Source: an uncultured Pelagibacteraceae bacterium (lineage in GTDB: Bacteria > Pseudomonadota > Alphaproteobacteria > Pelagibacterales > Pelagibacteraceae). Taken from it: DNA of 64,000 nucleotides. The stretch covers positions 85,845 to 149,844 of the forward strand of contig CACAZL010000001.1 in assembly GCA_902536925.1 (NCBI GenBank). The letters run 5' to 3'. The translations under genes and the position numbers were made by a program. How positions within the stretch are numbered: the first letter of the stretch is position 1; the number at the start of each line of letters is the position of its first letter. Positions 1-64,000 of this stretch are shown piece by piece. Below the pieces are notes generated by a model, which saw only the letters and a list, made by a program, of their open reading frames with translations, did no database searches and had not been told where the DNA came from.

Positions 1-631
1 AATTTCGTTTTTTTGAAATTTCAATAATTAATTCAGTAATATTTTCGTCAAAAAACGATGCACCCTGACTGCCACCGATGATAAGAATTTTTTTTATTTC
101 CTTTTTTAAATTAATTATATTTTTTTCTAAGTTATATATTTCTTTTTTTAAAATAGGTTTGACTATAACTTTTTTAGAGTTATATTTTATTGGAAAGTTT
201 CTTAAATTTTCATCATAACAAATTATTTTTGTTGAAAATTTCAAAGCAAAGCGGTTAGATCTACCTAAAACACTATTAGGCTCAAACAAGAAAACTTTTT
301 TTTGTAATATAAATGCAGCTAAGCAAAATGGAAATGTCATGTACCCACCAGTACTAATCACAATATTTGTCTTATTATTTTTTAAAAATCTAATAGATTG
401 AAAAATGTTTAGAAAATATTTAAAAATATTTATCGGAAGTAAATAAGGTTTTAAAAATAAATTAGGTACATCTATTAATTCATATTTAAATTTTTCAGTA
501 TTTATATATTTACTTCCTCTCAAATCAGATACCATTTTTACAGAAAATTTGTTTTTCAAATGTTCAAACAAAGAGGTAGATGGTACTACGTGGCCTCCAG
601 AACCACCTGTTACTATAAGTATATTTTTCAT
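1..631 (-). CDS. murG: UDP-N-acetylglucosamine--N-acetylmuramyl-(pentapeptide) pyrophosphoryl-undecaprenol N-acetylglucosamine transferase, partial (C-terminus outside window)
   Basis: Minus-strand reading from the start codon at 629-631 gives MKNILIVTGGSGGHVVPS..., the MurG N-terminal glycine-rich motif; follows ftsW in a dcw operon. Confidence 0.85.
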   Translation of the reverse strand, partial: MKNILIVTGGSGGHVVPSTSLFEHLKNKFSVKMVSDLRGSKYINTEKFKYELIDVPNLFLKPYLLPINIFKYFLNIFQSIRFLKNNKTNIVISTGGYMTFPFCLAAFILQKKVFLFEPNSVLGRSNRFALKFSTKIICYDENLRNFPIKYNSKKVIVKPILKKEIYNLEKNIINLKKEIKKILIIGGSQGASFFDENITELIIEISKKRN

Positions 632-632
632 A

Positions 633-1742
633 CTAATTTAATTTTCTCTTCGTCAAATTTAATATTATTCCTGTCAAAATTGATGTTCCAACTATTGAAG
701 AACCGCCATAACTAATAAATGGCATAGTCATGCCTGTAGTAGGAAGCATTCTTATATTTACACCAATATGAATAAAAGTTTGCAATAGTATTATTGAAAT
801 ACTTCCAACTAATATAAGTTTAAAATTATTATTTTTTGTAAAATTTATTTTTTTTAAAACTCTATAAGATAATATTAAATAAAGTAATATTATACCTATT
901 AAGATAATTACTCCAAATTCTTCTGCAATGACAGAAATTATATAATCTGTATGTGCTTCTGGTATTCTTGAATTTAAAGTTCCTTCACCTATTCCTTTTC
1001 CAAAAAAACTTCCGCTGGATATTGCATCGCTTGCTTTATCAGCCTGGTAATTATTACCGCTAGAATTATCTAAAAATGACATTAATCTTATTCTTATGTA
1101 TTCAAACTTTGGCACCAAAAAGACTAAAAATAGAGTTAATGAACCCATAACTAATAATGAAATTGCGAAAAGTAATAAATTTATTCCTGAAACAAAAATA
1201 ATGGCAAGCCAAACAGATATTATTAATAATGTTTGTCCTAAATCTGGTTGAGATAAGAGTAAAATTATAATTGGCAATAAAATGGCTGAACTCAAGAGAT
1301 ATTTTATATAAAGGTTTTTTTTTTCCAATGAAATTATTAGTGAAATAACAATAACAAAAAAAGGTTTTAAAGTTTCGATAGGTTGAAACCTAGGTAATGA
1401 GCCAATATCTAACCATCTTTTTGATCCTTTGACCTCCACTCCTATTAAGGGAACTAAGAATAAACTTATAAATGTGATAACAAATAATACGACTGATAAT
1501 CTAATTAAAATTTTTTGATCTAGTAGAGATAAAAATAAAATTAAAAATATTCCTATTAAAACAAAAATTAAATGTTTTAAAAAAAAATAGTAAGAATTTG
1601 TATTTAATTTATCTGATGCAATTATTGAAGTTGAAACTAAAGAAAAGAATAATCCCAGTGAAAATAATAGACTTATTATCAAAAAAATTGTTTTATCGAT
1701 GTTTTTCCACCAATCATAAAATGTATCAAAATATTTATTCAT
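633..1742 (-). CDS. ftsW: Lipid II polymerase / cell division protein FtsW (SEDS family)
   Basis: Multi-TM protein with SEDS motifs (GSKRWL, PEAHTDYIISVIAEEFG, GMTMPFISYGGSS). Confidence 0.93.
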   Translation of the reverse strand: MNKYFDTFYDWWKNIDKTIFLIISLLFSLGLFFSLVSTSIIASDKLNTNSYYFFLKHLIFVLIGIFLILFLSLLDQKILIRLSVVLFVITFISLFLVPLIGVEVKGSKRWLDIGSLPRFQPIETLKPFFVIVISLIISLEKKNLYIKYLLSSAILLPIIILLLSQPDLGQTLLIISVWLAIIFVSGINLLLFAISLLVMGSLTLFLVFLVPKFEYIRIRLMSFLDNSSGNNYQADKASDAISSGSFFGKGIGEGTLNSRIPEAHTDYIISVIAEEFGVIILIGIILLYLILSYRVLKKINFTKNNNFKLILVGSISIILLQTFIHIGVNIRMLPTTGMTMPFISYGGSSIVGTSILTGIILNLTKRKLN

Positions 1743-3028
1743 TCAATTGGTAAATATCTTTTAATTAAAATATTGAATTGTCTACCTCTTTCTTCAAAAT
1801 TTTTATATTGATCAAATGATGCGGCCGATGGGCTAAATAAAACTGTAACTTTTGTTCTTATTTCCTTAAGGTTTGGAATTAATTTAAGAGTATTTCTCAA
1901 ATCTTTTGATAGATTAACTTTAATTTTATTTTTAAATAGTTTGAGGAAAACTTGTCTATCTTTCCCGTAAATATATGCTTCTAAATTTTTAAAATACTTT
2001 TTATTTAAATTAAATTTATCTCCCTTTTTAAATAATCCTCCCAAGATCCATATAATTTTTTCATTAGATTCTAAAAATGGAACAGTAGAAGATAATGTTG
2101 TTGACTTAGAATCATTTATTATTTTTAAATATTTTGATTGATGGATCACTTCCTGTCTAAATTTCAAAGGTTTAAATTTATTAATTGTTTTTATTACAGT
2201 TTTTAAATTAAGTTTCATATGTTTCGATAGCTCAAATAAAAAATTTAAATTTTGAAAATTTACGGAATTTTTAAAATTATCATTACTCAATTTATTTTTT
2301 AAATATGTATACTTATTTTTACTTACATATATTATTTTGGATTTTATATTTTTAGTTCTTAATAAGTCTTTCAATAAATTAGTATTCGTTATTATTGCTA
2401 CATCATTTTCGTTTTGTCTTATTACACATTTTAATTTTGATAATACATAATTTTTCATTGTATTATGTCTTTCTAAATGATCTGGGGAAATATTAATGAT
2501 TATAGAAAATTTTGATTTGAAATATTTACTATAAGCCAGCTGATAAGAAGAGGCCTCAATAATAAAGATAGTATTTTTGGTAACTCTTTTTTCCTCTAAA
2601 ATAGGATTTCCAATATTTCCGGTTAGCCTAGCATCATAATGGTGTTTCTTTAAAATATCATAAAGCAACTTACTTGTAGTTGACTTTCCATTCGTACCAG
2701 TAATCGTAATTGTTAAAACTTTAGGGTTAAATTTATAAAAAATATCAAAATCAGTAATAATTTTTTTTTGGTTCTTTTTTAAATAATTTGATAACTGGCA
2801 TCTATTTATATTAATACCGGGACTTATAACTATATAATCAAAATTATTATTTAATAATTTTGATTTAGAAATAAAAAATTTTTTATATTTATTTTTAATT
2901 TTTTTCTTATCATCATCGAAAATAAAGCACCTATTTTTCTTTTTTAAATATTTTAATGATGAAATTCCAGATTTTCCAAAACCATAAATTAAAAAATTTT
3001 TAATTAACGTTTCATTTTTTAATTTCAT
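1739..3028 (-). CDS. murD: UDP-N-acetylmuramoylalanine--D-glutamate ligase
   Basis: Mur ligase motifs TGTNGKST, NISPDHLERH, NDSKSTT, FSPSAASFDQY. Confidence 0.93.
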   Translation of the reverse strand: MKLKNETLIKNFLIYGFGKSGISSLKYLKKKNRCFIFDDDKKKIKNKYKKFFISKSKLLNNNFDYIVISPGININRCQLSNYLKKNQKKIITDFDIFYKFNPKVLTITITGTNGKSTTSKLLYDILKKHHYDARLTGNIGNPILEEKRVTKNTIFIIEASSYQLAYSKYFKSKFSIIINISPDHLERHNTMKNYVLSKLKCVIRQNENDVAIITNTNLLKDLLRTKNIKSKIIYVSKNKYTYLKNKLSNDNFKNSVNFQNLNFLFELSKHMKLNLKTVIKTINKFKPLKFRQEVIHQSKYLKIINDSKSTTLSSTVPFLESNEKIIWILGGLFKKGDKFNLNKKYFKNLEAYIYGKDRQVFLKLFKNKIKVNLSKDLRNTLKLIPNLKEIRTKVTVLFSPSAASFDQYKNFEERGRQFNILIKRYLPIE

Positions 3029-4113
3029 TATCTAAGTTTCAAAGTTGCCAATCCAATCATCGCTAGAATAATAGAAATTATCCAAAATCTAATTACAACC
3101 GTTGACTCTGGCCATCCTTTTTTTTCAAAATGATGGTGTATTGGAGCCATTTTAAATATTCTTTTACCTGTTAATTTATAGGAAATAACTTGAACTATTA
3201 CAGAAACAGCTTCTAAAACGAACAATCCGCCTGTTATTGCTAACACAATTTCGTGCTTAGTTATTATACCAACTGCTCCCAGTGAACCACCTAATGATAA
3301 AGAACCAGTATCTCCCATAAAAATTTTTGCCGGTGGTGCATTAAACCATAAAAAACCTAAACAAGCCCCGATTATTGATCCACAAAAAATAGAAGCTTCT
3401 CCTACACCCTCTATATATGCAATCTGGAGATAATCAGAAAAAATTATGTTACCAGAGACGTAACTAATAAATGCAAAACAAGCGGCAACTAACATAACAG
3501 GAACTGTTGCTAATCCGTCTAAACCATCTGTTAAATTAACTGCATTTGAAGCTCCAACTAATATGAACATATAAAAAGGTATAAAAAACCAGCCAAGATT
3601 GATTACTAAGTTTTTGAAAAAAGGAAAATATAGATTGTTTATTTGATCAGAATTACTTGTGATATAAAGTATAAATATACCAATCAAAGCTAAAATAATT
3701 TGTAGAGAGAACTTTAATTTAGAAGAAATTCCATTCGAACTTTTTAACTTTATTTTTTTATAATCATCATAAGCTCCCAGTAATCCAAAAGATGCTGCAA
3801 TAAATATTAAAAACCAATTGTAAGGATTTGATAAGTCAGACCATAGCAATACTCCTGAAAAAACACCTAGTAATATTATTACCCCTCCCATTGTAGGTGT
3901 TCCAATTTTTCTAATTATATGATCGCTAGGTCCATCTTCTCTGATTGGATTATGAATCTGTTTTGAAGAAAAAAAATTAATTAATGGGTTTCCAACTAAA
4001 AAAACAATAACCATAGCTGTAAACATAGAAAGACCAGTTCTTACTGTTAAATATTTAAAAACATTCAAAAAACTAAATTGATCTACTAGAATTGAAAAAA
4101 GTTCAAATAACAT
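3028..4113 (-). CDS. mraY: Phospho-N-acetylmuramoyl-pentapeptide-transferase
   Basis: Motifs GTPTMGG, NAVNLTDGLDGLA, FMGDTGSL, MAPIHHHFE. Confidence 0.96.
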   Translation of the reverse strand: MLFELFSILVDQFSFLNVFKYLTVRTGLSMFTAMVIVFLVGNPLINFFSSKQIHNPIREDGPSDHIIRKIGTPTMGGVIILLGVFSGVLLWSDLSNPYNWFLIFIAASFGLLGAYDDYKKIKLKSSNGISSKLKFSLQIILALIGIFILYITSNSDQINNLYFPFFKNLVINLGWFFIPFYMFILVGASNAVNLTDGLDGLATVPVMLVAACFAFISYVSGNIIFSDYLQIAYIEGVGEASIFCGSIIGACLGFLWFNAPPAKIFMGDTGSLSLGGSLGAVGIITKHEIVLAITGGLFVLEAVSVIVQVISYKLTGKRIFKMAPIHHHFEKKGWPESTVVIRFWIISIILAMIGLATLKLR

Positions 4114-6941
4114 TAAGATTTTGATCCAATTTGTTTGGTTATTTGATTTAGTCCTGTAGAATTTGAGCCCTTTATCATTAAAAAATCACCATTATTTAAA
4201 TCATTTTTTATTATATTAAGAATTTCACTAGTTGATTTAAGTATTCTTCCTCTTTTTTGTGTTCTAATTTTGTTAAATGTTTCTGTGATATAATTCCCAT
4301 AAACAAACAACTTTTTGAACTTTGCCTTATTGATATCTTTTGCAGCTTCAATATGAAGTTTTTTTGAAAATTTTCCTAATTCTAACATGTCACCGAGTAG
4401 CATAAATTTTTTATTTGGATTTACTTTTAAATTATCAAATTTCTTAATTGAGAAATTAAGAGATAATGGATTTGAGTTATAACTTTCATCTATTATATTA
4501 ACTTTTTTAGAGCCGATAGTGAATTTTTTTATATTTCCTCTACCGCTTGGTATTTTATAATTAGAAAAAAAGTTACTTTTTAATTTGTCAATGATATTTA
4601 AACTTTTACATACTGCTATGGAAGCTAATATATTATTCAAATAAGGTAATAGGTTATTATTAATTTTAAAATTAAAAGTTTTAGAAGCTACGTCAATATA
4701 AATTATATAAGATTTCGTAGATTTTTTTAATTTAGATAATCTAATATTAGAATTTTTATGTCTACCAAAAGAAATGATATTTAAATTATTTTTATGTGCT
4801 AAATTTGAAAAAAAATTAAAATATTTATCATCTTTATTCAATACAATTGTACCATTTTTTCTTATGTTGAAAATAATCTCTGATTTGGCTTTAGCTATAT
4901 CTAATAAAGATTTAAAATTTTTGGCGTGCGCATAACTAATATTTGTAATAACTCCAACGTCTGGTTTAATTAATTTTGATAAATAGTCTATTTCTCCCTT
5001 TTTATCCATTCCAATTTCAAATATTCCATAAGTCGTATCCTTATTTAAATTTATTAATGAAATCGGTAAACCAAATTTATTATTGAATGAATTTTTTGAA
5101 AATATTGTGGAATAATTTTTTTGAAGACATTGTCCTAACAATTCTTTCAGCGAAGTTTTGCCTGAAGATCCTGTAATTGCAACTTGAGATGCATTAGAGG
5201 AAATTCTTATCTTTTGTGAAAATTTAATTAATAATCTTAAAGTACTTTTAACATTAATCTTTTTTTTACTATCATTTATGTTATTTTGAAGTATTGCTAA
5301 TTTTGCTCCATTTTTTAGAGCTTCGTCTGCAAAATCATTTCCATTAAAAGATTTACCCTTAATTCCAAGGAAAATTTTACCTTTATTTTGTTCTTTCGAA
5401 TTAGTGCCAATTTTTAAATTTTTTATTCTATCTAATTTTTTGTTATTTATAATTTCTTTAAGTATATTTAATTTCCAATCATTTGATAAAATTTTATTTT
5501 TTAAAATTATTGATTTTTTTATATTATCTTTGTCAGAAAATTTATTTTTCTTAATATATTCTTGAGTGTTTTCATGTCCCTTTCCTGCAATAATTAAGAC
5601 CTCATCAGACTTACTATTTAAAATTGCTTTTTTTATAGCTAATTTTCTTGATGGTATTTCAATCATCTTAGATGGTAAAATTGATTTCTTAATACTTGCT
5701 CTGATATTTTCTGGACTTTCACTTCTAGGATTATCGTCTGTAAGATAAATATAATTACATAGTTTGTTAGCAATTTTGCCCATTATTGGTCTTTTTTCTT
5801 TATCTCTTTCACCGCCACATCCAAATACAATATTAATTTTTCTTAACCCAAATTGTTCTTTAATATTTTCTATACTTGTTTTAAGAGCCTCTGGAGTATG
5901 AGCATAGTCTAAAATAAAAATTGAATTATCTTTGGTTGTTCCGATTATCTCGAGCCTTCCTTTTGCGGGTTTAATATACTTAAGTTTTTTAACAATATCA
6001 TCAATTTTTAGATTACTTTTAATTGCTGCTGCAATAGCCATCATCAAATTCTTAATTTGTATTTTTCCAATCAGGCTTGTTTTAAATTGGTATTCCTTAT
6101 TTTGAAAAGTAAACTTTATATGTTGGTAGTTATTTAAAATTTTAATTGAATTAATTTTTAAATGACTATCTAATGTACCAATGTTTAATATATTTAATTT
6201 TTTTCTTTTAGCTATTTTTTTAAAGATTTGTGAATATTTTAAATCATTATCAAATATCAAATTTCCATTTTTATTTGTCAACTCATTAAATAAAATTAAT
6301 TTTGAATTAAAATAATTTTTATAATTTTTGTGATAATCTAAATGATCTCTGCTTAAATTAGTGAATATAGATGTACTAAATTTAATACCATGTAATCTTT
6401 TTTGATGAAGGCCATGACTTGATGCTTCTAAAATTACATTTTCAATTTTTTTTTTCTTTAAATTTGCAAGCATTTTATTAATTGTAATAGCATCAACAGT
6501 TGTATTATTAAGTTTTAAGCTAACACCATTGGATTTGACGCCTAAAGTTCCAATTGAGGCTACTCTTTTTTTATTAAGTTTTAATATCTGGTAATAAAAA
6601 TTGACTATAGATGATTTACCGTTTGTACCAGTTACAGCAATTATATTATTTGGTTTTTTATTATAATATTTATTTGCAAAACTTGATAAGGCTAATCTAG
6701 GATCGCTTACTTTTATATATAATACACCTTTATTGACTCCAGTTTTAAATTTATTTGATACTATTATTCGAGCTCCTCTTTTAATGGCATCATCTATGAA
6801 ATTATTTCCATTAAATTTAGTACCCTGTATTGCAAAAAATATATAATTTTTTTTTATTTTTTTTGAATTAAATTCAAATCCATTAAAACTTTTATTATTA
6901 AAATCTTTTTTAAGATTTTTAAAAAAGCTTTTTAATATCAT
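4113..6941 (-). CDS. murE/murF: Fused MurE-MurF: UDP-MurNAc-tripeptide ligase and D-Ala-D-Ala adding enzyme in one 942-aa ORF
   Basis: N-terminal half carries TGTNGKSS, DHLDYH, DYAHTPEAL and DNPRSE (MurE); C-terminal half has a second Mur ligase set, TGSSGKTS, NSFNNKFGLP, NISYAH, DESYNSNP (MurF). Confidence 0.92.
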   Translation of the reverse strand: MILKSFFKNLKKDFNNKSFNGFEFNSKKIKKNYIFFAIQGTKFNGNNFIDDAIKRGARIIVSNKFKTGVNKGVLYIKVSDPRLALSSFANKYYNKKPNNIIAVTGTNGKSSIVNFYYQILKLNKKRVASIGTLGVKSNGVSLKLNNTTVDAITINKMLANLKKKKIENVILEASSHGLHQKRLHGIKFSTSIFTNLSRDHLDYHKNYKNYFNSKLILFNELTNKNGNLIFDNDLKYSQIFKKIAKRKKLNILNIGTLDSHLKINSIKILNNYQHIKFTFQNKEYQFKTSLIGKIQIKNLMMAIAAAIKSNLKIDDIVKKLKYIKPAKGRLEIIGTTKDNSIFILDYAHTPEALKTSIENIKEQFGLRKINIVFGCGGERDKEKRPIMGKIANKLCNYIYLTDDNPRSESPENIRASIKKSILPSKMIEIPSRKLAIKKAILNSKSDEVLIIAGKGHENTQEYIKKNKFSDKDNIKKSIILKNKILSNDWKLNILKEIINNKKLDRIKNLKIGTNSKEQNKGKIFLGIKGKSFNGNDFADEALKNGAKLAILQNNINDSKKKINVKSTLRLLIKFSQKIRISSNASQVAITGSSGKTSLKELLGQCLQKNYSTIFSKNSFNNKFGLPISLINLNKDTTYGIFEIGMDKKGEIDYLSKLIKPDVGVITNISYAHAKNFKSLLDIAKAKSEIIFNIRKNGTIVLNKDDKYFNFFSNLAHKNNLNIISFGRHKNSNIRLSKLKKSTKSYIIYIDVASKTFNFKINNNLLPYLNNILASIAVCKSLNIIDKLKSNFFSNYKIPSGRGNIKKFTIGSKKVNIIDESYNSNPLSLNFSIKKFDNLKVNPNKKFMLLGDMLELGKFSKKLHIEAAKDINKAKFKKLFVYGNYITETFNKIRTQKRGRILKSTSEILNIIKNDLNNGDFLMIKGSNSTGLNQITKQIGSKS

Positions 6942-6952
6942 TATGAAATTTC

Positions 6953-8584
6953 TTAATATTTTATGGCTAAAATAGGCCCAATTTTTTCAATTATATTTTT
7001 GGCAACTTCAACAGAAGTCCAGCCAGCAGTATTAAAAGGTGTACCTGTTATCTTCCTTTTTTTACCATCATTATATTCATAAATATAAGTTTCACTCAAT
7101 TTTGGTTCATCTAACAAAACAATTAAAACATATTTTGGAGAAGATATTGGAAAAATTGAAGCAAAAGTATTTATTTTTTTCTTAGAATATTTACCCTTAA
7201 TAGATTTTTGAGCTGTTCCTGTTTTTCCAGCAATTTCATAACCAGCAATATTTGCTAAATTAGCTGTGCCCTGTTCGGATGTTACAATTTTTCTCAATAT
7301 TTCATTAATTTTATTGGAATTTTCTTGTGTTATTATTTGCTCACCTCTTTTTAAATTTTTCTCTTTTTTAATTAAAGTTGGTTTTATTTTATATCCACCA
7401 TTTGCAATTATTGCATAGGCTTTTGCAAGTTGAAGTGGTGTGGTTGTAATACCATGACCATATGCTGATGTAGCTAATTTACATTTTCCCCATTTGAAGG
7501 GAATTGGATTTCCAACTTCCTCTATATCAAATTGTATTTTATTTAATAAATCTAAATTTTCTAGAAAATCTTTAAAATTTTCTAAACCGACTTTCTGAGC
7601 AATTTTGATTGAACCAATATTTCCAGATCTAATTAATATTTCTTCAGCAGTAAGACTTGATGGAATGTCCATATCATATTCAGAGATTGACCTTCCGGCA
7701 CATTTTATTTTTTTTGGTAAATTTTTAAAAAGAGTATCTTCTTGGATAACATTTTGTTGAAGCCCAGCAGCCAATGTAAATGTTTTAAAAACTGATCCAA
7801 GTTCATAAACACCTTTTGTGGATCTGTTTATAAATTTTCTATCAGAAATGTCTTCTCTTTTATTTAAATCAAAATCTGGTAAAGAAACCATTGAATGAAT
7901 CTCACCACTGTTAACATTCATTAAAATAGCTGTACTTCCATAACTATTAAAAATTTCTTGAAATTTTATTAGTTCCTCTCTTATCAAATATTGTATTTCA
8001 GTATCTAAAGAAAGCTTTAATGGCTTGTTTGAAGTTGTTAATTCATAGTCAAAAGATTTTTCTATACCAGACACACCATTGTTATCTGTATCAATCTGTC
8101 CCAATATATGACTGAATAGATTACCGTTAGGATAAACACGAGCAATGTTTTCTTCCTCTTTAAACGATTTTTCTCCTAGTAATTTTATTTTTTCAAGTTT
8201 TGCTGGAGATATTTTCTTTTTGACATAAAAAAATTTTTTTCCATTGATTTCCTTTTCAAAATTCTTGTCAGGAAATATTAATTTTAAAGAAATTAATAAT
8301 TTTTCTTTGTTAATTAGCTGATTTGGATTTATGCCCAAATTAGTCACACGCACGGTTTTAGCAATAATATTTCCATTTCTATCCATGATAGATGCTCTAT
8401 ATTTCTCTTTTTCTTTTACAGTTTGAGTTTGATTTGTTTTCTTAAATCCTAAATAGATAGTTTTAGATGTAAAAATAATTGTAATTATAAAAAAAATGAA
8501 AAAAATGAATGATATACGTTCAAAAGATATTTTTAAATTTGATCTATTTGCTTCAAATTTAAAATTTTCGTCAATATTATTCAT
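6953..8584 (-). CDS. ftsI: Peptidoglycan D,D-transpeptidase FtsI / PBP3
   Basis: Single N-terminal TM, transpeptidase motifs ELGSVFKTFT (SxxK), SGN, AGKTGTAQK (KTG). Confidence 0.92.
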   Translation of the reverse strand: MNNIDENFKFEANRSNLKISFERISFIFFIFFIITIIFTSKTIYLGFKKTNQTQTVKEKEKYRASIMDRNGNIIAKTVRVTNLGINPNQLINKEKLLISLKLIFPDKNFEKEINGKKFFYVKKKISPAKLEKIKLLGEKSFKEEENIARVYPNGNLFSHILGQIDTDNNGVSGIEKSFDYELTTSNKPLKLSLDTEIQYLIREELIKFQEIFNSYGSTAILMNVNSGEIHSMVSLPDFDLNKREDISDRKFINRSTKGVYELGSVFKTFTLAAGLQQNVIQEDTLFKNLPKKIKCAGRSISEYDMDIPSSLTAEEILIRSGNIGSIKIAQKVGLENFKDFLENLDLLNKIQFDIEEVGNPIPFKWGKCKLATSAYGHGITTTPLQLAKAYAIIANGGYKIKPTLIKKEKNLKRGEQIITQENSNKINEILRKIVTSEQGTANLANIAGYEIAGKTGTAQKSIKGKYSKKKINTFASIFPISSPKYVLIVLLDEPKLSETYIYEYNDGKKRKITGTPFNTAGWTSVEVAKNIIEKIGPILAIKY

Positions 8585-8849
8585 TATTAAATTTAAGAAT
8601 TTTTAAATCTGTAATTTTTTTTTTTTTTAATTCTTTATCAAAATATATTCTGGAATATTCCATTAACTTATTTGGTGATGTAAGATAGTTGAAATCAAAT
8701 AAAACTAACTCATAAATATCATTGAGAGCTCTGATGTCTTCTTGAATTTCAAAAATTTGTTTATCAAGCTTTTTTGTCGAATTTTTTGTATAAGCAGTTG
8801 AGATTATAAGAATAATAATTGGTATAAATAAAAGAATTTTTTTATGCAT
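8577..8849 (-). CDS. ftsL: FtsL-like small bitopic division protein
   Basis: 90 aa, one N-terminal TM then coiled-coil-like region; lies between rsmH and ftsI as ftsL does. Confidence 0.6.
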   Translation of the reverse strand: MHKKILLFIPIIILIISTAYTKNSTKKLDKQIFEIQEDIRALNDIYELVLFDFNYLTSPNKLMEYSRIYFDKELKKKKITDLKILKFNNE

Positions 8850-9834
8850 TAAAGTTCAAATTTTCTATATCTATTAAATAATTAAAATTACTAATAAATT
8901 TTTTAAAGTTACATCCATTTTCTAATTTGTATGCAAATCTAAGTTTTGCTGATCTTGAGGGAGGATTAATATTAATCTCAATTGATGATGGAGTTATTGG
9001 TTTTTTTTTGGTTAAATTAAAATACTTTTTAGTTGAATTACTTTTCGGTAAATACCTAGAAGAATTTTTTACTTCTGAGTATTCTTTAAAAAAAAACTTT
9101 ACTATTTTATCCTCGATAGAATGAAAAGTAATAACTGCTATTACTCCGCCAACTGGCAAAATATCATAAGCTTTTATTAAACCATATATCAGCTCGGTTA
9201 TCTCTTTATTTACAAAAATTCTAAGAGCTTGAAAAACTTTAGTGGATTTATTTTTTCCACTTTTCTTTTTTTTTACACCTTCAATGATTTCTACTAAATT
9301 TTCAGTTTTAATTTTTTTATTTTTTCTTAATTGTACTATTTTTTTTGATATTGGTTTTGCATATTTTTCATCTCCAAAATACTTGAAGATTTTAAAAAGA
9401 TTTTGTTGGCTCATTTTTGATATTACATCATCACAAGAAAAATCATTTAATCCCATCCTCATATCTAGTTTGCCTTTGCTATTAAAAGATATGCCTCTAT
9501 TTAGATCAGAAATCTGATTTAATGAATATCCCAGATCAAAAATAATTGCTTTAATATTATCTTCCTTTATTTGACCAATATCCGAAAATTTTTTGTTATA
9601 AAATTTAAATCTTTTTTTATACTTTGTGTGGAATTGATTAGCTATACTATTGACAGAATTATCTCTATCTAGTGCTATTATATTATTTAAGTTATTCTCT
9701 AATATCTTTTTTGAACAACCGCCCGCACCAAATGTGCAATCGATAAATGTGCCACCATAAAGAGGGGAAATAATACTAACTAATTCGTTTAGTAATACTG
9801 GAAAATGTTTTTCCAGATTTATGGTGGCATTCAT
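8842..9834 (-). CDS. rsmH: 16S rRNA (cytosine(1402)-N(4))-methyltransferase
   Basis: HFPVLLNE, DCTFGAGGCSKKIL, DLGYSLNQ, FHSIEDKIVK, RSAKLRFA motifs. Confidence 0.95.
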   Translation of the reverse strand: MNATINLEKHFPVLLNELVSIISPLYGGTFIDCTFGAGGCSKKILENNLNNIIALDRDNSVNSIANQFHTKYKKRFKFYNKKFSDIGQIKEDNIKAIIFDLGYSLNQISDLNRGISFNSKGKLDMRMGLNDFSCDDVISKMSQQNLFKIFKYFGDEKYAKPISKKIVQLRKNKKIKTENLVEIIEGVKKKKSGKNKSTKVFQALRIFVNKEITELIYGLIKAYDILPVGGVIAVITFHSIEDKIVKFFFKEYSEVKNSSRYLPKSNSTKKYFNLTKKKPITPSSIEININPPSRSAKLRFAYKLENGCNFKKFISNFNYLIDIENLNFNA

Positions 9835-9852
9835 TTATTTTTTTGAAGACCA

Positions 9853-11298
9853 TTAATTCTTTTGTCTTCTCAAAAATGCTGGAATTTCTAAATCTTCTTC
9901 TTCCTCAGATTTTATCTCTTCTGGTGAAGTTGATAACTCCTCGTTAGCATCCGAATTAAACAGCTCTGGGGTATCATCATCACTCAACTCAAAATTCTCC
10001 AAACCATTATTTTCAGATACTTGCTCGTCTACATTGCTTTCAAATTCAGAGTTTACTGAGCTGTCTACGGGTGCTCGAGTTTGCTCTAAATCCTCAGCGT
10101 TTATAGTGCTTGATGACTCGTTTGCATAACTAGTATCTATACTTTTAGAACTCAATTCTTCATTTTTCTCTTCTTCCTCTATTTTAAGAGCGTTAGCTCC
10201 ATTAGTAATAATTGAATTATTATTTGTAAATTGGAAAGATTGAGTTGATACAGAATTTGAAAACTCAGAATAACCTGGATTTCTATTTTGAATTCTATGT
10301 ACCATGTTTATTACTGATTTAGGCTCGGGTTGTTGTCCATCTAATGCAGTAGCAACAATAGAAACTCTCATTAATCCATCTAAACTATCATCCGTTATTG
10401 CTCCTATAATTAATTCTGCCTCTGGATCGACTTCGGCTCTTACTTTATTCACAGCTTCATCCACTTCAAATAATTTTAAATCTTTACCTCCAGTGATATT
10501 AACTAAAAGTCCTTTTGCCCCTTTTAAAGAATAATCGTCAATCAATGGATTATTAATTGCTGACTCAGCAGCTTTGACAGCTCTTCCTTCTCCTTCAGCT
10601 TGACCTGTACCCATCATGGCTTTGCCCATTGAACTCATAACAGTTTCAACATCAGCAAAATCAAGATTTATAAGCCCTGGTCTAACCATTAAATCAGTTA
10701 TACTTTGAACACCATGAAGCAAAACATCATTTGATAAAGCAAAAGATTCTTCAAAAGTTGTTTGTTCACTTGCAATCTTGAATAAATTTTGGTTTGGAAC
10801 AACTATAATAGTATCAACATGTTTTCGAAGTTCTTCTAAGCCTTGTTGAGCTTTTCTCATTCTTGATGGACCTTCATATAAAAATGGAAGTGTTATAACC
10901 CCGACTGTTAAGATATTAAGTTCTTTTGCAGCTCTAGCAATTACATGAGCAGATCCAGTTCCAGTCCCACCTCCCATGCCTGCGGTTATAAAAACCATAT
11001 TTGCACCTTGCAATATATTTACAATTTCATTTAAAGATTCATCTGCAGCAGCTTGACCTATATCTAGTTTTGCACCTGCTCCTAGTCCTTTAGTTAAATT
11101 TAATCCCATTTGTATTTTTGTTTGTGCCTTACTTAATCTTAAATCTTGAGCATCTGTATTAACTGCAATAAACTCAACACCCTGAAGACCAGCCTCAATC
11201 ATTCCATTGATTGCATTTCCACCCGCTCCTCCTACTCCTAATACTAGAATTCTAGGTTTTAGTTCTTTTATATCTGGTGTTTTAAAGTTTATTGTCAT
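9853..11298 (-). CDS. ftsZ: Cell division GTPase FtsZ
   Basis: [18 protein letters not shown] tubulin signature, long acidic linker, conserved C-terminal peptide (EIPAFLRRQ). Confidence 0.97.
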
Positions 11299-11310
11299 AT
11301 TTCTCCCCTT

Positions 11311-11766
11311 TTAGTTATTAAATTGCTTTTCCCATTTAAGACTTGCTCGATTAATATTAGATTTTTTTCTAGCATTTGCCCTAAATTTTTCAAAATATGT
11401 TGGTTCCCAAATTTGAAATGTTTTGCCTTGACCAACAAATAACATGCTGTTTTTAATTCTTGCATGTTTTAGTAATTTTGTCGTTATTTGAACTCTGCCC
11501 TCACTATCAAATTGTAAATTTGTACTTTCTGATAATATAGATGTTGCAAAATAATCTTTCTTTTCTTCAAATGGATTTAATGAGTCTATTGCGTTAGATA
11601 TTTTTTCAATTCGATCTTGTGGCCATGCCTCAATACATAAATTGTTAAATGATGGATAACAAATTATTCCATTGTAGCCTATGTTTGATAAATATGATCT
11701 ATATGATGCAGGCACTGAAACCCTTCCCTTTTTGTCCAATTTGTTTTCGTAGGTTGATAAAAACAT
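11311..11766 (-). CDS. mraZ: Transcriptional regulator MraZ
   Basis: ENKLDKKGRVSVPASYR and FDSEGRVQI SpoVT/AbrB-type repeats; heads the dcw operon. Confidence 0.93.
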   Translation of the reverse strand: MFLSTYENKLDKKGRVSVPASYRSYLSNIGYNGIICYPSFNNLCIEAWPQDRIEKISNAIDSLNPFEEKKDYFATSILSESTNLQFDSEGRVQITTKLLKHARIKNSMLFVGQGKTFQIWEPTYFEKFRANARKKSNINRASLKWEKQFNN

Positions 11767-11786
11767 AAACCATATTATCCTAAATT

Positions 11787-11829
11787 TGGGTTTTTATGGG
11801 ATATTATGGGTTTTATTTGTTGGCGTCAA
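11787..11829 (-). promoter_or_regulatory. Predicted dcw/mraZ promoter with three TGGGW repeats at exact 10-bp spacing
   Basis: On the minus strand: TTGACG (11824-11829), 17-nt spacer, TAATAT (11801-11806). On the plus strand TGGG occurs at 11787, 11797 and 11807. Confidence 0.7.
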
Positions 11830-11891
11830 TAGCTAATATTATGGAACTCTAATATAAAAAATTAATAATTATTTGGATTTATTTTAATAAA

Positions 11892-12250
11892 CTGCCAGAT
11901 AAACTATAAGCCGGGTTCTGTCATTTAAACTTATCATTTATCTAGGCCTCAAATCACTTTGAAGCTCAAGCAACTAACCCTGATGACTAGCCAAAGACTG
12001 CTTTTAGTTATTTCTAACAATGTCATCTCTACTCAGTTTTGCTCCCAGTGGGGTTTTCCATGCACTAGCTGTTACCAACTTAGCCGGTGTGCTCTTACCA
12101 CACCTTTTCACCCTTGCCTTGATAAGGCGGTTTGTTTTCTGTGGCACTATCCCTAGGGTTTCCCCTGCCAGCTGTTAACTGGCACTGCGTCTTTGTAGAG
12201 CCCGGACTTTCCTCTTTAACTAATTAAAGCGATAAGTCATTTATCTGGCA
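11892..12250 (-). ncRNA. rnpB: RNase P RNA component (bacterial type A-like)
   Basis: Reverse complement ends ...ACAGAACCCGGCTTATAGTTTATCTGGCA; its 5' TGCCAGATAAA pairs with the 3' TTTATCTGGCA to form P1. Other conserved rnpB tracts are present (GGGCTCTACAAAGAC, AGGGGAAACCCTAGGGATAGTGCCACAGAAA). Confidence 0.93.
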
Positions 12251-12299
12251 AATAATTAAATATTCTTTTTTACTTAAACTTCAACTTTTTTTTATTCAA

Positions 12300-13019
12300 T
12301 TAAATCAAGGATTTTAAAATAGCATAAGACTCTTTATCAACTATACTGCTAATTATTTGTGGTCTAAATCTTCTTTGAAAATTTTTATAAATTTTAATCT
12401 TTTCAAAAAATTTATTTGTTGGTTTGTAACCAAACTTAAATAACAATTTATAAAAATATTTACTATCACTTAATTTAATCTTTCTTAATTTCTTACAATG
12501 TCTCTCGCTTAAATTATGCCACAAACATATTTTATTTTTGTACAATAATTTCCAAGGAAATTTTTCTCCTGGGTCTTTTTTTCTTAAAGGTGCAATATCT
12601 GAATGACCTAAAATATTTTCTTTTTTTATTTTATATTTTTTTTTAAGTTTTTTTGACAAACTGATTATTGATTTAATTTGCTTAGAGCTAAAATTACAAT
12701 ATCCATGTGCATGTCCTGGATTAGATATTTCTATACCTATTGAATTTGAATTTAAAAATTTATCATTTTTCCATGACGAAGCTCCGGCGTGCCAAGCAAT
12801 ATATAAATCTGGAACAATTTGAATTATTTTTCCGTTTTTTTTAATAAAATAATGACAGCTAACTTTAGAATGTTCGCTTGTAAGTTTTTTTATTGCTCCA
12901 TTTTCAGATTTCATTCCTGTGTAATGGAAAATTAGATACTTTATTTTTAAAGAGCTTCTTTTCCTTAAATAAAAATTTGGAGAGTAATTTATTGACATTT
13001 TTTCAACATTTTTTTGCAT
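12300..13019 (-). CDS. N-acetylmuramoyl-L-alanine amidase, AmpD/amidase_2 family
   Basis: IFHYTGM, VSCHYFI, WHAGASSW, SIGIEISNPGH, LGHSDIAPLRKKDPGEKFPW motifs. Confidence 0.9.
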   Translation of the reverse strand: MQKNVEKMSINYSPNFYLRKRSSLKIKYLIFHYTGMKSENGAIKKLTSEHSKVSCHYFIKKNGKIIQIVPDLYIAWHAGASSWKNDKFLNSNSIGIEISNPGHAHGYCNFSSKQIKSIISLSKKLKKKYKIKKENILGHSDIAPLRKKDPGEKFPWKLLYKNKICLWHNLSERHCKKLRKIKLSDSKYFYKLLFKFGYKPTNKFFEKIKIYKNFQRRFRPQIISSIVDKESYAILKSLI

Positions 13020-13071
13020 AAATTAAAACAATTTATCTTTATATTAATATTTATTATAATATAAATACTTT

Positions 13072-13869
13072 ATGAATAAGCTTCTTTCAGTTTTAATAAT
13101 TCTCATTATTTCATCTTTAAGTAACTCCGCTTTTGCGGGAGATGATGGAAAAATTGAGTTAAATGAGAAAAACAATGGATACGTAGAGGTTAAGGATTGT
13201 TTTGAAAAAGTTAATAGAGGGATTTTTACATTCAACCAAGTATTAGATAAAATAATTTTAAAGCCGCTAGCAAAAGGATATAGAATGTTCCCTAAACCAA
13301 TCAGATCGGGTACGAGTAATGCTCTAAGTAACATTAGCAATGTTGTAACAATTCCAAACAATATTCTTCAAGCTCAGTTTAAAGATGCAGGAATAAACTC
13401 TGCCAGATTAATCATTAATTCAACACTTGGAATCGCAGGAATATTTGATGTGGCTTCTTATTATGGTTTAAAAAAACGTGATAAAGAAGATTATGGACAA
13501 ACACTTGGTGTATGGGGTGCCGGACCAGGATGTTATTTTGTTTTACCAATTTTAGGTCCTACTACTGTTAGAGATTCAATTGGATCAGTAGCTAATATTA
13601 TTGGTGGTGATGCATGGTATAATGTAACTGTGGTTAATGATACTAAATATTTTTCTGAGGCAGATTTTTATGCATCAAAATTATTAGATGGAATTGACTT
13701 CAGGGCAAAAAATTTAGAGTCATTTGATAGTTTAGAAAAAAATTCAGTCGACCTTTATGCATCTGTTAGAAGTCTTTATTTACAAGATAGATATAGAAAA
13801 ATTAGAAATATCGATAAAACTACTGAAACACTTAGCGACGACGAGTGGGAAGAATTAGATAGTCAATAA
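13072..13869 (+). CDS. mlaA: MlaA family outer-membrane lipid asymmetry lipoprotein (VacJ)
   Basis: Signal sequence; FEKVNRGIFTFNQVLD, RMFPKPIRSGTSNALSNI, DYGQTLGVWGAGPGCYFVLPILGPTTVRDSIG. Confidence 0.93.
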   Translation: MNKLLSVLIILIISSLSNSAFAGDDGKIELNEKNNGYVEVKDCFEKVNRGIFTFNQVLDKIILKPLAKGYRMFPKPIRSGTSNALSNISNVVTIPNNILQAQFKDAGINSARLIINSTLGIAGIFDVASYYGLKKRDKEDYGQTLGVWGAGPGCYFVLPILGPTTVRDSIGSVANIIGGDAWYNVTVVNDTKYFSEADFYASKLLDGIDFRAKNLESFDSLEKNSVDLYASVRSLYLQDRYRKIRNIDKTTETLSDDEWEELDSQ

Positions 13870-13880
13870 TTATTTTTCAA

Positions 13881-14471
13881 ATGAAATTAATAAGATATTT
13901 AATTATATTTTTATTTTTAACGAATTCATTAAATATATCATTTGCAAAAGATCCTAGCGCTTTGATAAATGAAATAGTTGATGAAGCAGCTTTAGTATTA
14001 TCTAGTGAAGATCCAGTTGAGTCAAAGATAATTAAATTAAATGCTATTGCGGAAAGAAGTGTAGATATAAATGGAATAGGCATGTATACTCTGGGAAAAT
14101 ATAGAAAATCCATAGATACAGAACAAAAATCTAAATATCAAAAATTATTTAGAAGTTATTTTTTAAAGAGTTTTTCAAGTAGACTAGTTGATTATACAAA
14201 TCCAAGAATAAATGTAGTTTCACAAAAAAAAATTAACGATAAGTATACTATTGTTAATAGCGTATTAGAGGCAACATCAAAAAGACCTCAAGTAAAAATA
14301 GACTGGAGAATTTATACAAAAAATCCTGATAGACCTTTAATAAGAGACTTAATAGTAGAAGGATTAAGTTTAGCAAGAACCCAGAAAGAAGAGTTTAATT
14401 CAATAATTCAAAATAATGATGGTGATATAAATGCGTTATTTAAAACCCTAGAAGAATTTTTAATTAAATAA
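13881..14471 (+). CDS. mlaC: MlaC/Ttg2D family phospholipid-binding ABC transport protein
   Basis: Signal peptide, GKYRKSIDTEQKSKYQKLFRSYFLKSFSSRL, VKIDWRIY and LIVEGLSLARTQKEEFNSII; directly follows mlaA. Confidence 0.85.
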   Translation: MKLIRYLIIFLFLTNSLNISFAKDPSALINEIVDEAALVLSSEDPVESKIIKLNAIAERSVDINGIGMYTLGKYRKSIDTEQKSKYQKLFRSYFLKSFSSRLVDYTNPRINVVSQKKINDKYTIVNSVLEATSKRPQVKIDWRIYTKNPDRPLIRDLIVEGLSLARTQKEEFNSIIQNNDGDINALFKTLEEFLIK

Positions 14472-14472
14472 T

Positions 14473-15054
14473 TTAGTAAAATCCAATTTCCCCCAGACAA
14501 ATATCAGACTTAAAATCATCAAAACCAGCAACTAGACCAATGGATATTATATTTTGTCCCAATATACTTTTAGGTTGATAAAAATTTGATTTTTTAAATT
14601 CTTTTAAGGGCGCTCTGATTTTAATCCATTTTTTAGTTGAGGCAAAAGTGTAACTATAGTATTGCCATGGGGCCAGGGTTAAACCCGTCCTTAAATGAAG
14701 ATTATAATTTTTTTCATTACCATAAACCTTCACATATACGCCGCTATAATTTTTACTATTTATTTTAGGACTTAATTTTGCTCTGATTTGTATAAATCCA
14801 CCATTATTTTTTGTAGATACGTCCCCTGTCATCCTATAACACTTCCTCCCGTCAATCTCCTCAACCTTAAATTTTCCTGTTGATACACCTCCCATTACTT
14901 GATCAGTTATAAAATTCCATTGCTGAAATTGATTTGTTAATTTTGGGTTTTTTAATTGATCTAGAATCATTTCTTTAGAGTAAGCATTAGTATGGCATAA
15001 AAAAAAAATGAAAAATATTATTCTTTTCAAAACGGAACTACTTTTTTTTTGCAA
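14473..15054 (-). CDS. CIA30 family protein (complex I intermediate-associated protein 30 domain)
   Basis: WNFITDQVMGGVSTGKF plus GGFIQIRAKL and PWQYYSYTF; N-terminal signal-like segment. Confidence 0.75.
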   Translation of the reverse strand: MQKKSSSVLKRIIFFIFFLCHTNAYSKEMILDQLKNPKLTNQFQQWNFITDQVMGGVSTGKFKVEEIDGRKCYRMTGDVSTKNNGGFIQIRAKLSPKINSKNYSGVYVKVYGNEKNYNLHLRTGLTLAPWQYYSYTFASTKKWIKIRAPLKEFKKSNFYQPKSILGQNIISIGLVAGFDDFKSDICLGEIGFY

Positions 15055-15493
15055 GTTGTTGGAGAAGATAAATTTCTTTTTCAGTAAGAGTATTTTTTTC
15101 TTCTTTTATTTGGTCCTCTAAACTGAATAGGGTAATTAATGTAAAAAGCGAAACGAAACCAGTTAAAAAAACGAAATAAATTGAGCTTAAATTAATAATT
15201 ACTAATATTATAAATACACTTGTCCATCCAATAAAAACTCCCTTTAAAATCGTACGATGGCTTTTTAAATCGGGTATTTTTATAAACTGAATAAACAAAA
15301 GAATTAAAAGAAACATTATTCCTGATATAGATGCTCTCAAGAGAACTAAAGTATCTAAGCCTCCTCCATACAATTCTCGATGAATTAAATATGCAACAAC
15401 TCCTTTATAAGCAAAATAAAAAAGGAAAACAAAAGAGACTAATATTGAAACAATGTAAGATACTTTCGGTTTAATTTTAATTTTAAACTTCAT
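15038..15493 (-). CDS. Hypothetical membrane protein (about 4 TM)
   Basis: Intact 151-aa ORF with hydrophobic segments; no family recognised. Confidence 0.6.
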   Translation of the reverse strand: MKFKIKIKPKVSYIVSILVSFVFLFYFAYKGVVAYLIHRELYGGGLDTLVLLRASISGIMFLLILLFIQFIKIPDLKSHRTILKGVFIGWTSVFIILVIINLSSIYFVFLTGFVSLFTLITLFSLEDQIKEEKNTLTEKEIYLLQQLAKKK

Positions 15494-15570
15494 TATATAT
15501 ATATAAAGATACTACAGTTTTACTTAAATTTTGAAAAATTATAATTTAATAACATTGATTTTACTAGATT

Positions 15571-15647
15571 TGGTGGGCCCGCCAGGACTCGAACCTGGGA
15601 CCAATACATTATGAGTGTACTGCTCTAACCAACTGAGCTACAGGCCC
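15571..15647 (-). tRNA. tRNA with CAU anticodon (Met elongator or Ile2)
   Basis: Reverse complement GGGCCTGTAGCTCAGTTGGTTAGAGCAGTACACTCATAATGTATTGGTCCCAGGTTCGAGTCCTGGCGGGCCCACCA; full cloverleaf with encoded CCA. Confidence 0.92.
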
Positions 15648-15707
15648 AAAAATGAACACTTAATTATAACATTTTTTTCAAGTTATCAATTAAAAATAAC
15701 ATAATAA

Positions 15708-15782
15708 TGGTGGGCCGTGTTGGTTACGCTCCAACTACCCCTGCAATGTCAATGCAGTACTCTACTATTGAGCTAACGGCCC
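15708..15782 (-). tRNA. tRNA-Val(GAC) with atypical D and T loops
   Basis: Reverse complement GGGCCGTTAGCTCAATAGTAGAGTACTGCATTGACATTGCAGGGGTAGTTGGAGCGTAACCAACACGGCCCACCA; 7-bp acceptor, 5-bp anticodon and 5-bp T stems all pair; encoded CCA. Confidence 0.75.
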
Positions 15783-15786
15783 AGTC

Positions 15787-17613
15787 CTAACTTTCCAAGA
15801 AACTTTTAAGTTGTTTTGACCTGCTAGGGTGTTTTAATTTTCTTAAAGCTTTTGCCTCTATTTGTCTTATTCGTTCTCTTGTAACTGAAAATTGTAATCC
15901 AACTTCTTCCAATGTATGATCAGTGTTCATTCCAACTCCAAATCTCATCCTAAGAACTCTTTCTTCTCTTGGTGTTAAAGTTGATAAAATTTTTGTTGTT
16001 GCTTCACTAAGGTTTGATTTTATTGCTTGTTCTAATGGGGCTAAAGCTTTTGTGTCTTCTATAAAGTCTCCAAGGCTACTATCCTCTTCATCTCCAACTG
16101 GTTTTTCTAAAGAGACGGGCTCTTTTGAAATTTTTAATACTTTTCTAACTTTTTCTAGAGGCATTCTTAACTTTTTTGCAAGCTCCTCTGGAGTTGCTTC
16201 TCTACCAAATTCACTTAATATTAATCTTTGAGTTCTAACAATTTTATTAATGGTTTCTATCATGTGCACAGGGATTCTTATAGTTCTTGCCTGATCTGCA
16301 ATAGATCTTGTAATTGCTTGCCTGATCCACCAAGTGGCATAAGTTGAAAACTTATAACCTCTTCGATATTCAAATTTATCTACTGCCTTCATAAGTCCAA
16401 TATTTCCTTCTTGAATAAGATCTAAAAATTGCAAACCTCGATTTGTATATTTTTTTGCTATTGATATTACTAACCTTAAATTTGCTTCGACCATTTCTTT
16501 TTTTGCAATTCTTGATTCCTTTTCTCCCTTTTGAATTCGACTTACTAGTTTTTTATATTCAGTTACAGATATTCCTAATTTACTACTTATTTCAACTAGT
16601 CTATCTCTGATATTCTTAAATTCTGTTTTATTTTTATTAAAAAATTTTCTCCAAATTTCATTGGTACCTAAAAATTCTTTAAGATTCGGATTTATTTCAT
16701 TACCAATATAAAATTTTATAAACTCGTCTCTAGAAATATTTGACTCAATTGCCAGCCTTAACAAATTTCCTTCTAATGAAATAATTTTTTTATTTTCAAT
16801 ATAATGTTTTTGAACTAGTTCTTCTAAAACAGACGGTGAAAGTTGTAGGGATTTAATATTTTCTAATATATCATCAACAATCTTCTTGTAATTTTTCTCT
16901 TTAGAATTTGAAAACTTTTGAGAGTTTAAAACACAAGCCAATTTCTCTTTTTGGTATTTAATTAATTTGTTATATTCCTTTGTAAGATTGTGAACAGTTT
17001 GTAATACTTTTGGCTTTATTTCTGTTTCCATTGCGGCCAATGTTGGATTAAATTCATCATCATCACTGCTATTACTTTCATCAGAAGATTGATCATCATC
17101 TTGTTTTTTATTCTTAGATCCGTTGTTAGCGTCATCGTCATCCATATAATTAGTGTCAATATCAATGATTTCTCTGACTAAGATTTCATCACTTTGTAAT
17201 TTCTTATCCCATTCAAAAAATTGTTGTGCAGTAATAGGACTTTGTGATAATGCATTTAACATTACATCTTTCCCTGCTTCAATCCTCTTAGCTATTGCTA
17301 TTTCACCTTCTCTTGATAAAAGTTCAACACCACCCATTTCTCTTAAATACATTCTTATTGGGTCATCGCTTTTTTCTAAACTTTTACCTTCTTCTTTTGA
17401 AGAAGCATCTTTTTTTCTCAAAATTTTATAATCTGATTTTTTTTCAACAAGAACAATATTTTCGTCAAGTATATGAATAAAAGCTTGTGAGAGATTTTCA
17501 CTAGACAAGTTTCGTTTGCCTAAGGATTTATTAAGTTCCTCATGAGTGATAAATCCCCTATGGATTCCTCGACCCATTAATCTTGCAAATGATTTTGTAA
17601 TTATTCGTTCCAC
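15787..17613 (-). CDS. rpoD: RNA polymerase primary sigma factor sigma-70
   Basis: [11 protein letters not shown], region 2 ([57 protein letters not shown]), region 4 ([15 protein letters not shown]). Confidence 0.98.
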
Positions 17614-17678
17614 AATTAAAAGTTTGAAGAACTTATATAATGTCTATTATAAAAAAATCTACGTGATTTTTTTTATTT

Positions 17679-19454
17679 TTAGTTGATTTTTTGAAGCTTT
17701 TTTAACTCTTTTATCTCATTAAAAGTGCTTTCGCTCATATCTTTTGAAAACTTTGATTCTAATTCAGATATTCTTTGCTCTAATTCATAATTTTTAAGAT
17801 CTTGTATAATCTCTGAAAAAATTTCTAAAATTTTTTCATCGTCATTTAAGTTTTTTGAAATTATATGTTTGACTGAAGCATAATTCATAACTCTACTGAC
17901 TAGATTTTTGTCCACATTCAATTCTTGAACATCTAAATTTAATAAGTTTTCTGATTGATTTAAAATTGCAGCAAAAAGTTGCTTATTTTCATCACTATAT
18001 AGTTTTACATTATCTAATAAATGAAAATTTTCATAAATTAATTTTGATTTAACAAGTAAAATATATAAAAAAGAAAATTCTTTAATTTCAAAAGATTTTA
18101 ATGATTTTGTCTCATTATAGTAACTTTTGGTTTTTGCCAGAGATTTCGGAAATATTTTATAATTTTTGTTAAATTTTGAATTAATATTTGGTGTTAACTC
18201 CGAAACCTTTTCAAGAAAATACTCTAGTGTATATTTTTTTACAAAACTATCTTGAATTTTTGAAGCAATTTCTCTGAGTTTTTTTTCGAAAATTGCTTTT
18301 GAGCTAGGACTTTCTGTTGTTTGATTCATATAATGTTCAAAGATAAATTTATGTATAGGTATTGATTTCTGATCTGAAATTTCTAAAAACTTATCTTTAC
18401 CAAATTTGTTTACATAATTATCTGGATCTAAATTATTTTCCAAGAGTAAAAATGAAATTTTTTTGTCAGGTTTCAATTCATCAATAATATTTTCTGCTGC
18501 TCTTAATGCAGCTTTATAGCCACTTTGATCACCGTCAAAGCATATAATAATATGATTATAGAATTGATTTAAAATTTGTATCTGTTTATTTGTTAATGCG
18601 GTTCCTAAGTTTGCAACAGTATTTTCTATTCCATTTTTTGATAAGCCAATAACATCCATATACCCCTCTACTAAATATACATCTTCTAATTTATTTGATA
18701 ATTTTCTTGCTTTATCAAGATTATATAAATTTGATCCTTTCTTGAAAAAAGGTGTCTCGGGTGAATTAATATATTTAGCTAAATTTTTATTATCATCTAA
18801 AATTCTTCCACCAAAACCAATTGTATTACCAGATATATTATTTATTGGAAAAATAATTCTGTTTCTAAACCTTGAAATATATTTTTTTTTCTTTTCATCA
18901 AAGTAAAATAGGCCCGTATCTTTAATAACTTCCTCATCATAATCTTTTTTTAGGTTTTCATAATAATCTAAATCCTCTGTGACAAAACCAAGATTAAAAT
19001 TTTTAACATCTATACCTGATAGACCTCTTTCTTTGAGGTAATTTTTTGCTTTAATTGATTTTTTATTTTTGAATAATTCATTTGTATAAAATTCAGAAAA
19101 ATTTTTACATATAGATTTATATAGTTTCCATTTATTTTCTCTTTCTTCATCTTGTTTTGAAAAAGTATATGGTTGCATTCCTGCAAGATTTGAAAGCATT
19201 TTGACTGCTTCACCAAATCTAAGATTTTGAGTTTTCATTACAAAGTCAAAGATATTTCCATGCTCGCTTGTGCTAAAGCAATGATAAAATTCTTTTTCAT
19301 CGTTTACTGTAAATGAAGGTGTTTTTTCTGTTTTAAATGGAGATAAACCAATAAACTCCTTACCTCTCTTTTTGAGTTTGACAGTTTTAGAAACTACAGT
19401 TGAAACTTTAAGCCTGGTTTTAATTTCGTCTAAATATTCTTTTGGATATTTCAT
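17679..19454 (-). CDS. dnaG: DNA primase
   Basis: TOPRIM region VEGYMDVIGL and CFDGDQSGYKAALRAAE; zinc-binding N-terminal region (GLSPFKTEKTPSFTV). Confidence 0.95.
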   Translation of the reverse strand: MKYPKEYLDEIKTRLKVSTVVSKTVKLKKRGKEFIGLSPFKTEKTPSFTVNDEKEFYHCFSTSEHGNIFDFVMKTQNLRFGEAVKMLSNLAGMQPYTFSKQDEERENKWKLYKSICKNFSEFYTNELFKNKKSIKAKNYLKERGLSGIDVKNFNLGFVTEDLDYYENLKKDYDEEVIKDTGLFYFDEKKKKYISRFRNRIIFPINNISGNTIGFGGRILDDNKNLAKYINSPETPFFKKGSNLYNLDKARKLSNKLEDVYLVEGYMDVIGLSKNGIENTVANLGTALTNKQIQILNQFYNHIIICFDGDQSGYKAALRAAENIIDELKPDKKISFLLLENNLDPDNYVNKFGKDKFLEISDQKSIPIHKFIFEHYMNQTTESPSSKAIFEKKLREIASKIQDSFVKKYTLEYFLEKVSELTPNINSKFNKNYKIFPKSLAKTKSYYNETKSLKSFEIKEFSFLYILLVKSKLIYENFHLLDNVKLYSDENKQLFAAILNQSENLLNLDVQELNVDKNLVSRVMNYASVKHIISKNLNDDEKILEIFSEIIQDLKNYELEQRISELESKFSKDMSESTFNEIKELKKLQKIN

Positions 19455-19915
19455 GAACTATTAAGTAAATCTTTAATAATCTGACCTGCCTTAGAAAAAT
19501 CAACTGTATCAGCATGGTTTTTTTTTAATTCACCCATGACTTTACCCATATCTTTAATTGAAGAGGCTCCTGAACTTTTTATAATTTCTTCACATATCTT
19601 TTTTGTATCTGCCTCAGATAATTGCTTGGGTAAATATTCGGACAAAACATCAAGCTCTCCTTGCTCTATTTCTAATAAATCTGACCTATTATTTTTTTTA
19701 TATATTTCGATTGATTCGGATCTTTGTTTGATCATTTTTTTTAATAGCTTTTTAATATCGTCATCATCTGTCTCCTTTTTGTTAGGGCCAGACCTGTTGT
19801 TAATATCTAAATCCTTAACTCCCGATAAAATTAACCTATAAGTTGATATCTTATTTTTATCTTTAGATTTTAGAGCATTTTTGTAATTGTTATCTATTTT
19901 ATCTCTAAGGGACAT
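19451..19915 (-). CDS. GatB/YqeY domain-containing protein
   Basis: MSLRDKIDNNYKNALKSKDKNKISTYRLILSGVKD...KQRSESIEIYKKNNRSDLLEIEQGELDVLSEYLPKQLS; the track start at 20077 adds a non-homologous-looking extension. Confidence 0.87.
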   Translation of the reverse strand: MSLRDKIDNNYKNALKSKDKNKISTYRLILSGVKDLDINNRSGPNKKETDDDDIKKLLKKMIKQRSESIEIYKKNNRSDLLEIEQGELDVLSEYLPKQLSEADTKKICEEIIKSSGASSIKDMGKVMGELKKNHADTVDFSKAGQIIKDLLNSS

Positions 19916-20037
19916 ACTGGAATGTACTTCATAGACAAAATTGTTCAAAAGAAAAAATTGTATTTTTAAATAATTATTATAGATCTGTTGCGGATAAATA
20001 CGTTTTATTGTATTAACCTTTAACTCATGAGTTGTAA

Positions 20038-21231
20038 TTGACTTTAAAACGAAAAAATAAAACCTCACACCTCTCAAATTTAAACACGGCTATTTTAGTT
20101 CTCGAAAATAAATCGATCTTTAAAGGAATTGGGCTGGGGCATAAAGGAGAGGCAACCGGAGAGGTATGCTTCAATACTTCAATAACTGGTTATCAAGAAA
20201 TCATATCTGACCCATCTTATGCAGGGCAAATAATAAACTTTACATTTCCTCATATTGGTAATGTAGGAGCAAACAATGAAGACATAGAGTCTGATAAAAT
20301 ATGGACTAGAGGAGTTATTTTTAATTCAGAGATAACAAATCCTTCTAATTATAGGTCCCTTCAAAATTTGGATAAATGGCTCAAAAAAAATAAAATTGTA
20401 GGCATAACTGGTCTTGACACTAGAAGTTTAACAAATTTTATAAGAGATAAAGGTGCTCCAAAAGGAACAATATCAAACAGTAAAAATGGTAAATTTAATA
20501 TTAATAAACTGATAAATAAATCAATAAAATGGCCTGGTTTAAACGGAATGGATCTGGCTAAAGAGGTCACAACTAATAAAACTTATATTTGGAAAGGATA
20601 TAAAACTTGGAAAAAAAATAAGGGCTATAAAAAAAATAATAAGAAAAAATTTAGGGTTGTTGCGATAGATTATGGAATTAAAAAAAATATACTTAGATAT
20701 TTTTCTGATTTTGATTGTGAAGTTAAAGTTGTTTCATGCAAAGAAAATGCAAATAATATACTTAATCTAAAACCTCATGGAATTTTTTTGTCAAACGGTC
20801 CTGGGGATCCTGCTGCAACAGGAAAGTATGCAATTAAAGTTGTAAAAAATTTAATAAAAAAAAATATTCCATTATTTGGAATATGTTTGGGTCATCAAAT
20901 ATTAGCTTTGGCTTTAGATGCAAAAACCAAAAAAATGAAATTAGGGCATAGAGGCGCAAATCATCCAGTTAAAAATTTAATTACTAAGAAAGTAGAAATT
21001 ACCAGTCAAAATCATGGATTTGAAGTTGTTAAGCAAAGCTTAAAAAAAAATACGGAAATAACACATCTTTCATTATTTGATAATTCTGTTGAAGGAATAA
21101 GATTAAAAAATAAACCAGTTTTCTCAGTTCAATATCATCCTGAAGCTAATCCTGGACCACAAGATAGTAAATATTTATTTAGTAATTTTATTAAAGACAT
21201 AAAAAAATATGCCAAAAAGAAGAGACATTAA
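20038..21231 (+). CDS. carA: Carbamoyl-phosphate synthase small subunit (apparent TTG start)
   Basis: [57 protein letters not shown]. Confidence 0.96.
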
Positions 21232-24200
21232 AAAAATTTTGGTTATTGGAGCTGGTCCAATTATTATTGGTCAAGCTTGTGAATTTGATTATTCAGGAAC
21301 ACAGGCATGCAAAGCGTTAAAAGATGAAGGTTATAAAGTAATATTAATTAACTCAAATCCAGCAACTATAATGACTGATCCTGGTGTTGCTGATAAGACT
21401 TATATTGAACCAATAACACTGGAAGTACTAGAGGAGGTTATCAAAAAAGAAAGGCCGGATGCTATTCTGCCTACAATGGGTGGACAGACAGCATTAAACC
21501 TTGCAATTAATGCAGAAAAAAATGGATTACTTAAAAAATATAAAATTGAACTTATTGGAGCAAATTCAAAAGCAATAGCAAATGCAGAGGACAGAAAAAA
21601 ATTTAGAAAGAACATGTCTGATATTGGTATTGATTTACCAAAATCAGAAGTTCTAAATAAATTTTCAAACGCGAAAAAATGCTTAAATAAAATTGGTCTT
21701 CCTGCAATTATTAGACCTTCATTTACTTTGGGAGGATTGGGTGGAGGTATTGCGAGAACAACAAAAGATTTTTTTAAAATTGTTAAAGAAGGAATGAATG
21801 AGTCTCCTCAAAATCAGGTTTTGGTTGAAGAATGTTTGGATGGATGGAAAGAGTTTGAGATGGAAGTTGTCAGAGATAGAAATGATAATTGTATAATTAT
21901 CTGTTCAATTGAAAATGTTGACCCAATGGGAACTCATACGGGAGACTCTGTTACTATAGCTCCAGCATTAACTTTGACAGATAAAGAATATCAAGTAATG
22001 CGAAATGCATCTATTGATTGTTTAAGAAAAATAGGTGTTGAAACAGGAGGTTCAAATGTTCAATTCGCCATAGATCCAAAAAACGGAAGAATGGTAATTA
22101 TTGAAATGAACCCAAGAGTTTCAAGATCATCTGCGTTAGCTTCAAAAGCAACCGGGTTTCCAATAGCAAAAGTAGCCGCAAAATTAGCAGTAGGTTATAC
22201 TCTTGATGAGCTACAAAATGAAATTACAAAAGTAACGCCAGCTTCATTTGAACCAACAATTGATTATGTTGTAACAAAAATTCCGAGATTTACATTTGAA
22301 AAATTTTCTGACACAAAAGCAATTTTAGGAACATCTATGAGATCAGTTGGTGAAGCAATGGCAATTGGGAGAAACTTCAAAGAATCTTTTCAAAAAGCTC
22401 TTGTTTCACTTGAAACTGGTTTGTCAGGATTAGATAATATTTTTAACTATTCAAAAAAAGAAATCCTAAAAAATTTAAAAATCAATATTCCAAACAAATT
22501 ACTTCTGATTGCTGAGGCTTTTAGAAAAAAAATTTCGTTAGATACTGTATATAAATTATCAAAGGTAGATCCTTGGTTTTTAAATCAAATTAAGGAAATA
22601 GTGGTTGAAGAAAAAATATTAAATTCAAAAGGGCTACCAAAAACTTTTGAGGAATTTAATAAAATAAAATCAATAGGCTTTTCTGACAAAAAGATCTCCC
22701 AATTAACTGGTCAAAAAGAAACAATCGTCAAATCAAAAAGAAAAGCGCTAAAAGTAGTGCCTGTTTTTAAGAAAGTTGATACCTGTGCTGCTGAATTCAA
22801 ATCTTTTACACCCTATATGTATTCTACTTATCAAAGAAATTTTTCTATTAAAACTGAATGCGAAGCTAAACCAAGCAATAAAAAGAAAATAATAATTTTA
22901 GGTGGAGGACCAAATAGAATTGGCCAAGGTATAGAGTTTGATTATTGCTGTTGTCAGGCAAGCTTTTCTTTAAAAGAGGCAGGATTTGAAACAATAATGA
23001 TCAATTGCAATCCTGAAACTGTTTCCACAGATTATGACACAAGTGATAGATTATACTTTGAACCTTTGATTGAAGAGTATGTTGAAAATATAATTTTAAA
23101 AGAAAAATCAAAAGGAAATCTAATTGGTGTTATTGCGCAATTTGGAGGTCAAACGCCTATCAAATTAGCTAAATTTTTAGATGAAAATAAATTACCTATT
23201 TTAGGGACTCAATATAAATCGATTGATCTTGCAGAAGATAGAGACAGATTTAGAGAATTGCTTATAAAACTTAAATTAAAGCAAGCTGAAAGTGGAATAG
23301 CCTACAAGTTTGATCAAGCTATGAACGTTGCTGAAAAAATTGGATTACCAGTCGTTGTAAGACCTTCTTATGTTTTGGGAGGAAGAGCTATGGAGATTGT
23401 TCATGATAAAAGTCAATTAAAACAATTTATTAATGAGGCCTTCAAAGCATCGGAGCAAAATCCAATCTTAATTGATAAATTTATCGACAATGCGATGGAA
23501 GTAGATGTAGATGCGATTTCTGACGGAAAAGATGTTTATGTTGCTGGAATAATGCAACATATTGAGGAAGCTGGAATTCATTCTGGTGACTCTGCTTGTT
23601 GCTTGCCTCCTGTATCTATAAAAGCAAACCTATTAAGAGAACTAAAAATACAAACTAGAAAATTGGCTTTGGCTTTAAAAGTCAAAGGATTTTTAAATAT
23701 TCAATTCGCAATTAAAAATGATGAAATTTTCGTAATTGAAGTCAATCCAAGAGCAAGTAGAACAGTTCCATTTGTTTCAAAAGCAAATGGTATCCCACTT
23801 GCAAAGATTGCATCAAGAATCATGTCTGGAGAAAAGTTAAGTAAATATAAGTTAAATTATAAAACCAATAAAAAATTTGCTGTTAAAGAAGCTATATTTC
23901 CATTTAATAAATTTCCAGATAGTGATTTGTTGCTTGGTCCTGAAATGAAGTCTACTGGTGAAGTCATGGGTTTTGATGATGATTTTGGAATGGCAGTTGC
24001 TAAAAGTCAGATAGCAGCTTCAAATTCTTTACCTACTAAAGGAATGGCATTCTTATCAGTAAAAGATTCTCACAAACAAGAAATAATTGGTATTGCTCAA
24101 AGATTGATTAAATTTGGATTTACACTTTCTGCAACTAAAGGAACTTCTGAAATTTTAAAACAAAATGGAATGAAATGTAAAAAAATAAACAAAGTAAGCA

Positions 24201-24430
24201 GTGGAAGACCACATATAGTTGATGTTTTAAATTCAAAAAAAATATCTTTGGTTATAAATACTGGAGGTGGAAATTCTGAGCATAGGATTAGTGATGCTAG
24301 AGCATTAAGAAGAGGAACTCTTGCAAATAAAATTCCTTATTGTACAAATATGTCTACTGCGTATTCATTTTTAGAGGCAATTAAATCATTAAAAACAACA
24401 AAACTGAAAGTTAAATCTTTACAGGATTAG
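21209..24430 (+). CDS. carB: Carbamoyl-phosphate synthase large subunit
   Basis: [29 protein letters not shown]; duplicated ATP-grasp halves ([19 protein letters not shown]); C-terminal MGS-like domain. Confidence 0.98.
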
Positions 24431-24455
24431 TATTGATTGAAAATCAATATTAATT
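24431..24455. terminator. Possible intrinsic terminator between convergent carB and the following minus-strand gene
   Basis: Inverted repeat TATTGATT-GAA-AATCAATA (8 bp) followed by TTAATTTTT; purely AT-rich so may be weak. Confidence 0.4.
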
Positions 24456-26051
24456 TTTGCAGAGTTTTTTTATGAAATTATCATCAAATTTATTATGATA
24501 ATACTGTAAGAAAGATTTATAAGAAATATCTTGGTAAAAAATTTTGTCGTTATCACATATTAAATTTAAGCTAGATTGATTTGAAAAGTAATAGCTAAAT
24601 GGATATTTTCTTTTTTCTTTTAGATAAAAATTACAATAAGCAAAATAGATTATGAGAAAGCTTTGGATAAGTATAATAAATTTTTCTTTTTGAAAATTCT
24701 TCAAATAGTATGAGACTGCCAATATATATGGTACAACCACAAAAGTTTCATAATAATAGAGAAAACCTCTTAAATTCATTATAAAAATTATAGAGATAAT
24801 TCCAGAAACAATTAAAATTTTTTTTTGGTATTTATTTTTTCTATTTTTTGAATTTAATAAAGAATCATATTTGAGAGAAAAAATTAAAATACCAAGCAAA
24901 ATTAAGATTTTGATGTTGTTATAGTCTAATTTACTAAAGGCAATAAGAAATAAGTTATAAAAATAATACAAACCTACCTTAACATTATCATAAAGATCAG
25001 GGTAGTCACTCACATGAAATTCAACCATATAATGAAAAGGGTTTATCAATCGAAGTAGAATATAATAATTTAGTTTTATCAAACCAATTGAATCAAAAAA
25101 AACAGTGAAAAGTATGGATGAGCCATATCCAATAAAGTAAAGGGATAAAAAAACTATAGGCAACTTTAATTTTTTAAAATTAAAATTATTACTTATAAAA
25201 AAAAATATTAAGATAAATAAATTAAATAATAGAATTAAAATTAAATCAAAATATCTTATTTTATCGAATCTTTCATAACTTTGAAGTTTAATTTGAAGAA
25301 TTGTGTAAGTAATTATTACGACTATATAGATGAGGAGCAAAAATAGATCATTATTTTTAGTAAATTTTGTAATTTTATCATTTTTAATATCAAAATTAAT
25401 TTTAATTAAAATAAAAAGTATCTGAAAAAAAAATAAAAATACTATTTGTATTTTTGTTAACATTGCAATTCCAAAAATAAAACCACTTAATAAAATATAA
25501 ATAGTATTTCGAGACTCAAAAAATTTAATTTGAAAGATTAGAGAAACCAAAAAAAATATTATTGATAAGTTTTCGTTTCTTAAATAAAAAAATGACTCAG
25601 TAAACCATCCAGAAACTATTAGAATACCACAACTTAGAATTGCTAATTTTTCGCTAAGCTTAATTTTTATTAATGTTTTGTATAAAAAAAAAATTAAAAA
25701 ATAATTTATAAAAACGTTTATTATTCTACAAAAGAAGTATAAATTTTGAATGTCTTCATTTGGATCTTTAGAATTTATTAAATCGTTTATATTGCTAATA
25801 ATATTAGGATTAATTATTGAAAACGCTTTGATAAAAAATCCATAAATAACAAATGTAGTATATCCTGGATGATCTCTATATTCTTGCTCAATTCCGGATG
25901 AAATTAATAAACTATTATAAATAATCATAATATCTTGATCTAAAACTGCACTCCAATGAAAAAATTGAGATTGATAAATACTTATCAATAAAAATATTAA
26001 TAGAGGTAATAAAAGTAATAAATATAAATGTTTTGTTTTTGGAACCAGCAT
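24450..26051 (-). CDS. Polytopic membrane protein, possible GT-C/ArnT-PMT-like glycosyltransferase
   Basis: 533 aa with many TM segments and an early extracytoplasmic Asp/Glu/His-containing loop (LDQDIMIIYNSLLISSGIEQEYRDHPGYTTF); sits beside GT2 genes. Confidence 0.5.
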   Translation of the reverse strand: MLVPKTKHLYLLLLLPLLIFLLISIYQSQFFHWSAVLDQDIMIIYNSLLISSGIEQEYRDHPGYTTFVIYGFFIKAFSIINPNIISNINDLINSKDPNEDIQNLYFFCRIINVFINYFLIFFLYKTLIKIKLSEKLAILSCGILIVSGWFTESFFYLRNENLSIIFFLVSLIFQIKFFESRNTIYILLSGFIFGIAMLTKIQIVFLFFFQILFILIKINFDIKNDKITKFTKNNDLFLLLIYIVVIITYTILQIKLQSYERFDKIRYFDLILILLFNLFILIFFFISNNFNFKKLKLPIVFLSLYFIGYGSSILFTVFFDSIGLIKLNYYILLRLINPFHYMVEFHVSDYPDLYDNVKVGLYYFYNLFLIAFSKLDYNNIKILILLGILIFSLKYDSLLNSKNRKNKYQKKILIVSGIISIIFIMNLRGFLYYYETFVVVPYILAVSYYLKNFQKEKFIILIQSFLIIYFAYCNFYLKEKRKYPFSYYFSNQSSLNLICDNDKIFYQDISYKSFLQYYHNKFDDNFIKKLCKN

Positions 26052-26093
26052 TTATAATTAATATAAGTAATTAGTATAAATTGTCTAACATTT

Positions 26094-26780
26094 ATGAATA
26101 AAGTCACAATAGTAATTCCAACAAAGAATGAAGAGGAAAGTTTAAAAGTGCTTTTAAAGGAGATTAATGACTTAAATTTTAAAGAAATAATAGATGAAAT
26201 AATAGTTGTCGATGCTAACTCAACAGATGGTACTCACGAGGTTGCAAAAAAAAATAATTGTAAAATTTTTATTGAAAAAGAAAAAAAAGGATATGGATCA
26301 GCAATTATTGAGGGAATTAAATATTCTAAGTCAAAATATTCAGTAATACTCGATGGCGATGGATCAAAAAATCCAATTTATATTTATAATCTTTATAAGG
26401 CGATAGAAGATAGTAATGATGAATTTATATTTGGAAGCAGATATGGTAAAAACTCTGGAAGTGATGATGACACTATACTAACTCACTTTGGAAATAGATT
26501 GTTTACAAATTTTGGTAAATTAATCTTTAAAATAAAGATAAATGATATTTTACACACATTCTTTATTTGTAAGACAGATGAATTTAAAAAGTTAAATTTT
26601 AAGCACTCTAATTTTGCTTTCTGTGCAGAATTACCAATATTAATTAATAAATTAGAAATACCTCACTCTGAAATACCTACCTTTGAGAGAAAAAGAATTG
26701 CAGGAAAAGTGAAAGTTAATTCTTTTATTGATGGTTTCATAATATTAATTTCAATGATAAACTTAATATTCAAAAAATAA
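26094..26780 (+). CDS. Glycosyltransferase family 2 (dolichol-phosphate mannosyltransferase-like)
   Basis: VTIVIPTKNEEESLKVLL, VVDANSTDGT, VILDGDGSKNP, FGSRYGKNSG. Confidence 0.85.
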   Translation: MNKVTIVIPTKNEEESLKVLLKEINDLNFKEIIDEIIVVDANSTDGTHEVAKKNNCKIFIEKEKKGYGSAIIEGIKYSKSKYSVILDGDGSKNPIYIYNLYKAIEDSNDEFIFGSRYGKNSGSDDDTILTHFGNRLFTNFGKLIFKIKINDILHTFFICKTDEFKKLNFKHSNFAFCAELPILINKLEIPHSEIPTFERKRIAGKVKVNSFIDGFIILISMINLIFKK

Positions 26781-27805
26781 TGAATGTTTATTCTAATTTC
26801 TTATCGCATTTTTCTAATTTTTTGTTTAAAAAAAAATTAAAACATTTAATTCTTCATGTATCAAATCATTGTAATTTTAGATGTAGCCATTGTTTTGTCG
26901 ACTTTGTGAATGTAAAAAAAGATTTAAAAATTGAAGAATACAAAAAAATTTCAAAAAGTATTAATAATCTATTTTGGTTAGATGTAGGAGGTGGAGAACC
27001 ATTTTTAAGAAAAGATTTAGCACAGATTATTAATCTATTTAAGAAACAGATAGTCTCAATACCGACGAACGGTTGGCTAATTAAAAATATAACCAATCAA
27101 ATTGATCTTATTGAAAAAAAAAATACTGAAATAGTAATAAATTTAAGCTTAGATGGTTTAGAAAATACACATAACAAAATTAGAAAAAATGAGAAAAGTT
27201 GGGCTAAAGTTTGGGAGTGCTTTGAGCAATTAAAAAAAAATAAATTAATTAAAACTAGAATAATTACAGTTTTACACAAGGATAATTATAGTGAGATATT
27301 GCCTTTAATGCATTTAGTTAAAAAAAGTGGGGCCGATTTTCATTCTGTAATATTATTGCGGGGTAATCCATTAGATCCAAACACGTTACTCCCAAGTATC
27401 GAAGATTTAAAAAAAATTAGTCCAAAAATATTTGATATTTTGGAGGATTATAGGTATGGACAAAACTCCCTGACTGCTCACTTCCTAAAAAATTATCATC
27501 GTTACATGTGGAAAACCTCTCTTGAAACAATAAAGCAACAAAAACAGATTGTTCCATGCCTTTCAGGCCAAAGTAGTTTGGTTATTTGGGGTAATGGAGA
27601 TGTATCATCATGCGAAGAATTGAATCCTATCGCAAATATAAAAGACAAAAATATCGATGAAATATTAAAAAGTCATGAATTTAACAATCAGGTGAAAAGT
27701 ATTAAAAATAAAGAATGCCACTGTACCCATAATTGTGCAATGCTCACATCTATATTTTTTAATCCTAAAACCTGGGGTAATATCTTGTATCAGAAGAAGC
27801 CTTAA
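26780..27805 (+). CDS. Radical SAM protein with SPASM-like C-terminal Cys cluster
   Basis: HVSNHCNFRCSHCFVDF (CxxxCxxC), DVGGGEPFLRKDL, NLSLDGLENTHNKIR; C-terminal cysteines in GDVSSCEEL...KECHCTHNCAM. Confidence 0.88.
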   Translation: MNVYSNFLSHFSNFLFKKKLKHLILHVSNHCNFRCSHCFVDFVNVKKDLKIEEYKKISKSINNLFWLDVGGGEPFLRKDLAQIINLFKKQIVSIPTNGWLIKNITNQIDLIEKKNTEIVINLSLDGLENTHNKIRKNEKSWAKVWECFEQLKKNKLIKTRIITVLHKDNYSEILPLMHLVKKSGADFHSVILLRGNPLDPNTLLPSIEDLKKISPKIFDILEDYRYGQNSLTAHFLKNYHRYMWKTSLETIKQQKQIVPCLSGQSSLVIWGNGDVSSCEELNPIANIKDKNIDEILKSHEFNNQVKSIKNKECHCTHNCAMLTSIFFNPKTWGNILYQKKP

Positions 27806-28764
27806 TGAAAAGGATATTAGTTTGCATTTTAATACATAAAAAAACAAAAGAACTAAATTTATTAAAGAATATTAATTATAATAAAAAAGATAAATTCTTA
27901 ATAATTTTAGATAAGACAAATATAAAATTAAATAAAAAAAAATTAAAAAATATCACAATTATAAAAGGTAAAAAAAAAATTAATTCAGTACCATTTTACA
28001 GAAATCTTGCGATTAAACATTCAATTAATAAATATGAAATATTAATGTTTTTAGACTCTGATACAATTCCATCTAAAAACATAATACAAAAACATTATGA
28101 AGCTCACAAAAAATATAAAAAAATTCCTATCATAGGTGGCTCTGTTACTCCAAGTTTTCAGTCAAAATATAAAAGTATCTGGCAATTACTAGATGGTATT
28201 ATGTCTTGGTTTACTTCTATAGAGCCAAAAAAAGATAAGTTAATTAATAGTCCATATCACCTTCCTACATGTAATTTAAGCATTAAAAGTTTCTATTTAA
28301 AAAAATACAATTTATTTTTTGATGAAAATTTGAAGACAGGTGAAGATGTTGATTTATGTAATAAATTTAGATCTTTAAAAATGGAATTAATGTTAATCAA
28401 AAATGCAAATATCTTTCATATCGATAGAGTTAAATTTAAAGATTTTTTAAAACATCAATTAAATTGGGGCAGACACCACTATCATTTGAGATATAAGAAA
28501 ATACTTTTAAAGAGTAGCAGTCTACTAACAATTATATTTTTTCTATTTATATTTCCAATTTTAGTTCCCTTTTTAAATTTAATTATGACTTATTTAATTT
28601 TAATGCCTTGGGTAAAAAAAAATTTTTTTTATATTCTTTGTTTTTTTCCGATACTTATAATTTGCTTTATGAAAAGTATTTCAACATATTTTGAATTCTT
28701 TAATGATATCAAAAATGTGCTTTTATCAAATTTTAAAAAACTTTCCAATCAGTCGGAAAAGTAA
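27805..28764 (+). CDS. Glycosyltransferase family 2 protein with C-terminal membrane segments
   Basis: YEILMFLDSDTIPSKN, LPTCNLSIKS, FDENLKTGEDVDLCNKFRSL; hydrophobic C-terminus. Confidence 0.8.
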   Translation: MKRILVCILIHKKTKELNLLKNINYNKKDKFLIILDKTNIKLNKKKLKNITIIKGKKKINSVPFYRNLAIKHSINKYEILMFLDSDTIPSKNIIQKHYEAHKKYKKIPIIGGSVTPSFQSKYKSIWQLLDGIMSWFTSIEPKKDKLINSPYHLPTCNLSIKSFYLKKYNLFFDENLKTGEDVDLCNKFRSLKMELMLIKNANIFHIDRVKFKDFLKHQLNWGRHHYHLRYKKILLKSSSLLTIIFFLFIFPILVPFLNLIMTYLILMPWVKKNFFYILCFFPILIICFMKSISTYFEFFNDIKNVLLSNFKKLSNQSEK

Positions 28765-29395
28765 CATAATTCACTTGGAGGCACCTTCTTTCATTTATAA
28801 TTTCTTTTTTTTCCATACCATGCCATGTGTTAGGACCACTTGAGAAGAAATATCCATAATTATCTTTGTAAGGAACAGTTTTTGCTAATTTTAGATTTTC
28901 ATCATAAAAATCTGTTCCTAAGTCTTCTTTTTCATTATGTTTGTTTACAAATAATAAACATGACATAAGTTTCTCTTTGATATCACAATGTGGTTTTAGC
29001 CAGAAACCTTTTCTATCACAGATAACTTCAACTCTTACATATGAATTAGAAAGATCTTTATTTATCATTTCAGAAATTTTTTTGTAAGTTGGTGGATTTT
29101 GAAGTTCTTTAACAAATTCAACAAGATTAGGAAATTGATTTGAATTTTCTTTTGTCACAAAACATCTAAACTTTAATGCCTTACCTCCATCTGATATACC
29201 TTCTCTAAACTTACCTTCGCCCCCATCAATTGCTCTAGTACCATCATAATTTAGATTATGCTCTATCGGGTTAGCTATGTCTGCGTTTACAATTTCCTGA
29301 ACTTGGCCATCAGTTAGCGGTTGATTTATTTCCCAATGTTCAAAAGGAGTTTTGTGATTTGACGAATTTTTTAATATTGAATTTAAAAATGCCAT
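28733..29395 (-). CDS. 2-oxoglutarate/Fe(II)-dependent oxygenase-like protein
   Basis: KPHCDIKEKLMSCLLFVN (HxD), distal HGMEKKEIINERRCLQ (H...R); 220 aa double-stranded beta-helix-like layout. Confidence 0.65.
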   Translation of the reverse strand: MAFLNSILKNSSNHKTPFEHWEINQPLTDGQVQEIVNADIANPIEHNLNYDGTRAIDGGEGKFREGISDGGKALKFRCFVTKENSNQFPNLVEFVKELQNPPTYKKISEMINKDLSNSYVRVEVICDRKGFWLKPHCDIKEKLMSCLLFVNKHNEKEDLGTDFYDENLKLAKTVPYKDNYGYFFSSGPNTWHGMEKKEIINERRCLQVNYVTFPTDWKVF

Positions 29396-30342
29396 TATAA
29401 TTGAATTTTATCTTTAATGATATTTGCTACTCTATTCGTTTCATTTAATTTTTCATAGTTCCAATTTTCTAATTTTTCCTCTAATTCTCTGACAATTTTC
29501 ATTTCTTGAAATAATTTTCTAAAATTTTTAAATCTTTTATCGTTTTTTTTAGGTGGAATAGTGGCAATATAAATTGGTTTTCCAGTTAAAGCTGCCTCAG
29601 AAATCATAGAGCTTGAATCACACGTAATAACTATATGTTTTGATATTGCAAGTGCGCTTAAATAAGCCTTTTTGTTAACACTATCTAAAACCAAATGATC
29701 ATTTCCAAAATATATTTTTGCATGTTCTATGGTTCCCTTTGGCGTTCTCATAGAGGGTATGACTACTAAACTAAGATTATTTTCTTTTACTAAATAATTT
29801 ACTTTTGAAAAAATTTCTTGGATATTTCTATCTGAGTAATCATAATACTGGGTAGGACCACCAATTATTAATGAAATTATATTTTTATCCTTCAATTTAC
29901 TTGAAATACTAAACAAATATTCTTTGTCTTTTTCAATTTCTTCACTTGTTAAATAATGAATAGCTCCTTTTGTTTTTATTACATTATATCCATCAAGATT
30001 GTCGTGCTCAGGTACTACAACTAGATCAAAATTGTCTAGTTTTATCTTTGGATTTTGAATATGAATATTAAATACTTTTTTCTTTAATTTTTTTTTTAAG
30101 AATAATGATGGAATAATACTTTTTCTCCCACATGAAATAATTAAATCAACATCTTCGCATTCAATTTTTTTAAAAACTGAGTCAGATATCGGAGTGAATT
30201 TTGGTGGTATAACTTTCCAGAAACCTTTTGTTTCAACTGTGTGGTGAGAATAATTTATATCTAAAGCTTTAGCCAAACCCTCTACTTGGCTAATCATCCC
30301 ATGCATACCTTCTGTTAATAATATACCTTTCAATTTAGTCAT
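29395..30342 (-). CDS. ELM1/GtrOC1-family protein (mitochondrial fission ELM1-like, GT-B-like fold)
   Basis: GMISQVEGLAKAL, DLIISCGRKSIIPSLFL, ISLIIGGPTQYYDYS, ITCDSSSMISEAALTGKPIY. Confidence 0.75.
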   Translation of the reverse strand: MTKLKGILLTEGMHGMISQVEGLAKALDINYSHHTVETKGFWKVIPPKFTPISDSVFKKIECEDVDLIISCGRKSIIPSLFLKKKLKKKVFNIHIQNPKIKLDNFDLVVVPEHDNLDGYNVIKTKGAIHYLTSEEIEKDKEYLFSISSKLKDKNIISLIIGGPTQYYDYSDRNIQEIFSKVNYLVKENNLSLVVIPSMRTPKGTIEHAKIYFGNDHLVLDSVNKKAYLSALAISKHIVITCDSSSMISEAALTGKPIYIATIPPKKNDKRFKNFRKLFQEMKIVRELEEKLENWNYEKLNETNRVANIIKDKIQL

Positions 30343-30363
30343 TAATCATTATATAGCTTTCAT

Positions 30364-31308
30364 ATGAGTGAAAATCCAACTAAACACACAAAAGTGTTAA
30401 TAATTGGGTCAGGTCCTGCTGGATATACAGCAGCAATTTATGCTGCAAGAGCAATGTTAAAACCAATATTAGTTCATGGTATGGAACCTGGTGGCCAGTT
30501 AACAACAACAACTGATGTTGAAAATTTCCCTGGATTTAAAGATGTTATACAAGGGCCATGGCTTATGGATCAAATGAAAGGTCAGGCAGAAGTAGTTGGA
30601 ACTGAAATGATTCAAGATCATATTGCATCAGTGGACTTAAAATCTAAGCCATTTAAAGCTGTTGGAGATAGCGGCCAAATTTATGAGGCAGACTCAATTA
30701 TTATTTCAACTGGAGCACAAGCTAGATGGTTGAATATAGACTCTGAACAAAATTTCAGAGGTTTTGGTGTGTCTGCATGTGCAACATGTGATGGATTTTT
30801 CTTCAAAGACAAAACTGTTGCTGTTGTCGGGGGAGGAAATGCTGCAGTTGAAGAAGCTATGTTTTTAACAAAATTTGCCTCAAAGGTCCAGCTTATACAT
30901 AGAAGAGATAGTTTGAGAGCAGAAAAATTACTTCAAAAGAAATTGATGGAAAATAAAAAAATTGAAATAATTTGGGACTCTGTTGTTGATGAAGTTATTG
31001 GGGATAATGATCCTAAAAATGTAACTGGATTAAAAATTAAGAATGTTAAAACAAATAAAATAGACGAATTAAAAATTGATGGATTGTTCATAGCTATAGG
31101 GCATGATCCAGCAACCTCATTATTTAAAGACCAACTAGAAATGGATAATGAGGGTTATTTAATAACAAAACCAGAGTCTACGGAAACAAATATACCAGGA
31201 GTTTTTGCTGCTGGTGATGTAAAAGATAAAATATTTAGACAGGCAGTTACAGCAGCTGGTATGGGATGCATGGCAGCACTAGAGGCTGAAAAACATTTAT
31301 CCAAATAA
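30364..31308 (+). CDS. trxB: Thioredoxin-disulfide reductase
   Basis: GSGPAGYTAAIYAARA, CATCDGFFFKDK active site, VVGGGNAAVEEAMFLTKFA, GVFAAGDVKDKIFRQAVTAAGMGCMAA. Confidence 0.97.
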   Translation: MSENPTKHTKVLIIGSGPAGYTAAIYAARAMLKPILVHGMEPGGQLTTTTDVENFPGFKDVIQGPWLMDQMKGQAEVVGTEMIQDHIASVDLKSKPFKAVGDSGQIYEADSIIISTGAQARWLNIDSEQNFRGFGVSACATCDGFFFKDKTVAVVGGGNAAVEEAMFLTKFASKVQLIHRRDSLRAEKLLQKKLMENKKIEIIWDSVVDEVIGDNDPKNVTGLKIKNVKTNKIDELKIDGLFIAIGHDPATSLFKDQLEMDNEGYLITKPESTETNIPGVFAAGDVKDKIFRQAVTAAGMGCMAALEAEKHLSK

Positions 31309-32328
31309 ATGAATGAAACAGTATTGTTAACGGGTATAAGTGGATGGATCGCTAAACACACTGCAATTGAATTATTAAAATCGGGATATAAAGTTTTAGG
31401 CACTGTTAGAGATTCTGGTTTAATAGAGCAAACAAAAAAAACCATAAATGAATATGCATCAATTGATAAATTATCATTTGTCGAATTAGATCTTTTAAAA
31501 GACGAAGGTTGGGATGAGGCATTAAAAGGCTGTAAGTATGTAATGCATGTGGCTTCTCCTTTCCCTTTAAAGACCTCTAGAGATCGTGAAAGTCTTGTTC
31601 CAACAGCTAAAGATGGAACTATAAGAGTTTTAAAAGCTGCTGTTAATGCGGGAGTTGAACGTATTATTAAAACTTCTTCAATTGCAACAATGTTTAGAAA
31701 ACCTAATAGGACAAATCCATATACATTTGGTGAAAATGATTGGAGTGATGCTAATTGGAAAGGTTGTAATGATTACTTTGTTTCAAAAATCAAGGCTGAA
31801 AAAGCAGCTTGGGAATTTATGGAGAATAAAGGTTTAAAGAATAAGTTGGTATGTATATGTCCTGGAGGTGTCTTTGGAGACGCTTTAGATACTAAAGAAA
31901 AAACTTCGATAAGTTATGTTAAACTATTTCTAGAAGGTAAATATCCAGGTGCTCCTGATTTTAGTATTTTAGTCTCAGATATGAAAGATGTAGTGAAAGC
32001 TCACATCAATTCTTTAACAAGACCAGATGTTGGTGGAAGACGACTAATAATTGGCTCTGAGGTCAAAAGAATGATAGATTTTTCTAATATTATGGCTGAA
32101 GCATTACCTAAATATTCAAAAAAACTTCCAAAAAGAGTGTTGCCAAACTTTTTAGTGAGAATAATTAGTCATCTGGATACGAGTGCAAAAATGATGGTTC
32201 CAGATTTAGGAATTCAAATGCAAACTGATGCTTCGTATGCTGAAAATTTATTGGGATTTAAATTTCAGCCGGCTAGAGGATGTATTGAGGATGCAGCAAA
32301 ATCAGTAGTTAGACTTGGATTGGTATAA
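31309..32328 (+). CDS. NAD-dependent epimerase/dehydratase, dihydroflavonol-4-reductase-like extended SDR
   Basis: LLTGISGWIAKHTAIELLKSGYKVLGTVRD, VMHVASPFP, YFVSKIKAEKAAWEF. Confidence 0.88.
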   Translation: MNETVLLTGISGWIAKHTAIELLKSGYKVLGTVRDSGLIEQTKKTINEYASIDKLSFVELDLLKDEGWDEALKGCKYVMHVASPFPLKTSRDRESLVPTAKDGTIRVLKAAVNAGVERIIKTSSIATMFRKPNRTNPYTFGENDWSDANWKGCNDYFVSKIKAEKAAWEFMENKGLKNKLVCICPGGVFGDALDTKEKTSISYVKLFLEGKYPGAPDFSILVSDMKDVVKAHINSLTRPDVGGRRLIIGSEVKRMIDFSNIMAEALPKYSKKLPKRVLPNFLVRIISHLDTSAKMMVPDLGIQMQTDASYAENLLGFKFQPARGCIEDAAKSVVRLGLV

Positions 32329-32329
32329 T

Positions 32330-32749
32330 ATGACAAAAGGAATAAAGTGGATTATGTTTGCAACTGGCTGGATGTCATTCAGGGCTATTGGTTCAAGTTT
32401 AATTTTATTTTGGACAATCACAGAAAATGAGAGAGCTGCACCATACGAGTGGATTGTATCTTTGACTGGTGATTTTATAATTGGAATAACTGCTTTATTT
32501 CTAGTTTACTATATTTATAAAAAACCATCTGCAGTACTTTGGGGTATTTTATTAGCTTGGAACTTTGTTGGTTTATTTGATTTATATGAGGCCATAACAA
32601 CTAGTATTTTAGTTCCATATGAACCAATTCCAGAATTAGGATTAAATGATTTTGGTGTAAAATCTGTACTTACTCTTAACTCAATAATTCATATATCGGC
32701 GATTTATTTGTTATTTCAGTCTAGAATAAAAAGTTATTTTAATTTATAA
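32330..32749 (+). CDS. Hypothetical membrane protein (about 4 TM)
   Basis: MTKGIKWIMFATGWMSF... intact ORF; ATG at 32330, right after the epimerase stop. Confidence 0.7.
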   Translation: MTKGIKWIMFATGWMSFRAIGSSLILFWTITENERAAPYEWIVSLTGDFIIGITALFLVYYIYKKPSAVLWGILLAWNFVGLFDLYEAITTSILVPYEPIPELGLNDFGVKSVLTLNSIIHISAIYLLFQSRIKSYFNL

Positions 32750-32759
32750 AAGATTGTTA

Positions 32760-33134
32760 ATGGAAAACATTGTAAAGCAAATCCAGCTTGTAGCATTAGT
32801 AATCATTTTAGTTAGTACAGTTATTGCTTTTGGGCAAGAAATGTACCAGATGATACTCGTGCAAAGAGTTACTTTGGCCGATCTGCTTTTACTTTTTTTA
32901 TATCTTGAAGTGCTCGCAATGGTTAGGGTATTTTGGGAAAGCCAATCAATTCAAATTACACTGCCGTTATTTATTGCTATAACTGCACTAGCTAGATTTA
33001 TTATTTTACAAGGAAAATCTCTAAATCCAGAGATATTACTATATGAAGCAGGTGCGATTGTTTTAATTGCTTTAGCAATTGTAATTCTAAGATTTAGAAA
33101 TTCTTCACTAATTGGACTAAATAAAAAAAAATAG
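32760..33134 (+). CDS. PsiE-like (phosphate-starvation-inducible E) membrane protein
   Basis: DLLLLFLYLEVLAMVRVFWESQSIQITLPLFIAITALARFIIL pattern. Confidence 0.75.
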   Translation: MENIVKQIQLVALVIILVSTVIAFGQEMYQMILVQRVTLADLLLLFLYLEVLAMVRVFWESQSIQITLPLFIAITALARFIILQGKSLNPEILLYEAGAIVLIALAIVILRFRNSSLIGLNKKK

Positions 33135-33136
33135 GT

Positions 33137-34324
33137 TTATCCTAAATCCTCACAAAAATTTTTAATTCTAGACATTGCTATTTTAAGTTTTGCCATTGAG
33201 GTTGCATATGAAATTCTAAAATATCCATCTAAACCAAATGCTGAGCCCTGAACAGCTGCAACATTTTGTTTTTCTAAAAGCTTTTGGACAAATTCAGTAT
33301 CTTTTTTAAGTTTAGTTCTTTTATTTAAAAGTTTTTTACAATTCGGAAATACGTAAAATGCACCATTAGGTTTCAAGCAGCTAATACCATCAATATTATT
33401 TAAACTTTTTACAACAAAATCTCTTCTTTCTTTAAATGATTTTGCTCTTTTCTTAATAAAGTCTTGTTTTCCATTTAAAGCTTCAACAGCTGCTGCTTGA
33501 CTAATTGATGATGGATTCGAAGTAGACTGAGACTGAATTTTTCTAATTGCAGAAATTATTTCTTTTGGTCCAGCCGCATAACCAATTCTCCACCCAGTCA
33601 TTGCATATGACTTGCTCACCCCATTCATCGTTAATGTTCGAGATTTTAATTTTGAAATTTGTGCAATAGTAAAGAATTTAAAATTATCATATTTAACATG
33701 CTCATAAATATCATCGCTCAAAATGTGAACTTTTTTGTTTTTGATTAAAATTTTAGCTAATTTTTGAATTTCTGATTTGCTGTATCCAGATCCAGTTGGA
33801 TTAGATGGTGAGTTAAGGATTATCCATTTCGTTCTTTTTGTAATTGCAGCTTTTAATTTTGCAGGTGTAATTTTAAATCCATCTTTTTCATCACATTTTA
33901 CTATTTTTGGTTTTCCTCCTGCTAAGAGAACCATATCCGGATATGAAACCCAGAATGGAGCAGGAATAATAACTTCATCTCCTTTATTTAAAGTTGCCAT
34001 AAAAGTGTTATAGAGAACTTGTTTCCCTCCAGTTCCAACTGTGATTTCATCTAGTTTGTAATTTAGTTTATTTTCTCTTTTAAATTTTTTTAAAATTGCT
34101 TTTTTTAATGCTGGAGTTCCATCAACTGCTGTATACTTTGTATCTCCGTCTCTTATTGCTTTAATAGCTGCATTTTTAACATTGATAGGAGTATCAAAAT
34201 CTGGTTCCCCTGCCCCAAGTCCAACTACATCTTTTCCTGCAGCTCTTAATTCTCTTGCCTTTTGAGTAACTGCAATAGTTGGGGATGGTTTAATTCTTTT
34301 TAAATTATTAGATATTATGCTCAT
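33137..34324 (-). CDS. aspC: Aspartate aminotransferase (class I, PLP-dependent)
   Basis: GLGAGEPDFDTP, NSPSNPTGSGYS, MNGVSKSYAMTGWRIGYAAGP. Confidence 0.94.
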   Translation of the reverse strand: MSIISNNLKRIKPSPTIAVTQKARELRAAGKDVVGLGAGEPDFDTPINVKNAAIKAIRDGDTKYTAVDGTPALKKAILKKFKRENKLNYKLDEITVGTGGKQVLYNTFMATLNKGDEVIIPAPFWVSYPDMVLLAGGKPKIVKCDEKDGFKITPAKLKAAITKRTKWIILNSPSNPTGSGYSKSEIQKLAKILIKNKKVHILSDDIYEHVKYDNFKFFTIAQISKLKSRTLTMNGVSKSYAMTGWRIGYAAGPKEIISAIRKIQSQSTSNPSSISQAAAVEALNGKQDFIKKRAKSFKERRDFVVKSLNNIDGISCLKPNGAFYVFPNCKKLLNKRTKLKKDTEFVQKLLEKQNVAAVQGSAFGLDGYFRISYATSMAKLKIAMSRIKNFCEDLG

Positions 34325-34360
34325 TGAATTATGAAATTATTCAATTACGTTGTTTAATAT

Positions 34361-36535
34361 ATGGAGAATACATATCAAGACCTAATTACAGACATTCAGA
34401 GTAAAAACCCAAAAATCGGTGGAAAACTCGAAGGTGGAAAAAAATTCAAAATAAAGTCAGATTTTACCCCGGCTGGTGACCAGCCAGATGCAATTAAAAG
34501 GCTTGTCCAAGGAGCTAAAAAAAATGAGTTTAATCAAGTATTATTAGGAGTAACTGGATCTGGAAAAACTTTTACAATGGCAAAAGTTATAGAAGCTACG
34601 AATAGACCAGCGTTAATATTGGCACCAAATAAAACTTTGGCAGCTCAACTTTACGGTGAGATGAAAACTTTTTTTCCAGATAATGCTGTTGAGTATTTTG
34701 TATCTTATTATGATTATTACACTCCAGAAGCTTACGTACCAAGATCAGACACATACATCGAAAAAGAAGCATCAATAAACGAACAGATTGATAGAATGAG
34801 ACACTCGGCAACAAGATCTCTTCTTGAAAGAGACGATGTTTTAATTGTTGCGAGTGTTTCCTGTATTTATGGTTTGGGATCAGTTGAAGCTTACAGCAAA
34901 ATGACTCTAACTCTACAGAAAAACTATGAATATAATAGAGAACAAATAATAAAATCTCTTGTTGCTCTTCAGTACAAAAGAAATGATCAAAATTTTTTTA
35001 GAGGAACATTTAGGGCAAGGGGAGAATATTTAGAAATATTTCCATCTCATTTAGAGGATAGAGCATGGAGACTAAGTTTATTTGGTGATAAACTAGAAAA
35101 GATTGAAGAATTTGATCCTTTGACTGGAGACCAGGTTAGAGACCTTAACCTTGTAAAAGTTTATGCTAACTCTCATTACATCACTCCTAAACCAACTGTA
35201 GAACAAGCAATTATAAAAATAAGAAGAGAATTAGAAGAGACTTTAAAAAAACACAAAGCAGAAAATAAATTATTAGAAGCGCAACGATTAGAGGAGAGAA
35301 CTAAATTTGATTTAGAAATGATTGAGGCAACTGGATCTTGTGCGGGAATTGAAAATTATTCAAGATTTTTATCTGGTAGAAAACCAGGAGAGCCACCACC
35401 TACTCTTTTTGAATATTTTCCTGATAACACATTAGTTTTTGTAGATGAATCTCATGTTACTGTTCCCCAACTTAATGGGATGTTTAAGGGAGATAGATCT
35501 AGAAAAAGTACGTTGGCTGAGTATGGTTTTAGATTGCCATCTTGCATGGATAACAGACCTTTAAAATTTGAGGAGTGGGATTTGATGAGAACACAAACTG
35601 TATTTGTTTCAGCAACTCCTGGACCGTGGGAGTTAGAACAAACGAAAGGCAAGTTTATTGATCAGGTAATAAGACCTACAGGATTAATAGATCCACCAGT
35701 TGACATTAGACCAGCAAAAAATCAAGTAGACGACCTTATGCATGAATGCAAAAAAGTAGTTGAGAATAATTATAGAGTTTTGGTTACAACACTTACAAAA
35801 AAAATGGCAGAGGATTTAACCGAGTATCTTCATGAAAATGGGATAAAAGTAAGATACCTTCATTCTGATATAGATACACTTGAGAGAATAGAGATTATGA
35901 GAGATCTTAGAATGGGTGTATTTGATGTTCTTGTTGGAATAAATTTATTAAGAGAAGGTTTAGATATTCCAGAATGTGCATTAGTTGGAATACTAGATGC
36001 TGATAAGGAAGGATTTTTGCGATCAGAAACTTCACTAATTCAAACAATAGGAAGAGCCGCAAGAAATGTAGATGGAAAAGTTATTCTTTATGCCGATAAA
36101 GAAACCAAAAGTATAAAGAAAGCAATTAAAGAAACTGAGAGAAGAAGAAAGATTCAATTAGAGTACAATAAGAAAAATAAAATCGATGCTAAATCTGTAA
36201 AAAAAGAAATAAGTGATATTTTAGAAAGTGTTTACGAGAAAGATTATGTCAAAATAAGCGAAGGTTCCAATATTGGCGGTAACCTTAAAAAACATTTAAA
36301 AGGATTAGACAAAAAGATGAAGGAAGCTGCATCTAATCTGGAATTTGAAGAAGCTGCTAAAATTAGAGATGAAATGAGAAAACTTCAAAGTACCGAATTA
36401 GAAATAACTTTAAACCCTAAAATTAGACAGTACGATGTTAAAAATAAAATTTATCCTAAGGGTAGATCAACATTAGGTATGCCTGGTACAAGAGTTACAA
36501 AAAAAAGAGAAAAAAAGTGGAAGCACGGAAGATAA
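34361..36535 (+). CDS. uvrB: Excinuclease ABC subunit B
   Basis: [57 protein letters not shown]-terminal UVR motif. Confidence 0.98.
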
Positions 36536-37272
36536 TAATTACCGGAGCAGCAACTCGAATGGGAGCTGCCATAGCTAAAAAATTATCTGGACCAAATATT
36601 GAAATTGTTATCCATTATAACAAATCTAAGTCCAAAGCAGAGAGTCTTAAAAAAGATTTAAATAAAGGTGGTACAAAAATTTATTTGGTAAAAGCAGATT
36701 TGACTAAAGAAAAAGAGATAGAGAAAATGTTAAAGTTTTCAAAATCAAAGTTGAAGTATTTTGATTGTTTAATTAATAATGCTTCATTATTTGAGAACGA
36801 TAAACTTGAAAATTTCGCATCAATAAGTTGGGATAGCCATTTAAAAGCGAATTTAAAAGCACCAGCTTTATTATCAAAGGGTTTTGCAAAAAATATTAGA
36901 GGCAAAAACAATAATATTATTAATATAATTGATCAAAGAATATTTAAATTAACACCATATTTTTTTTCATATACATTAAGTAAAACTGGTCTTTACACCT
37001 TAACCAAGACTAGCGCCATGAGTCTTGCCCCAAATATTAGAGTGAATGGAATTGCCCCAGGTCCAACTATTAAAAATAAAAGACAGTCTGACAAACATTT
37101 TAAAAAGCAATACATGGCAACACCTCTTAAAAGACAGACAAATGTTCAAGAAATCTGCAATGCTGTTGACTTTTTTATTAAAAATAGATCTATTACCGGT
37201 CAAGTTTTAGCAATTGATAGTGGCCAAAACTTAAACTGGCAAACTCCAGACATAATGGGTGGTAAGGAATGA
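36517..37272 (+). CDS. SDR oxidoreductase, pteridine/dihydromonapterin reductase (FolM)-like
   Basis: [63 protein letters not shown]; near folB. Confidence 0.8.
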
Positions 37273-38402
37273 AAAAAATACTAACAATTTGTTTTTTCTT
37301 TGTTTTTGGAACAAGTGTTTTGGCTCATTCTACAAAAAATATAAATATTGATATTAGAGCAGAATGTAAAAAATCAAAATCAGTTTTAAACTGGGTTTCA
37401 AAAAATAAATTATCAAAAGGTGGTGAGTTAATAAAATTTAAATCTTTTTCTGGTTTTGATCAAAGAACTGTTCTGACTGATGGTCATAAAAAAAATTCAA
37501 TAGAAATTACTGGTTATCTACAATTGCCTGAGGGTTCAAGTAAAGTTCCTATAGTTATATGGACACATAGTAGTGGAGGTCCAGGCGAGTATGTGTGGAA
37601 TGATTTTGTTTACCATGGAACTAGAAATCTAATAGATGCTGGTATTGGTGTAATGTATGTTGACAATTTCTGTCATAGAGGTGCGAAAGATACATGGAGA
37701 GATCAATCTAAAGTCCCACTAATTAACGGAGCAATAGATGCTATTATGGCTTACAAGTTGTTACAATCTCATCCAAGGTCTAACGGAAAGTTTGGAACAA
37801 CAGGTCATTCAAGGGGTGGAAATAACAGTCTTTATTTGGCAGATGTAAAGTTCACATCTAAATTTTTAGATGGGACTAGTGGTTTTGATGCGATATTACC
37901 TGAAGCAGCAGAATGTAAGCTTGCAGGTTTCTTTAATAAACCAGAACTAACATCAAATACTAAATTACTTTATGTTCATGGGGCTGCTGATGACTATACA
38001 TTGCCAAAACCTTGTGAGGATTATGTAAATAAGATTAAATCTGAGCCTGGACAGATTGAGATTGATATGAAAGATGGATGGTATCATGGTTTTCATTATG
38101 GCCAAAAACCTAAAAAATATAAAGCAATGACAGTTAGTAAGTGTCCAGCATTTTTTGTTGATAATGATGGATTTGTTGTTGGAAGTGAATGGCCAGATTT
38201 AGTATTAAAAAAATATAAATTATATTCTTCACTTGATGAATTTTACAAAGCAGCTCAAGAGGAGCCTAAAAAAGCCTGGAAAAATTCATTTAAGGTTTTA
38301 AAAAAAGAAAAATGTCTTGATAGAGGAGTAATGATCGGTGGTGATCACATGGATGAATATATGCCTCAATTTATAAATTTTTTTAAAGAGAATTTGTTGT
38401 AA
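37269..38402 (+). CDS. Secreted alpha/beta hydrolase, dienelactone hydrolase-like
   Basis: Signal peptide ([21 protein letters not shown]), GTTGHSRGGNNSL nucleophile elbow, YVHGAADDYTLP, WYHGFHYG. Confidence 0.8.
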   Translation: MKKILTICFFFVFGTSVLAHSTKNINIDIRAECKKSKSVLNWVSKNKLSKGGELIKFKSFSGFDQRTVLTDGHKKNSIEITGYLQLPEGSSKVPIVIWTHSSGGPGEYVWNDFVYHGTRNLIDAGIGVMYVDNFCHRGAKDTWRDQSKVPLINGAIDAIMAYKLLQSHPRSNGKFGTTGHSRGGNNSLYLADVKFTSKFLDGTSGFDAILPEAAECKLAGFFNKPELTSNTKLLYVHGAADDYTLPKPCEDYVNKIKSEPGQIEIDMKDGWYHGFHYGQKPKKYKAMTVSKCPAFFVDNDGFVVGSEWPDLVLKKYKLYSSLDEFYKAAQEEPKKAWKNSFKVLKKEKCLDRGVMIGGDHMDEYMPQFINFFKENLL

Positions 38403-38827
38403 TGAAAAAAAATAATCTCAAAGTTGTAAAAATAGATAAAAATAAAAGCCTATTTAATTACGAAAAGAAGGTCTTAATAAAAGAATTAGTGTTAGATTTA
38501 AAACTTGGTTATTTTGATTTTGAAAAAGAAAAGCCTCAAAAAGTAAAATTTAATTTAGAGGTGAATTATCAAGATAAAAAGCCGTCTAACGATAAAGATA
38601 TTAAATCGATAGTTAATTACGCTAAAATAGTAAAATTAATAAAAAAACTAGTAAAAAATAAACATTACAATTTTCTTGAAACATTGGCAGAAGATGTTTT
38701 TGATGAGCTATTCAAAGATAAAAGAATAGATAAAATTACTCTTCAAATCGAAAAATTAGAAATAATGAAGGATTGCAGCTCAGTTGGGATCCAAATTTCT
38801 AAAAAAAGAAGCCATGATCAGCTCTGA
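38402..38827 (+). CDS. folB: Dihydroneopterin aldolase family protein
   Basis: [57 protein letters not shown]. Confidence 0.82.
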
Positions 38828-40649
38828 TATAGGTAAAGAAGTAATTAAAAAAGAATTGCCCTTGGTTCCTAAGCTGCCAGGTGTTTATAGGATGCTAAAT
38901 TCAAAAGGAGAAATTCTTTATGTAGGTAAAGCAAAAAACCTTCCAAACAGACTTAAAAGTTATGTATCAGAGAAAAGTCATATCATTAGGACTGAGAGAA
39001 TGCTCTCTCAAACAAAAAGACTGGAAATTACTACAACTTCAAATGAAAGTGAGGCTTTACTTTTAGAGGCAAATTTAATTAAAAAGTTTAAACCAAAATT
39101 TAATATTTTACTAAGAGATGACAAATCCTTTCCTTTTATTTTTATAGGCGACAAAGATAAATGGCCACAAATCAAAAGGCACAGAGGGAAAAAAGGCAAA
39201 GAAGGATTTTATTTTGGACCATTTGCATCAGCTGGATCTGCAAATTGGACTATAAAAATGATCCAAAAAATATTTCATCTCAGAATTTGTGATGATACTG
39301 TTTTCAAAAATAGGGAAAGGCCCTGCATACTTTATCAAATTAAAAGGTGCTCGGGACCTTGCGTTGGTTACGTAACTGAGAGTGATTATAAACAGACTGT
39401 TGATGATGCAATTGAGTTTGTGTCAGGTAAATCTAGAAAAATTCAGAAAAGCTTATCTAATCAAATGGAAAAGGCTAGTGAGGATTTAGACTTTGAAAAA
39501 GCAGCAATATTAAGAGATCGAATTAAATCATTAAATATTATCCAATCTTCTCAAAGAATTAATGAAGCAAATTTAGTCGAAGCAGATGTTATCGCGGGAT
39601 ATAAAGAGTCTGGAAAAACTTGTATTCAAGTTTTTTTTTATAGGTCAAAACAAAATTGGGGTAATCAAGCTTTTTTTCCAAAGCATGATCCAGAAGAAAA
39701 TCTAAGTGATATCATTAATTCTTTTGTTTCTCAATTTTATGAAAACAAAAGTGTTCCATCTTCAATAATTTTATCAAATGAAATTAAAGAGAAAGAATTA
39801 ATTGAAAAAACACTTACACAAAAAGAAAGTAAACAAATCACAATTACTGTTGCAAAAAAAGGTACGAAACTAAAAGTTATAAATCAAGCAATAAATAATG
39901 CAAAAGATAGTTTGAATAGAAAACTTTACGAGAGTCAGAATAATAGAGATCTTTTCGATGCAGTATCAAAAAAATTCAATCTTGAAACTAATATTAATTT
40001 AGTTGAGGTTTATGATAATAGCCATATTCAAGGCACAAATAGTGTGGGCGCTTTAATTACTTATGGAGATGAAGGGTTCGTTAAAAAAAGGTATAGAAAA
40101 TTTAATATAAAAATTCAAAAAAATGCTCAAGATGATTATGGAATGATGAAAGAAGTTCTTAACAGAAGATTTAAAAGAGCAGTTCAAGAGAAAGATAACT
40201 ATCTAACTTTTCCTGATTTAGTCTTAATTGACGGAGGGAAAGGTCAATATTCAGTGGCAAGAGAAGCGATGAATGAGCTTGGTTTACATGAAATTCCGAT
40301 TGTAGCAATAGCCAAGGGTAAAATGAGAAACAGTGGAAATGAAACATTTTTTCATAATGGAAAAGAGTTCAAATTCGAGAAAAATGATCCAACATTATTC
40401 TTTTTACAAAGATTAAGAGATGAGTCTCATCGATTTGCTATAAGTGCTCATAGAGCAAAAAGGAAAAAAGGTATAAGCAAATCATTACTAGATCAAATTG
40501 ATGGTATTGGATCTATCAGAAAAAGGGCATTATTAAATCATTTTGGTTCAGCTAGAGCTGTAGAATCAGCTAGTTTGGATGAAATAAAATCAGTTGATGG
40601 AGTTGAGGAAAAAGTTGCAAAAAAAATATATAACTTCTTTCACGAATGA
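38814..40649 (+). CDS. uvrC: Excinuclease ABC subunit C
   Basis: [66 protein letters not shown]-terminal HhH; ATG at 38814 better than track start. Confidence 0.96.
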
Positions 40650-41230
40650 AATTTAAAATACCTAATTATTTAACAATTGGACGAATAATAATTGTTCCAA
40701 TATTTGTTTTTACATTCTACCTTCCCGGATTTTATGGAGACGTTATACCATTTGCTCTTTTTTTAATTGCCTCATTTACAGATTTTTTAGATGGCCTTTT
40801 GGCGAGGATGTTTAAAGAAGAGTCTAAACTTGGTGAACTTTTAGATCCTATTGCAGATAAAATTATTGTTGCAACTGCATTAATTTTATTAGTTATGGAC
40901 CAAACAATAAAAAATTACGAAGTTATTGCAGCTATTATAATTCTTACAAGGGAAATACTAATTTCAGGATTAAGAGAGTTTCTAGCTAAAGGGAAAATAA
41001 AGCTTCCTGTATCTAATTTAGCAAAACTTAAAACCTTCTTGCAGATGTTTTCGATAGCAATACTTTTAACTGGGGAAACGGGGAATAAATTAATAAATTT
41101 TCAAGATTATAATGCTCAAACAATTGGCATTATTATTTTATGGCTATCCGCGTTTTTAACACTTTATACTGGATATGACTATCTTAGAAAAGGAATAGAT
41201 CATGCAATATCTGAAGATAATAAGGATTAG
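40646..41230 (+). CDS. pgsA: CDP-diacylglycerol--glycerol-3-phosphate 3-phosphatidyltransferase
   Basis: [17 protein letters not shown] and the CDP-alcohol phosphotransferase region [27 protein letters not shown]. Confidence 0.92.
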
Positions 41231-42108
41231 GCAGCTTTTTTTTGTCTAACCAACTGATCAAAGCTTTTTGATAATCCTAATATAACATCGCAGATTTTGT
41301 ATTTATGATCTGCTATGCTTGCAACAGGTGTTATTTCGGCTGCTGTACCAGTTAAGAAACATCCATCAAAATTACCTAGTTCATCTGGTGAAATTTTTCT
41401 TTCATGAACTTTAATATTTTTTGATTTCGCTAATTCAATTACAGCTTGTCTCGTAATACCATTTAAAAAGGAATCTGGTATCGGAGTATGTAATTCATTA
41501 TTTTTATCTTTAAAGAAAATATTTGCACTAGTTCCTTCTGCAACATTGCCTTCAAAATCTAACATTAATGACTCAGAATACCCCTGTTGTTCAGCTTCGT
41601 GTTTTGAAAGAGTGCAAATCATATATAATCCAGCTGCTTTTGCATCCCAAGGAATAGTATTTGGAGCTGGTCTTCGCCATTTAGAAATATTTAATCTTAT
41701 TCCTTCGGCTTTTAATTTTGGATCAAAATATGCAGGCCATTCCCATGTTGCTATTGCTACATTAATTGAAGTTTTCTGTGCAGACACACCCATCATCTCG
41801 CTTCCCCTCCATGCAAATGGTCTTACATATCCATTTTGAATATTTTGAACCGCCACTATTTTTTTAGAAGCTTCATTTATTTCATCTTTTGTATAAGGAA
41901 TATTAATGTCTAATCTTTTTGCAGAATAAAATAATCTGTCTGTATGCTCTTCTAGCTTAAATATTTCTCCGTCGTATACTCTTTCACCTTCAAAAACTAA
42001 ACTTGCATAATGAAGTCCATGACTGATTACATGGCATTTTGCATCTTGCCATTCAACAAGCTCATTATTGTACCAAATTTTTCCTGATCGTTTATCGAAA
42101 GGTATCAT
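41227..42108 (-). CDS. ilvE: Branched-chain amino acid aminotransferase
   Basis: HYASLVFEGERVYDG, DAKAAGLYMICTLSKHEAEQQGYSESLMLD, VAEGTSANIFF, LTGTAAEITPV. Confidence 0.93.
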   Translation of the reverse strand: MIPFDKRSGKIWYNNELVEWQDAKCHVISHGLHYASLVFEGERVYDGEIFKLEEHTDRLFYSAKRLDINIPYTKDEINEASKKIVAVQNIQNGYVRPFAWRGSEMMGVSAQKTSINVAIATWEWPAYFDPKLKAEGIRLNISKWRRPAPNTIPWDAKAAGLYMICTLSKHEAEQQGYSESLMLDFEGNVAEGTSANIFFKDKNNELHTPIPDSFLNGITRQAVIELAKSKNIKVHERKISPDELGNFDGCFLTGTAAEITPVASIADHKYKICDVILGLSKSFDQLVRQKKAA

Positions 42109-42167
42109 TATTTAATTTTATAAAAAAATATATTTGTATATATAATATGTCAATATAACTTACCAAT

Positions 42168-42611
42168 ATGAAAAAACTTTTATATTTAAAAGATGAGGAT
42201 CTTAAACAATATATTGAAAAAATATTTCTTGGCTACAGAGAGACGGTCTCAGATGCTAGAAATGTATTGAATAAATACTCCATAGGTGTCGCACATAACA
42301 AGGTTATTCATCTAATTTCATTATATGAGGGTATCACAATATCAGAACTTTTAAGAAAATTGAAAGTTACAAAGCAAAGTTTGAATAGAGTTTTGAAAGA
42401 TTTAATAAATTTAAAAGCTATAAAATATGAAAAAGATCAAATAGATACGAGAATAAAACATGTCTTCTTAACAGAGGAAGGAGAAAAATTATTTAACGAA
42501 ATTTTCTCAGCTCAAAAGAAAAGAATTTACCAAGCATTCTCTGCATCAAAAGCAAATGAGGTTGTTAGTTTTGATAATGTTTTAAAAAAAATAATTAATG
42601 GAAAAATTTAA
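42168..42611 (+). CDS. MarR-family transcriptional regulator (PetP-like)
   Basis: Winged HTH: LYEGITISELLRKLKVTKQSLNRVLKDLINLKAIKYEKDQIDTRIKHVFLTEEGEKLF. Confidence 0.85.
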   Translation: MKKLLYLKDEDLKQYIEKIFLGYRETVSDARNVLNKYSIGVAHNKVIHLISLYEGITISELLRKLKVTKQSLNRVLKDLINLKAIKYEKDQIDTRIKHVFLTEEGEKLFNEIFSAQKKRIYQAFSASKANEVVSFDNVLKKIINGKI

Positions 42612-43275
42612 AGCACATATTTTAGTTGTAGATGACGATGATGGCATAAGAGAATTAGTTAAAGAATATCTTTCACAAAATAACTATCTCGTAACGAGCT
42701 CAAATAGCGCCGAAGATGCTCTTGAAAAAGTTAAGGTTATAAAATTTGATTTAATAGTGCTTGATATAATGATGCCAGGCAAAAGTGGTTTAGAATTTAC
42801 AAAAGAAAATAAAGACAAAATCTCAACCCCAATAATTCTTTTAACAGCAAAAGGTGAGGCCTCAGAGAGAATAGAGGGTTTAGATATTGGTGCAGACGAT
42901 TACCTTCCAAAACCTTTTGAGCCTAAAGAATTAATACTTAGAATTAATAATATCTTAAATAAAACAAAATATAGAAATACAAAGAGAAAATTTAAATTTG
43001 GTAAAATTGAAATAGATCTTAATAAACAATTTATTTTGAAAAATGAAAAATCTATAAAAATCAATAATACAGAAAAGATAATTTTGGATAAAATGGTTAA
43101 CTCTCCCGGGAAAATTTTTAAAAGAGAGGAAATTGGAAATCTTATAAAAATTGATAAAGAAAGGTCAGTTGATGTAATAATTACAAGACTTAGAAAGAAA
43201 ATTGAAGAAAACCCCAAAAGTCCAAATTATTTACAAACGATAAGAGGTGAAGGTTATGTTTTATGGATTGAGTAG
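42598..43275 (+). CDS. OmpR/PhoB-family DNA-binding response regulator (PetR-like)
   Basis: ILVVDDDDGIRELVKEYL, LIVLDIMMPGKSGLEF, IILLTAKGE, YLPKPFEPKEL; C-terminal winged helix RSVDVIITRLRKKIEENPKSPNYLQTIRGEGYVL. Confidence 0.94.
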   Translation: MEKFKAHILVVDDDDGIRELVKEYLSQNNYLVTSSNSAEDALEKVKVIKFDLIVLDIMMPGKSGLEFTKENKDKISTPIILLTAKGEASERIEGLDIGADDYLPKPFEPKELILRINNILNKTKYRNTKRKFKFGKIEIDLNKQFILKNEKSIKINNTEKIILDKMVNSPGKIFKREEIGNLIKIDKERSVDVIITRLRKKIEENPKSPNYLQTIRGEGYVLWIE

Positions 43276-44569
43276 ATATATAAAAAATATTTTACCTAAA
43301 AGACTTTTTTATAGAGGTCTACTTATAGTTGCTGTTCCAATAGTTGTTATGCAAATCACTATTTCGTTAGTTTTTTTTGATAGTCTATGGATCAAAACTA
43401 ATTCTGGAATGACAAGAGCATTGGTTTCTGAAGTCAAAACTTTTGTAGACGCTTATGATAACGATGAAACGAACAAAGATTTTATAATAATTTTATTCAA
43501 GGAACATTTGGGTTTTAATATTAAATATGAAAAAGATAAAATCTTGCCAAATAAAATACCAGAAAGATGGTTCAGTCCAGTGGATCGATCGCTAAGAAGG
43601 GAATTAAAGAAAAAAAATTTAACTTATTGGTTTGATACAACAAACTTCAAAGAAGTTGTTGATTTAAAAATAGGATATTCAAAAGGATATTTTCAGTTTT
43701 ATATTCCAAGAGATAGACTAACTACAAGCTCGGTTAGATTATTTGGTCTTTGGATAACATTGCCAGCATTATTAATGATAGCAGTAGCAATAATTTTTTT
43801 AAAGAATCAAACTAGACCCATAACCAAACTTGCAGAGGCATCTGAAAGATTTGGAAGAGGTGAAGATATTGACGAATTTAGACCTTCTGGAGCACTCGAA
43901 ATCCGAAAAGCTGGTTTAGAATTTGATAAAATGAGAAAAAGAATAATAAGACATCTTAATCAAAGATCTGAAATGCTATCAGGAATCAGCCACGATTTAA
44001 GAACACCTTTAACAAGGATAAAACTTCAAATAGCGATGATTAAAGACAAAAGTGTCGTTGAAAAACTATCAAGAGACGTTGATGAAATGGAAAAAATGTT
44101 AAATGAATATCTTCAATTCGCAAGATCTGGAGCAAAAGATAAAACTGAAACGTTTGATATATCTGTCCTTCTTGAAGATTTATGTAAAAAATATGAAAAA
44201 CCAAATATAAAATATTTTTTAAAAGAAAAGGTTTATTTTGATGGAAGAAAAAATTTAATTAGTAGATGTATTAATAATCTAATAGATAACTCTCTAAAAT
44301 TTGCTGATAATGTTGAATTGTATCTAAAAAAAGGAAGATCAACTATTAATATCTCAATAGAGGATGATGGTCCAGGAATACCACAAAAAGAACATCAAAA
44401 TGTTTTGAAGCCATTTTATAAAATTGACAAAAGTAGATCAGAAACAAAATCAAGTGTTGGTCTTGGCTTAGCTATATCATCAGATGTCGTAAAATCACAT
44501 GGGGGAGATCTTAAATTTGATAAGTCTAGTTTAGGTGGATTAAAAGTTATTATTTCTTTGCCCGTTTAG
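43247..44569 (+). CDS. EnvZ-like sensor histidine kinase
   Basis: Two TM segments, HAMP, LSGISHDLRTPLTRIKLQIAMI, NLIDNSLKFAD, EDDGPGIP, VGLGLAIS; possible internal start MFYGLSRYIKN. Confidence 0.93.
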   Translation: MKVMFYGLSRYIKNILPKRLFYRGLLIVAVPIVVMQITISLVFFDSLWIKTNSGMTRALVSEVKTFVDAYDNDETNKDFIIILFKEHLGFNIKYEKDKILPNKIPERWFSPVDRSLRRELKKKNLTYWFDTTNFKEVVDLKIGYSKGYFQFYIPRDRLTTSSVRLFGLWITLPALLMIAVAIIFLKNQTRPITKLAEASERFGRGEDIDEFRPSGALEIRKAGLEFDKMRKRIIRHLNQRSEMLSGISHDLRTPLTRIKLQIAMIKDKSVVEKLSRDVDEMEKMLNEYLQFARSGAKDKTETFDISVLLEDLCKKYEKPNIKYFLKEKVYFDGRKNLISRCINNLIDNSLKFADNVELYLKKGRSTINISIEDDGPGIPQKEHQNVLKPFYKIDKSRSETKSSVGLGLAISSDVVKSHGGDLKFDKSSLGGLKVIISLPV

Positions 44570-44792
44570 TTTTTTTTTTAACTTTTTTTTCAACAATTTT
44601 TTTTTCTAATTTTTCAATTCTTTTATTTAATATATCGATTTCATCTTTACTTACTAAATTCATTTTAAGAATAATTTCCTCTTTTTTTGATCGTAAAATA
44701 TTTACTACTTCATCACTAAAATCTTTGTAATTGACCAGTCCATCTTCCAAAAATTTTGCAAATTTATCAAATACGAATCTTGATTTTGACAT
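44550..44792 (-). CDS. UbiK/BMFP (YqiC)-family accessory protein
   Basis: 80 aa, helical N-terminus and coiled-coil LVSKDEIDILNKRIEKLEKKI with a basic tail. Confidence 0.65.
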   Translation of the reverse strand: MSKSRFVFDKFAKFLEDGLVNYKDFSDEVVNILRSKKEEIILKMNLVSKDEIDILNKRIEKLEKKIVEKKVKKKTKRAKK

Positions 44793-44840
44793 AATAATTT
44801 CTTATCAAAGTTTAAGTAATATTTATAATATTACAATTAA

Positions 44841-45617
44841 ATGTTTATTAATAATTTTGACCCAGTCGCTTTTGAGATCTTTTCATTAGAAATTAGATGG
44901 TATTCCTTGTCTTATATATTTGGCTTAGCATTTGGTTGGTATTTTGCAAAAAACAAACTAATCAAAGATAACGCTCAGAGAGAATATTTTGATGATTATA
45001 TAACTTATTTGATCATAAGTATCATCCTTGGTGGAAGAGTTGGATATGTAATTATTTATGACCCTAATTATTTTATCAGTAATCCAGTTGAGATTATAAA
45101 AATTTGGCAAGGAGGCATGTCTTTTCACGGTGCACTAATTGGAATTATTATAGGAACTTATTTTTTCTGCAAAAATAAAAATCAAAATATTTTTAGTTAT
45201 TTAGATGTGGTTGCTGTTTGTTCTCCTATAGGAATTTTTTTAGGAAGAATATCAAATTTCATAAACTCAGAGCTTTATGGAATAGAAACAAATGTACCAT
45301 GGTCGGTAAAATTTATAAAAATTGATGATTTAAATCGACACCCTTCACAAATTTATGAGGCAATATTTGAGGGAGTTGTTCTATTTATTATTTTAAGTAT
45401 GTTGTATAATAGATTAAGGAATACACCTGGTATTATTTCAGGTTATTTTTTAATTTTATACTCATCTTTTAGATTTGTTATCGAGTTCTTCAGAGAACCA
45501 GATCAACAACTAGGTTATTTATTTTTCAATTTGAGTATGGGGCAAATAATAAGTTGTATAGCACTAACCTGCGGATTAATTATCATCTATTATAAAAATG
45601 CTAATAGGACAGAATAA
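44841..45617 (+). CDS. lgt: Prolipoprotein diacylglyceryl transferase
   Basis: IRWYSLSYIFGLAFGWYF, GGRVGYVIIYD, WQGGMSFHGALIG, GRISNFINSELYG, RHPSQIYEA. Confidence 0.96.
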   Translation: MFINNFDPVAFEIFSLEIRWYSLSYIFGLAFGWYFAKNKLIKDNAQREYFDDYITYLIISIILGGRVGYVIIYDPNYFISNPVEIIKIWQGGMSFHGALIGIIIGTYFFCKNKNQNIFSYLDVVAVCSPIGIFLGRISNFINSELYGIETNVPWSVKFIKIDDLNRHPSQIYEAIFEGVVLFIILSMLYNRLRNTPGIISGYFLILYSSFRFVIEFFREPDQQLGYLFFNLSMGQIISCIALTCGLIIIYYKNANRTE

Positions 45618-46638
45618 AAAAATCTCATTGGATAGATTTATTTATAAATCTTTGTATGACAAGGATAATGGTTATTATATTAAAAAAAATCCTTTTGGAA
45701 AAAAAGGTGATTTCATAACATCTCCGAATATTTCTGTTCTTTTTTCAGAAATGATATCTATTTGGTTAATTTCATTTTGGGAGACTTTAAAAAAACCAAA
45801 AAAAATAAATATTGTAGAGCTGGGCGCAGGTAATGGTGAGATGATGTCACAAATTATAAAAACTTTAAATAATTTTAGTGAAATTAGTTTATCTGCCAAT
45901 TTCTTAATTTTAGAAAAAAGTCCATTACTGATAAAAATTCAGAAGGATAAAATAGATAAGAAAAAAGTAAGCTGGATTAAAAATTTAAAAGAAATTCCAA
46001 AGGCTCCGACTATATTCTTAGCTAATGAGTTTTTTGATGCTTTTCCAATCAAGCAGTTTTTAAAGAAAAGCAATAATTGGTATGAAAAATATGTAGCATA
46101 CAAAAAAAATAAGTTTGAAGTTTGTGATCAAAAAGTGTCATCAAAAATAATTGAGAAATATTTAGGTAAGGATATAAAAAAAGAAAAATTTGTTGAATAT
46201 TCACCTTCAGCAATGAAATTTGTTAATGAAATAGGGAATTTTATTTTTAAAAATAATGGTGGTTTATTAATGATAGACTATGGCTTTACCAGTGGAAAAA
46301 TGAAAAATACTTTGCAAAGTGTTGAGAAGCATAGAAAAATCAGTTTTTTAGAAAATCCCTATAATTCAGATATTACTCATTTAATAAATTTTAAAATGTA
46401 CGAGAAAGAGTTTGCAAATTCTAATTTGAAATCTTTAATAACAACCCAAGGTAATTTCTTAATTAAATTAGGAATATTAAAAAGAGCTGAGATAATAAGT
46501 AAAAATTTACAATTTAGTAAGAAAGCTGACATATTTTATAGAATAAAAAGATTAATTGATGCAAAATATATGGGCTCTTTGTTTAAAGTATTATTTGTAA
46601 GCAAATCCAAAAATAATTTTAATTTGGGTTTTAAGTGA
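45598..46638 (+). CDS. SAM-dependent methyltransferase, MidA/NDUFAF7 family
   Basis: GYYIKKNPFGKKGDFITSPNISVLFSEMI, NIVELGAGNGEMM, FLANEFFDAFPIKQF, LLMIDYGF. Confidence 0.9.
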   Translation: MLIGQNKKISLDRFIYKSLYDKDNGYYIKKNPFGKKGDFITSPNISVLFSEMISIWLISFWETLKKPKKINIVELGAGNGEMMSQIIKTLNNFSEISLSANFLILEKSPLLIKIQKDKIDKKKVSWIKNLKEIPKAPTIFLANEFFDAFPIKQFLKKSNNWYEKYVAYKKNKFEVCDQKVSSKIIEKYLGKDIKKEKFVEYSPSAMKFVNEIGNFIFKNNGGLLMIDYGFTSGKMKNTLQSVEKHRKISFLENPYNSDITHLINFKMYEKEFANSNLKSLITTQGNFLIKLGILKRAEIISKNLQFSKKADIFYRIKRLIDAKYMGSLFKVLFVSKSKNNFNLGFK

Positions 46639-47387
46639 TTAAGTCAAAAATTTTTAAAGATCAAAAATCCATTTCACATTATTTTTTTGATAGATTAGGT
46701 GGTACCTCAAAAGGAATCTACAAAAGTTTAAATTGTGGAAAAGGTTCAAAAGATAAAATTGCTAATATAAGTAAAAATTTAAAAATAGTTTCAAAAAAAA
46801 TAGGCTGCTCAAGAGAAAATCTAGTTTCTCTTAATCAAATTCACAGTAACAAAGTTTATAAAATAAGTGGTATTCCAAAAAAAAGATTGACTGGTGATGC
46901 GATGATTACAAATAAGCGAAATATTGCAATTAGTATACTAACTGCAGATTGTGCACCAATTCTAATTATAGAAAAAAAGCAAAAATTTGTTGGTGCAATA
47001 CATGCTGGGTGGAAAGGTGCTTTTAAGGGAATAGTAAAAAAAACAATTCAACTTTTAAAAAAGAATGGATGCTCAGAGAAAGATATGATTGCTTGCATTG
47101 GGCCATGTATAAAAAAAAATAGCTATGAAGTAAAAAATGATTTTTTTAAATTGTTTAAGAAAAAAAACAAAAAAAATATGAATTTCTTCATATTTAAAAA
47201 GAAAAAAATTTATTTTGATTTAAGTGAATATATAAAATCTCAATTTTATGAAAATGGAGTAAAAAAAATAGATATAATAAGAAAAGATACCTACGCTTTA
47301 GAAAATAACTTTTTTAGTTCTAGGAGATCAAAAAAAAATAAGCATAACGATTATGGTAGAAATATTTCTGCAATTATGATTAAATAG
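46635..47387 (+). CDS. pgeF: YfiH/PgeF family peptidoglycan editing/purine nucleoside-metabolising protein (GTG start)
   Basis: LNQIHSNKVYKI, GDAMITNKRNIAISILTADCAPILI, GAIHAGWKGAFKGIV, ACIGPCIKKNSYEV. Confidence 0.9.
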   Translation: MIKSKIFKDQKSISHYFFDRLGGTSKGIYKSLNCGKGSKDKIANISKNLKIVSKKIGCSRENLVSLNQIHSNKVYKISGIPKKRLTGDAMITNKRNIAISILTADCAPILIIEKKQKFVGAIHAGWKGAFKGIVKKTIQLLKKNGCSEKDMIACIGPCIKKNSYEVKNDFFKLFKKKNKKNMNFFIFKKKKIYFDLSEYIKSQFYENGVKKIDIIRKDTYALENNFFSSRRSKKNKHNDYGRNISAIMIK

Positions 47388-47397
47388 GATATCTCGG

Positions 47398-48330
47398 ATG
47401 AAAATTCTCACAGGAAACAGTAATAAACATCTTAGTCAAAAAATATCTAAATTTTTAAAAAATAGACTAGTGAATTCAAACATAAAAAAATTTGCAGACG
47501 GAGAAATCTACATAGAAATTAATGAAAATATTAGAGGCAATAGTATTTTTTTAATTCAATCCGTTTCATCTCCTGCAAATGACAATTTAATGGAATTACT
47601 ACTATCGATTGATGCTTTAAAAAGATCATCAGCCAAAAACATAACTGCTGTGATCCCATATTTTGGATATGCAAGACAAGATAGAAAGGTGGTTCCTAGA
47701 ACATCTATATCTGCAAAACTTGTATCTAACCTTATTGCAAAAGCAGGAGCAGATAGAGTCGTTACAGTTGATTTACACTCTGGACAAATTCAAGGGTTTT
47801 TTGATATTCCAGTAGATAACTTATTTGCAACTCCAATATTTGCTAGACATATAAAAAAGAAATTAAAAAAAAATAATATAATCTGTGTTGCTCCGGATGT
47901 AGGTGGTACCGCAAGAGCAAGAGCTTTGGGGAAATTATTAAATGTAGATTTAGCGATAGTAGATAAAAGAAGACCTGCTCCTGGAAAGTCAGAAGTAATG
48001 AATGTAATTGGAAATGTTAAAAATAAAACTTGTATATTAGTTGATGATATAATCGACTCTGGTGGAACAATTGTAAATGCAGCTTCTGAACTAAAAAAAA
48101 GAGGAGCTAAAGATGTTCACGTGTATGTAACACATGGCGTATTAAGTGGTAATGCTGTTGAAAAAATTAAGAAATCTTCGATAAAAAATTTAGTTGTAAC
48201 TGATACAATAGATAATTCTATGAAAGTTAAAAAAACTAAGAATATTGAGGTATTAACAATCTCTAATTTGGTTGGAGAAGCTATTAAAAGAATATCAAAT
48301 TCTACCTCAGTATCAGATCTATTTAAATAA
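47398..48330 (+). CDS. prs: Ribose-phosphate pyrophosphokinase
   Basis: FADGEIYIEINENIRG, YFGYARQDRKVVPRTSISAKLVSNL, VDLHSGQIQGFFDIPVDNLFATP, CILVDDIIDSGGTI. Confidence 0.97.
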   Translation: MKILTGNSNKHLSQKISKFLKNRLVNSNIKKFADGEIYIEINENIRGNSIFLIQSVSSPANDNLMELLLSIDALKRSSAKNITAVIPYFGYARQDRKVVPRTSISAKLVSNLIAKAGADRVVTVDLHSGQIQGFFDIPVDNLFATPIFARHIKKKLKKNNIICVAPDVGGTARARALGKLLNVDLAIVDKRRPAPGKSEVMNVIGNVKNKTCILVDDIIDSGGTIVNAASELKKRGAKDVHVYVTHGVLSGNAVEKIKKSSIKNLVVTDTIDNSMKVKKTKNIEVLTISNLVGEAIKRISNSTSVSDLFK

Positions 48331-48375
48331 TTTACTTGTAAAATTTAGATTCATAAGTTAAAAACCCGTCACTTT

Positions 48376-49092
48376 ATGAGTTTATTAGCAGCCACAATAA
48401 GACAAACAAAAACTAAGGGTCAAATTAAATCTCTTAGAAGTAAAGGTATGGTTCCAGGAATAATTTATGGAGGAGAGGATCCAAATCAAAAAATCTCTGT
48501 CTCTGTTAAAGAAGTAAAAAATTTATTAAATAAAGAAAATATTTTATCAAATATTATTTCAATTAATATTGATGGGAAAGAACAAAAAGTTTTACCAAGA
48601 GTTATTGATTTTGATACAGTTACAGATGAGCCTATACATTTAGATTTTTTAAGAATTGTTAAAGGTGCAAAAGTAATTTTAGAAATTCCAGTTAAGTTTA
48701 TAAACCATGAATTATCACCAGGATTAAAAAGAGGTGGAGTTTTGAATATAGTAAGACGAAAAGTTGAATTAAGATGTCCTACAGAAAATATACCGACAGA
48801 ATTAGTTGTGGATTTAAATAACTTAGATATTGGAGCAAGTATTAAAATATCTTTCATAAATTTACCTGAAAATGTAACACCTACAATTCAAGGAAGAGAC
48901 TTTGTAATCGCAACCGTCGCAGCACCAACGGTTGTTAAAGAGCCTGAAAAACCTGCAGAAGCTGAGGGAGAAGGTGGAGAAGCTACGGAGGCAGCTGCAG
49001 ATGGAGAGGCTAAACCTGAAGAAGGTGCAGAAAAAGCTGCAGATGGTGATAAAGGAAAAGAAGAAGGAAAAGCTCCAGCAGAGAAAAAATAA
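48376..49092 (+). CDS. rplY: 50S ribosomal protein L25/general stress protein Ctc with Ala/Glu-rich C-terminal tail
   Basis: Short N-terminal L25 domain (GMVPGIIYGG, VDFDTVTDEPIHLDFLRI), CTC beta-domain, low-complexity tail EAEGEGGEATEAAADGEAKPEEGAEKAADG. Confidence 0.93.
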   Translation: MSLLAATIRQTKTKGQIKSLRSKGMVPGIIYGGEDPNQKISVSVKEVKNLLNKENILSNIISINIDGKEQKVLPRVIDFDTVTDEPIHLDFLRIVKGAKVILEIPVKFINHELSPGLKRGGVLNIVRRKVELRCPTENIPTELVVDLNNLDIGASIKISFINLPENVTPTIQGRDFVIATVAAPTVVKEPEKPAEAEGEGGEATEAAADGEAKPEEGAEKAADGDKGKEEGKAPAEKK

Positions 49093-49120
49093 TAATCTGT
49101 GAAAATAATTATAAAATAAA

Positions 49121-49681
49121 ATGTTGTTACTCGTAGGTTTGGGCAATCCAACCCCAAACAGTCATAATAATAGACATAATATAGGTTTTAAAGTTGTAGA
49201 TGCAATAAATCAAAAATTTAGTCTTTCAAAGCAAAAGCCAAAATTTAAGGGTTTGCTTACAACAGGTAATATTGGTGAAAAGAAAATTTATGCTATCAAA
49301 CCTCTGACTTTCATGAACAACTCTGGAATATGTATCAGAGAATTGCTTGAATATTTCAAAATAGATGCAGAAGATGTCATTGTTTTTCATGATGATCTAG
49401 ATGTAGAGTTTGGAAAAATAAAGGCAAAATTCGGTGGATCAAGTGCAGGTCACAATGGAGTTGCTTCAATAGATAAATTTATTGGAAAAGACTATTCAAG
49501 AGTGAGGATTGGGATTGGAAAGCCAGAGAATAAAATGTCTGTATCAGACTTTGTTTTAAATGATTTTTCAGACGATGAACAAGAACACTTAGAAAAAATT
49601 ACTCACAATATAATAGACTCTATTGCTATTTTGATAGATAAAAAATTAGATTTATTCTCAAGTAAAGTTAACAATAATTAA
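49121..49681 (+). CDS. pth: Peptidyl-tRNA hydrolase
   Basis: LLVGLGNPTPNSHNNRHNIGFKVVD, KPLTFMNNSG, VFHDDLDVEFGKIKAKFGGSSAGHNG. Confidence 0.96.
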   Translation: MLLLVGLGNPTPNSHNNRHNIGFKVVDAINQKFSLSKQKPKFKGLLTTGNIGEKKIYAIKPLTFMNNSGICIRELLEYFKIDAEDVIVFHDDLDVEFGKIKAKFGGSSAGHNGVASIDKFIGKDYSRVRIGIGKPENKMSVSDFVLNDFSDDEQEHLEKITHNIIDSIAILIDKKLDLFSSKVNNN

Positions 49682-50755
49682 ATGGGTTTTAAGTGTGGTA
49701 TAGTTGGTTTACCAAATGTTGGTAAATCTACTTTATTTAATGCACTTACAAATTCAAGTAAAGCTCAAGCAGCAAATTTTCCTTTCTGTACGATAGATCC
49801 AAATATAGGTGTAGTTCCTGTACCAGATTATAGGTTAGATGAATTGGTTAAAATTTCAAATTCAAAAAAAAAAATAAATACCACAATATCTTTTGTTGAT
49901 ATAGCAGGATTAGTCGAAGGAGCCTCTAAAGGTGAAGGATTAGGTAACAAATTCTTATCCCACATAAGAGAAGTGGATGCTGTTATTCATTTAATTAGGT
50001 GTTTTGATTCTGATAATATTCAGAATGTAAATCCAACAGTTGATCCCATCAGAGATTTAGAAATAATTGAAACAGAAATGTCTTTAGCTGATTTGGAATC
50101 TATCCAAAAAAGACTTGATAGGAAAAATAAAAAAAATAATGACGAAAATCAAAACCAAATTCTAGAAAGAGCTCAGAATTTAATTAATAATAACGATGAT
50201 ATAAATAAATTATACGAAGAATTTGATAAAAAAGATGTTAAATTATCAGGATTATTGTCAACAAAACCTAAATTGTATGTTTGTAATGTTGACGAAAATA
50301 GCATTGATAAAGGCAATGATTATACAAAAAGTTTTATTGAAAAATATGGTTCTAAAAACACTCTAACTATTTCAGCTGAAATAGAAAATCAATTAAATGA
50401 ACTAGAAAATGAAGAAAGAAAAAACTATATGAAAATGATCAATGTAGATGATACTGGATTAAATTTATTAATCAAAAAAGGATATGACCTTTTATCTTTA
50501 GAGACGTTTTTCACTTCAGGAGTTGAGGAGACAAGGGCTTGGACAATTAACAAAAATTGCATGGCGCCTCAAGCAGCAGGTATAATTCATACAGATTTTG
50601 AAAAAGGTTTTATAAGAGCAGAAACTGTGTCTTATCAAGATTTCGTTGGTAGTGGTGGTTGGTTTAAATCAAGAGAAAACGGCAAAATGAGATTAGAAGG
50701 CAAAGATTATATCGTTAAAGATGGGGATGTTCTAAACTTTAGATTCAACACGTGA
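49682..50755 (+). CDS. ychF: Redox-regulated ATPase/GTP-binding protein YchF
   Basis: GIVGLPNVGKSTLFNALTNS, ANFPFCTIDPNIG, FVDIAGLVEGASKGEGLGNKFL, C-terminal TGS domain. Confidence 0.97.
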   Translation: MGFKCGIVGLPNVGKSTLFNALTNSSKAQAANFPFCTIDPNIGVVPVPDYRLDELVKISNSKKKINTTISFVDIAGLVEGASKGEGLGNKFLSHIREVDAVIHLIRCFDSDNIQNVNPTVDPIRDLEIIETEMSLADLESIQKRLDRKNKKNNDENQNQILERAQNLINNNDDINKLYEEFDKKDVKLSGLLSTKPKLYVCNVDENSIDKGNDYTKSFIEKYGSKNTLTISAEIENQLNELENEERKNYMKMINVDDTGLNLLIKKGYDLLSLETFFTSGVEETRAWTINKNCMAPQAAGIIHTDFEKGFIRAETVSYQDFVGSGGWFKSRENGKMRLEGKDYIVKDGDVLNFRFNT

Positions 50756-51514
50756 CCATATTTTCTTCATAGTAAAGTAAACCAATACAGTCAATATTAT
50801 CAAATAAGCTATAACTCTAAATCCTGTTTTATGTCTTTGCTCTAAATGTGGTTCCGCTGACCACATCAGAAAATTTGTAACATCTTTAGACATTTGCTCA
50901 GCTGTTGCTTTTGTTCCATCTGAATACTCAATTAAATCATCAGATAAAGGAGCTGGCATTTTAATTTTATTACCATACATATACTTATTGTAATAAACAC
51001 CATCATCAAGTTCTACACCCTCTGGTGGTTCAGAATATCCTAATAACAAGGAATAAATATAATCTGCTCCGCCTTTTCTTGCCTTAACTAGAACAGACAT
51101 ATCTGGTGGATAAGCACCACCATTAGCAGCTTTAGCTTCTTGCTCATTAGCATATGGCATCACGAATTTATCAGATAATTTGGCTGGTCTTACAAACATT
51201 TCTCCAGTGCTGTCAGGACCATCTGTTACCTCAAAACTTGCAGCTATTGCTTTGGCCTCTGCTTCAGAAAATTCTGGTCCACCCTTTTCTGCCAAATTTC
51301 TATAGGTTAAATATTTCATAGAATGGCAAGAAGCACATACTTCTGTATATACTTGATAACCCCTTTGAAGTGATGCTCTATCAAATTTTCCAAAGAGACC
51401 TTTGAAAGTCCATTTAGTCTCTAAAAAAGGAGGTGATTTTTCAGCGGAGTTAGATGAATTTAGTACTATAACTGAGAATATTAATACAAAAAAAATATTT
51501 TTTAACTTACTCAC
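50732..51514 (-). CDS. petC: Ubiquinol-cytochrome c reductase cytochrome c1
   Basis: [29 protein letters not shown] (CxxCH heme site), C-terminal TM anchor; last gene of petABC. Confidence 0.95.
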
Positions 51515-52782
51515 TTTATTGTTTTTTCAATTTTTTCATCACTCCTTGCTGCAGCTAAATTTGGCGAGCCTCCTAAAACTGGCTCTGTAATACTCAAAGG
51601 CAGCGGGGTAGTTTTTTCTTTCCATCCTAAAACTGGAAGAATAATTAAAAAATGCGCAAAGTAATACGCTGTAGCAACTCTTGCTATTAACAAGTACAAT
51701 CCTTCAGCTGGCATCGCTCCCACATATCCAAGAATTAAAACATCAGCTACCAAGATCCAGTAGAACTGTCTAAATAACGGTCTGAAAACCGCTGATCTAA
51801 CTTTTGACGTATCCAACCATGGTAAAGCAGCTAAAATTAAAATAGCTGATAACATTGCAACAACACCCATAAGTTTATCAGGAACAGATCTTAAGATCGC
51901 ATAGAAAGGTAATAAGTACCACTCAGGAACTATATGAGCGGGAGTAACAAGTGGATCCGCCTCGATATAATTATCAGCATGTCCTAAAATATTTGGCTGA
52001 TAAAATACAAACAACGCAAAAACAATACAAAACATTAATAACGCAAAAGCATCTTTAATTACGATGTATGGATGAAAAGGAACTGTATCTTTAGAAGGTT
52101 TTTTAATATCAATACCAACTGGATTGTTATTTCCAGGAACATGTAATGCCCATATGTGAAGTACTACAAGCCCTAGTATTAAAAACGGTATCAAGTAATG
52201 CAGAGTAAAAAATCTTGTTAAAGTTGGATTGTCAACTGAGTAACCACCCCATAACCAAGTTGTTATACTCTCTCCCACAAGTGGTATTGCACTAAATAAA
52301 TTTGTTATTACTGTTGCTCCCCAAAAACTCATTTGTCCCCAAGGAAGAACATATCCCATAAAAGCAGCTGCCATCATTAGCAGATAAATTATAATTCCAA
52401 GTATCCAAATTATTTCTCTAGGAGATTTATATGATCCGTAAAATAAAGATCTAAAAATATGAATATAAACTGCGAGGAAAAACATAGAAGCACCATTTGC
52501 GTGAACATATCTTAACAACCATCCATAATTCACATCTCTCATTATATGTTCGACACTGCTGAATGCCATATCTGCATGAGCAATGTAGTGCATAGCCAAA
52601 ACTAATCCTGTAACTATTTGGGTAATTAAGCAAAAAGTTAATATCCCACCAAAAGTCCACCAGTAATTTAAATTTTTTGGTGTAGGGTAATCTGTTAAGT
52701 GATTTGCCAATGTAAGCAAAGGCAATCTATCATTAAACCATTTACCAAACTTTGAACTAGGTGTGTATTCGTGATCACTCAT
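51511..52782 (-). CDS. petB: Ubiquinol-cytochrome c reductase cytochrome b
   Basis: [66 protein letters not shown]. Confidence 0.98.
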
Positions 52783-52784
52783 AT

Positions 52785-53306
52785 TTATCCAATCTTAATC
52801 GTGTTAGTATTTACAAATTCGTATTTAGGTATTTCCATATTAGTTGGAGCTGGTCCTTTTCTAATTCTACCAGATGTATCATAATGAGAACCATGGCAAG
52901 GACAAAACCAACCATCATAATCACCTTTATCTGTTAATGGAACACATCCTAGATGAGTACAAATCCCAAGCATCACTAACCATTCAGGATTCTTTGCTCT
53001 ATCTTCATCTTTTTCAGGATGCTTAAGATCATTGATGTCAACTGCTCTCGCTTTTTTAATTTCATCATCCGTTCTTCTCTTTATAAAAACAGGTTTACCT
53101 CTCCAAAGAACCGTTAAAGATTGTCCGGGTTGCATTGAACTTACATCTACTTCTGTGCTTGCTAATGCTTTTACAGAGGCATCTGGGTTCATTTGATCGA
53201 CTAATGGCCAAACAGCAGCACCTACTCCAACTGCACCTGCTGCGGCAGTAGCAGTAAACAAGAAATCTCTTCTGTTGGTCTTTTTTTCGTCTTTTTGATC
53301 TGACAT
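52785..53306 (-). CDS. petA: Ubiquinol-cytochrome c reductase Rieske iron-sulfur subunit
   Basis: [17 protein letters not shown] Tat-like N-terminus; CTHLGCVP and CPCHGSHYD Rieske boxes. Confidence 0.97.
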
Positions 53307-53366
53307 CTTTAATATTTTATAACTTTGGTAATATATGATTTCATATAATAAAAAAGAGATATTTCT

Positions 53367-53843
53367 ATGGTAACAATGACACAGAAACCTTTAAAACACG
53401 GTCTAAAAGTAGCTCTATATCAGCCGGATATTCCTCAAAATACAGCTTCAATTATTCGAACTTGTTCTTGCCTAGGGGCTAGTTTAGAAATCATTGAACC
53501 TTGTGGGTTTTTATTTAGCGATAAAAGGTTCAAGAGAGTTGTTATGGATTATTTAGATTACAGTGAAATTAAATTTTACAAGAGCCCTAAAGAATTCTTT
53601 GATGAAAATAGTAAAAATAGAGTGGTTTTAATGACGACAAAAGCTAGCAAAGTTTATACAAAGTTTAAATTTAAGCGTAATGATATATTGCTCTTTGGCA
53701 GAGAAAGTGCTGGTGTTCCAGAAGATGTACATTCTAAGGTTAATGAAAGAATTAAGATACCAATGATAAAAAATAAAAGATCATTAAACATTTCAATATC
53801 AGTGGCCATAGGAGCTTCAGAATTTATAAGACAGTTAAGTTAA
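53367..53843 (+). CDS. trmL: tRNA (cytidine(34)-2'-O)-methyltransferase (SPOUT)
   Basis: [61 protein letters not shown]. Confidence 0.93.
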
Positions 53844-54668
53844 ATGGATCAATACATAAAAAAAAAATTAGCAAAAAATTGGTTTAAAACTTTACAAGAA
53901 GTACTTTGTAGAGAAATAGAGGAAAAAGAGGGCAATAGAACCAAATTTAAAATTACAAATTGGAATAGAAGTAAAAATAATGATGAAGGTGGCGGACAAT
54001 ACAGAATTTTAGAAAATGGTAAAATTTTTGATAAAGTAGGAGTAAATTTTTCAGAAGTTTATGGAAAATTTTCAAAAGAATTTAAAAATAAAGTTCCAGG
54101 AACTAAAATAAGCTCTAAATTTTGGGCATCTGGAATATCTGTTGTTATGCACATGAAAAATCCTAATGTGCCGGCAATGCATTTTAACACGAGGTATATA
54201 GTTACTTCATTTGGTTGGTTTGGAGGTGGAATGGACGTTACACCATGTATGAAAGATAAGAAATTAGAAAATTGGTTTCATTCAGAACTAAAAAAATCAT
54301 GTAATAAACATAACAAAAATTATTACAAAAAATATAAAAAGTGGTGTGATGAATATTTTTATTTGCCACATAGGAAAGAGCCAAGAGGTATTGGCGGGAT
54401 TTTTTTTGATTATAAAAAAAATAATTGGGAAAAAGATTTTTCTTTTGTTCGAGAAGTGGGAATAAGTTTTAAAAATATTTCTAATGAAATAATTGAGAAA
54501 AAAAATAAATTAAAATGGACAATTAAAGATAAAGAAATCCAATACAAAAAAAGAGGTAGATATGTTGAATTTAATTTATTACATGATAGGGGGACAAAAT
54601 TTGGTTTACAAACTGGTGGAAATGTTGAAGCTATACTTATGTCATTACCACCAACAGCTAAATGGTAA
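53844..54668 (+). CDS. hemF: Oxygen-dependent coproporphyrinogen III oxidase
   Basis: GGGQYRILENGKIFDKVGVNFS, MHMKNPNVPAMHFNTRY, WFGGGMDVTPC, FYLPHRKEPRGIGGIFFD, FNLLHDRGTKFGLQTGGNVEAILMSLPP. Confidence 0.96.
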   Translation: MDQYIKKKLAKNWFKTLQEVLCREIEEKEGNRTKFKITNWNRSKNNDEGGGQYRILENGKIFDKVGVNFSEVYGKFSKEFKNKVPGTKISSKFWASGISVVMHMKNPNVPAMHFNTRYIVTSFGWFGGGMDVTPCMKDKKLENWFHSELKKSCNKHNKNYYKKYKKWCDEYFYLPHRKEPRGIGGIFFDYKKNNWEKDFSFVREVGISFKNISNEIIEKKNKLKWTIKDKEIQYKKRGRYVEFNLLHDRGTKFGLQTGGNVEAILMSLPPTAKW

Positions 54669-54671
54669 ATT

Positions 54672-55148
54672 ATGGATAAAGAACCAATTACTACTGAAGG
54701 ATTAGAAAAATTAAAAAGTGAATTAATTTTTTTAAAAGAAAAAAAGAGACCCGAAATTGTTGCAGCCATTGCTGAAGCAAGATCACATGGAGATTTAAAA
54801 GAAAATGCTGAATATCATGCTGCAAAAGAACAGCAATCTCATAACGAGGGAAGAATTCAAGAAGTTGAGGATTTAATTGCAAGAGCAAATGTAATTGATA
54901 TCACCAAGATTAGTAATGATGGGAAGGTGATATTTGGATCTACAGTCTACCTTCAAAATTTAGATACAAATGAAAAAATAAATTACAAAATTGTTGGCAA
55001 AGATGAGGCAGATCTAAAACAAAAGCTTCTTTATTTTCAATCACCAATAGGAAAAGGTCTTATAGGTAAAAATAAAGGAGATCTTGTAGAGATAAATACA
55101 CCGGCAGGGACAAAAAATTTTGAAATTGTAGACGTAAAATACGTTTAA
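54672..55148 (+). CDS. greA: Transcription elongation factor GreA
   Basis: [54 protein letters not shown]. Confidence 0.97.
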
Positions 55149-56416
55149 TTTGATAAAACTTTTTCCATATCTTTTTTTGATAAATTAAAATTATTTTCAA
55201 TCCATTTCATTTCTAAATTTTTTAATTTTTGACCCAATTCCCTTCCCTCCTTTAATCCATAATCATTTATTAATAACTGAGCTTTTATTGGAAATTCTGG
55301 TTTATCTAATTTTTCAAAGTAAGTTTTTAATTCTGAAAGTTTTTTACTTTGTTTAAAATATAACAAATTGAAATCAATTAAATCGATTGTGCTAGATTTA
55401 CCCTCATAATAAAATATTTTTTGTAAATCTTTCTTGTTAAAAATTTTAGTACTATCTTTACTTAGCGAATTATTTTTTAGAAAATTAATTTTATCTTTTA
55501 ACTCATTGGGTAAATTATATTTATACACAAAATAGTCAGAATTGTCGGTTTCATCGATTACAAGAAAAGCAATGACAAAATTCAAACTTTTAATTTTTAA
55601 TATCTTTTCTTGTGGTTTTGATAACTTGCTCAATTTTTTAAAATTTTTTAGTTGAGGGAAAATTAATGAAAATAATTCACAAGAGGTTTTATTTTTAAAT
55701 AACTTTAAAAAGTTATCCAATTTGAGAATTTTTTTTAATTCATTGAATTGTCTTTCTTTTGATATTTTTCCTAAACCCTCTATATTTTTTTTAATGATTT
55801 TTATTATATTAATTTCATGATCGATTTTGCTATATTCAGTATAAAATCTTAAATATCTAATAATTCTTAAATAATCTTCTTTTATTCTAATTTCTGGATC
55901 ACCTATAAATTTAATTATTCCAACATTTAAATCTTTATGACCAGAATTTGGATCATATAAATTCCCGTCTAAATCTGAATATATTGAATTTATTGAAAAA
56001 TCTCTCCTTAATGAATCTTCCTTCCAATTAGTTGTATATTCTACGACAGCATGCCTTCCATCTGTTTTTACATCTTTTCTTAATGTTGTAATTTCAAAAT
56101 TTTGATCATCAATCACTGCTGTGATTGTGCCATGTTCAATTCCCGTTTCAAAAAACTTTATTTGGTTTTTATCTAAACATTGCCTAACCTGATCAGGAGT
56201 TAAATTAGTTGCAAGGTCGATATCATCTGTTTTTTCATCATTTAAAATTTTTCTTACACAACCACCAACATATCTAATCTCGCTGGTTTCATTGTGGTTA
56301 TTTATTGCTCCAAATATTTTATTTACTCCATTATTATTTTTTAAATCTAGAAATTTGAGATCTTTATCGCTTGAAATTTTTTTGTTTTGAAAAATTTTTT
56401 TAATTAAAGCTTTCAT
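55145..56416 (-). CDS. CCA tRNA nucleotidyltransferase / poly(A) polymerase family
   Basis: [68 protein letters not shown]. Confidence 0.93.
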
Positions 56417-56419
56417 AAA

Positions 56420-56494
56420 TGGCTGGGGTGCTAGGATTCGAACCTAGGAATGGCGGTACCAAAAACCGCTGCCTTACCACTTGGCTACACCCCA
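56420..56494 (-). tRNA. tRNA-Gln(TTG)
   Basis: Reverse complement TGGGGTGTAGCCAAGTGGTAAGGCAGCGGTTTTTGGTACCGCCATTCCTAGGTTCGAATCCTAGCACCCCAGCCA; anticodon TTG; encoded CCA. Confidence 0.96.
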
Positions 56495-56526
56495 AGATGT
56501 TTTTCGTATAACACAAAAAAAAAGCT

Positions 56527-57369
56527 TTATATAGTTTTAGAGTAAATACACCAATAGTTTTTATATTTATTTTTTAATTTTTTTTGAGCTTTTATTGCCG
56601 CATTTTTGGTTAAAAAATAACCAATTATAGTCGAACCCGAGCCTGTCATATTTGCAAAGTAAATATTATCTAAATTTTGCAAGTAATTTTTGATACTTCT
56701 TAAAATTGGATATTTATTAAAAGCTGCTCTCTCTAAATCGTTATTCGAAACTTTTAATAAATCTTGTCTGTTAATGTTTTTTGTATTATGGAATAGACTC
56801 TTTGAAAATCCTCTGTGTTTTGCATAAATCATCTTAGTAGAACATCCAAAATTAGGCTTTATTATTAACAAATGAAAATTTAATTTTTTATTAATTTTAC
56901 TTATATTTTGCCCTTGTAGGATCATTGGACTCTCATAAAGACCCAAAATTACATCTGAACCAACTTTATTTGCAATTTTAATTAAATTATTTTTTGTAGT
57001 TTTAATTATTCTTTTTTTAAATAGGTAATTCAAAATGGATGCTGCATTCATAGATCCTCCCCCCATACCAGAAGATTGGGGTATATTTTTTTTTACTTTG
57101 ATATTGAATTTTTTATTTTTAATATAATTTTGATCATTTAAGATTTTTAGTAGTTTTGAAATTGTATTTGTATTTGAAATATTTGAGGAAAATTTCCCAC
57201 TAAACGATATTCTATTTTTTGAACCTTGTGTCTCTTTTATTAAAATCTCATCAGCCAAATTGATCTTAGATATTAAACTTTCGATTTTATGATAACCATT
57301 AGAGAATTTATTTAAAATTTTTAAAGTTAAATTTACTTTTGCAAATGATTTTATTTTATGAAACTTCAT
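56527..57369 (-). CDS. ispE: 4-(cytidine 5'-diphospho)-2-C-methyl-D-erythritol kinase
   Basis: SFAKVNLTLKILNKFSNGYHKIESLI, IPQSSGMGGGSMNAASIL, ANMTGSGSTIIGYF. Confidence 0.93.
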   Translation of the reverse strand: MKFHKIKSFAKVNLTLKILNKFSNGYHKIESLISKINLADEILIKETQGSKNRISFSGKFSSNISNTNTISKLLKILNDQNYIKNKKFNIKVKKNIPQSSGMGGGSMNAASILNYLFKKRIIKTTKNNLIKIANKVGSDVILGLYESPMILQGQNISKINKKLNFHLLIIKPNFGCSTKMIYAKHRGFSKSLFHNTKNINRQDLLKVSNNDLERAAFNKYPILRSIKNYLQNLDNIYFANMTGSGSTIIGYFLTKNAAIKAQKKLKNKYKNYWCIYSKTI

Positions 57370-59049
57370 TTAAGAATTATTATTTAAGCCATTATATAAT
57401 TTTTCCTTAACTTTAATTTTCAATTCTTCATCTGCTTCATCGCTATTTAAAGCACTTCTCCAAAAATAATTAGCTTGGATTTTTCTATTTAATTGCCAAA
57501 GAACATCTCCATAATGATCACTTGCAACAGGATCACTTGGTAACAATTCAACAGCTTTTCTTAAATATTTTTCTGCTTCAATATAATTTCCTGTCAAATA
57601 ATAACCCCAACCAACAGAGTCTGTTATGTAAGGATCTTCTTCTTTCCCTTTGTAAGCTTGATTTAACATTTCTATTGCTTCTTCAATTTTATATCCTCTT
57701 TCTAACCAACTATAAGCGAGATAGTTAAGTGTATAGGGTTCGTCAGGTCTAATTTTAATTGAATTTAGCAAATCCTTATCCGCCAAATCATAATTTTTTA
57801 ATCTTTCATACGCTCCACCTCTGCGATAAAGAACATCTGCATAAGCCATAGAATTTTTATCCAAATTTTTTAAGGTCAAAGTATAATAATTTATAGCCTC
57901 ATCATATTTTTTAAAGTTTTTGTAAATATTTGCCAAATCATAAATCATCTTTGTCGATTTATTATTAAATTTTTCAAGATTTTTTAATATATAGTTCAAA
58001 CTTGCATCATAATTTTCTTCCTCTGCTATAATTCTGGCAATCTTCTTTGTTTTGTACCAAAAAAAAATTTCATCCTTATCATCAAATTTTTCGAAAGTTT
58101 TTTTTGCTAGATCATAATTATTATTAGACTGATAGTTTTCAGCTATTAATGATAAATTAAAATAAAATTTTGGATTTAAATAATTTGAAATATTTAAATA
58201 TATGTTTGAGTAATCAAATCTACTTTGAGATGAATAAAAATTAGATATAAGGAAAAAGAATTCTGCCAAAATATCATTCTCATTTTGACATGAAAAATGC
58301 TGTGTTAATTTTGTATATTTTTTTTCATCTATCCATTTTTTTACTTGAGAAATAAGCAAACTACTTCTTAAAGGATCTATTGTATCTGCAAAATTATCAA
58401 CTGTTGCAAGGTCATTATTAGACACTTCGTTACTCAAATAAAAAAAAGTATATCTAGAGTAATCACTTTGAGGATCGTTAATTAAATTTAAAAAATAAGG
58501 CTCAGTTTTTTTGGAATTCAAATAACAATTTTGAAAAGCCATGTTAATCAAATCTAATTTTCCAAATTGCTCAACAATATCAGATTTTTTATATATAAAA
58601 AGATCAATGTAACTTTTTAAGCTAGAATAAATTATAAATTTGTATGAGTCGTCCTCTTTGAACTTTTCCAATTTTTTTAACTTCAAAGCTGCTTGTTTAA
58701 ACTTTTTCTTGTTAATGCTATCTAAAATTAATAATAAATTTCCTTCGAAAAAATCTCCTCCTATTGAGGTATTAGAATATTTTACTTGTTTAATTGCTTT
58801 TTTAACCTGTCCATCCAAAAGTAAAGAAAATACATATTCTTGCAAAAAACTATCATGTGATTGAATTAATATTTTTGAATTTTCAAAAAACTTAAGAGCA
58901 TCGTTATTTTTCTGGTTATCAAATGATAATAATGCTGAAAGATAATTTGATAGATACTTCTGGTTGAATTCTTTTTCATTCGCTGCTTTTGAATAGAGAT
59001 TTGTTTGGTATAGAATTAATATTATAAAACAAAAAATTTTTAAGAACAT
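57370..59049 (-). CDS. Tetratricopeptide-repeat protein with N-terminal signal peptide
   Basis: TPR repeats (AYADVLYRRGGAYERLKNYDLADKDLLNSIKIRPDEPYTLNYLAYSWLERG; AEKYLRKAVELLPSDPVASDHYGDVLWQL). Confidence 0.88.
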   Translation of the reverse strand: MFLKIFCFIILILYQTNLYSKAANEKEFNQKYLSNYLSALLSFDNQKNNDALKFFENSKILIQSHDSFLQEYVFSLLLDGQVKKAIKQVKYSNTSIGGDFFEGNLLLILDSINKKKFKQAALKLKKLEKFKEDDSYKFIIYSSLKSYIDLFIYKKSDIVEQFGKLDLINMAFQNCYLNSKKTEPYFLNLINDPQSDYSRYTFFYLSNEVSNNDLATVDNFADTIDPLRSSLLISQVKKWIDEKKYTKLTQHFSCQNENDILAEFFFLISNFYSSQSRFDYSNIYLNISNYLNPKFYFNLSLIAENYQSNNNYDLAKKTFEKFDDKDEIFFWYKTKKIARIIAEEENYDASLNYILKNLEKFNNKSTKMIYDLANIYKNFKKYDEAINYYTLTLKNLDKNSMAYADVLYRRGGAYERLKNYDLADKDLLNSIKIRPDEPYTLNYLAYSWLERGYKIEEAIEMLNQAYKGKEEDPYITDSVGWGYYLTGNYIEAEKYLRKAVELLPSDPVASDHYGDVLWQLNRKIQANYFWRSALNSDEADEELKIKVKEKLYNGLNNNS

Positions 59050-59059
59050 TTTTTACTTT

Positions 59060-59764
59060 ATGACTTTAAATGAAAAAAATCAAAATGACATATTTGATAA
59101 TGATTTAATAAACGAGCTAGGTATTGAATATGAATTTAGTGATGAGCCAATAAATAGATTTAAAAATAATGCTTCTAATGAGGAAAAATCTGAAGAATTA
59201 GCAAAACTTAGAGTTGAAATAGAAAAGATTGAAGATTGTGAACTAAAAAATAGTGCAAAAAATCTTGTTTTCAGTGATGGAAATTCATCTTCAAAAATAA
59301 TGATTGTAGGTGAAGGACCTGGACAAAAAGAAGATGAATTAGGAAAACCTTTTGTTGGTGATGCAGGAATGCTTTTAAATAAAATGTTGAAAGCTATTAA
59401 TTTAGATAGAACTAACGTTTATATAACTAATGTTGTAAATTATAGACCTCCAAATAACAGAAAGCCTGAAATATCAGAAATAAATAGATACTCTGAATAT
59501 TTAAGAAAACATATTTCGATTATAAATCCAGAAATACTTATTTTAATGGGAAGCACAGCAATGGAAGCGCTCTTCGGGAATAAAATTAAAATCTCTAAAG
59601 AAAGAGGAAAATGGAAGGAAGTAATAATTAATAATAAAACATATTTAACAATGATAACTTTTCACCCAGCATATCTACTAAGACAAGCAGAGCAAAAAAA
59701 ATATTCTTGGGCCGATCTTAAAGAAATTAGAAAAAAAATAGATGAAACTGGTTTAGAGATTTAA
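59060..59764 (+). CDS. Uracil-DNA glycosylase, family 4-like
   Basis: KIMIVGEGPGQKEDELGKPFVGDAGMLLNKML, VYITNVVNYRPPNNRKP, MITFHPAYLLRQ. Confidence 0.92.
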   Translation: MTLNEKNQNDIFDNDLINELGIEYEFSDEPINRFKNNASNEEKSEELAKLRVEIEKIEDCELKNSAKNLVFSDGNSSSKIMIVGEGPGQKEDELGKPFVGDAGMLLNKMLKAINLDRTNVYITNVVNYRPPNNRKPEISEINRYSEYLRKHISIINPEILILMGSTAMEALFGNKIKISKERGKWKEVIINNKTYLTMITFHPAYLLRQAEQKKYSWADLKEIRKKIDETGLEI

Positions 59765-59783
59765 ATTTTTAATAATATTTTAT

Positions 59784-60356
59784 ATGAAAAAAATTATTGC
59801 TGGGGTTGATGAAGTTGGAAGAGGGAGCCTTGTAGGACCAGTTTATGCAGCTGCCGTTATATTAAATAAAGAAATTAATAGAAAAATTCTTAAAGATTCA
59901 AAAAAACTTAACAAAATTCAGAGGGAAACTTTAGCTAAATATATAAAAAAAAATTCAGTTTGGGCGTTAGGATCTGCATCAATAAAGGAAATTGAAAAAA
60001 TTAATATTTTAAATGCTAGCCTACTTTCAATGAAAAGAGCAATTAAGAAACTCAAATTGAAACCTAAAAAAATTTTAATAGATGGTAACAAACCACTAGA
60101 CTTAAAAAATTATGTAATTAAAACTATTGTAAAAGGTGATGAAAAAATTCCTGAAATTTCAGCCGCATCGATTATTGCTAAAGTTGAAAGAGATAAGCTA
60201 ATGAAAAAGATGTCTTTTTCTTTTAAAAAATACGGCTGGGATAATAATGCAGGTTATGGAACTAAGGATCATATTAAAGCTATTAAAAAATTTGGAGTGA
60301 CTAGATTTCATAGAAAAACCTTCCAACCAATACACAAGATATTGAGTCTTAAATAA
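59784..60356 (+). CDS. rnhB: Ribonuclease HII
   Basis: IAGVDEVGRGSLVGPVYAAAVIL, LKDSKKLN, AASIIAKVERDKLM, YGWDNNAGYGTKDH. Confidence 0.96.
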   Translation: MKKIIAGVDEVGRGSLVGPVYAAAVILNKEINRKILKDSKKLNKIQRETLAKYIKKNSVWALGSASIKEIEKINILNASLLSMKRAIKKLKLKPKKILIDGNKPLDLKNYVIKTIVKGDEKIPEISAASIIAKVERDKLMKKMSFSFKKYGWDNNAGYGTKDHIKAIKKFGVTRFHRKTFQPIHKILSLK

Positions 60357-60395
60357 TAATCATAACAATTATCAATCAATAAATTCAATCACAGG

Positions 60396-60424
60396 TTGAC
60401 GTAGACTCCTGACTGGAGTCTAAT
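60396..60424 (+). promoter_or_regulatory. Predicted ccrM promoter with two GANTC sites in an inverted repeat between -35 and -10
   Basis: TTGACG (60396-60401), 17-nt spacer, TCTAAT (60419-60424); inverted repeat TAGACTCC-TGACT-GGAGTCTA (60402-60422) with GACTC at 60404 and GAGTC at 60416. Confidence 0.7.
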
Positions 60425-60437
60425 TCAAAAATATAAA

Positions 60438-61511
60438 ATGATCATTTCAGACATAAAAAATAAAATTATTAATGGAGATAGTATTAAGGAATTAAAAAAA
60501 ATTCCTGCTGAAAGTTTTGATCTGATATTTGCAGATCCACCTTACAACCTTCAACTGAAAAAAGAATTAAGCCGACCTGATAAATCTAAAGTCAATGCTG
60601 TAGACGATGCGTGGGATAAATTTGATAGTTTTAAAAGTTATGATGAGTTCTCAGTTCAATGGCTTAAAGAATGTAAAAGAATTTTAAAAAAAAATGGATC
60701 TATATGGGTCATAGGAAGTTATCATAATATTTTTAGAGTTGGTTCAAAAATGCAAGATTTAGGTTTTTGGATACTAAATGATGTGATTTGGAACAAAAAT
60801 AACCCTATGCCAAATTTTAGAGGAACACGTTTTACGAATGCGCACGAAACACTTATATGGGCATCAAAAAGTGAAGGCTCAAAATATACTTTTAATTATC
60901 AATCACTTAAATGTTTAAACGATGATCTACAGATGAGATCTACATGGAATTTACCTATATGTAATGGAAAAGAAAGACTTAAAAATAATGGTAATAAAGT
61001 TCACTCAACGCAAAAGCCGGAGTCATTATTGCACAGAATTATATTAGCATCGTCTAATAAAGGCGATTTAATATTGGACCCGTTTCTCGGTACGGGAACA
61101 ACTGCTGTAGTTTCAAAAAAGTTAGGTAGAAATTATTTTGGGATAGAAAAAGAAAAAAACTATTTTGAAGCTGCAAGTAAAAGAATTAAAAATACAAAAA
61201 TTATAGAAGATGGATATTTAGATACTATAAAAAATAATAGATCCAAACCAAGAGTGCCATTTGGATCTTTGGTTGAATTAGGAATTATTAAACCTGGTAC
61301 TGAAATTTTTGATCAAAAAAAACAAATCAATGCGAAAATTATGATTGATGGTAGTATAAAATATCGGAAATCAGAAGGATCAATTCATAAAGTTGCTGCA
61401 CAAATATTAGGTGCTGAGAGCTGTAACGGTTGGACTTTTTGGTATTATAAATCAGGTAATTCACTCAAACCAATTGATGATTTGAGACAAAGACTAAGGC
61501 CAACTACTTAA
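60438..61511 (+). CDS. ccrM: Cell-cycle regulated DNA adenine methyltransferase CcrM (GANTC) with C-terminal RAMA-like domain
   Basis: FADPPYNLQL (DPPY), LDPFLGTGTTAVVSKKLGRNYFGIEKE (FxGxG), C-terminal KAKIMIDGSIKYRKSEGSIHKVAAQILGAESCNGWTFWYY. Confidence 0.93.
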   Translation: MIISDIKNKIINGDSIKELKKIPAESFDLIFADPPYNLQLKKELSRPDKSKVNAVDDAWDKFDSFKSYDEFSVQWLKECKRILKKNGSIWVIGSYHNIFRVGSKMQDLGFWILNDVIWNKNNPMPNFRGTRFTNAHETLIWASKSEGSKYTFNYQSLKCLNDDLQMRSTWNLPICNGKERLKNNGNKVHSTQKPESLLHRIILASSNKGDLILDPFLGTGTTAVVSKKLGRNYFGIEKEKNYFEAASKRIKNTKIIEDGYLDTIKNNRSKPRVPFGSLVELGIIKPGTEIFDQKKQINAKIMIDGSIKYRKSEGSIHKVAAQILGAESCNGWTFWYYKSGNSLKPIDDLRQRLRPTT

Positions 61512-62632
61512 TTTCTATAAATTTTTCCAAGATAACTCTTTAGAAATTTTTTATTTTTTGATAAAAATTTCAAAACAATATTTCTAATTAATATTATTAT
61601 TGGATTAGTTAAATGGAAGGCATAATGGTTTAATTTTGATCTTTTATTTACTAGTAATATTTTACTTATCTTATCTTTATAAATACTATTTGAATTTGTA
61701 ATATTTTCTAAAATACCATTTGCTGTTTCAATACTTTGAGAAGCACCTTGTGCAAAAGAAGGTGGAAAAGCAAATAAAGCATCACCACTCAAATAAGTAT
61801 TTTGATATTTTAGTGTGGGTAATTCAGTGCTTACAAATACAGGAAAACACTTTATATTTGCTAAATTTTCCAAATTTATAATAGAATTTTGTGAAATAAA
61901 GTCTATTAAAGATTTTATAAATGTTTCTGAATTAAGAATATTTTTATTTTCAATTTCTTTAGTAGTTAGTTTCTTTTTGATTATAGCAACGAAATTATAT
62001 TCGAGTTTTTGATTTACAGGATAAGTTACATAATGAAAATTTGACCCCATATAAACAGAAATATTATCTTTTTCATGTTGTTTTAAATTCGCCCTTAAAG
62101 CAATGTTCCCATTAAAAATTGGGTTTAAATCATTATTGGATATTTGGGATTTTAATTTTGAAAAAACACCGTCTGCAATTACTATATAATCGAAACTTTC
62201 ATTCTTATTATTCCAAGAAATCTTTATTTTTTCATTATATTCGATATTTTGAATATTGGCTTTAAATTGAATTTTTTCCTCAGGAATATTACCAATTAAA
62301 AACTTTATTAATGTTGATCTTTTAAGTGTTGTGTAACGGTCGTTTACATTATTGAATTGCTTTAAATCAATTTCACAAATCTTTTTAATATTATTAGCCT
62401 GGAAAAAATTAACTTTTGTTGGATAATAAACATCTGATGCTGAAATATTTTTAAATCCTATTTTATTCAACAAATTAATACTATTAACTGAAAGTTGAAT
62501 GCCATAACCTTCGTTTAAATTGAGGTAATCTTTTTTTTCAAAGATTTTATAGTCTATTTCAGTATTTTTGTTTAATTCATTTGCAAGATACAAACCAGAT
62601 ATGCCAGCTCCAACAATTGCAACTTTTTTCAT
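61508..62632 (-). CDS. FAD-dependent monooxygenase (UbiH/PHBH-like)
   Basis: VAIVGAGISGLYLANELNKN, YIVIADGVFSKLKSQI, YLSGDALFAFPPSFAQGASQSIETANGI. Confidence 0.85.
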   Translation of the reverse strand: MKKVAIVGAGISGLYLANELNKNTEIDYKIFEKKDYLNLNEGYGIQLSVNSINLLNKIGFKNISASDVYYPTKVNFFQANNIKKICEIDLKQFNNVNDRYTTLKRSTLIKFLIGNIPEEKIQFKANIQNIEYNEKIKISWNNKNESFDYIVIADGVFSKLKSQISNNDLNPIFNGNIALRANLKQHEKDNISVYMGSNFHYVTYPVNQKLEYNFVAIIKKKLTTKEIENKNILNSETFIKSLIDFISQNSIINLENLANIKCFPVFVSTELPTLKYQNTYLSGDALFAFPPSFAQGASQSIETANGILENITNSNSIYKDKISKILLVNKRSKLNHYAFHLTNPIIILIRNIVLKFLSKNKKFLKSYLGKIYRN

Positions 62633-63621
62633 TCAGATTTTGAGATGGTATAAAATATTTTTTTGGTAAATGATGGAATTATTTCTGAGCTTAATTTGTC
62701 TTTTTTAATTAATATTTTGTTTTTAATCTTTGGAGGTCTCTTTGCATTATTTAGCAAAATTTTCATTTCCATATTAGATAATTTTATATTAATTTTTTTA
62801 TTATTTGAATAATTATACTTACTTTCTCGAACTTCAGTCATAGGAAAAATTGGCATATTTTTTAAAAATTTAAATTTATCATTTTTGACTAATAAGTAGT
62901 TATTATGTTTTTTGTAAATAGTCGCTTCGAAATATTTAGTTTTTATTTCTTTATTAATTTTAGTTAACTCAAAATCATTTTTTTTAAAAGATATACAATT
63001 TTTATTTAATGGACATTCTTTACAACTTGGATTTTTTGGTTTGCAAATTAAAGCACCTATTTCCATAATTGCTTGTGAGTAATCGCTGGCACGATCGGAC
63101 AGTCCAAAAAAATTAATTTTTGTTTTTAAAAAATCTTTAGATATTTCGTTCTGCTTTTTTAAATATAGAGTTCTTTTAAGAATTCTCTCTACATTTCCAT
63201 CTAAAGGAATAGTTTTAACGTTAAATGCTATAGACATTATTGCTTTAGATGTATATTCACCTACACCTGGTAATTGTATTAACTTTTCATAAGATTTTGG
63301 CAACTTTCCGTGGAAATCTCTAACAATTATAATTGCACTTTTTTTTAGGTTTCTTGCTCTTGAATAATAACCAAGACCTTCCCAATGTTTCATTAAGATC
63401 TTTTCGTCGACATTTGCCAATGATTGAAAGGTTGGAATTTGTTTTACAAATTTTTCAAAATAAGGAATAACAGTTTTTACTTGAGTTTGCTGCAACATAA
63501 ATTCACTAACAAACGTAAAATATTCTTTTTGCTTCTGAGAAACTTTTTTTCTCCAAGGTAAAATTCTTTTATTATTATCGTACCAAAGTAGAATTTTATT
63601 TGATATGTTTTTATTATTCAT
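62629..63621 (-). CDS. mutY: A/G-specific adenine glycosylase
   Basis: MNNKNISNKILLWYDNNKRILPWRKK, EFMLQQTQVKTVIPYFEKF, WEGLGYYSRARNLKK, LPGVGEYTSKAIMSIAF, VERIL, [4Fe-4S] Cys cluster CKPKNPSCKECPLNKNC; start trimmed to 63621. Confidence 0.95.
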   Translation of the reverse strand: MNNKNISNKILLWYDNNKRILPWRKKVSQKQKEYFTFVSEFMLQQTQVKTVIPYFEKFVKQIPTFQSLANVDEKILMKHWEGLGYYSRARNLKKSAIIIVRDFHGKLPKSYEKLIQLPGVGEYTSKAIMSIAFNVKTIPLDGNVERILKRTLYLKKQNEISKDFLKTKINFFGLSDRASDYSQAIMEIGALICKPKNPSCKECPLNKNCISFKKNDFELTKINKEIKTKYFEATIYKKHNNYLLVKNDKFKFLKNMPIFPMTEVRESKYNYSNNKKINIKLSNMEMKILLNNAKRPPKIKNKILIKKDKLSSEIIPSFTKKIFYTISKSE

Positions 63622-64000
63622 ATGAGTCAAAAATATAATACTAAGCAGAGATATAATTCCATTCAAGGTTTAAGATCTTTTAAAGATACTTTACCCACAG
63701 AAGCAAAAAGAATAATTAGCAAAAAAGGTAAAATTTATAATGAGACTTTAGATAATTGGAAATATTTAGTAGGTAAAGATTTATTTAAAGTAAGCTTTCC
63801 TAAGTCATATAAAAGTTCAAACAAGTTATCGGGCAGTCGTTTAAATATTTTAGTAAAGAGGGGAAATGAAGTTGACGTTGAGTATTCTAAAAAAGAAATA
63901 ATAAAAAAAATTAATGTTTTTTTTGGCTATCATGTTTTAGATGACATTAAATTGAATACATTTGATGGAAAAATTGAAGAAAGCCATAAAAATACCGCTA
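63622..64000 (+). CDS. DUF721/DciA-like protein, partial (runs off window end)
   Basis: ATG at 63622 opens MSQKYNTKQRYNSIQGLRSFKDTLPTEAKRIISKKGKIYNETLDNWKYLVGKDLFKVSFPKSYK..., open to 64000; divergent from mutY. Confidence 0.65.
   Translation, partial: MSQKYNTKQRYNSIQGLRSFKDTLPTEAKRIISKKGKIYNETLDNWKYLVGKDLFKVSFPKSYKSSNKLSGSRLNILVKRGNEVDVEYSKKEIIKKINVFFGYHVLDDIKLNTFDGKIEESHKNTA

Follow-up and report, generated by a model that had tools for sequence, protein, structure and literature searches.

For promoters with methylated GANTC the established reader is GcrA, and ccrM of Caulobacter carries its GANTC sites in the transcribed leader. The ccrM promoter of Caulobacter crescentus is the closest described counterpart of the locus analysed here, as it concerns the same gene, has GANTC at the promoter and is held to respond to methylation (PMC3973325; PMC2217572). 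Transcription of Caulobacter ccrM is most probably methylation-responsive (PMC3973325), and in the model for this species methylation shuts down CcrM production (PMC2217572). Caulobacter ccrM is activated by CtrA, whereas Pelagibacter is reported to be without CtrA (PMC2877005; PMC7987155). The GcrA/CcrM-dependent sigma70 promoters of mipZ, podJ, ftsN and ctrA (P1) likewise have GANTC at or between -35 and -10. In their study of the predicted GcrA core regulon, Adhikari et al. (2021) name ccrM as a likely core target across alphaproteobacterial orders, describe GcrA regulation of ccrM as apparently lost in Caulobacterales, find few high-probability GcrA targets in “Cand. P. ubique” and use a score that explicitly disregards where in the promoter a site lies (PMC7987155). 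In “Cand. Pelagibacter” NP1, GANTC is 99.86% fully methylated, with lower levels close to the origin (PMC9516812).

Here we analyse the ccrM promoter in a 64,000-nucleotide stretch of DNA (the window) of an uncultured Pelagibacteraceae bacterium of the SAR11 clade. The locus offers a precise promoter geometry through which the GANTC methylation system of the Alphaproteobacteria, among them the highly abundant SAR11, could regulate its own enzyme. Earlier literature has already noted GANTC sites ahead of ccrM. In a literature search that reached a minority of the subscription papers, nothing was found on the fixed geometry, on its retention in genomes without GcrA or on RF01784 as the ccrM promoter; the available part of Adhikari et al. 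likewise does not describe the first two (PMC7987155).

Architecture of the ccrM locus

Re-reading of the window confirmed to the base the -35, spacer, -10 and start codon of ccrM and both GANTC positions of an earlier, sequence-only reading (Table 1). The ATG lies at 60438, 13 nt past the -10, and the -10 hexamer begins with the last two bases of site 2. Here the GANTC sites lie in the spacer and -10, in contrast to the leader sites of Caulobacter. A generic sigma70 scan did not list this promoter because it requires an A at the second -10 position. No terminator-like sites were found within 60300-60500, and a terminator of rnhB was rejected on this ground; the GAGTC at the end of rnhB was left out of the promoter because it is coding.

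Table 1. Features of the rnhB-ccrM region in window coordinates.
Feature	Position	Strand	Basis
rnhB (ribonuclease HII), upstream neighbour	59784-60356	+	NCBIfam ribonuclease HII, E 1.6e-68
GAGTC at rnhB end	60344-60348	+	kept in close relatives; coding
Rfam RF01784 “bablM sRNA” match, probably ccrM promoter	60373-60441	+	cmscan 46.4 bits, gathering score 38
TTCAATC block upstream of -35	60384-60390	+	near-invariant in SAR11 family f1; contains left arm of RF01784 stem 1
Putative -35 hexamer TTGACG	60396-60401	+	TTGAC invariant across aligned SAR11 loci; core of class-wide layout
Spacer, 17 nt	60402-60418	+	sequence
Inverted repeat TAGACTCC (60402-60409)/GGAGTCTA (60415-60422), loop TGACT	60402-60422	+	sequence
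GANTC site 1 (GACTC), within spacer	60404-60408	+	sequence; SAR11 column analysis
GANTC site 2 (GAGTC), overlapping -10	60416-60420	+	sequence; SAR11 column analysis
Putative -10 hexamer TCTAAT, 17 nt from -35	60419-60424	+	alignment columns 23-28 near-invariant
Predicted transcription start	60430-60432	+	from -10 position (6-8 nt past -10); leader ~6-8 nt
ccrM, GANTC adenine methyltransferase, 357 aa	60438-61511	+	6pbd, NCBIfam and Pfam matches

The downstream gene had been taken for a CcrM-type GANTC methyltransferase, and this assignment holds. The product is similar from end to end to the crystallised Caulobacter CcrM (6pbd; full-length, aligned over 9-354, E 4e-137), and its N6_N4_Mtase and C-terminal RAMA domains exceed the Pfam cut-offs. 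It covers the NCBIfam CcrM model NF050803 over 3-349 of 350 and scores 577 bits, short of an equivalog cut-off of 830 bits that we read as set near the Caulobacter protein. It is therefore named a CcrM homologue here and not a certified equivalog.

Conservation within Pelagibacterales

Column analysis of SAR11 family f1 comprised 110 loci, 78 of them distinct, which amount to ~23 (22.7) effective sequences after weighting. The -10 GANTC (site 2) was unbroken in 110/110 loci (22.7/22.7 effective) and constant as GAGTC with constant flanks, and the spacer GANTC (site 1) was unbroken in ~90% of the weighted sequences (~20.4/22.7 effective). The offset between the two sites floats, being 8 or 9 in SAR11 and 6-10 in other Alphaproteobacteria. 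In family f2, whose CcrM is only ~60% identical, the ccrM promoter reads TTGACC-TC-GATTC-TATTTT-GAATC.

The sequence-only reading had emphasised an inverted repeat in the spacer and -10 and offered a dimeric repressor as one of its possible readers. The repeat is present in the window, but comparison of the rnhB-ccrM region among relatives showed that the GANTC pair is kept in SAR11 while the arms are not. Weighted pairing beyond GANTC in family f1 was 68/39/5% at the outer positions, 39/24% at the inner ones and 45% at the middle N. Since complementarity is not kept outside GANTC, the repeat arises for the most part from the presence of two palindromic sites, and with unconserved arms and varying site spacing a dimer-binding site is not supported.

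Chance proximity of the two sites, a concern raised with the original observation, is excluded because GANTC is depleted about two-fold both in the window (86 observed vs 174 expected) and in a complete relative, G012 (1642 vs 3711). Across 61 Pelagibacterales genomes, TTGACN{2,4}GANTCN{5,8}GANTC occurs in 48 places, 44 of them at the start of ccrM, so that the layout is found about once per genome. G012 has six intergenic GANTC pairs within 16 bp, and only the pair at ccrM has the TTGAC-17-TCTAnT core; with just six such pairs, a broader class of double-GANTC promoters in this genome was dropped. An apparent enrichment of TTGA two bases ahead of GANTC in promoters proved trivial, because GA belongs to the motif.

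Upstream of the -35, TTCAATC-nnn-RGTTGAC is near-invariant in SAR11 f1 and exclusive to ccrM. The TTCAATC block had 28 matches across the 61 genomes and never more than one in a genome; all were at ccrM and none in family f2, a distribution that does not support a regulatory site common to several genes. The block and the -35 together make an imperfect dyad, TCAATC-nnn-GGTTGA.

Distribution across Alphaproteobacteria

The layout extends well beyond SAR11. Among 85 ccrM upstream regions from outside Pelagibacterales (mostly one per family), 35 contained TTGAC-n1..5-GANTC-n4..8-GANTC, compared with an expectation of 0.015 matches from Markov resampling and none for the reversed pattern. The 59 other permutations of TTGAC gave at most 2 of 85 each, except CTTGA with 11, which overlaps TTGA. 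The spacing between TTGAC and the second GANTC has a sharp peak at 14 nt (34/85), and the exact geometry TTGAC-n14-GANTC-A-nnn-T was present in 34/85 regions. In 27/33 loci a -10-like CAnnnT at 17-nt spacing starts with the last C of site 2, and 31/33 have a third GANTC at most 30 nt upstream; these two counts refer to 33 and not 35 loci because a stricter gene finder was used for them. Relative to this arrangement the -10 of SAR11 f1 is displaced by one base, yielding TCTAAT. The CAnnnT -10 of most Alphaproteobacteria is weak. The earlier suggestion that a compact switch of this kind is a peculiarity of streamlined genomes is thus unsupported, because the same layout is common in other, often large, alphaproteobacterial genomes.

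Presence of GcrA

The genome from which the window comes has an intact gcrA gene (G000:C6:31505-31933; L303:606-1094, + strand; 114.5 bits vs a cut-off of 26.9), and GcrA was found in 56/61 of the Pelagibacterales genomes searched. We had expected genomes with ccrM and without GcrA to have dropped the layout. This expectation failed, as the layout was commoner there (9/12 GcrA-less vs 26/74 GcrA-bearing genomes; Fisher p 0.012, a value that ignores phylogenetic relatedness). A second profile, built from ten GcrA proteins, found no GcrA in any of the 12 GcrA-less genomes and recovered both positive controls. One order (that of G123) is largely devoid of GcrA (54/56 genomes) and has kept CcrM in 54/56 genomes. 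Both sites were present at 15/30 of its ccrM loci and the -10 site at 21/30. With the layout kept where GcrA is missing, GcrA cannot be the sole reason for it, and a different reader, possibly RNA polymerase, must be considered.

The bablM family (RF01784)

The same DNA has been filed as a structured RNA. The window and nine relatives match RF01784, the window above the gathering threshold, and this family goes back to Meyer et al. (2009), who placed it among less well-supported candidate RNAs, located it between rnhB and a DNA methylase, noted that its stem 1 is without any mutations, reported the rnhB-ccrM gene order for “Cand. P. ubique” as well and used the words promoter and ccrM nowhere in their main text (PMC2704228). 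In stem 1 the TTCAATC block pairs with the -35 region, stem 2 consists of the two GANTC sites (spacer and part of the -10), and neither stem reaches the predicted transcription start, which is further downstream. The pairing of stem 2 follows from the palindromic GANTC sites and involves no covariation. Its only informative pairs, N:N', were compared with shuffles in four groups and paired no better than shuffled in any of them: 46 vs 46.0 in SAR11 f1, 6 vs 6.0 in SAR11 f2, 11 vs 12.3 in the other Alphaproteobacteria and 6 vs 6.0 in the GcrA-less order. Three of these groups are uninformative on covariation because their second N is constant; the other Alphaproteobacteria are the group able to show it and showed none. 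Hairpin stability amounted to -11.7 kcal/mol in the window and only -2.7 kcal/mol in G012. As the pairing is no better than shuffled and the stems precede the predicted start, RF01784 is more probably ccrM promoter DNA than RNA. If the family indeed describes a DNA promoter, RF01784 annotations carried to SAR11 genomes would be wrong.

A possible autoregulatory promoter and its alternatives

We propose that the element serves ccrM as its sigma70 core promoter and senses methylation state in an autoregulatory manner, that full methylation probably shuts it and that GcrA is an optional helper; taken jointly, this proposal has in our judgement about an even chance of being right. CcrM would place its own methyl marks at the positions of RNA polymerase binding and DNA opening. 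Passage of the replication fork would leave both GANTC sites hemimethylated and the promoter more active, and the CcrM then made would re-methylate the chromosome including its own promoter sites, thereby lowering its own synthesis. The -10 site would be the essential one and the spacer site additive. We infer that promoter activity depends on methylation, that the feedback is negative and that RNA polymerase itself could sense the marks; GcrA, where present as in this genome, may strengthen or alter the response, although the layout does not require it. The methylation-sensing switch put forward in the sequence-only reading is the part of it that survives, being the most economical explanation of two target sites that sit in functional positions and are conserved beyond close relatives; its dimeric-repressor and streamlined-genome components do not. 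On the other side, the Caulobacter GcrA-dependent promoters (mipZ, podJ, ftsN) need methylation, which is the opposite sign, and the TTCAATC block stays unexplained by methylation feedback. In SAR11, site 2 and its flanks are more fixed than methylation alone requires, so a sequence-specific protein may bind there as well. On a broader scale, we tentatively suggest, as a speculative extension, that many alphaproteobacterial ccrM genes share an ancient promoter whose -10 GANTC methylation is read directly by RNA polymerase-sigma70, acting as a homeostat of genome methylation without a dedicated reader, that GcrA is an added layer in some lineages and that the bablM “sRNA” is this promoter.

The main rival is activation by GcrA together with sigma70, in which GcrA reads the methylated sites and aids opening, which would make ccrM a member of the GcrA/CcrM regulon, expressed more strongly as methylation and GcrA level rise. 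The intact GcrA of this genome, with a DNA-binding domain matching that of Caulobacter, and the wide occurrence of the protein in Pelagibacterales agree with such a role, as do the GANTC sites at and between -35 and -10 of the window ccrM. GANTC between -10 and -35 marks Caulobacter promoters activated at 40-60 min (PMC4287350), GcrA works on sigma domain 2 and open-complex formation (PMC7403470), which would suit the weak CAnnnT -10 of other Alphaproteobacteria, and ccrM is a predicted core GcrA target (PMC7987155). However, the layout does not track GcrA across genomes and is at least as frequent without it. In the GcrA of this clade the sigma-interacting motif has drifted (CKYMEGNP in place of CKWPIGDP), and neither window site (GGAGTCT and AGACTCC) fits YGAKTCG, the extended motif cited for GcrA, in either orientation. 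This mismatch, two sites at fixed positions and the persistence of the layout without GcrA set the locus apart from the promoters of mipZ, podJ, ftsN and ctrA (P1), and we consider activation by GcrA conceivable but rather improbable.

Another sequence-specific transcription factor might instead recognise the GANTC region or TTCAATC, with methylation merely tuning its binding. The near-invariant, ccrM-only TTCAATC-nnn-RGTTGAC of SAR11 f1 and the constant flanks of site 2 would suit such a factor. It would have to be a regulator dedicated to one target, because the block occurs at no other gene in 61 genomes; moreover, family f2 lacks the block and the spacing of the two sites varies, which makes this explanation unlikely. 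A cis-acting structured RNA in the 5' leader of ccrM, as proposed for bablM, has in its favour the above-threshold matches in the window and nine relatives and the stable window hairpin. It is rejected here as highly improbable for want of covariation, and it sits poorly with the lost flank pairing, with the weak hairpin of G012, with stems made of the -35, the spacer and part of the -10 upstream of the predicted start, and with the reservations of the original authors (PMC2704228). Methylation feedback acting on the promoter DNA is the reading that we prefer.

Other GANTC sites in the genome

Further GANTC sites at possible control regions were noted elsewhere in the same genome. On contig C1 (~55376-55398, L324) three GANTC sites, spaced 11-12 bp, immediately precede the promoter of an operon for a UmuD-like S24 peptidase; the triplet is conserved in G012 and adjoins a DnaA-box-like TTATCCACA and a LexA-like GAAC-n7-GAAC. 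In a divergent promoter between a UbiA-like gene and a small membrane-protein gene (C2 ~24980-25029, L328; TTGTAA-17-CATAAT), also conserved in G012, the C of a GATTC begins the -10, which is the ccrM geometry of most Alphaproteobacteria. GANTC at conserved offsets was seen upstream of ftsK-like, guaB-like and recA genes (C4 ~51060, C1 ~44450 and ~52640). Overall, 14 ortholog pairs had GANTC at a conserved offset, and permutation gave an expectation of 1.1; some of the 14 lie in coding or tRNA sequence.
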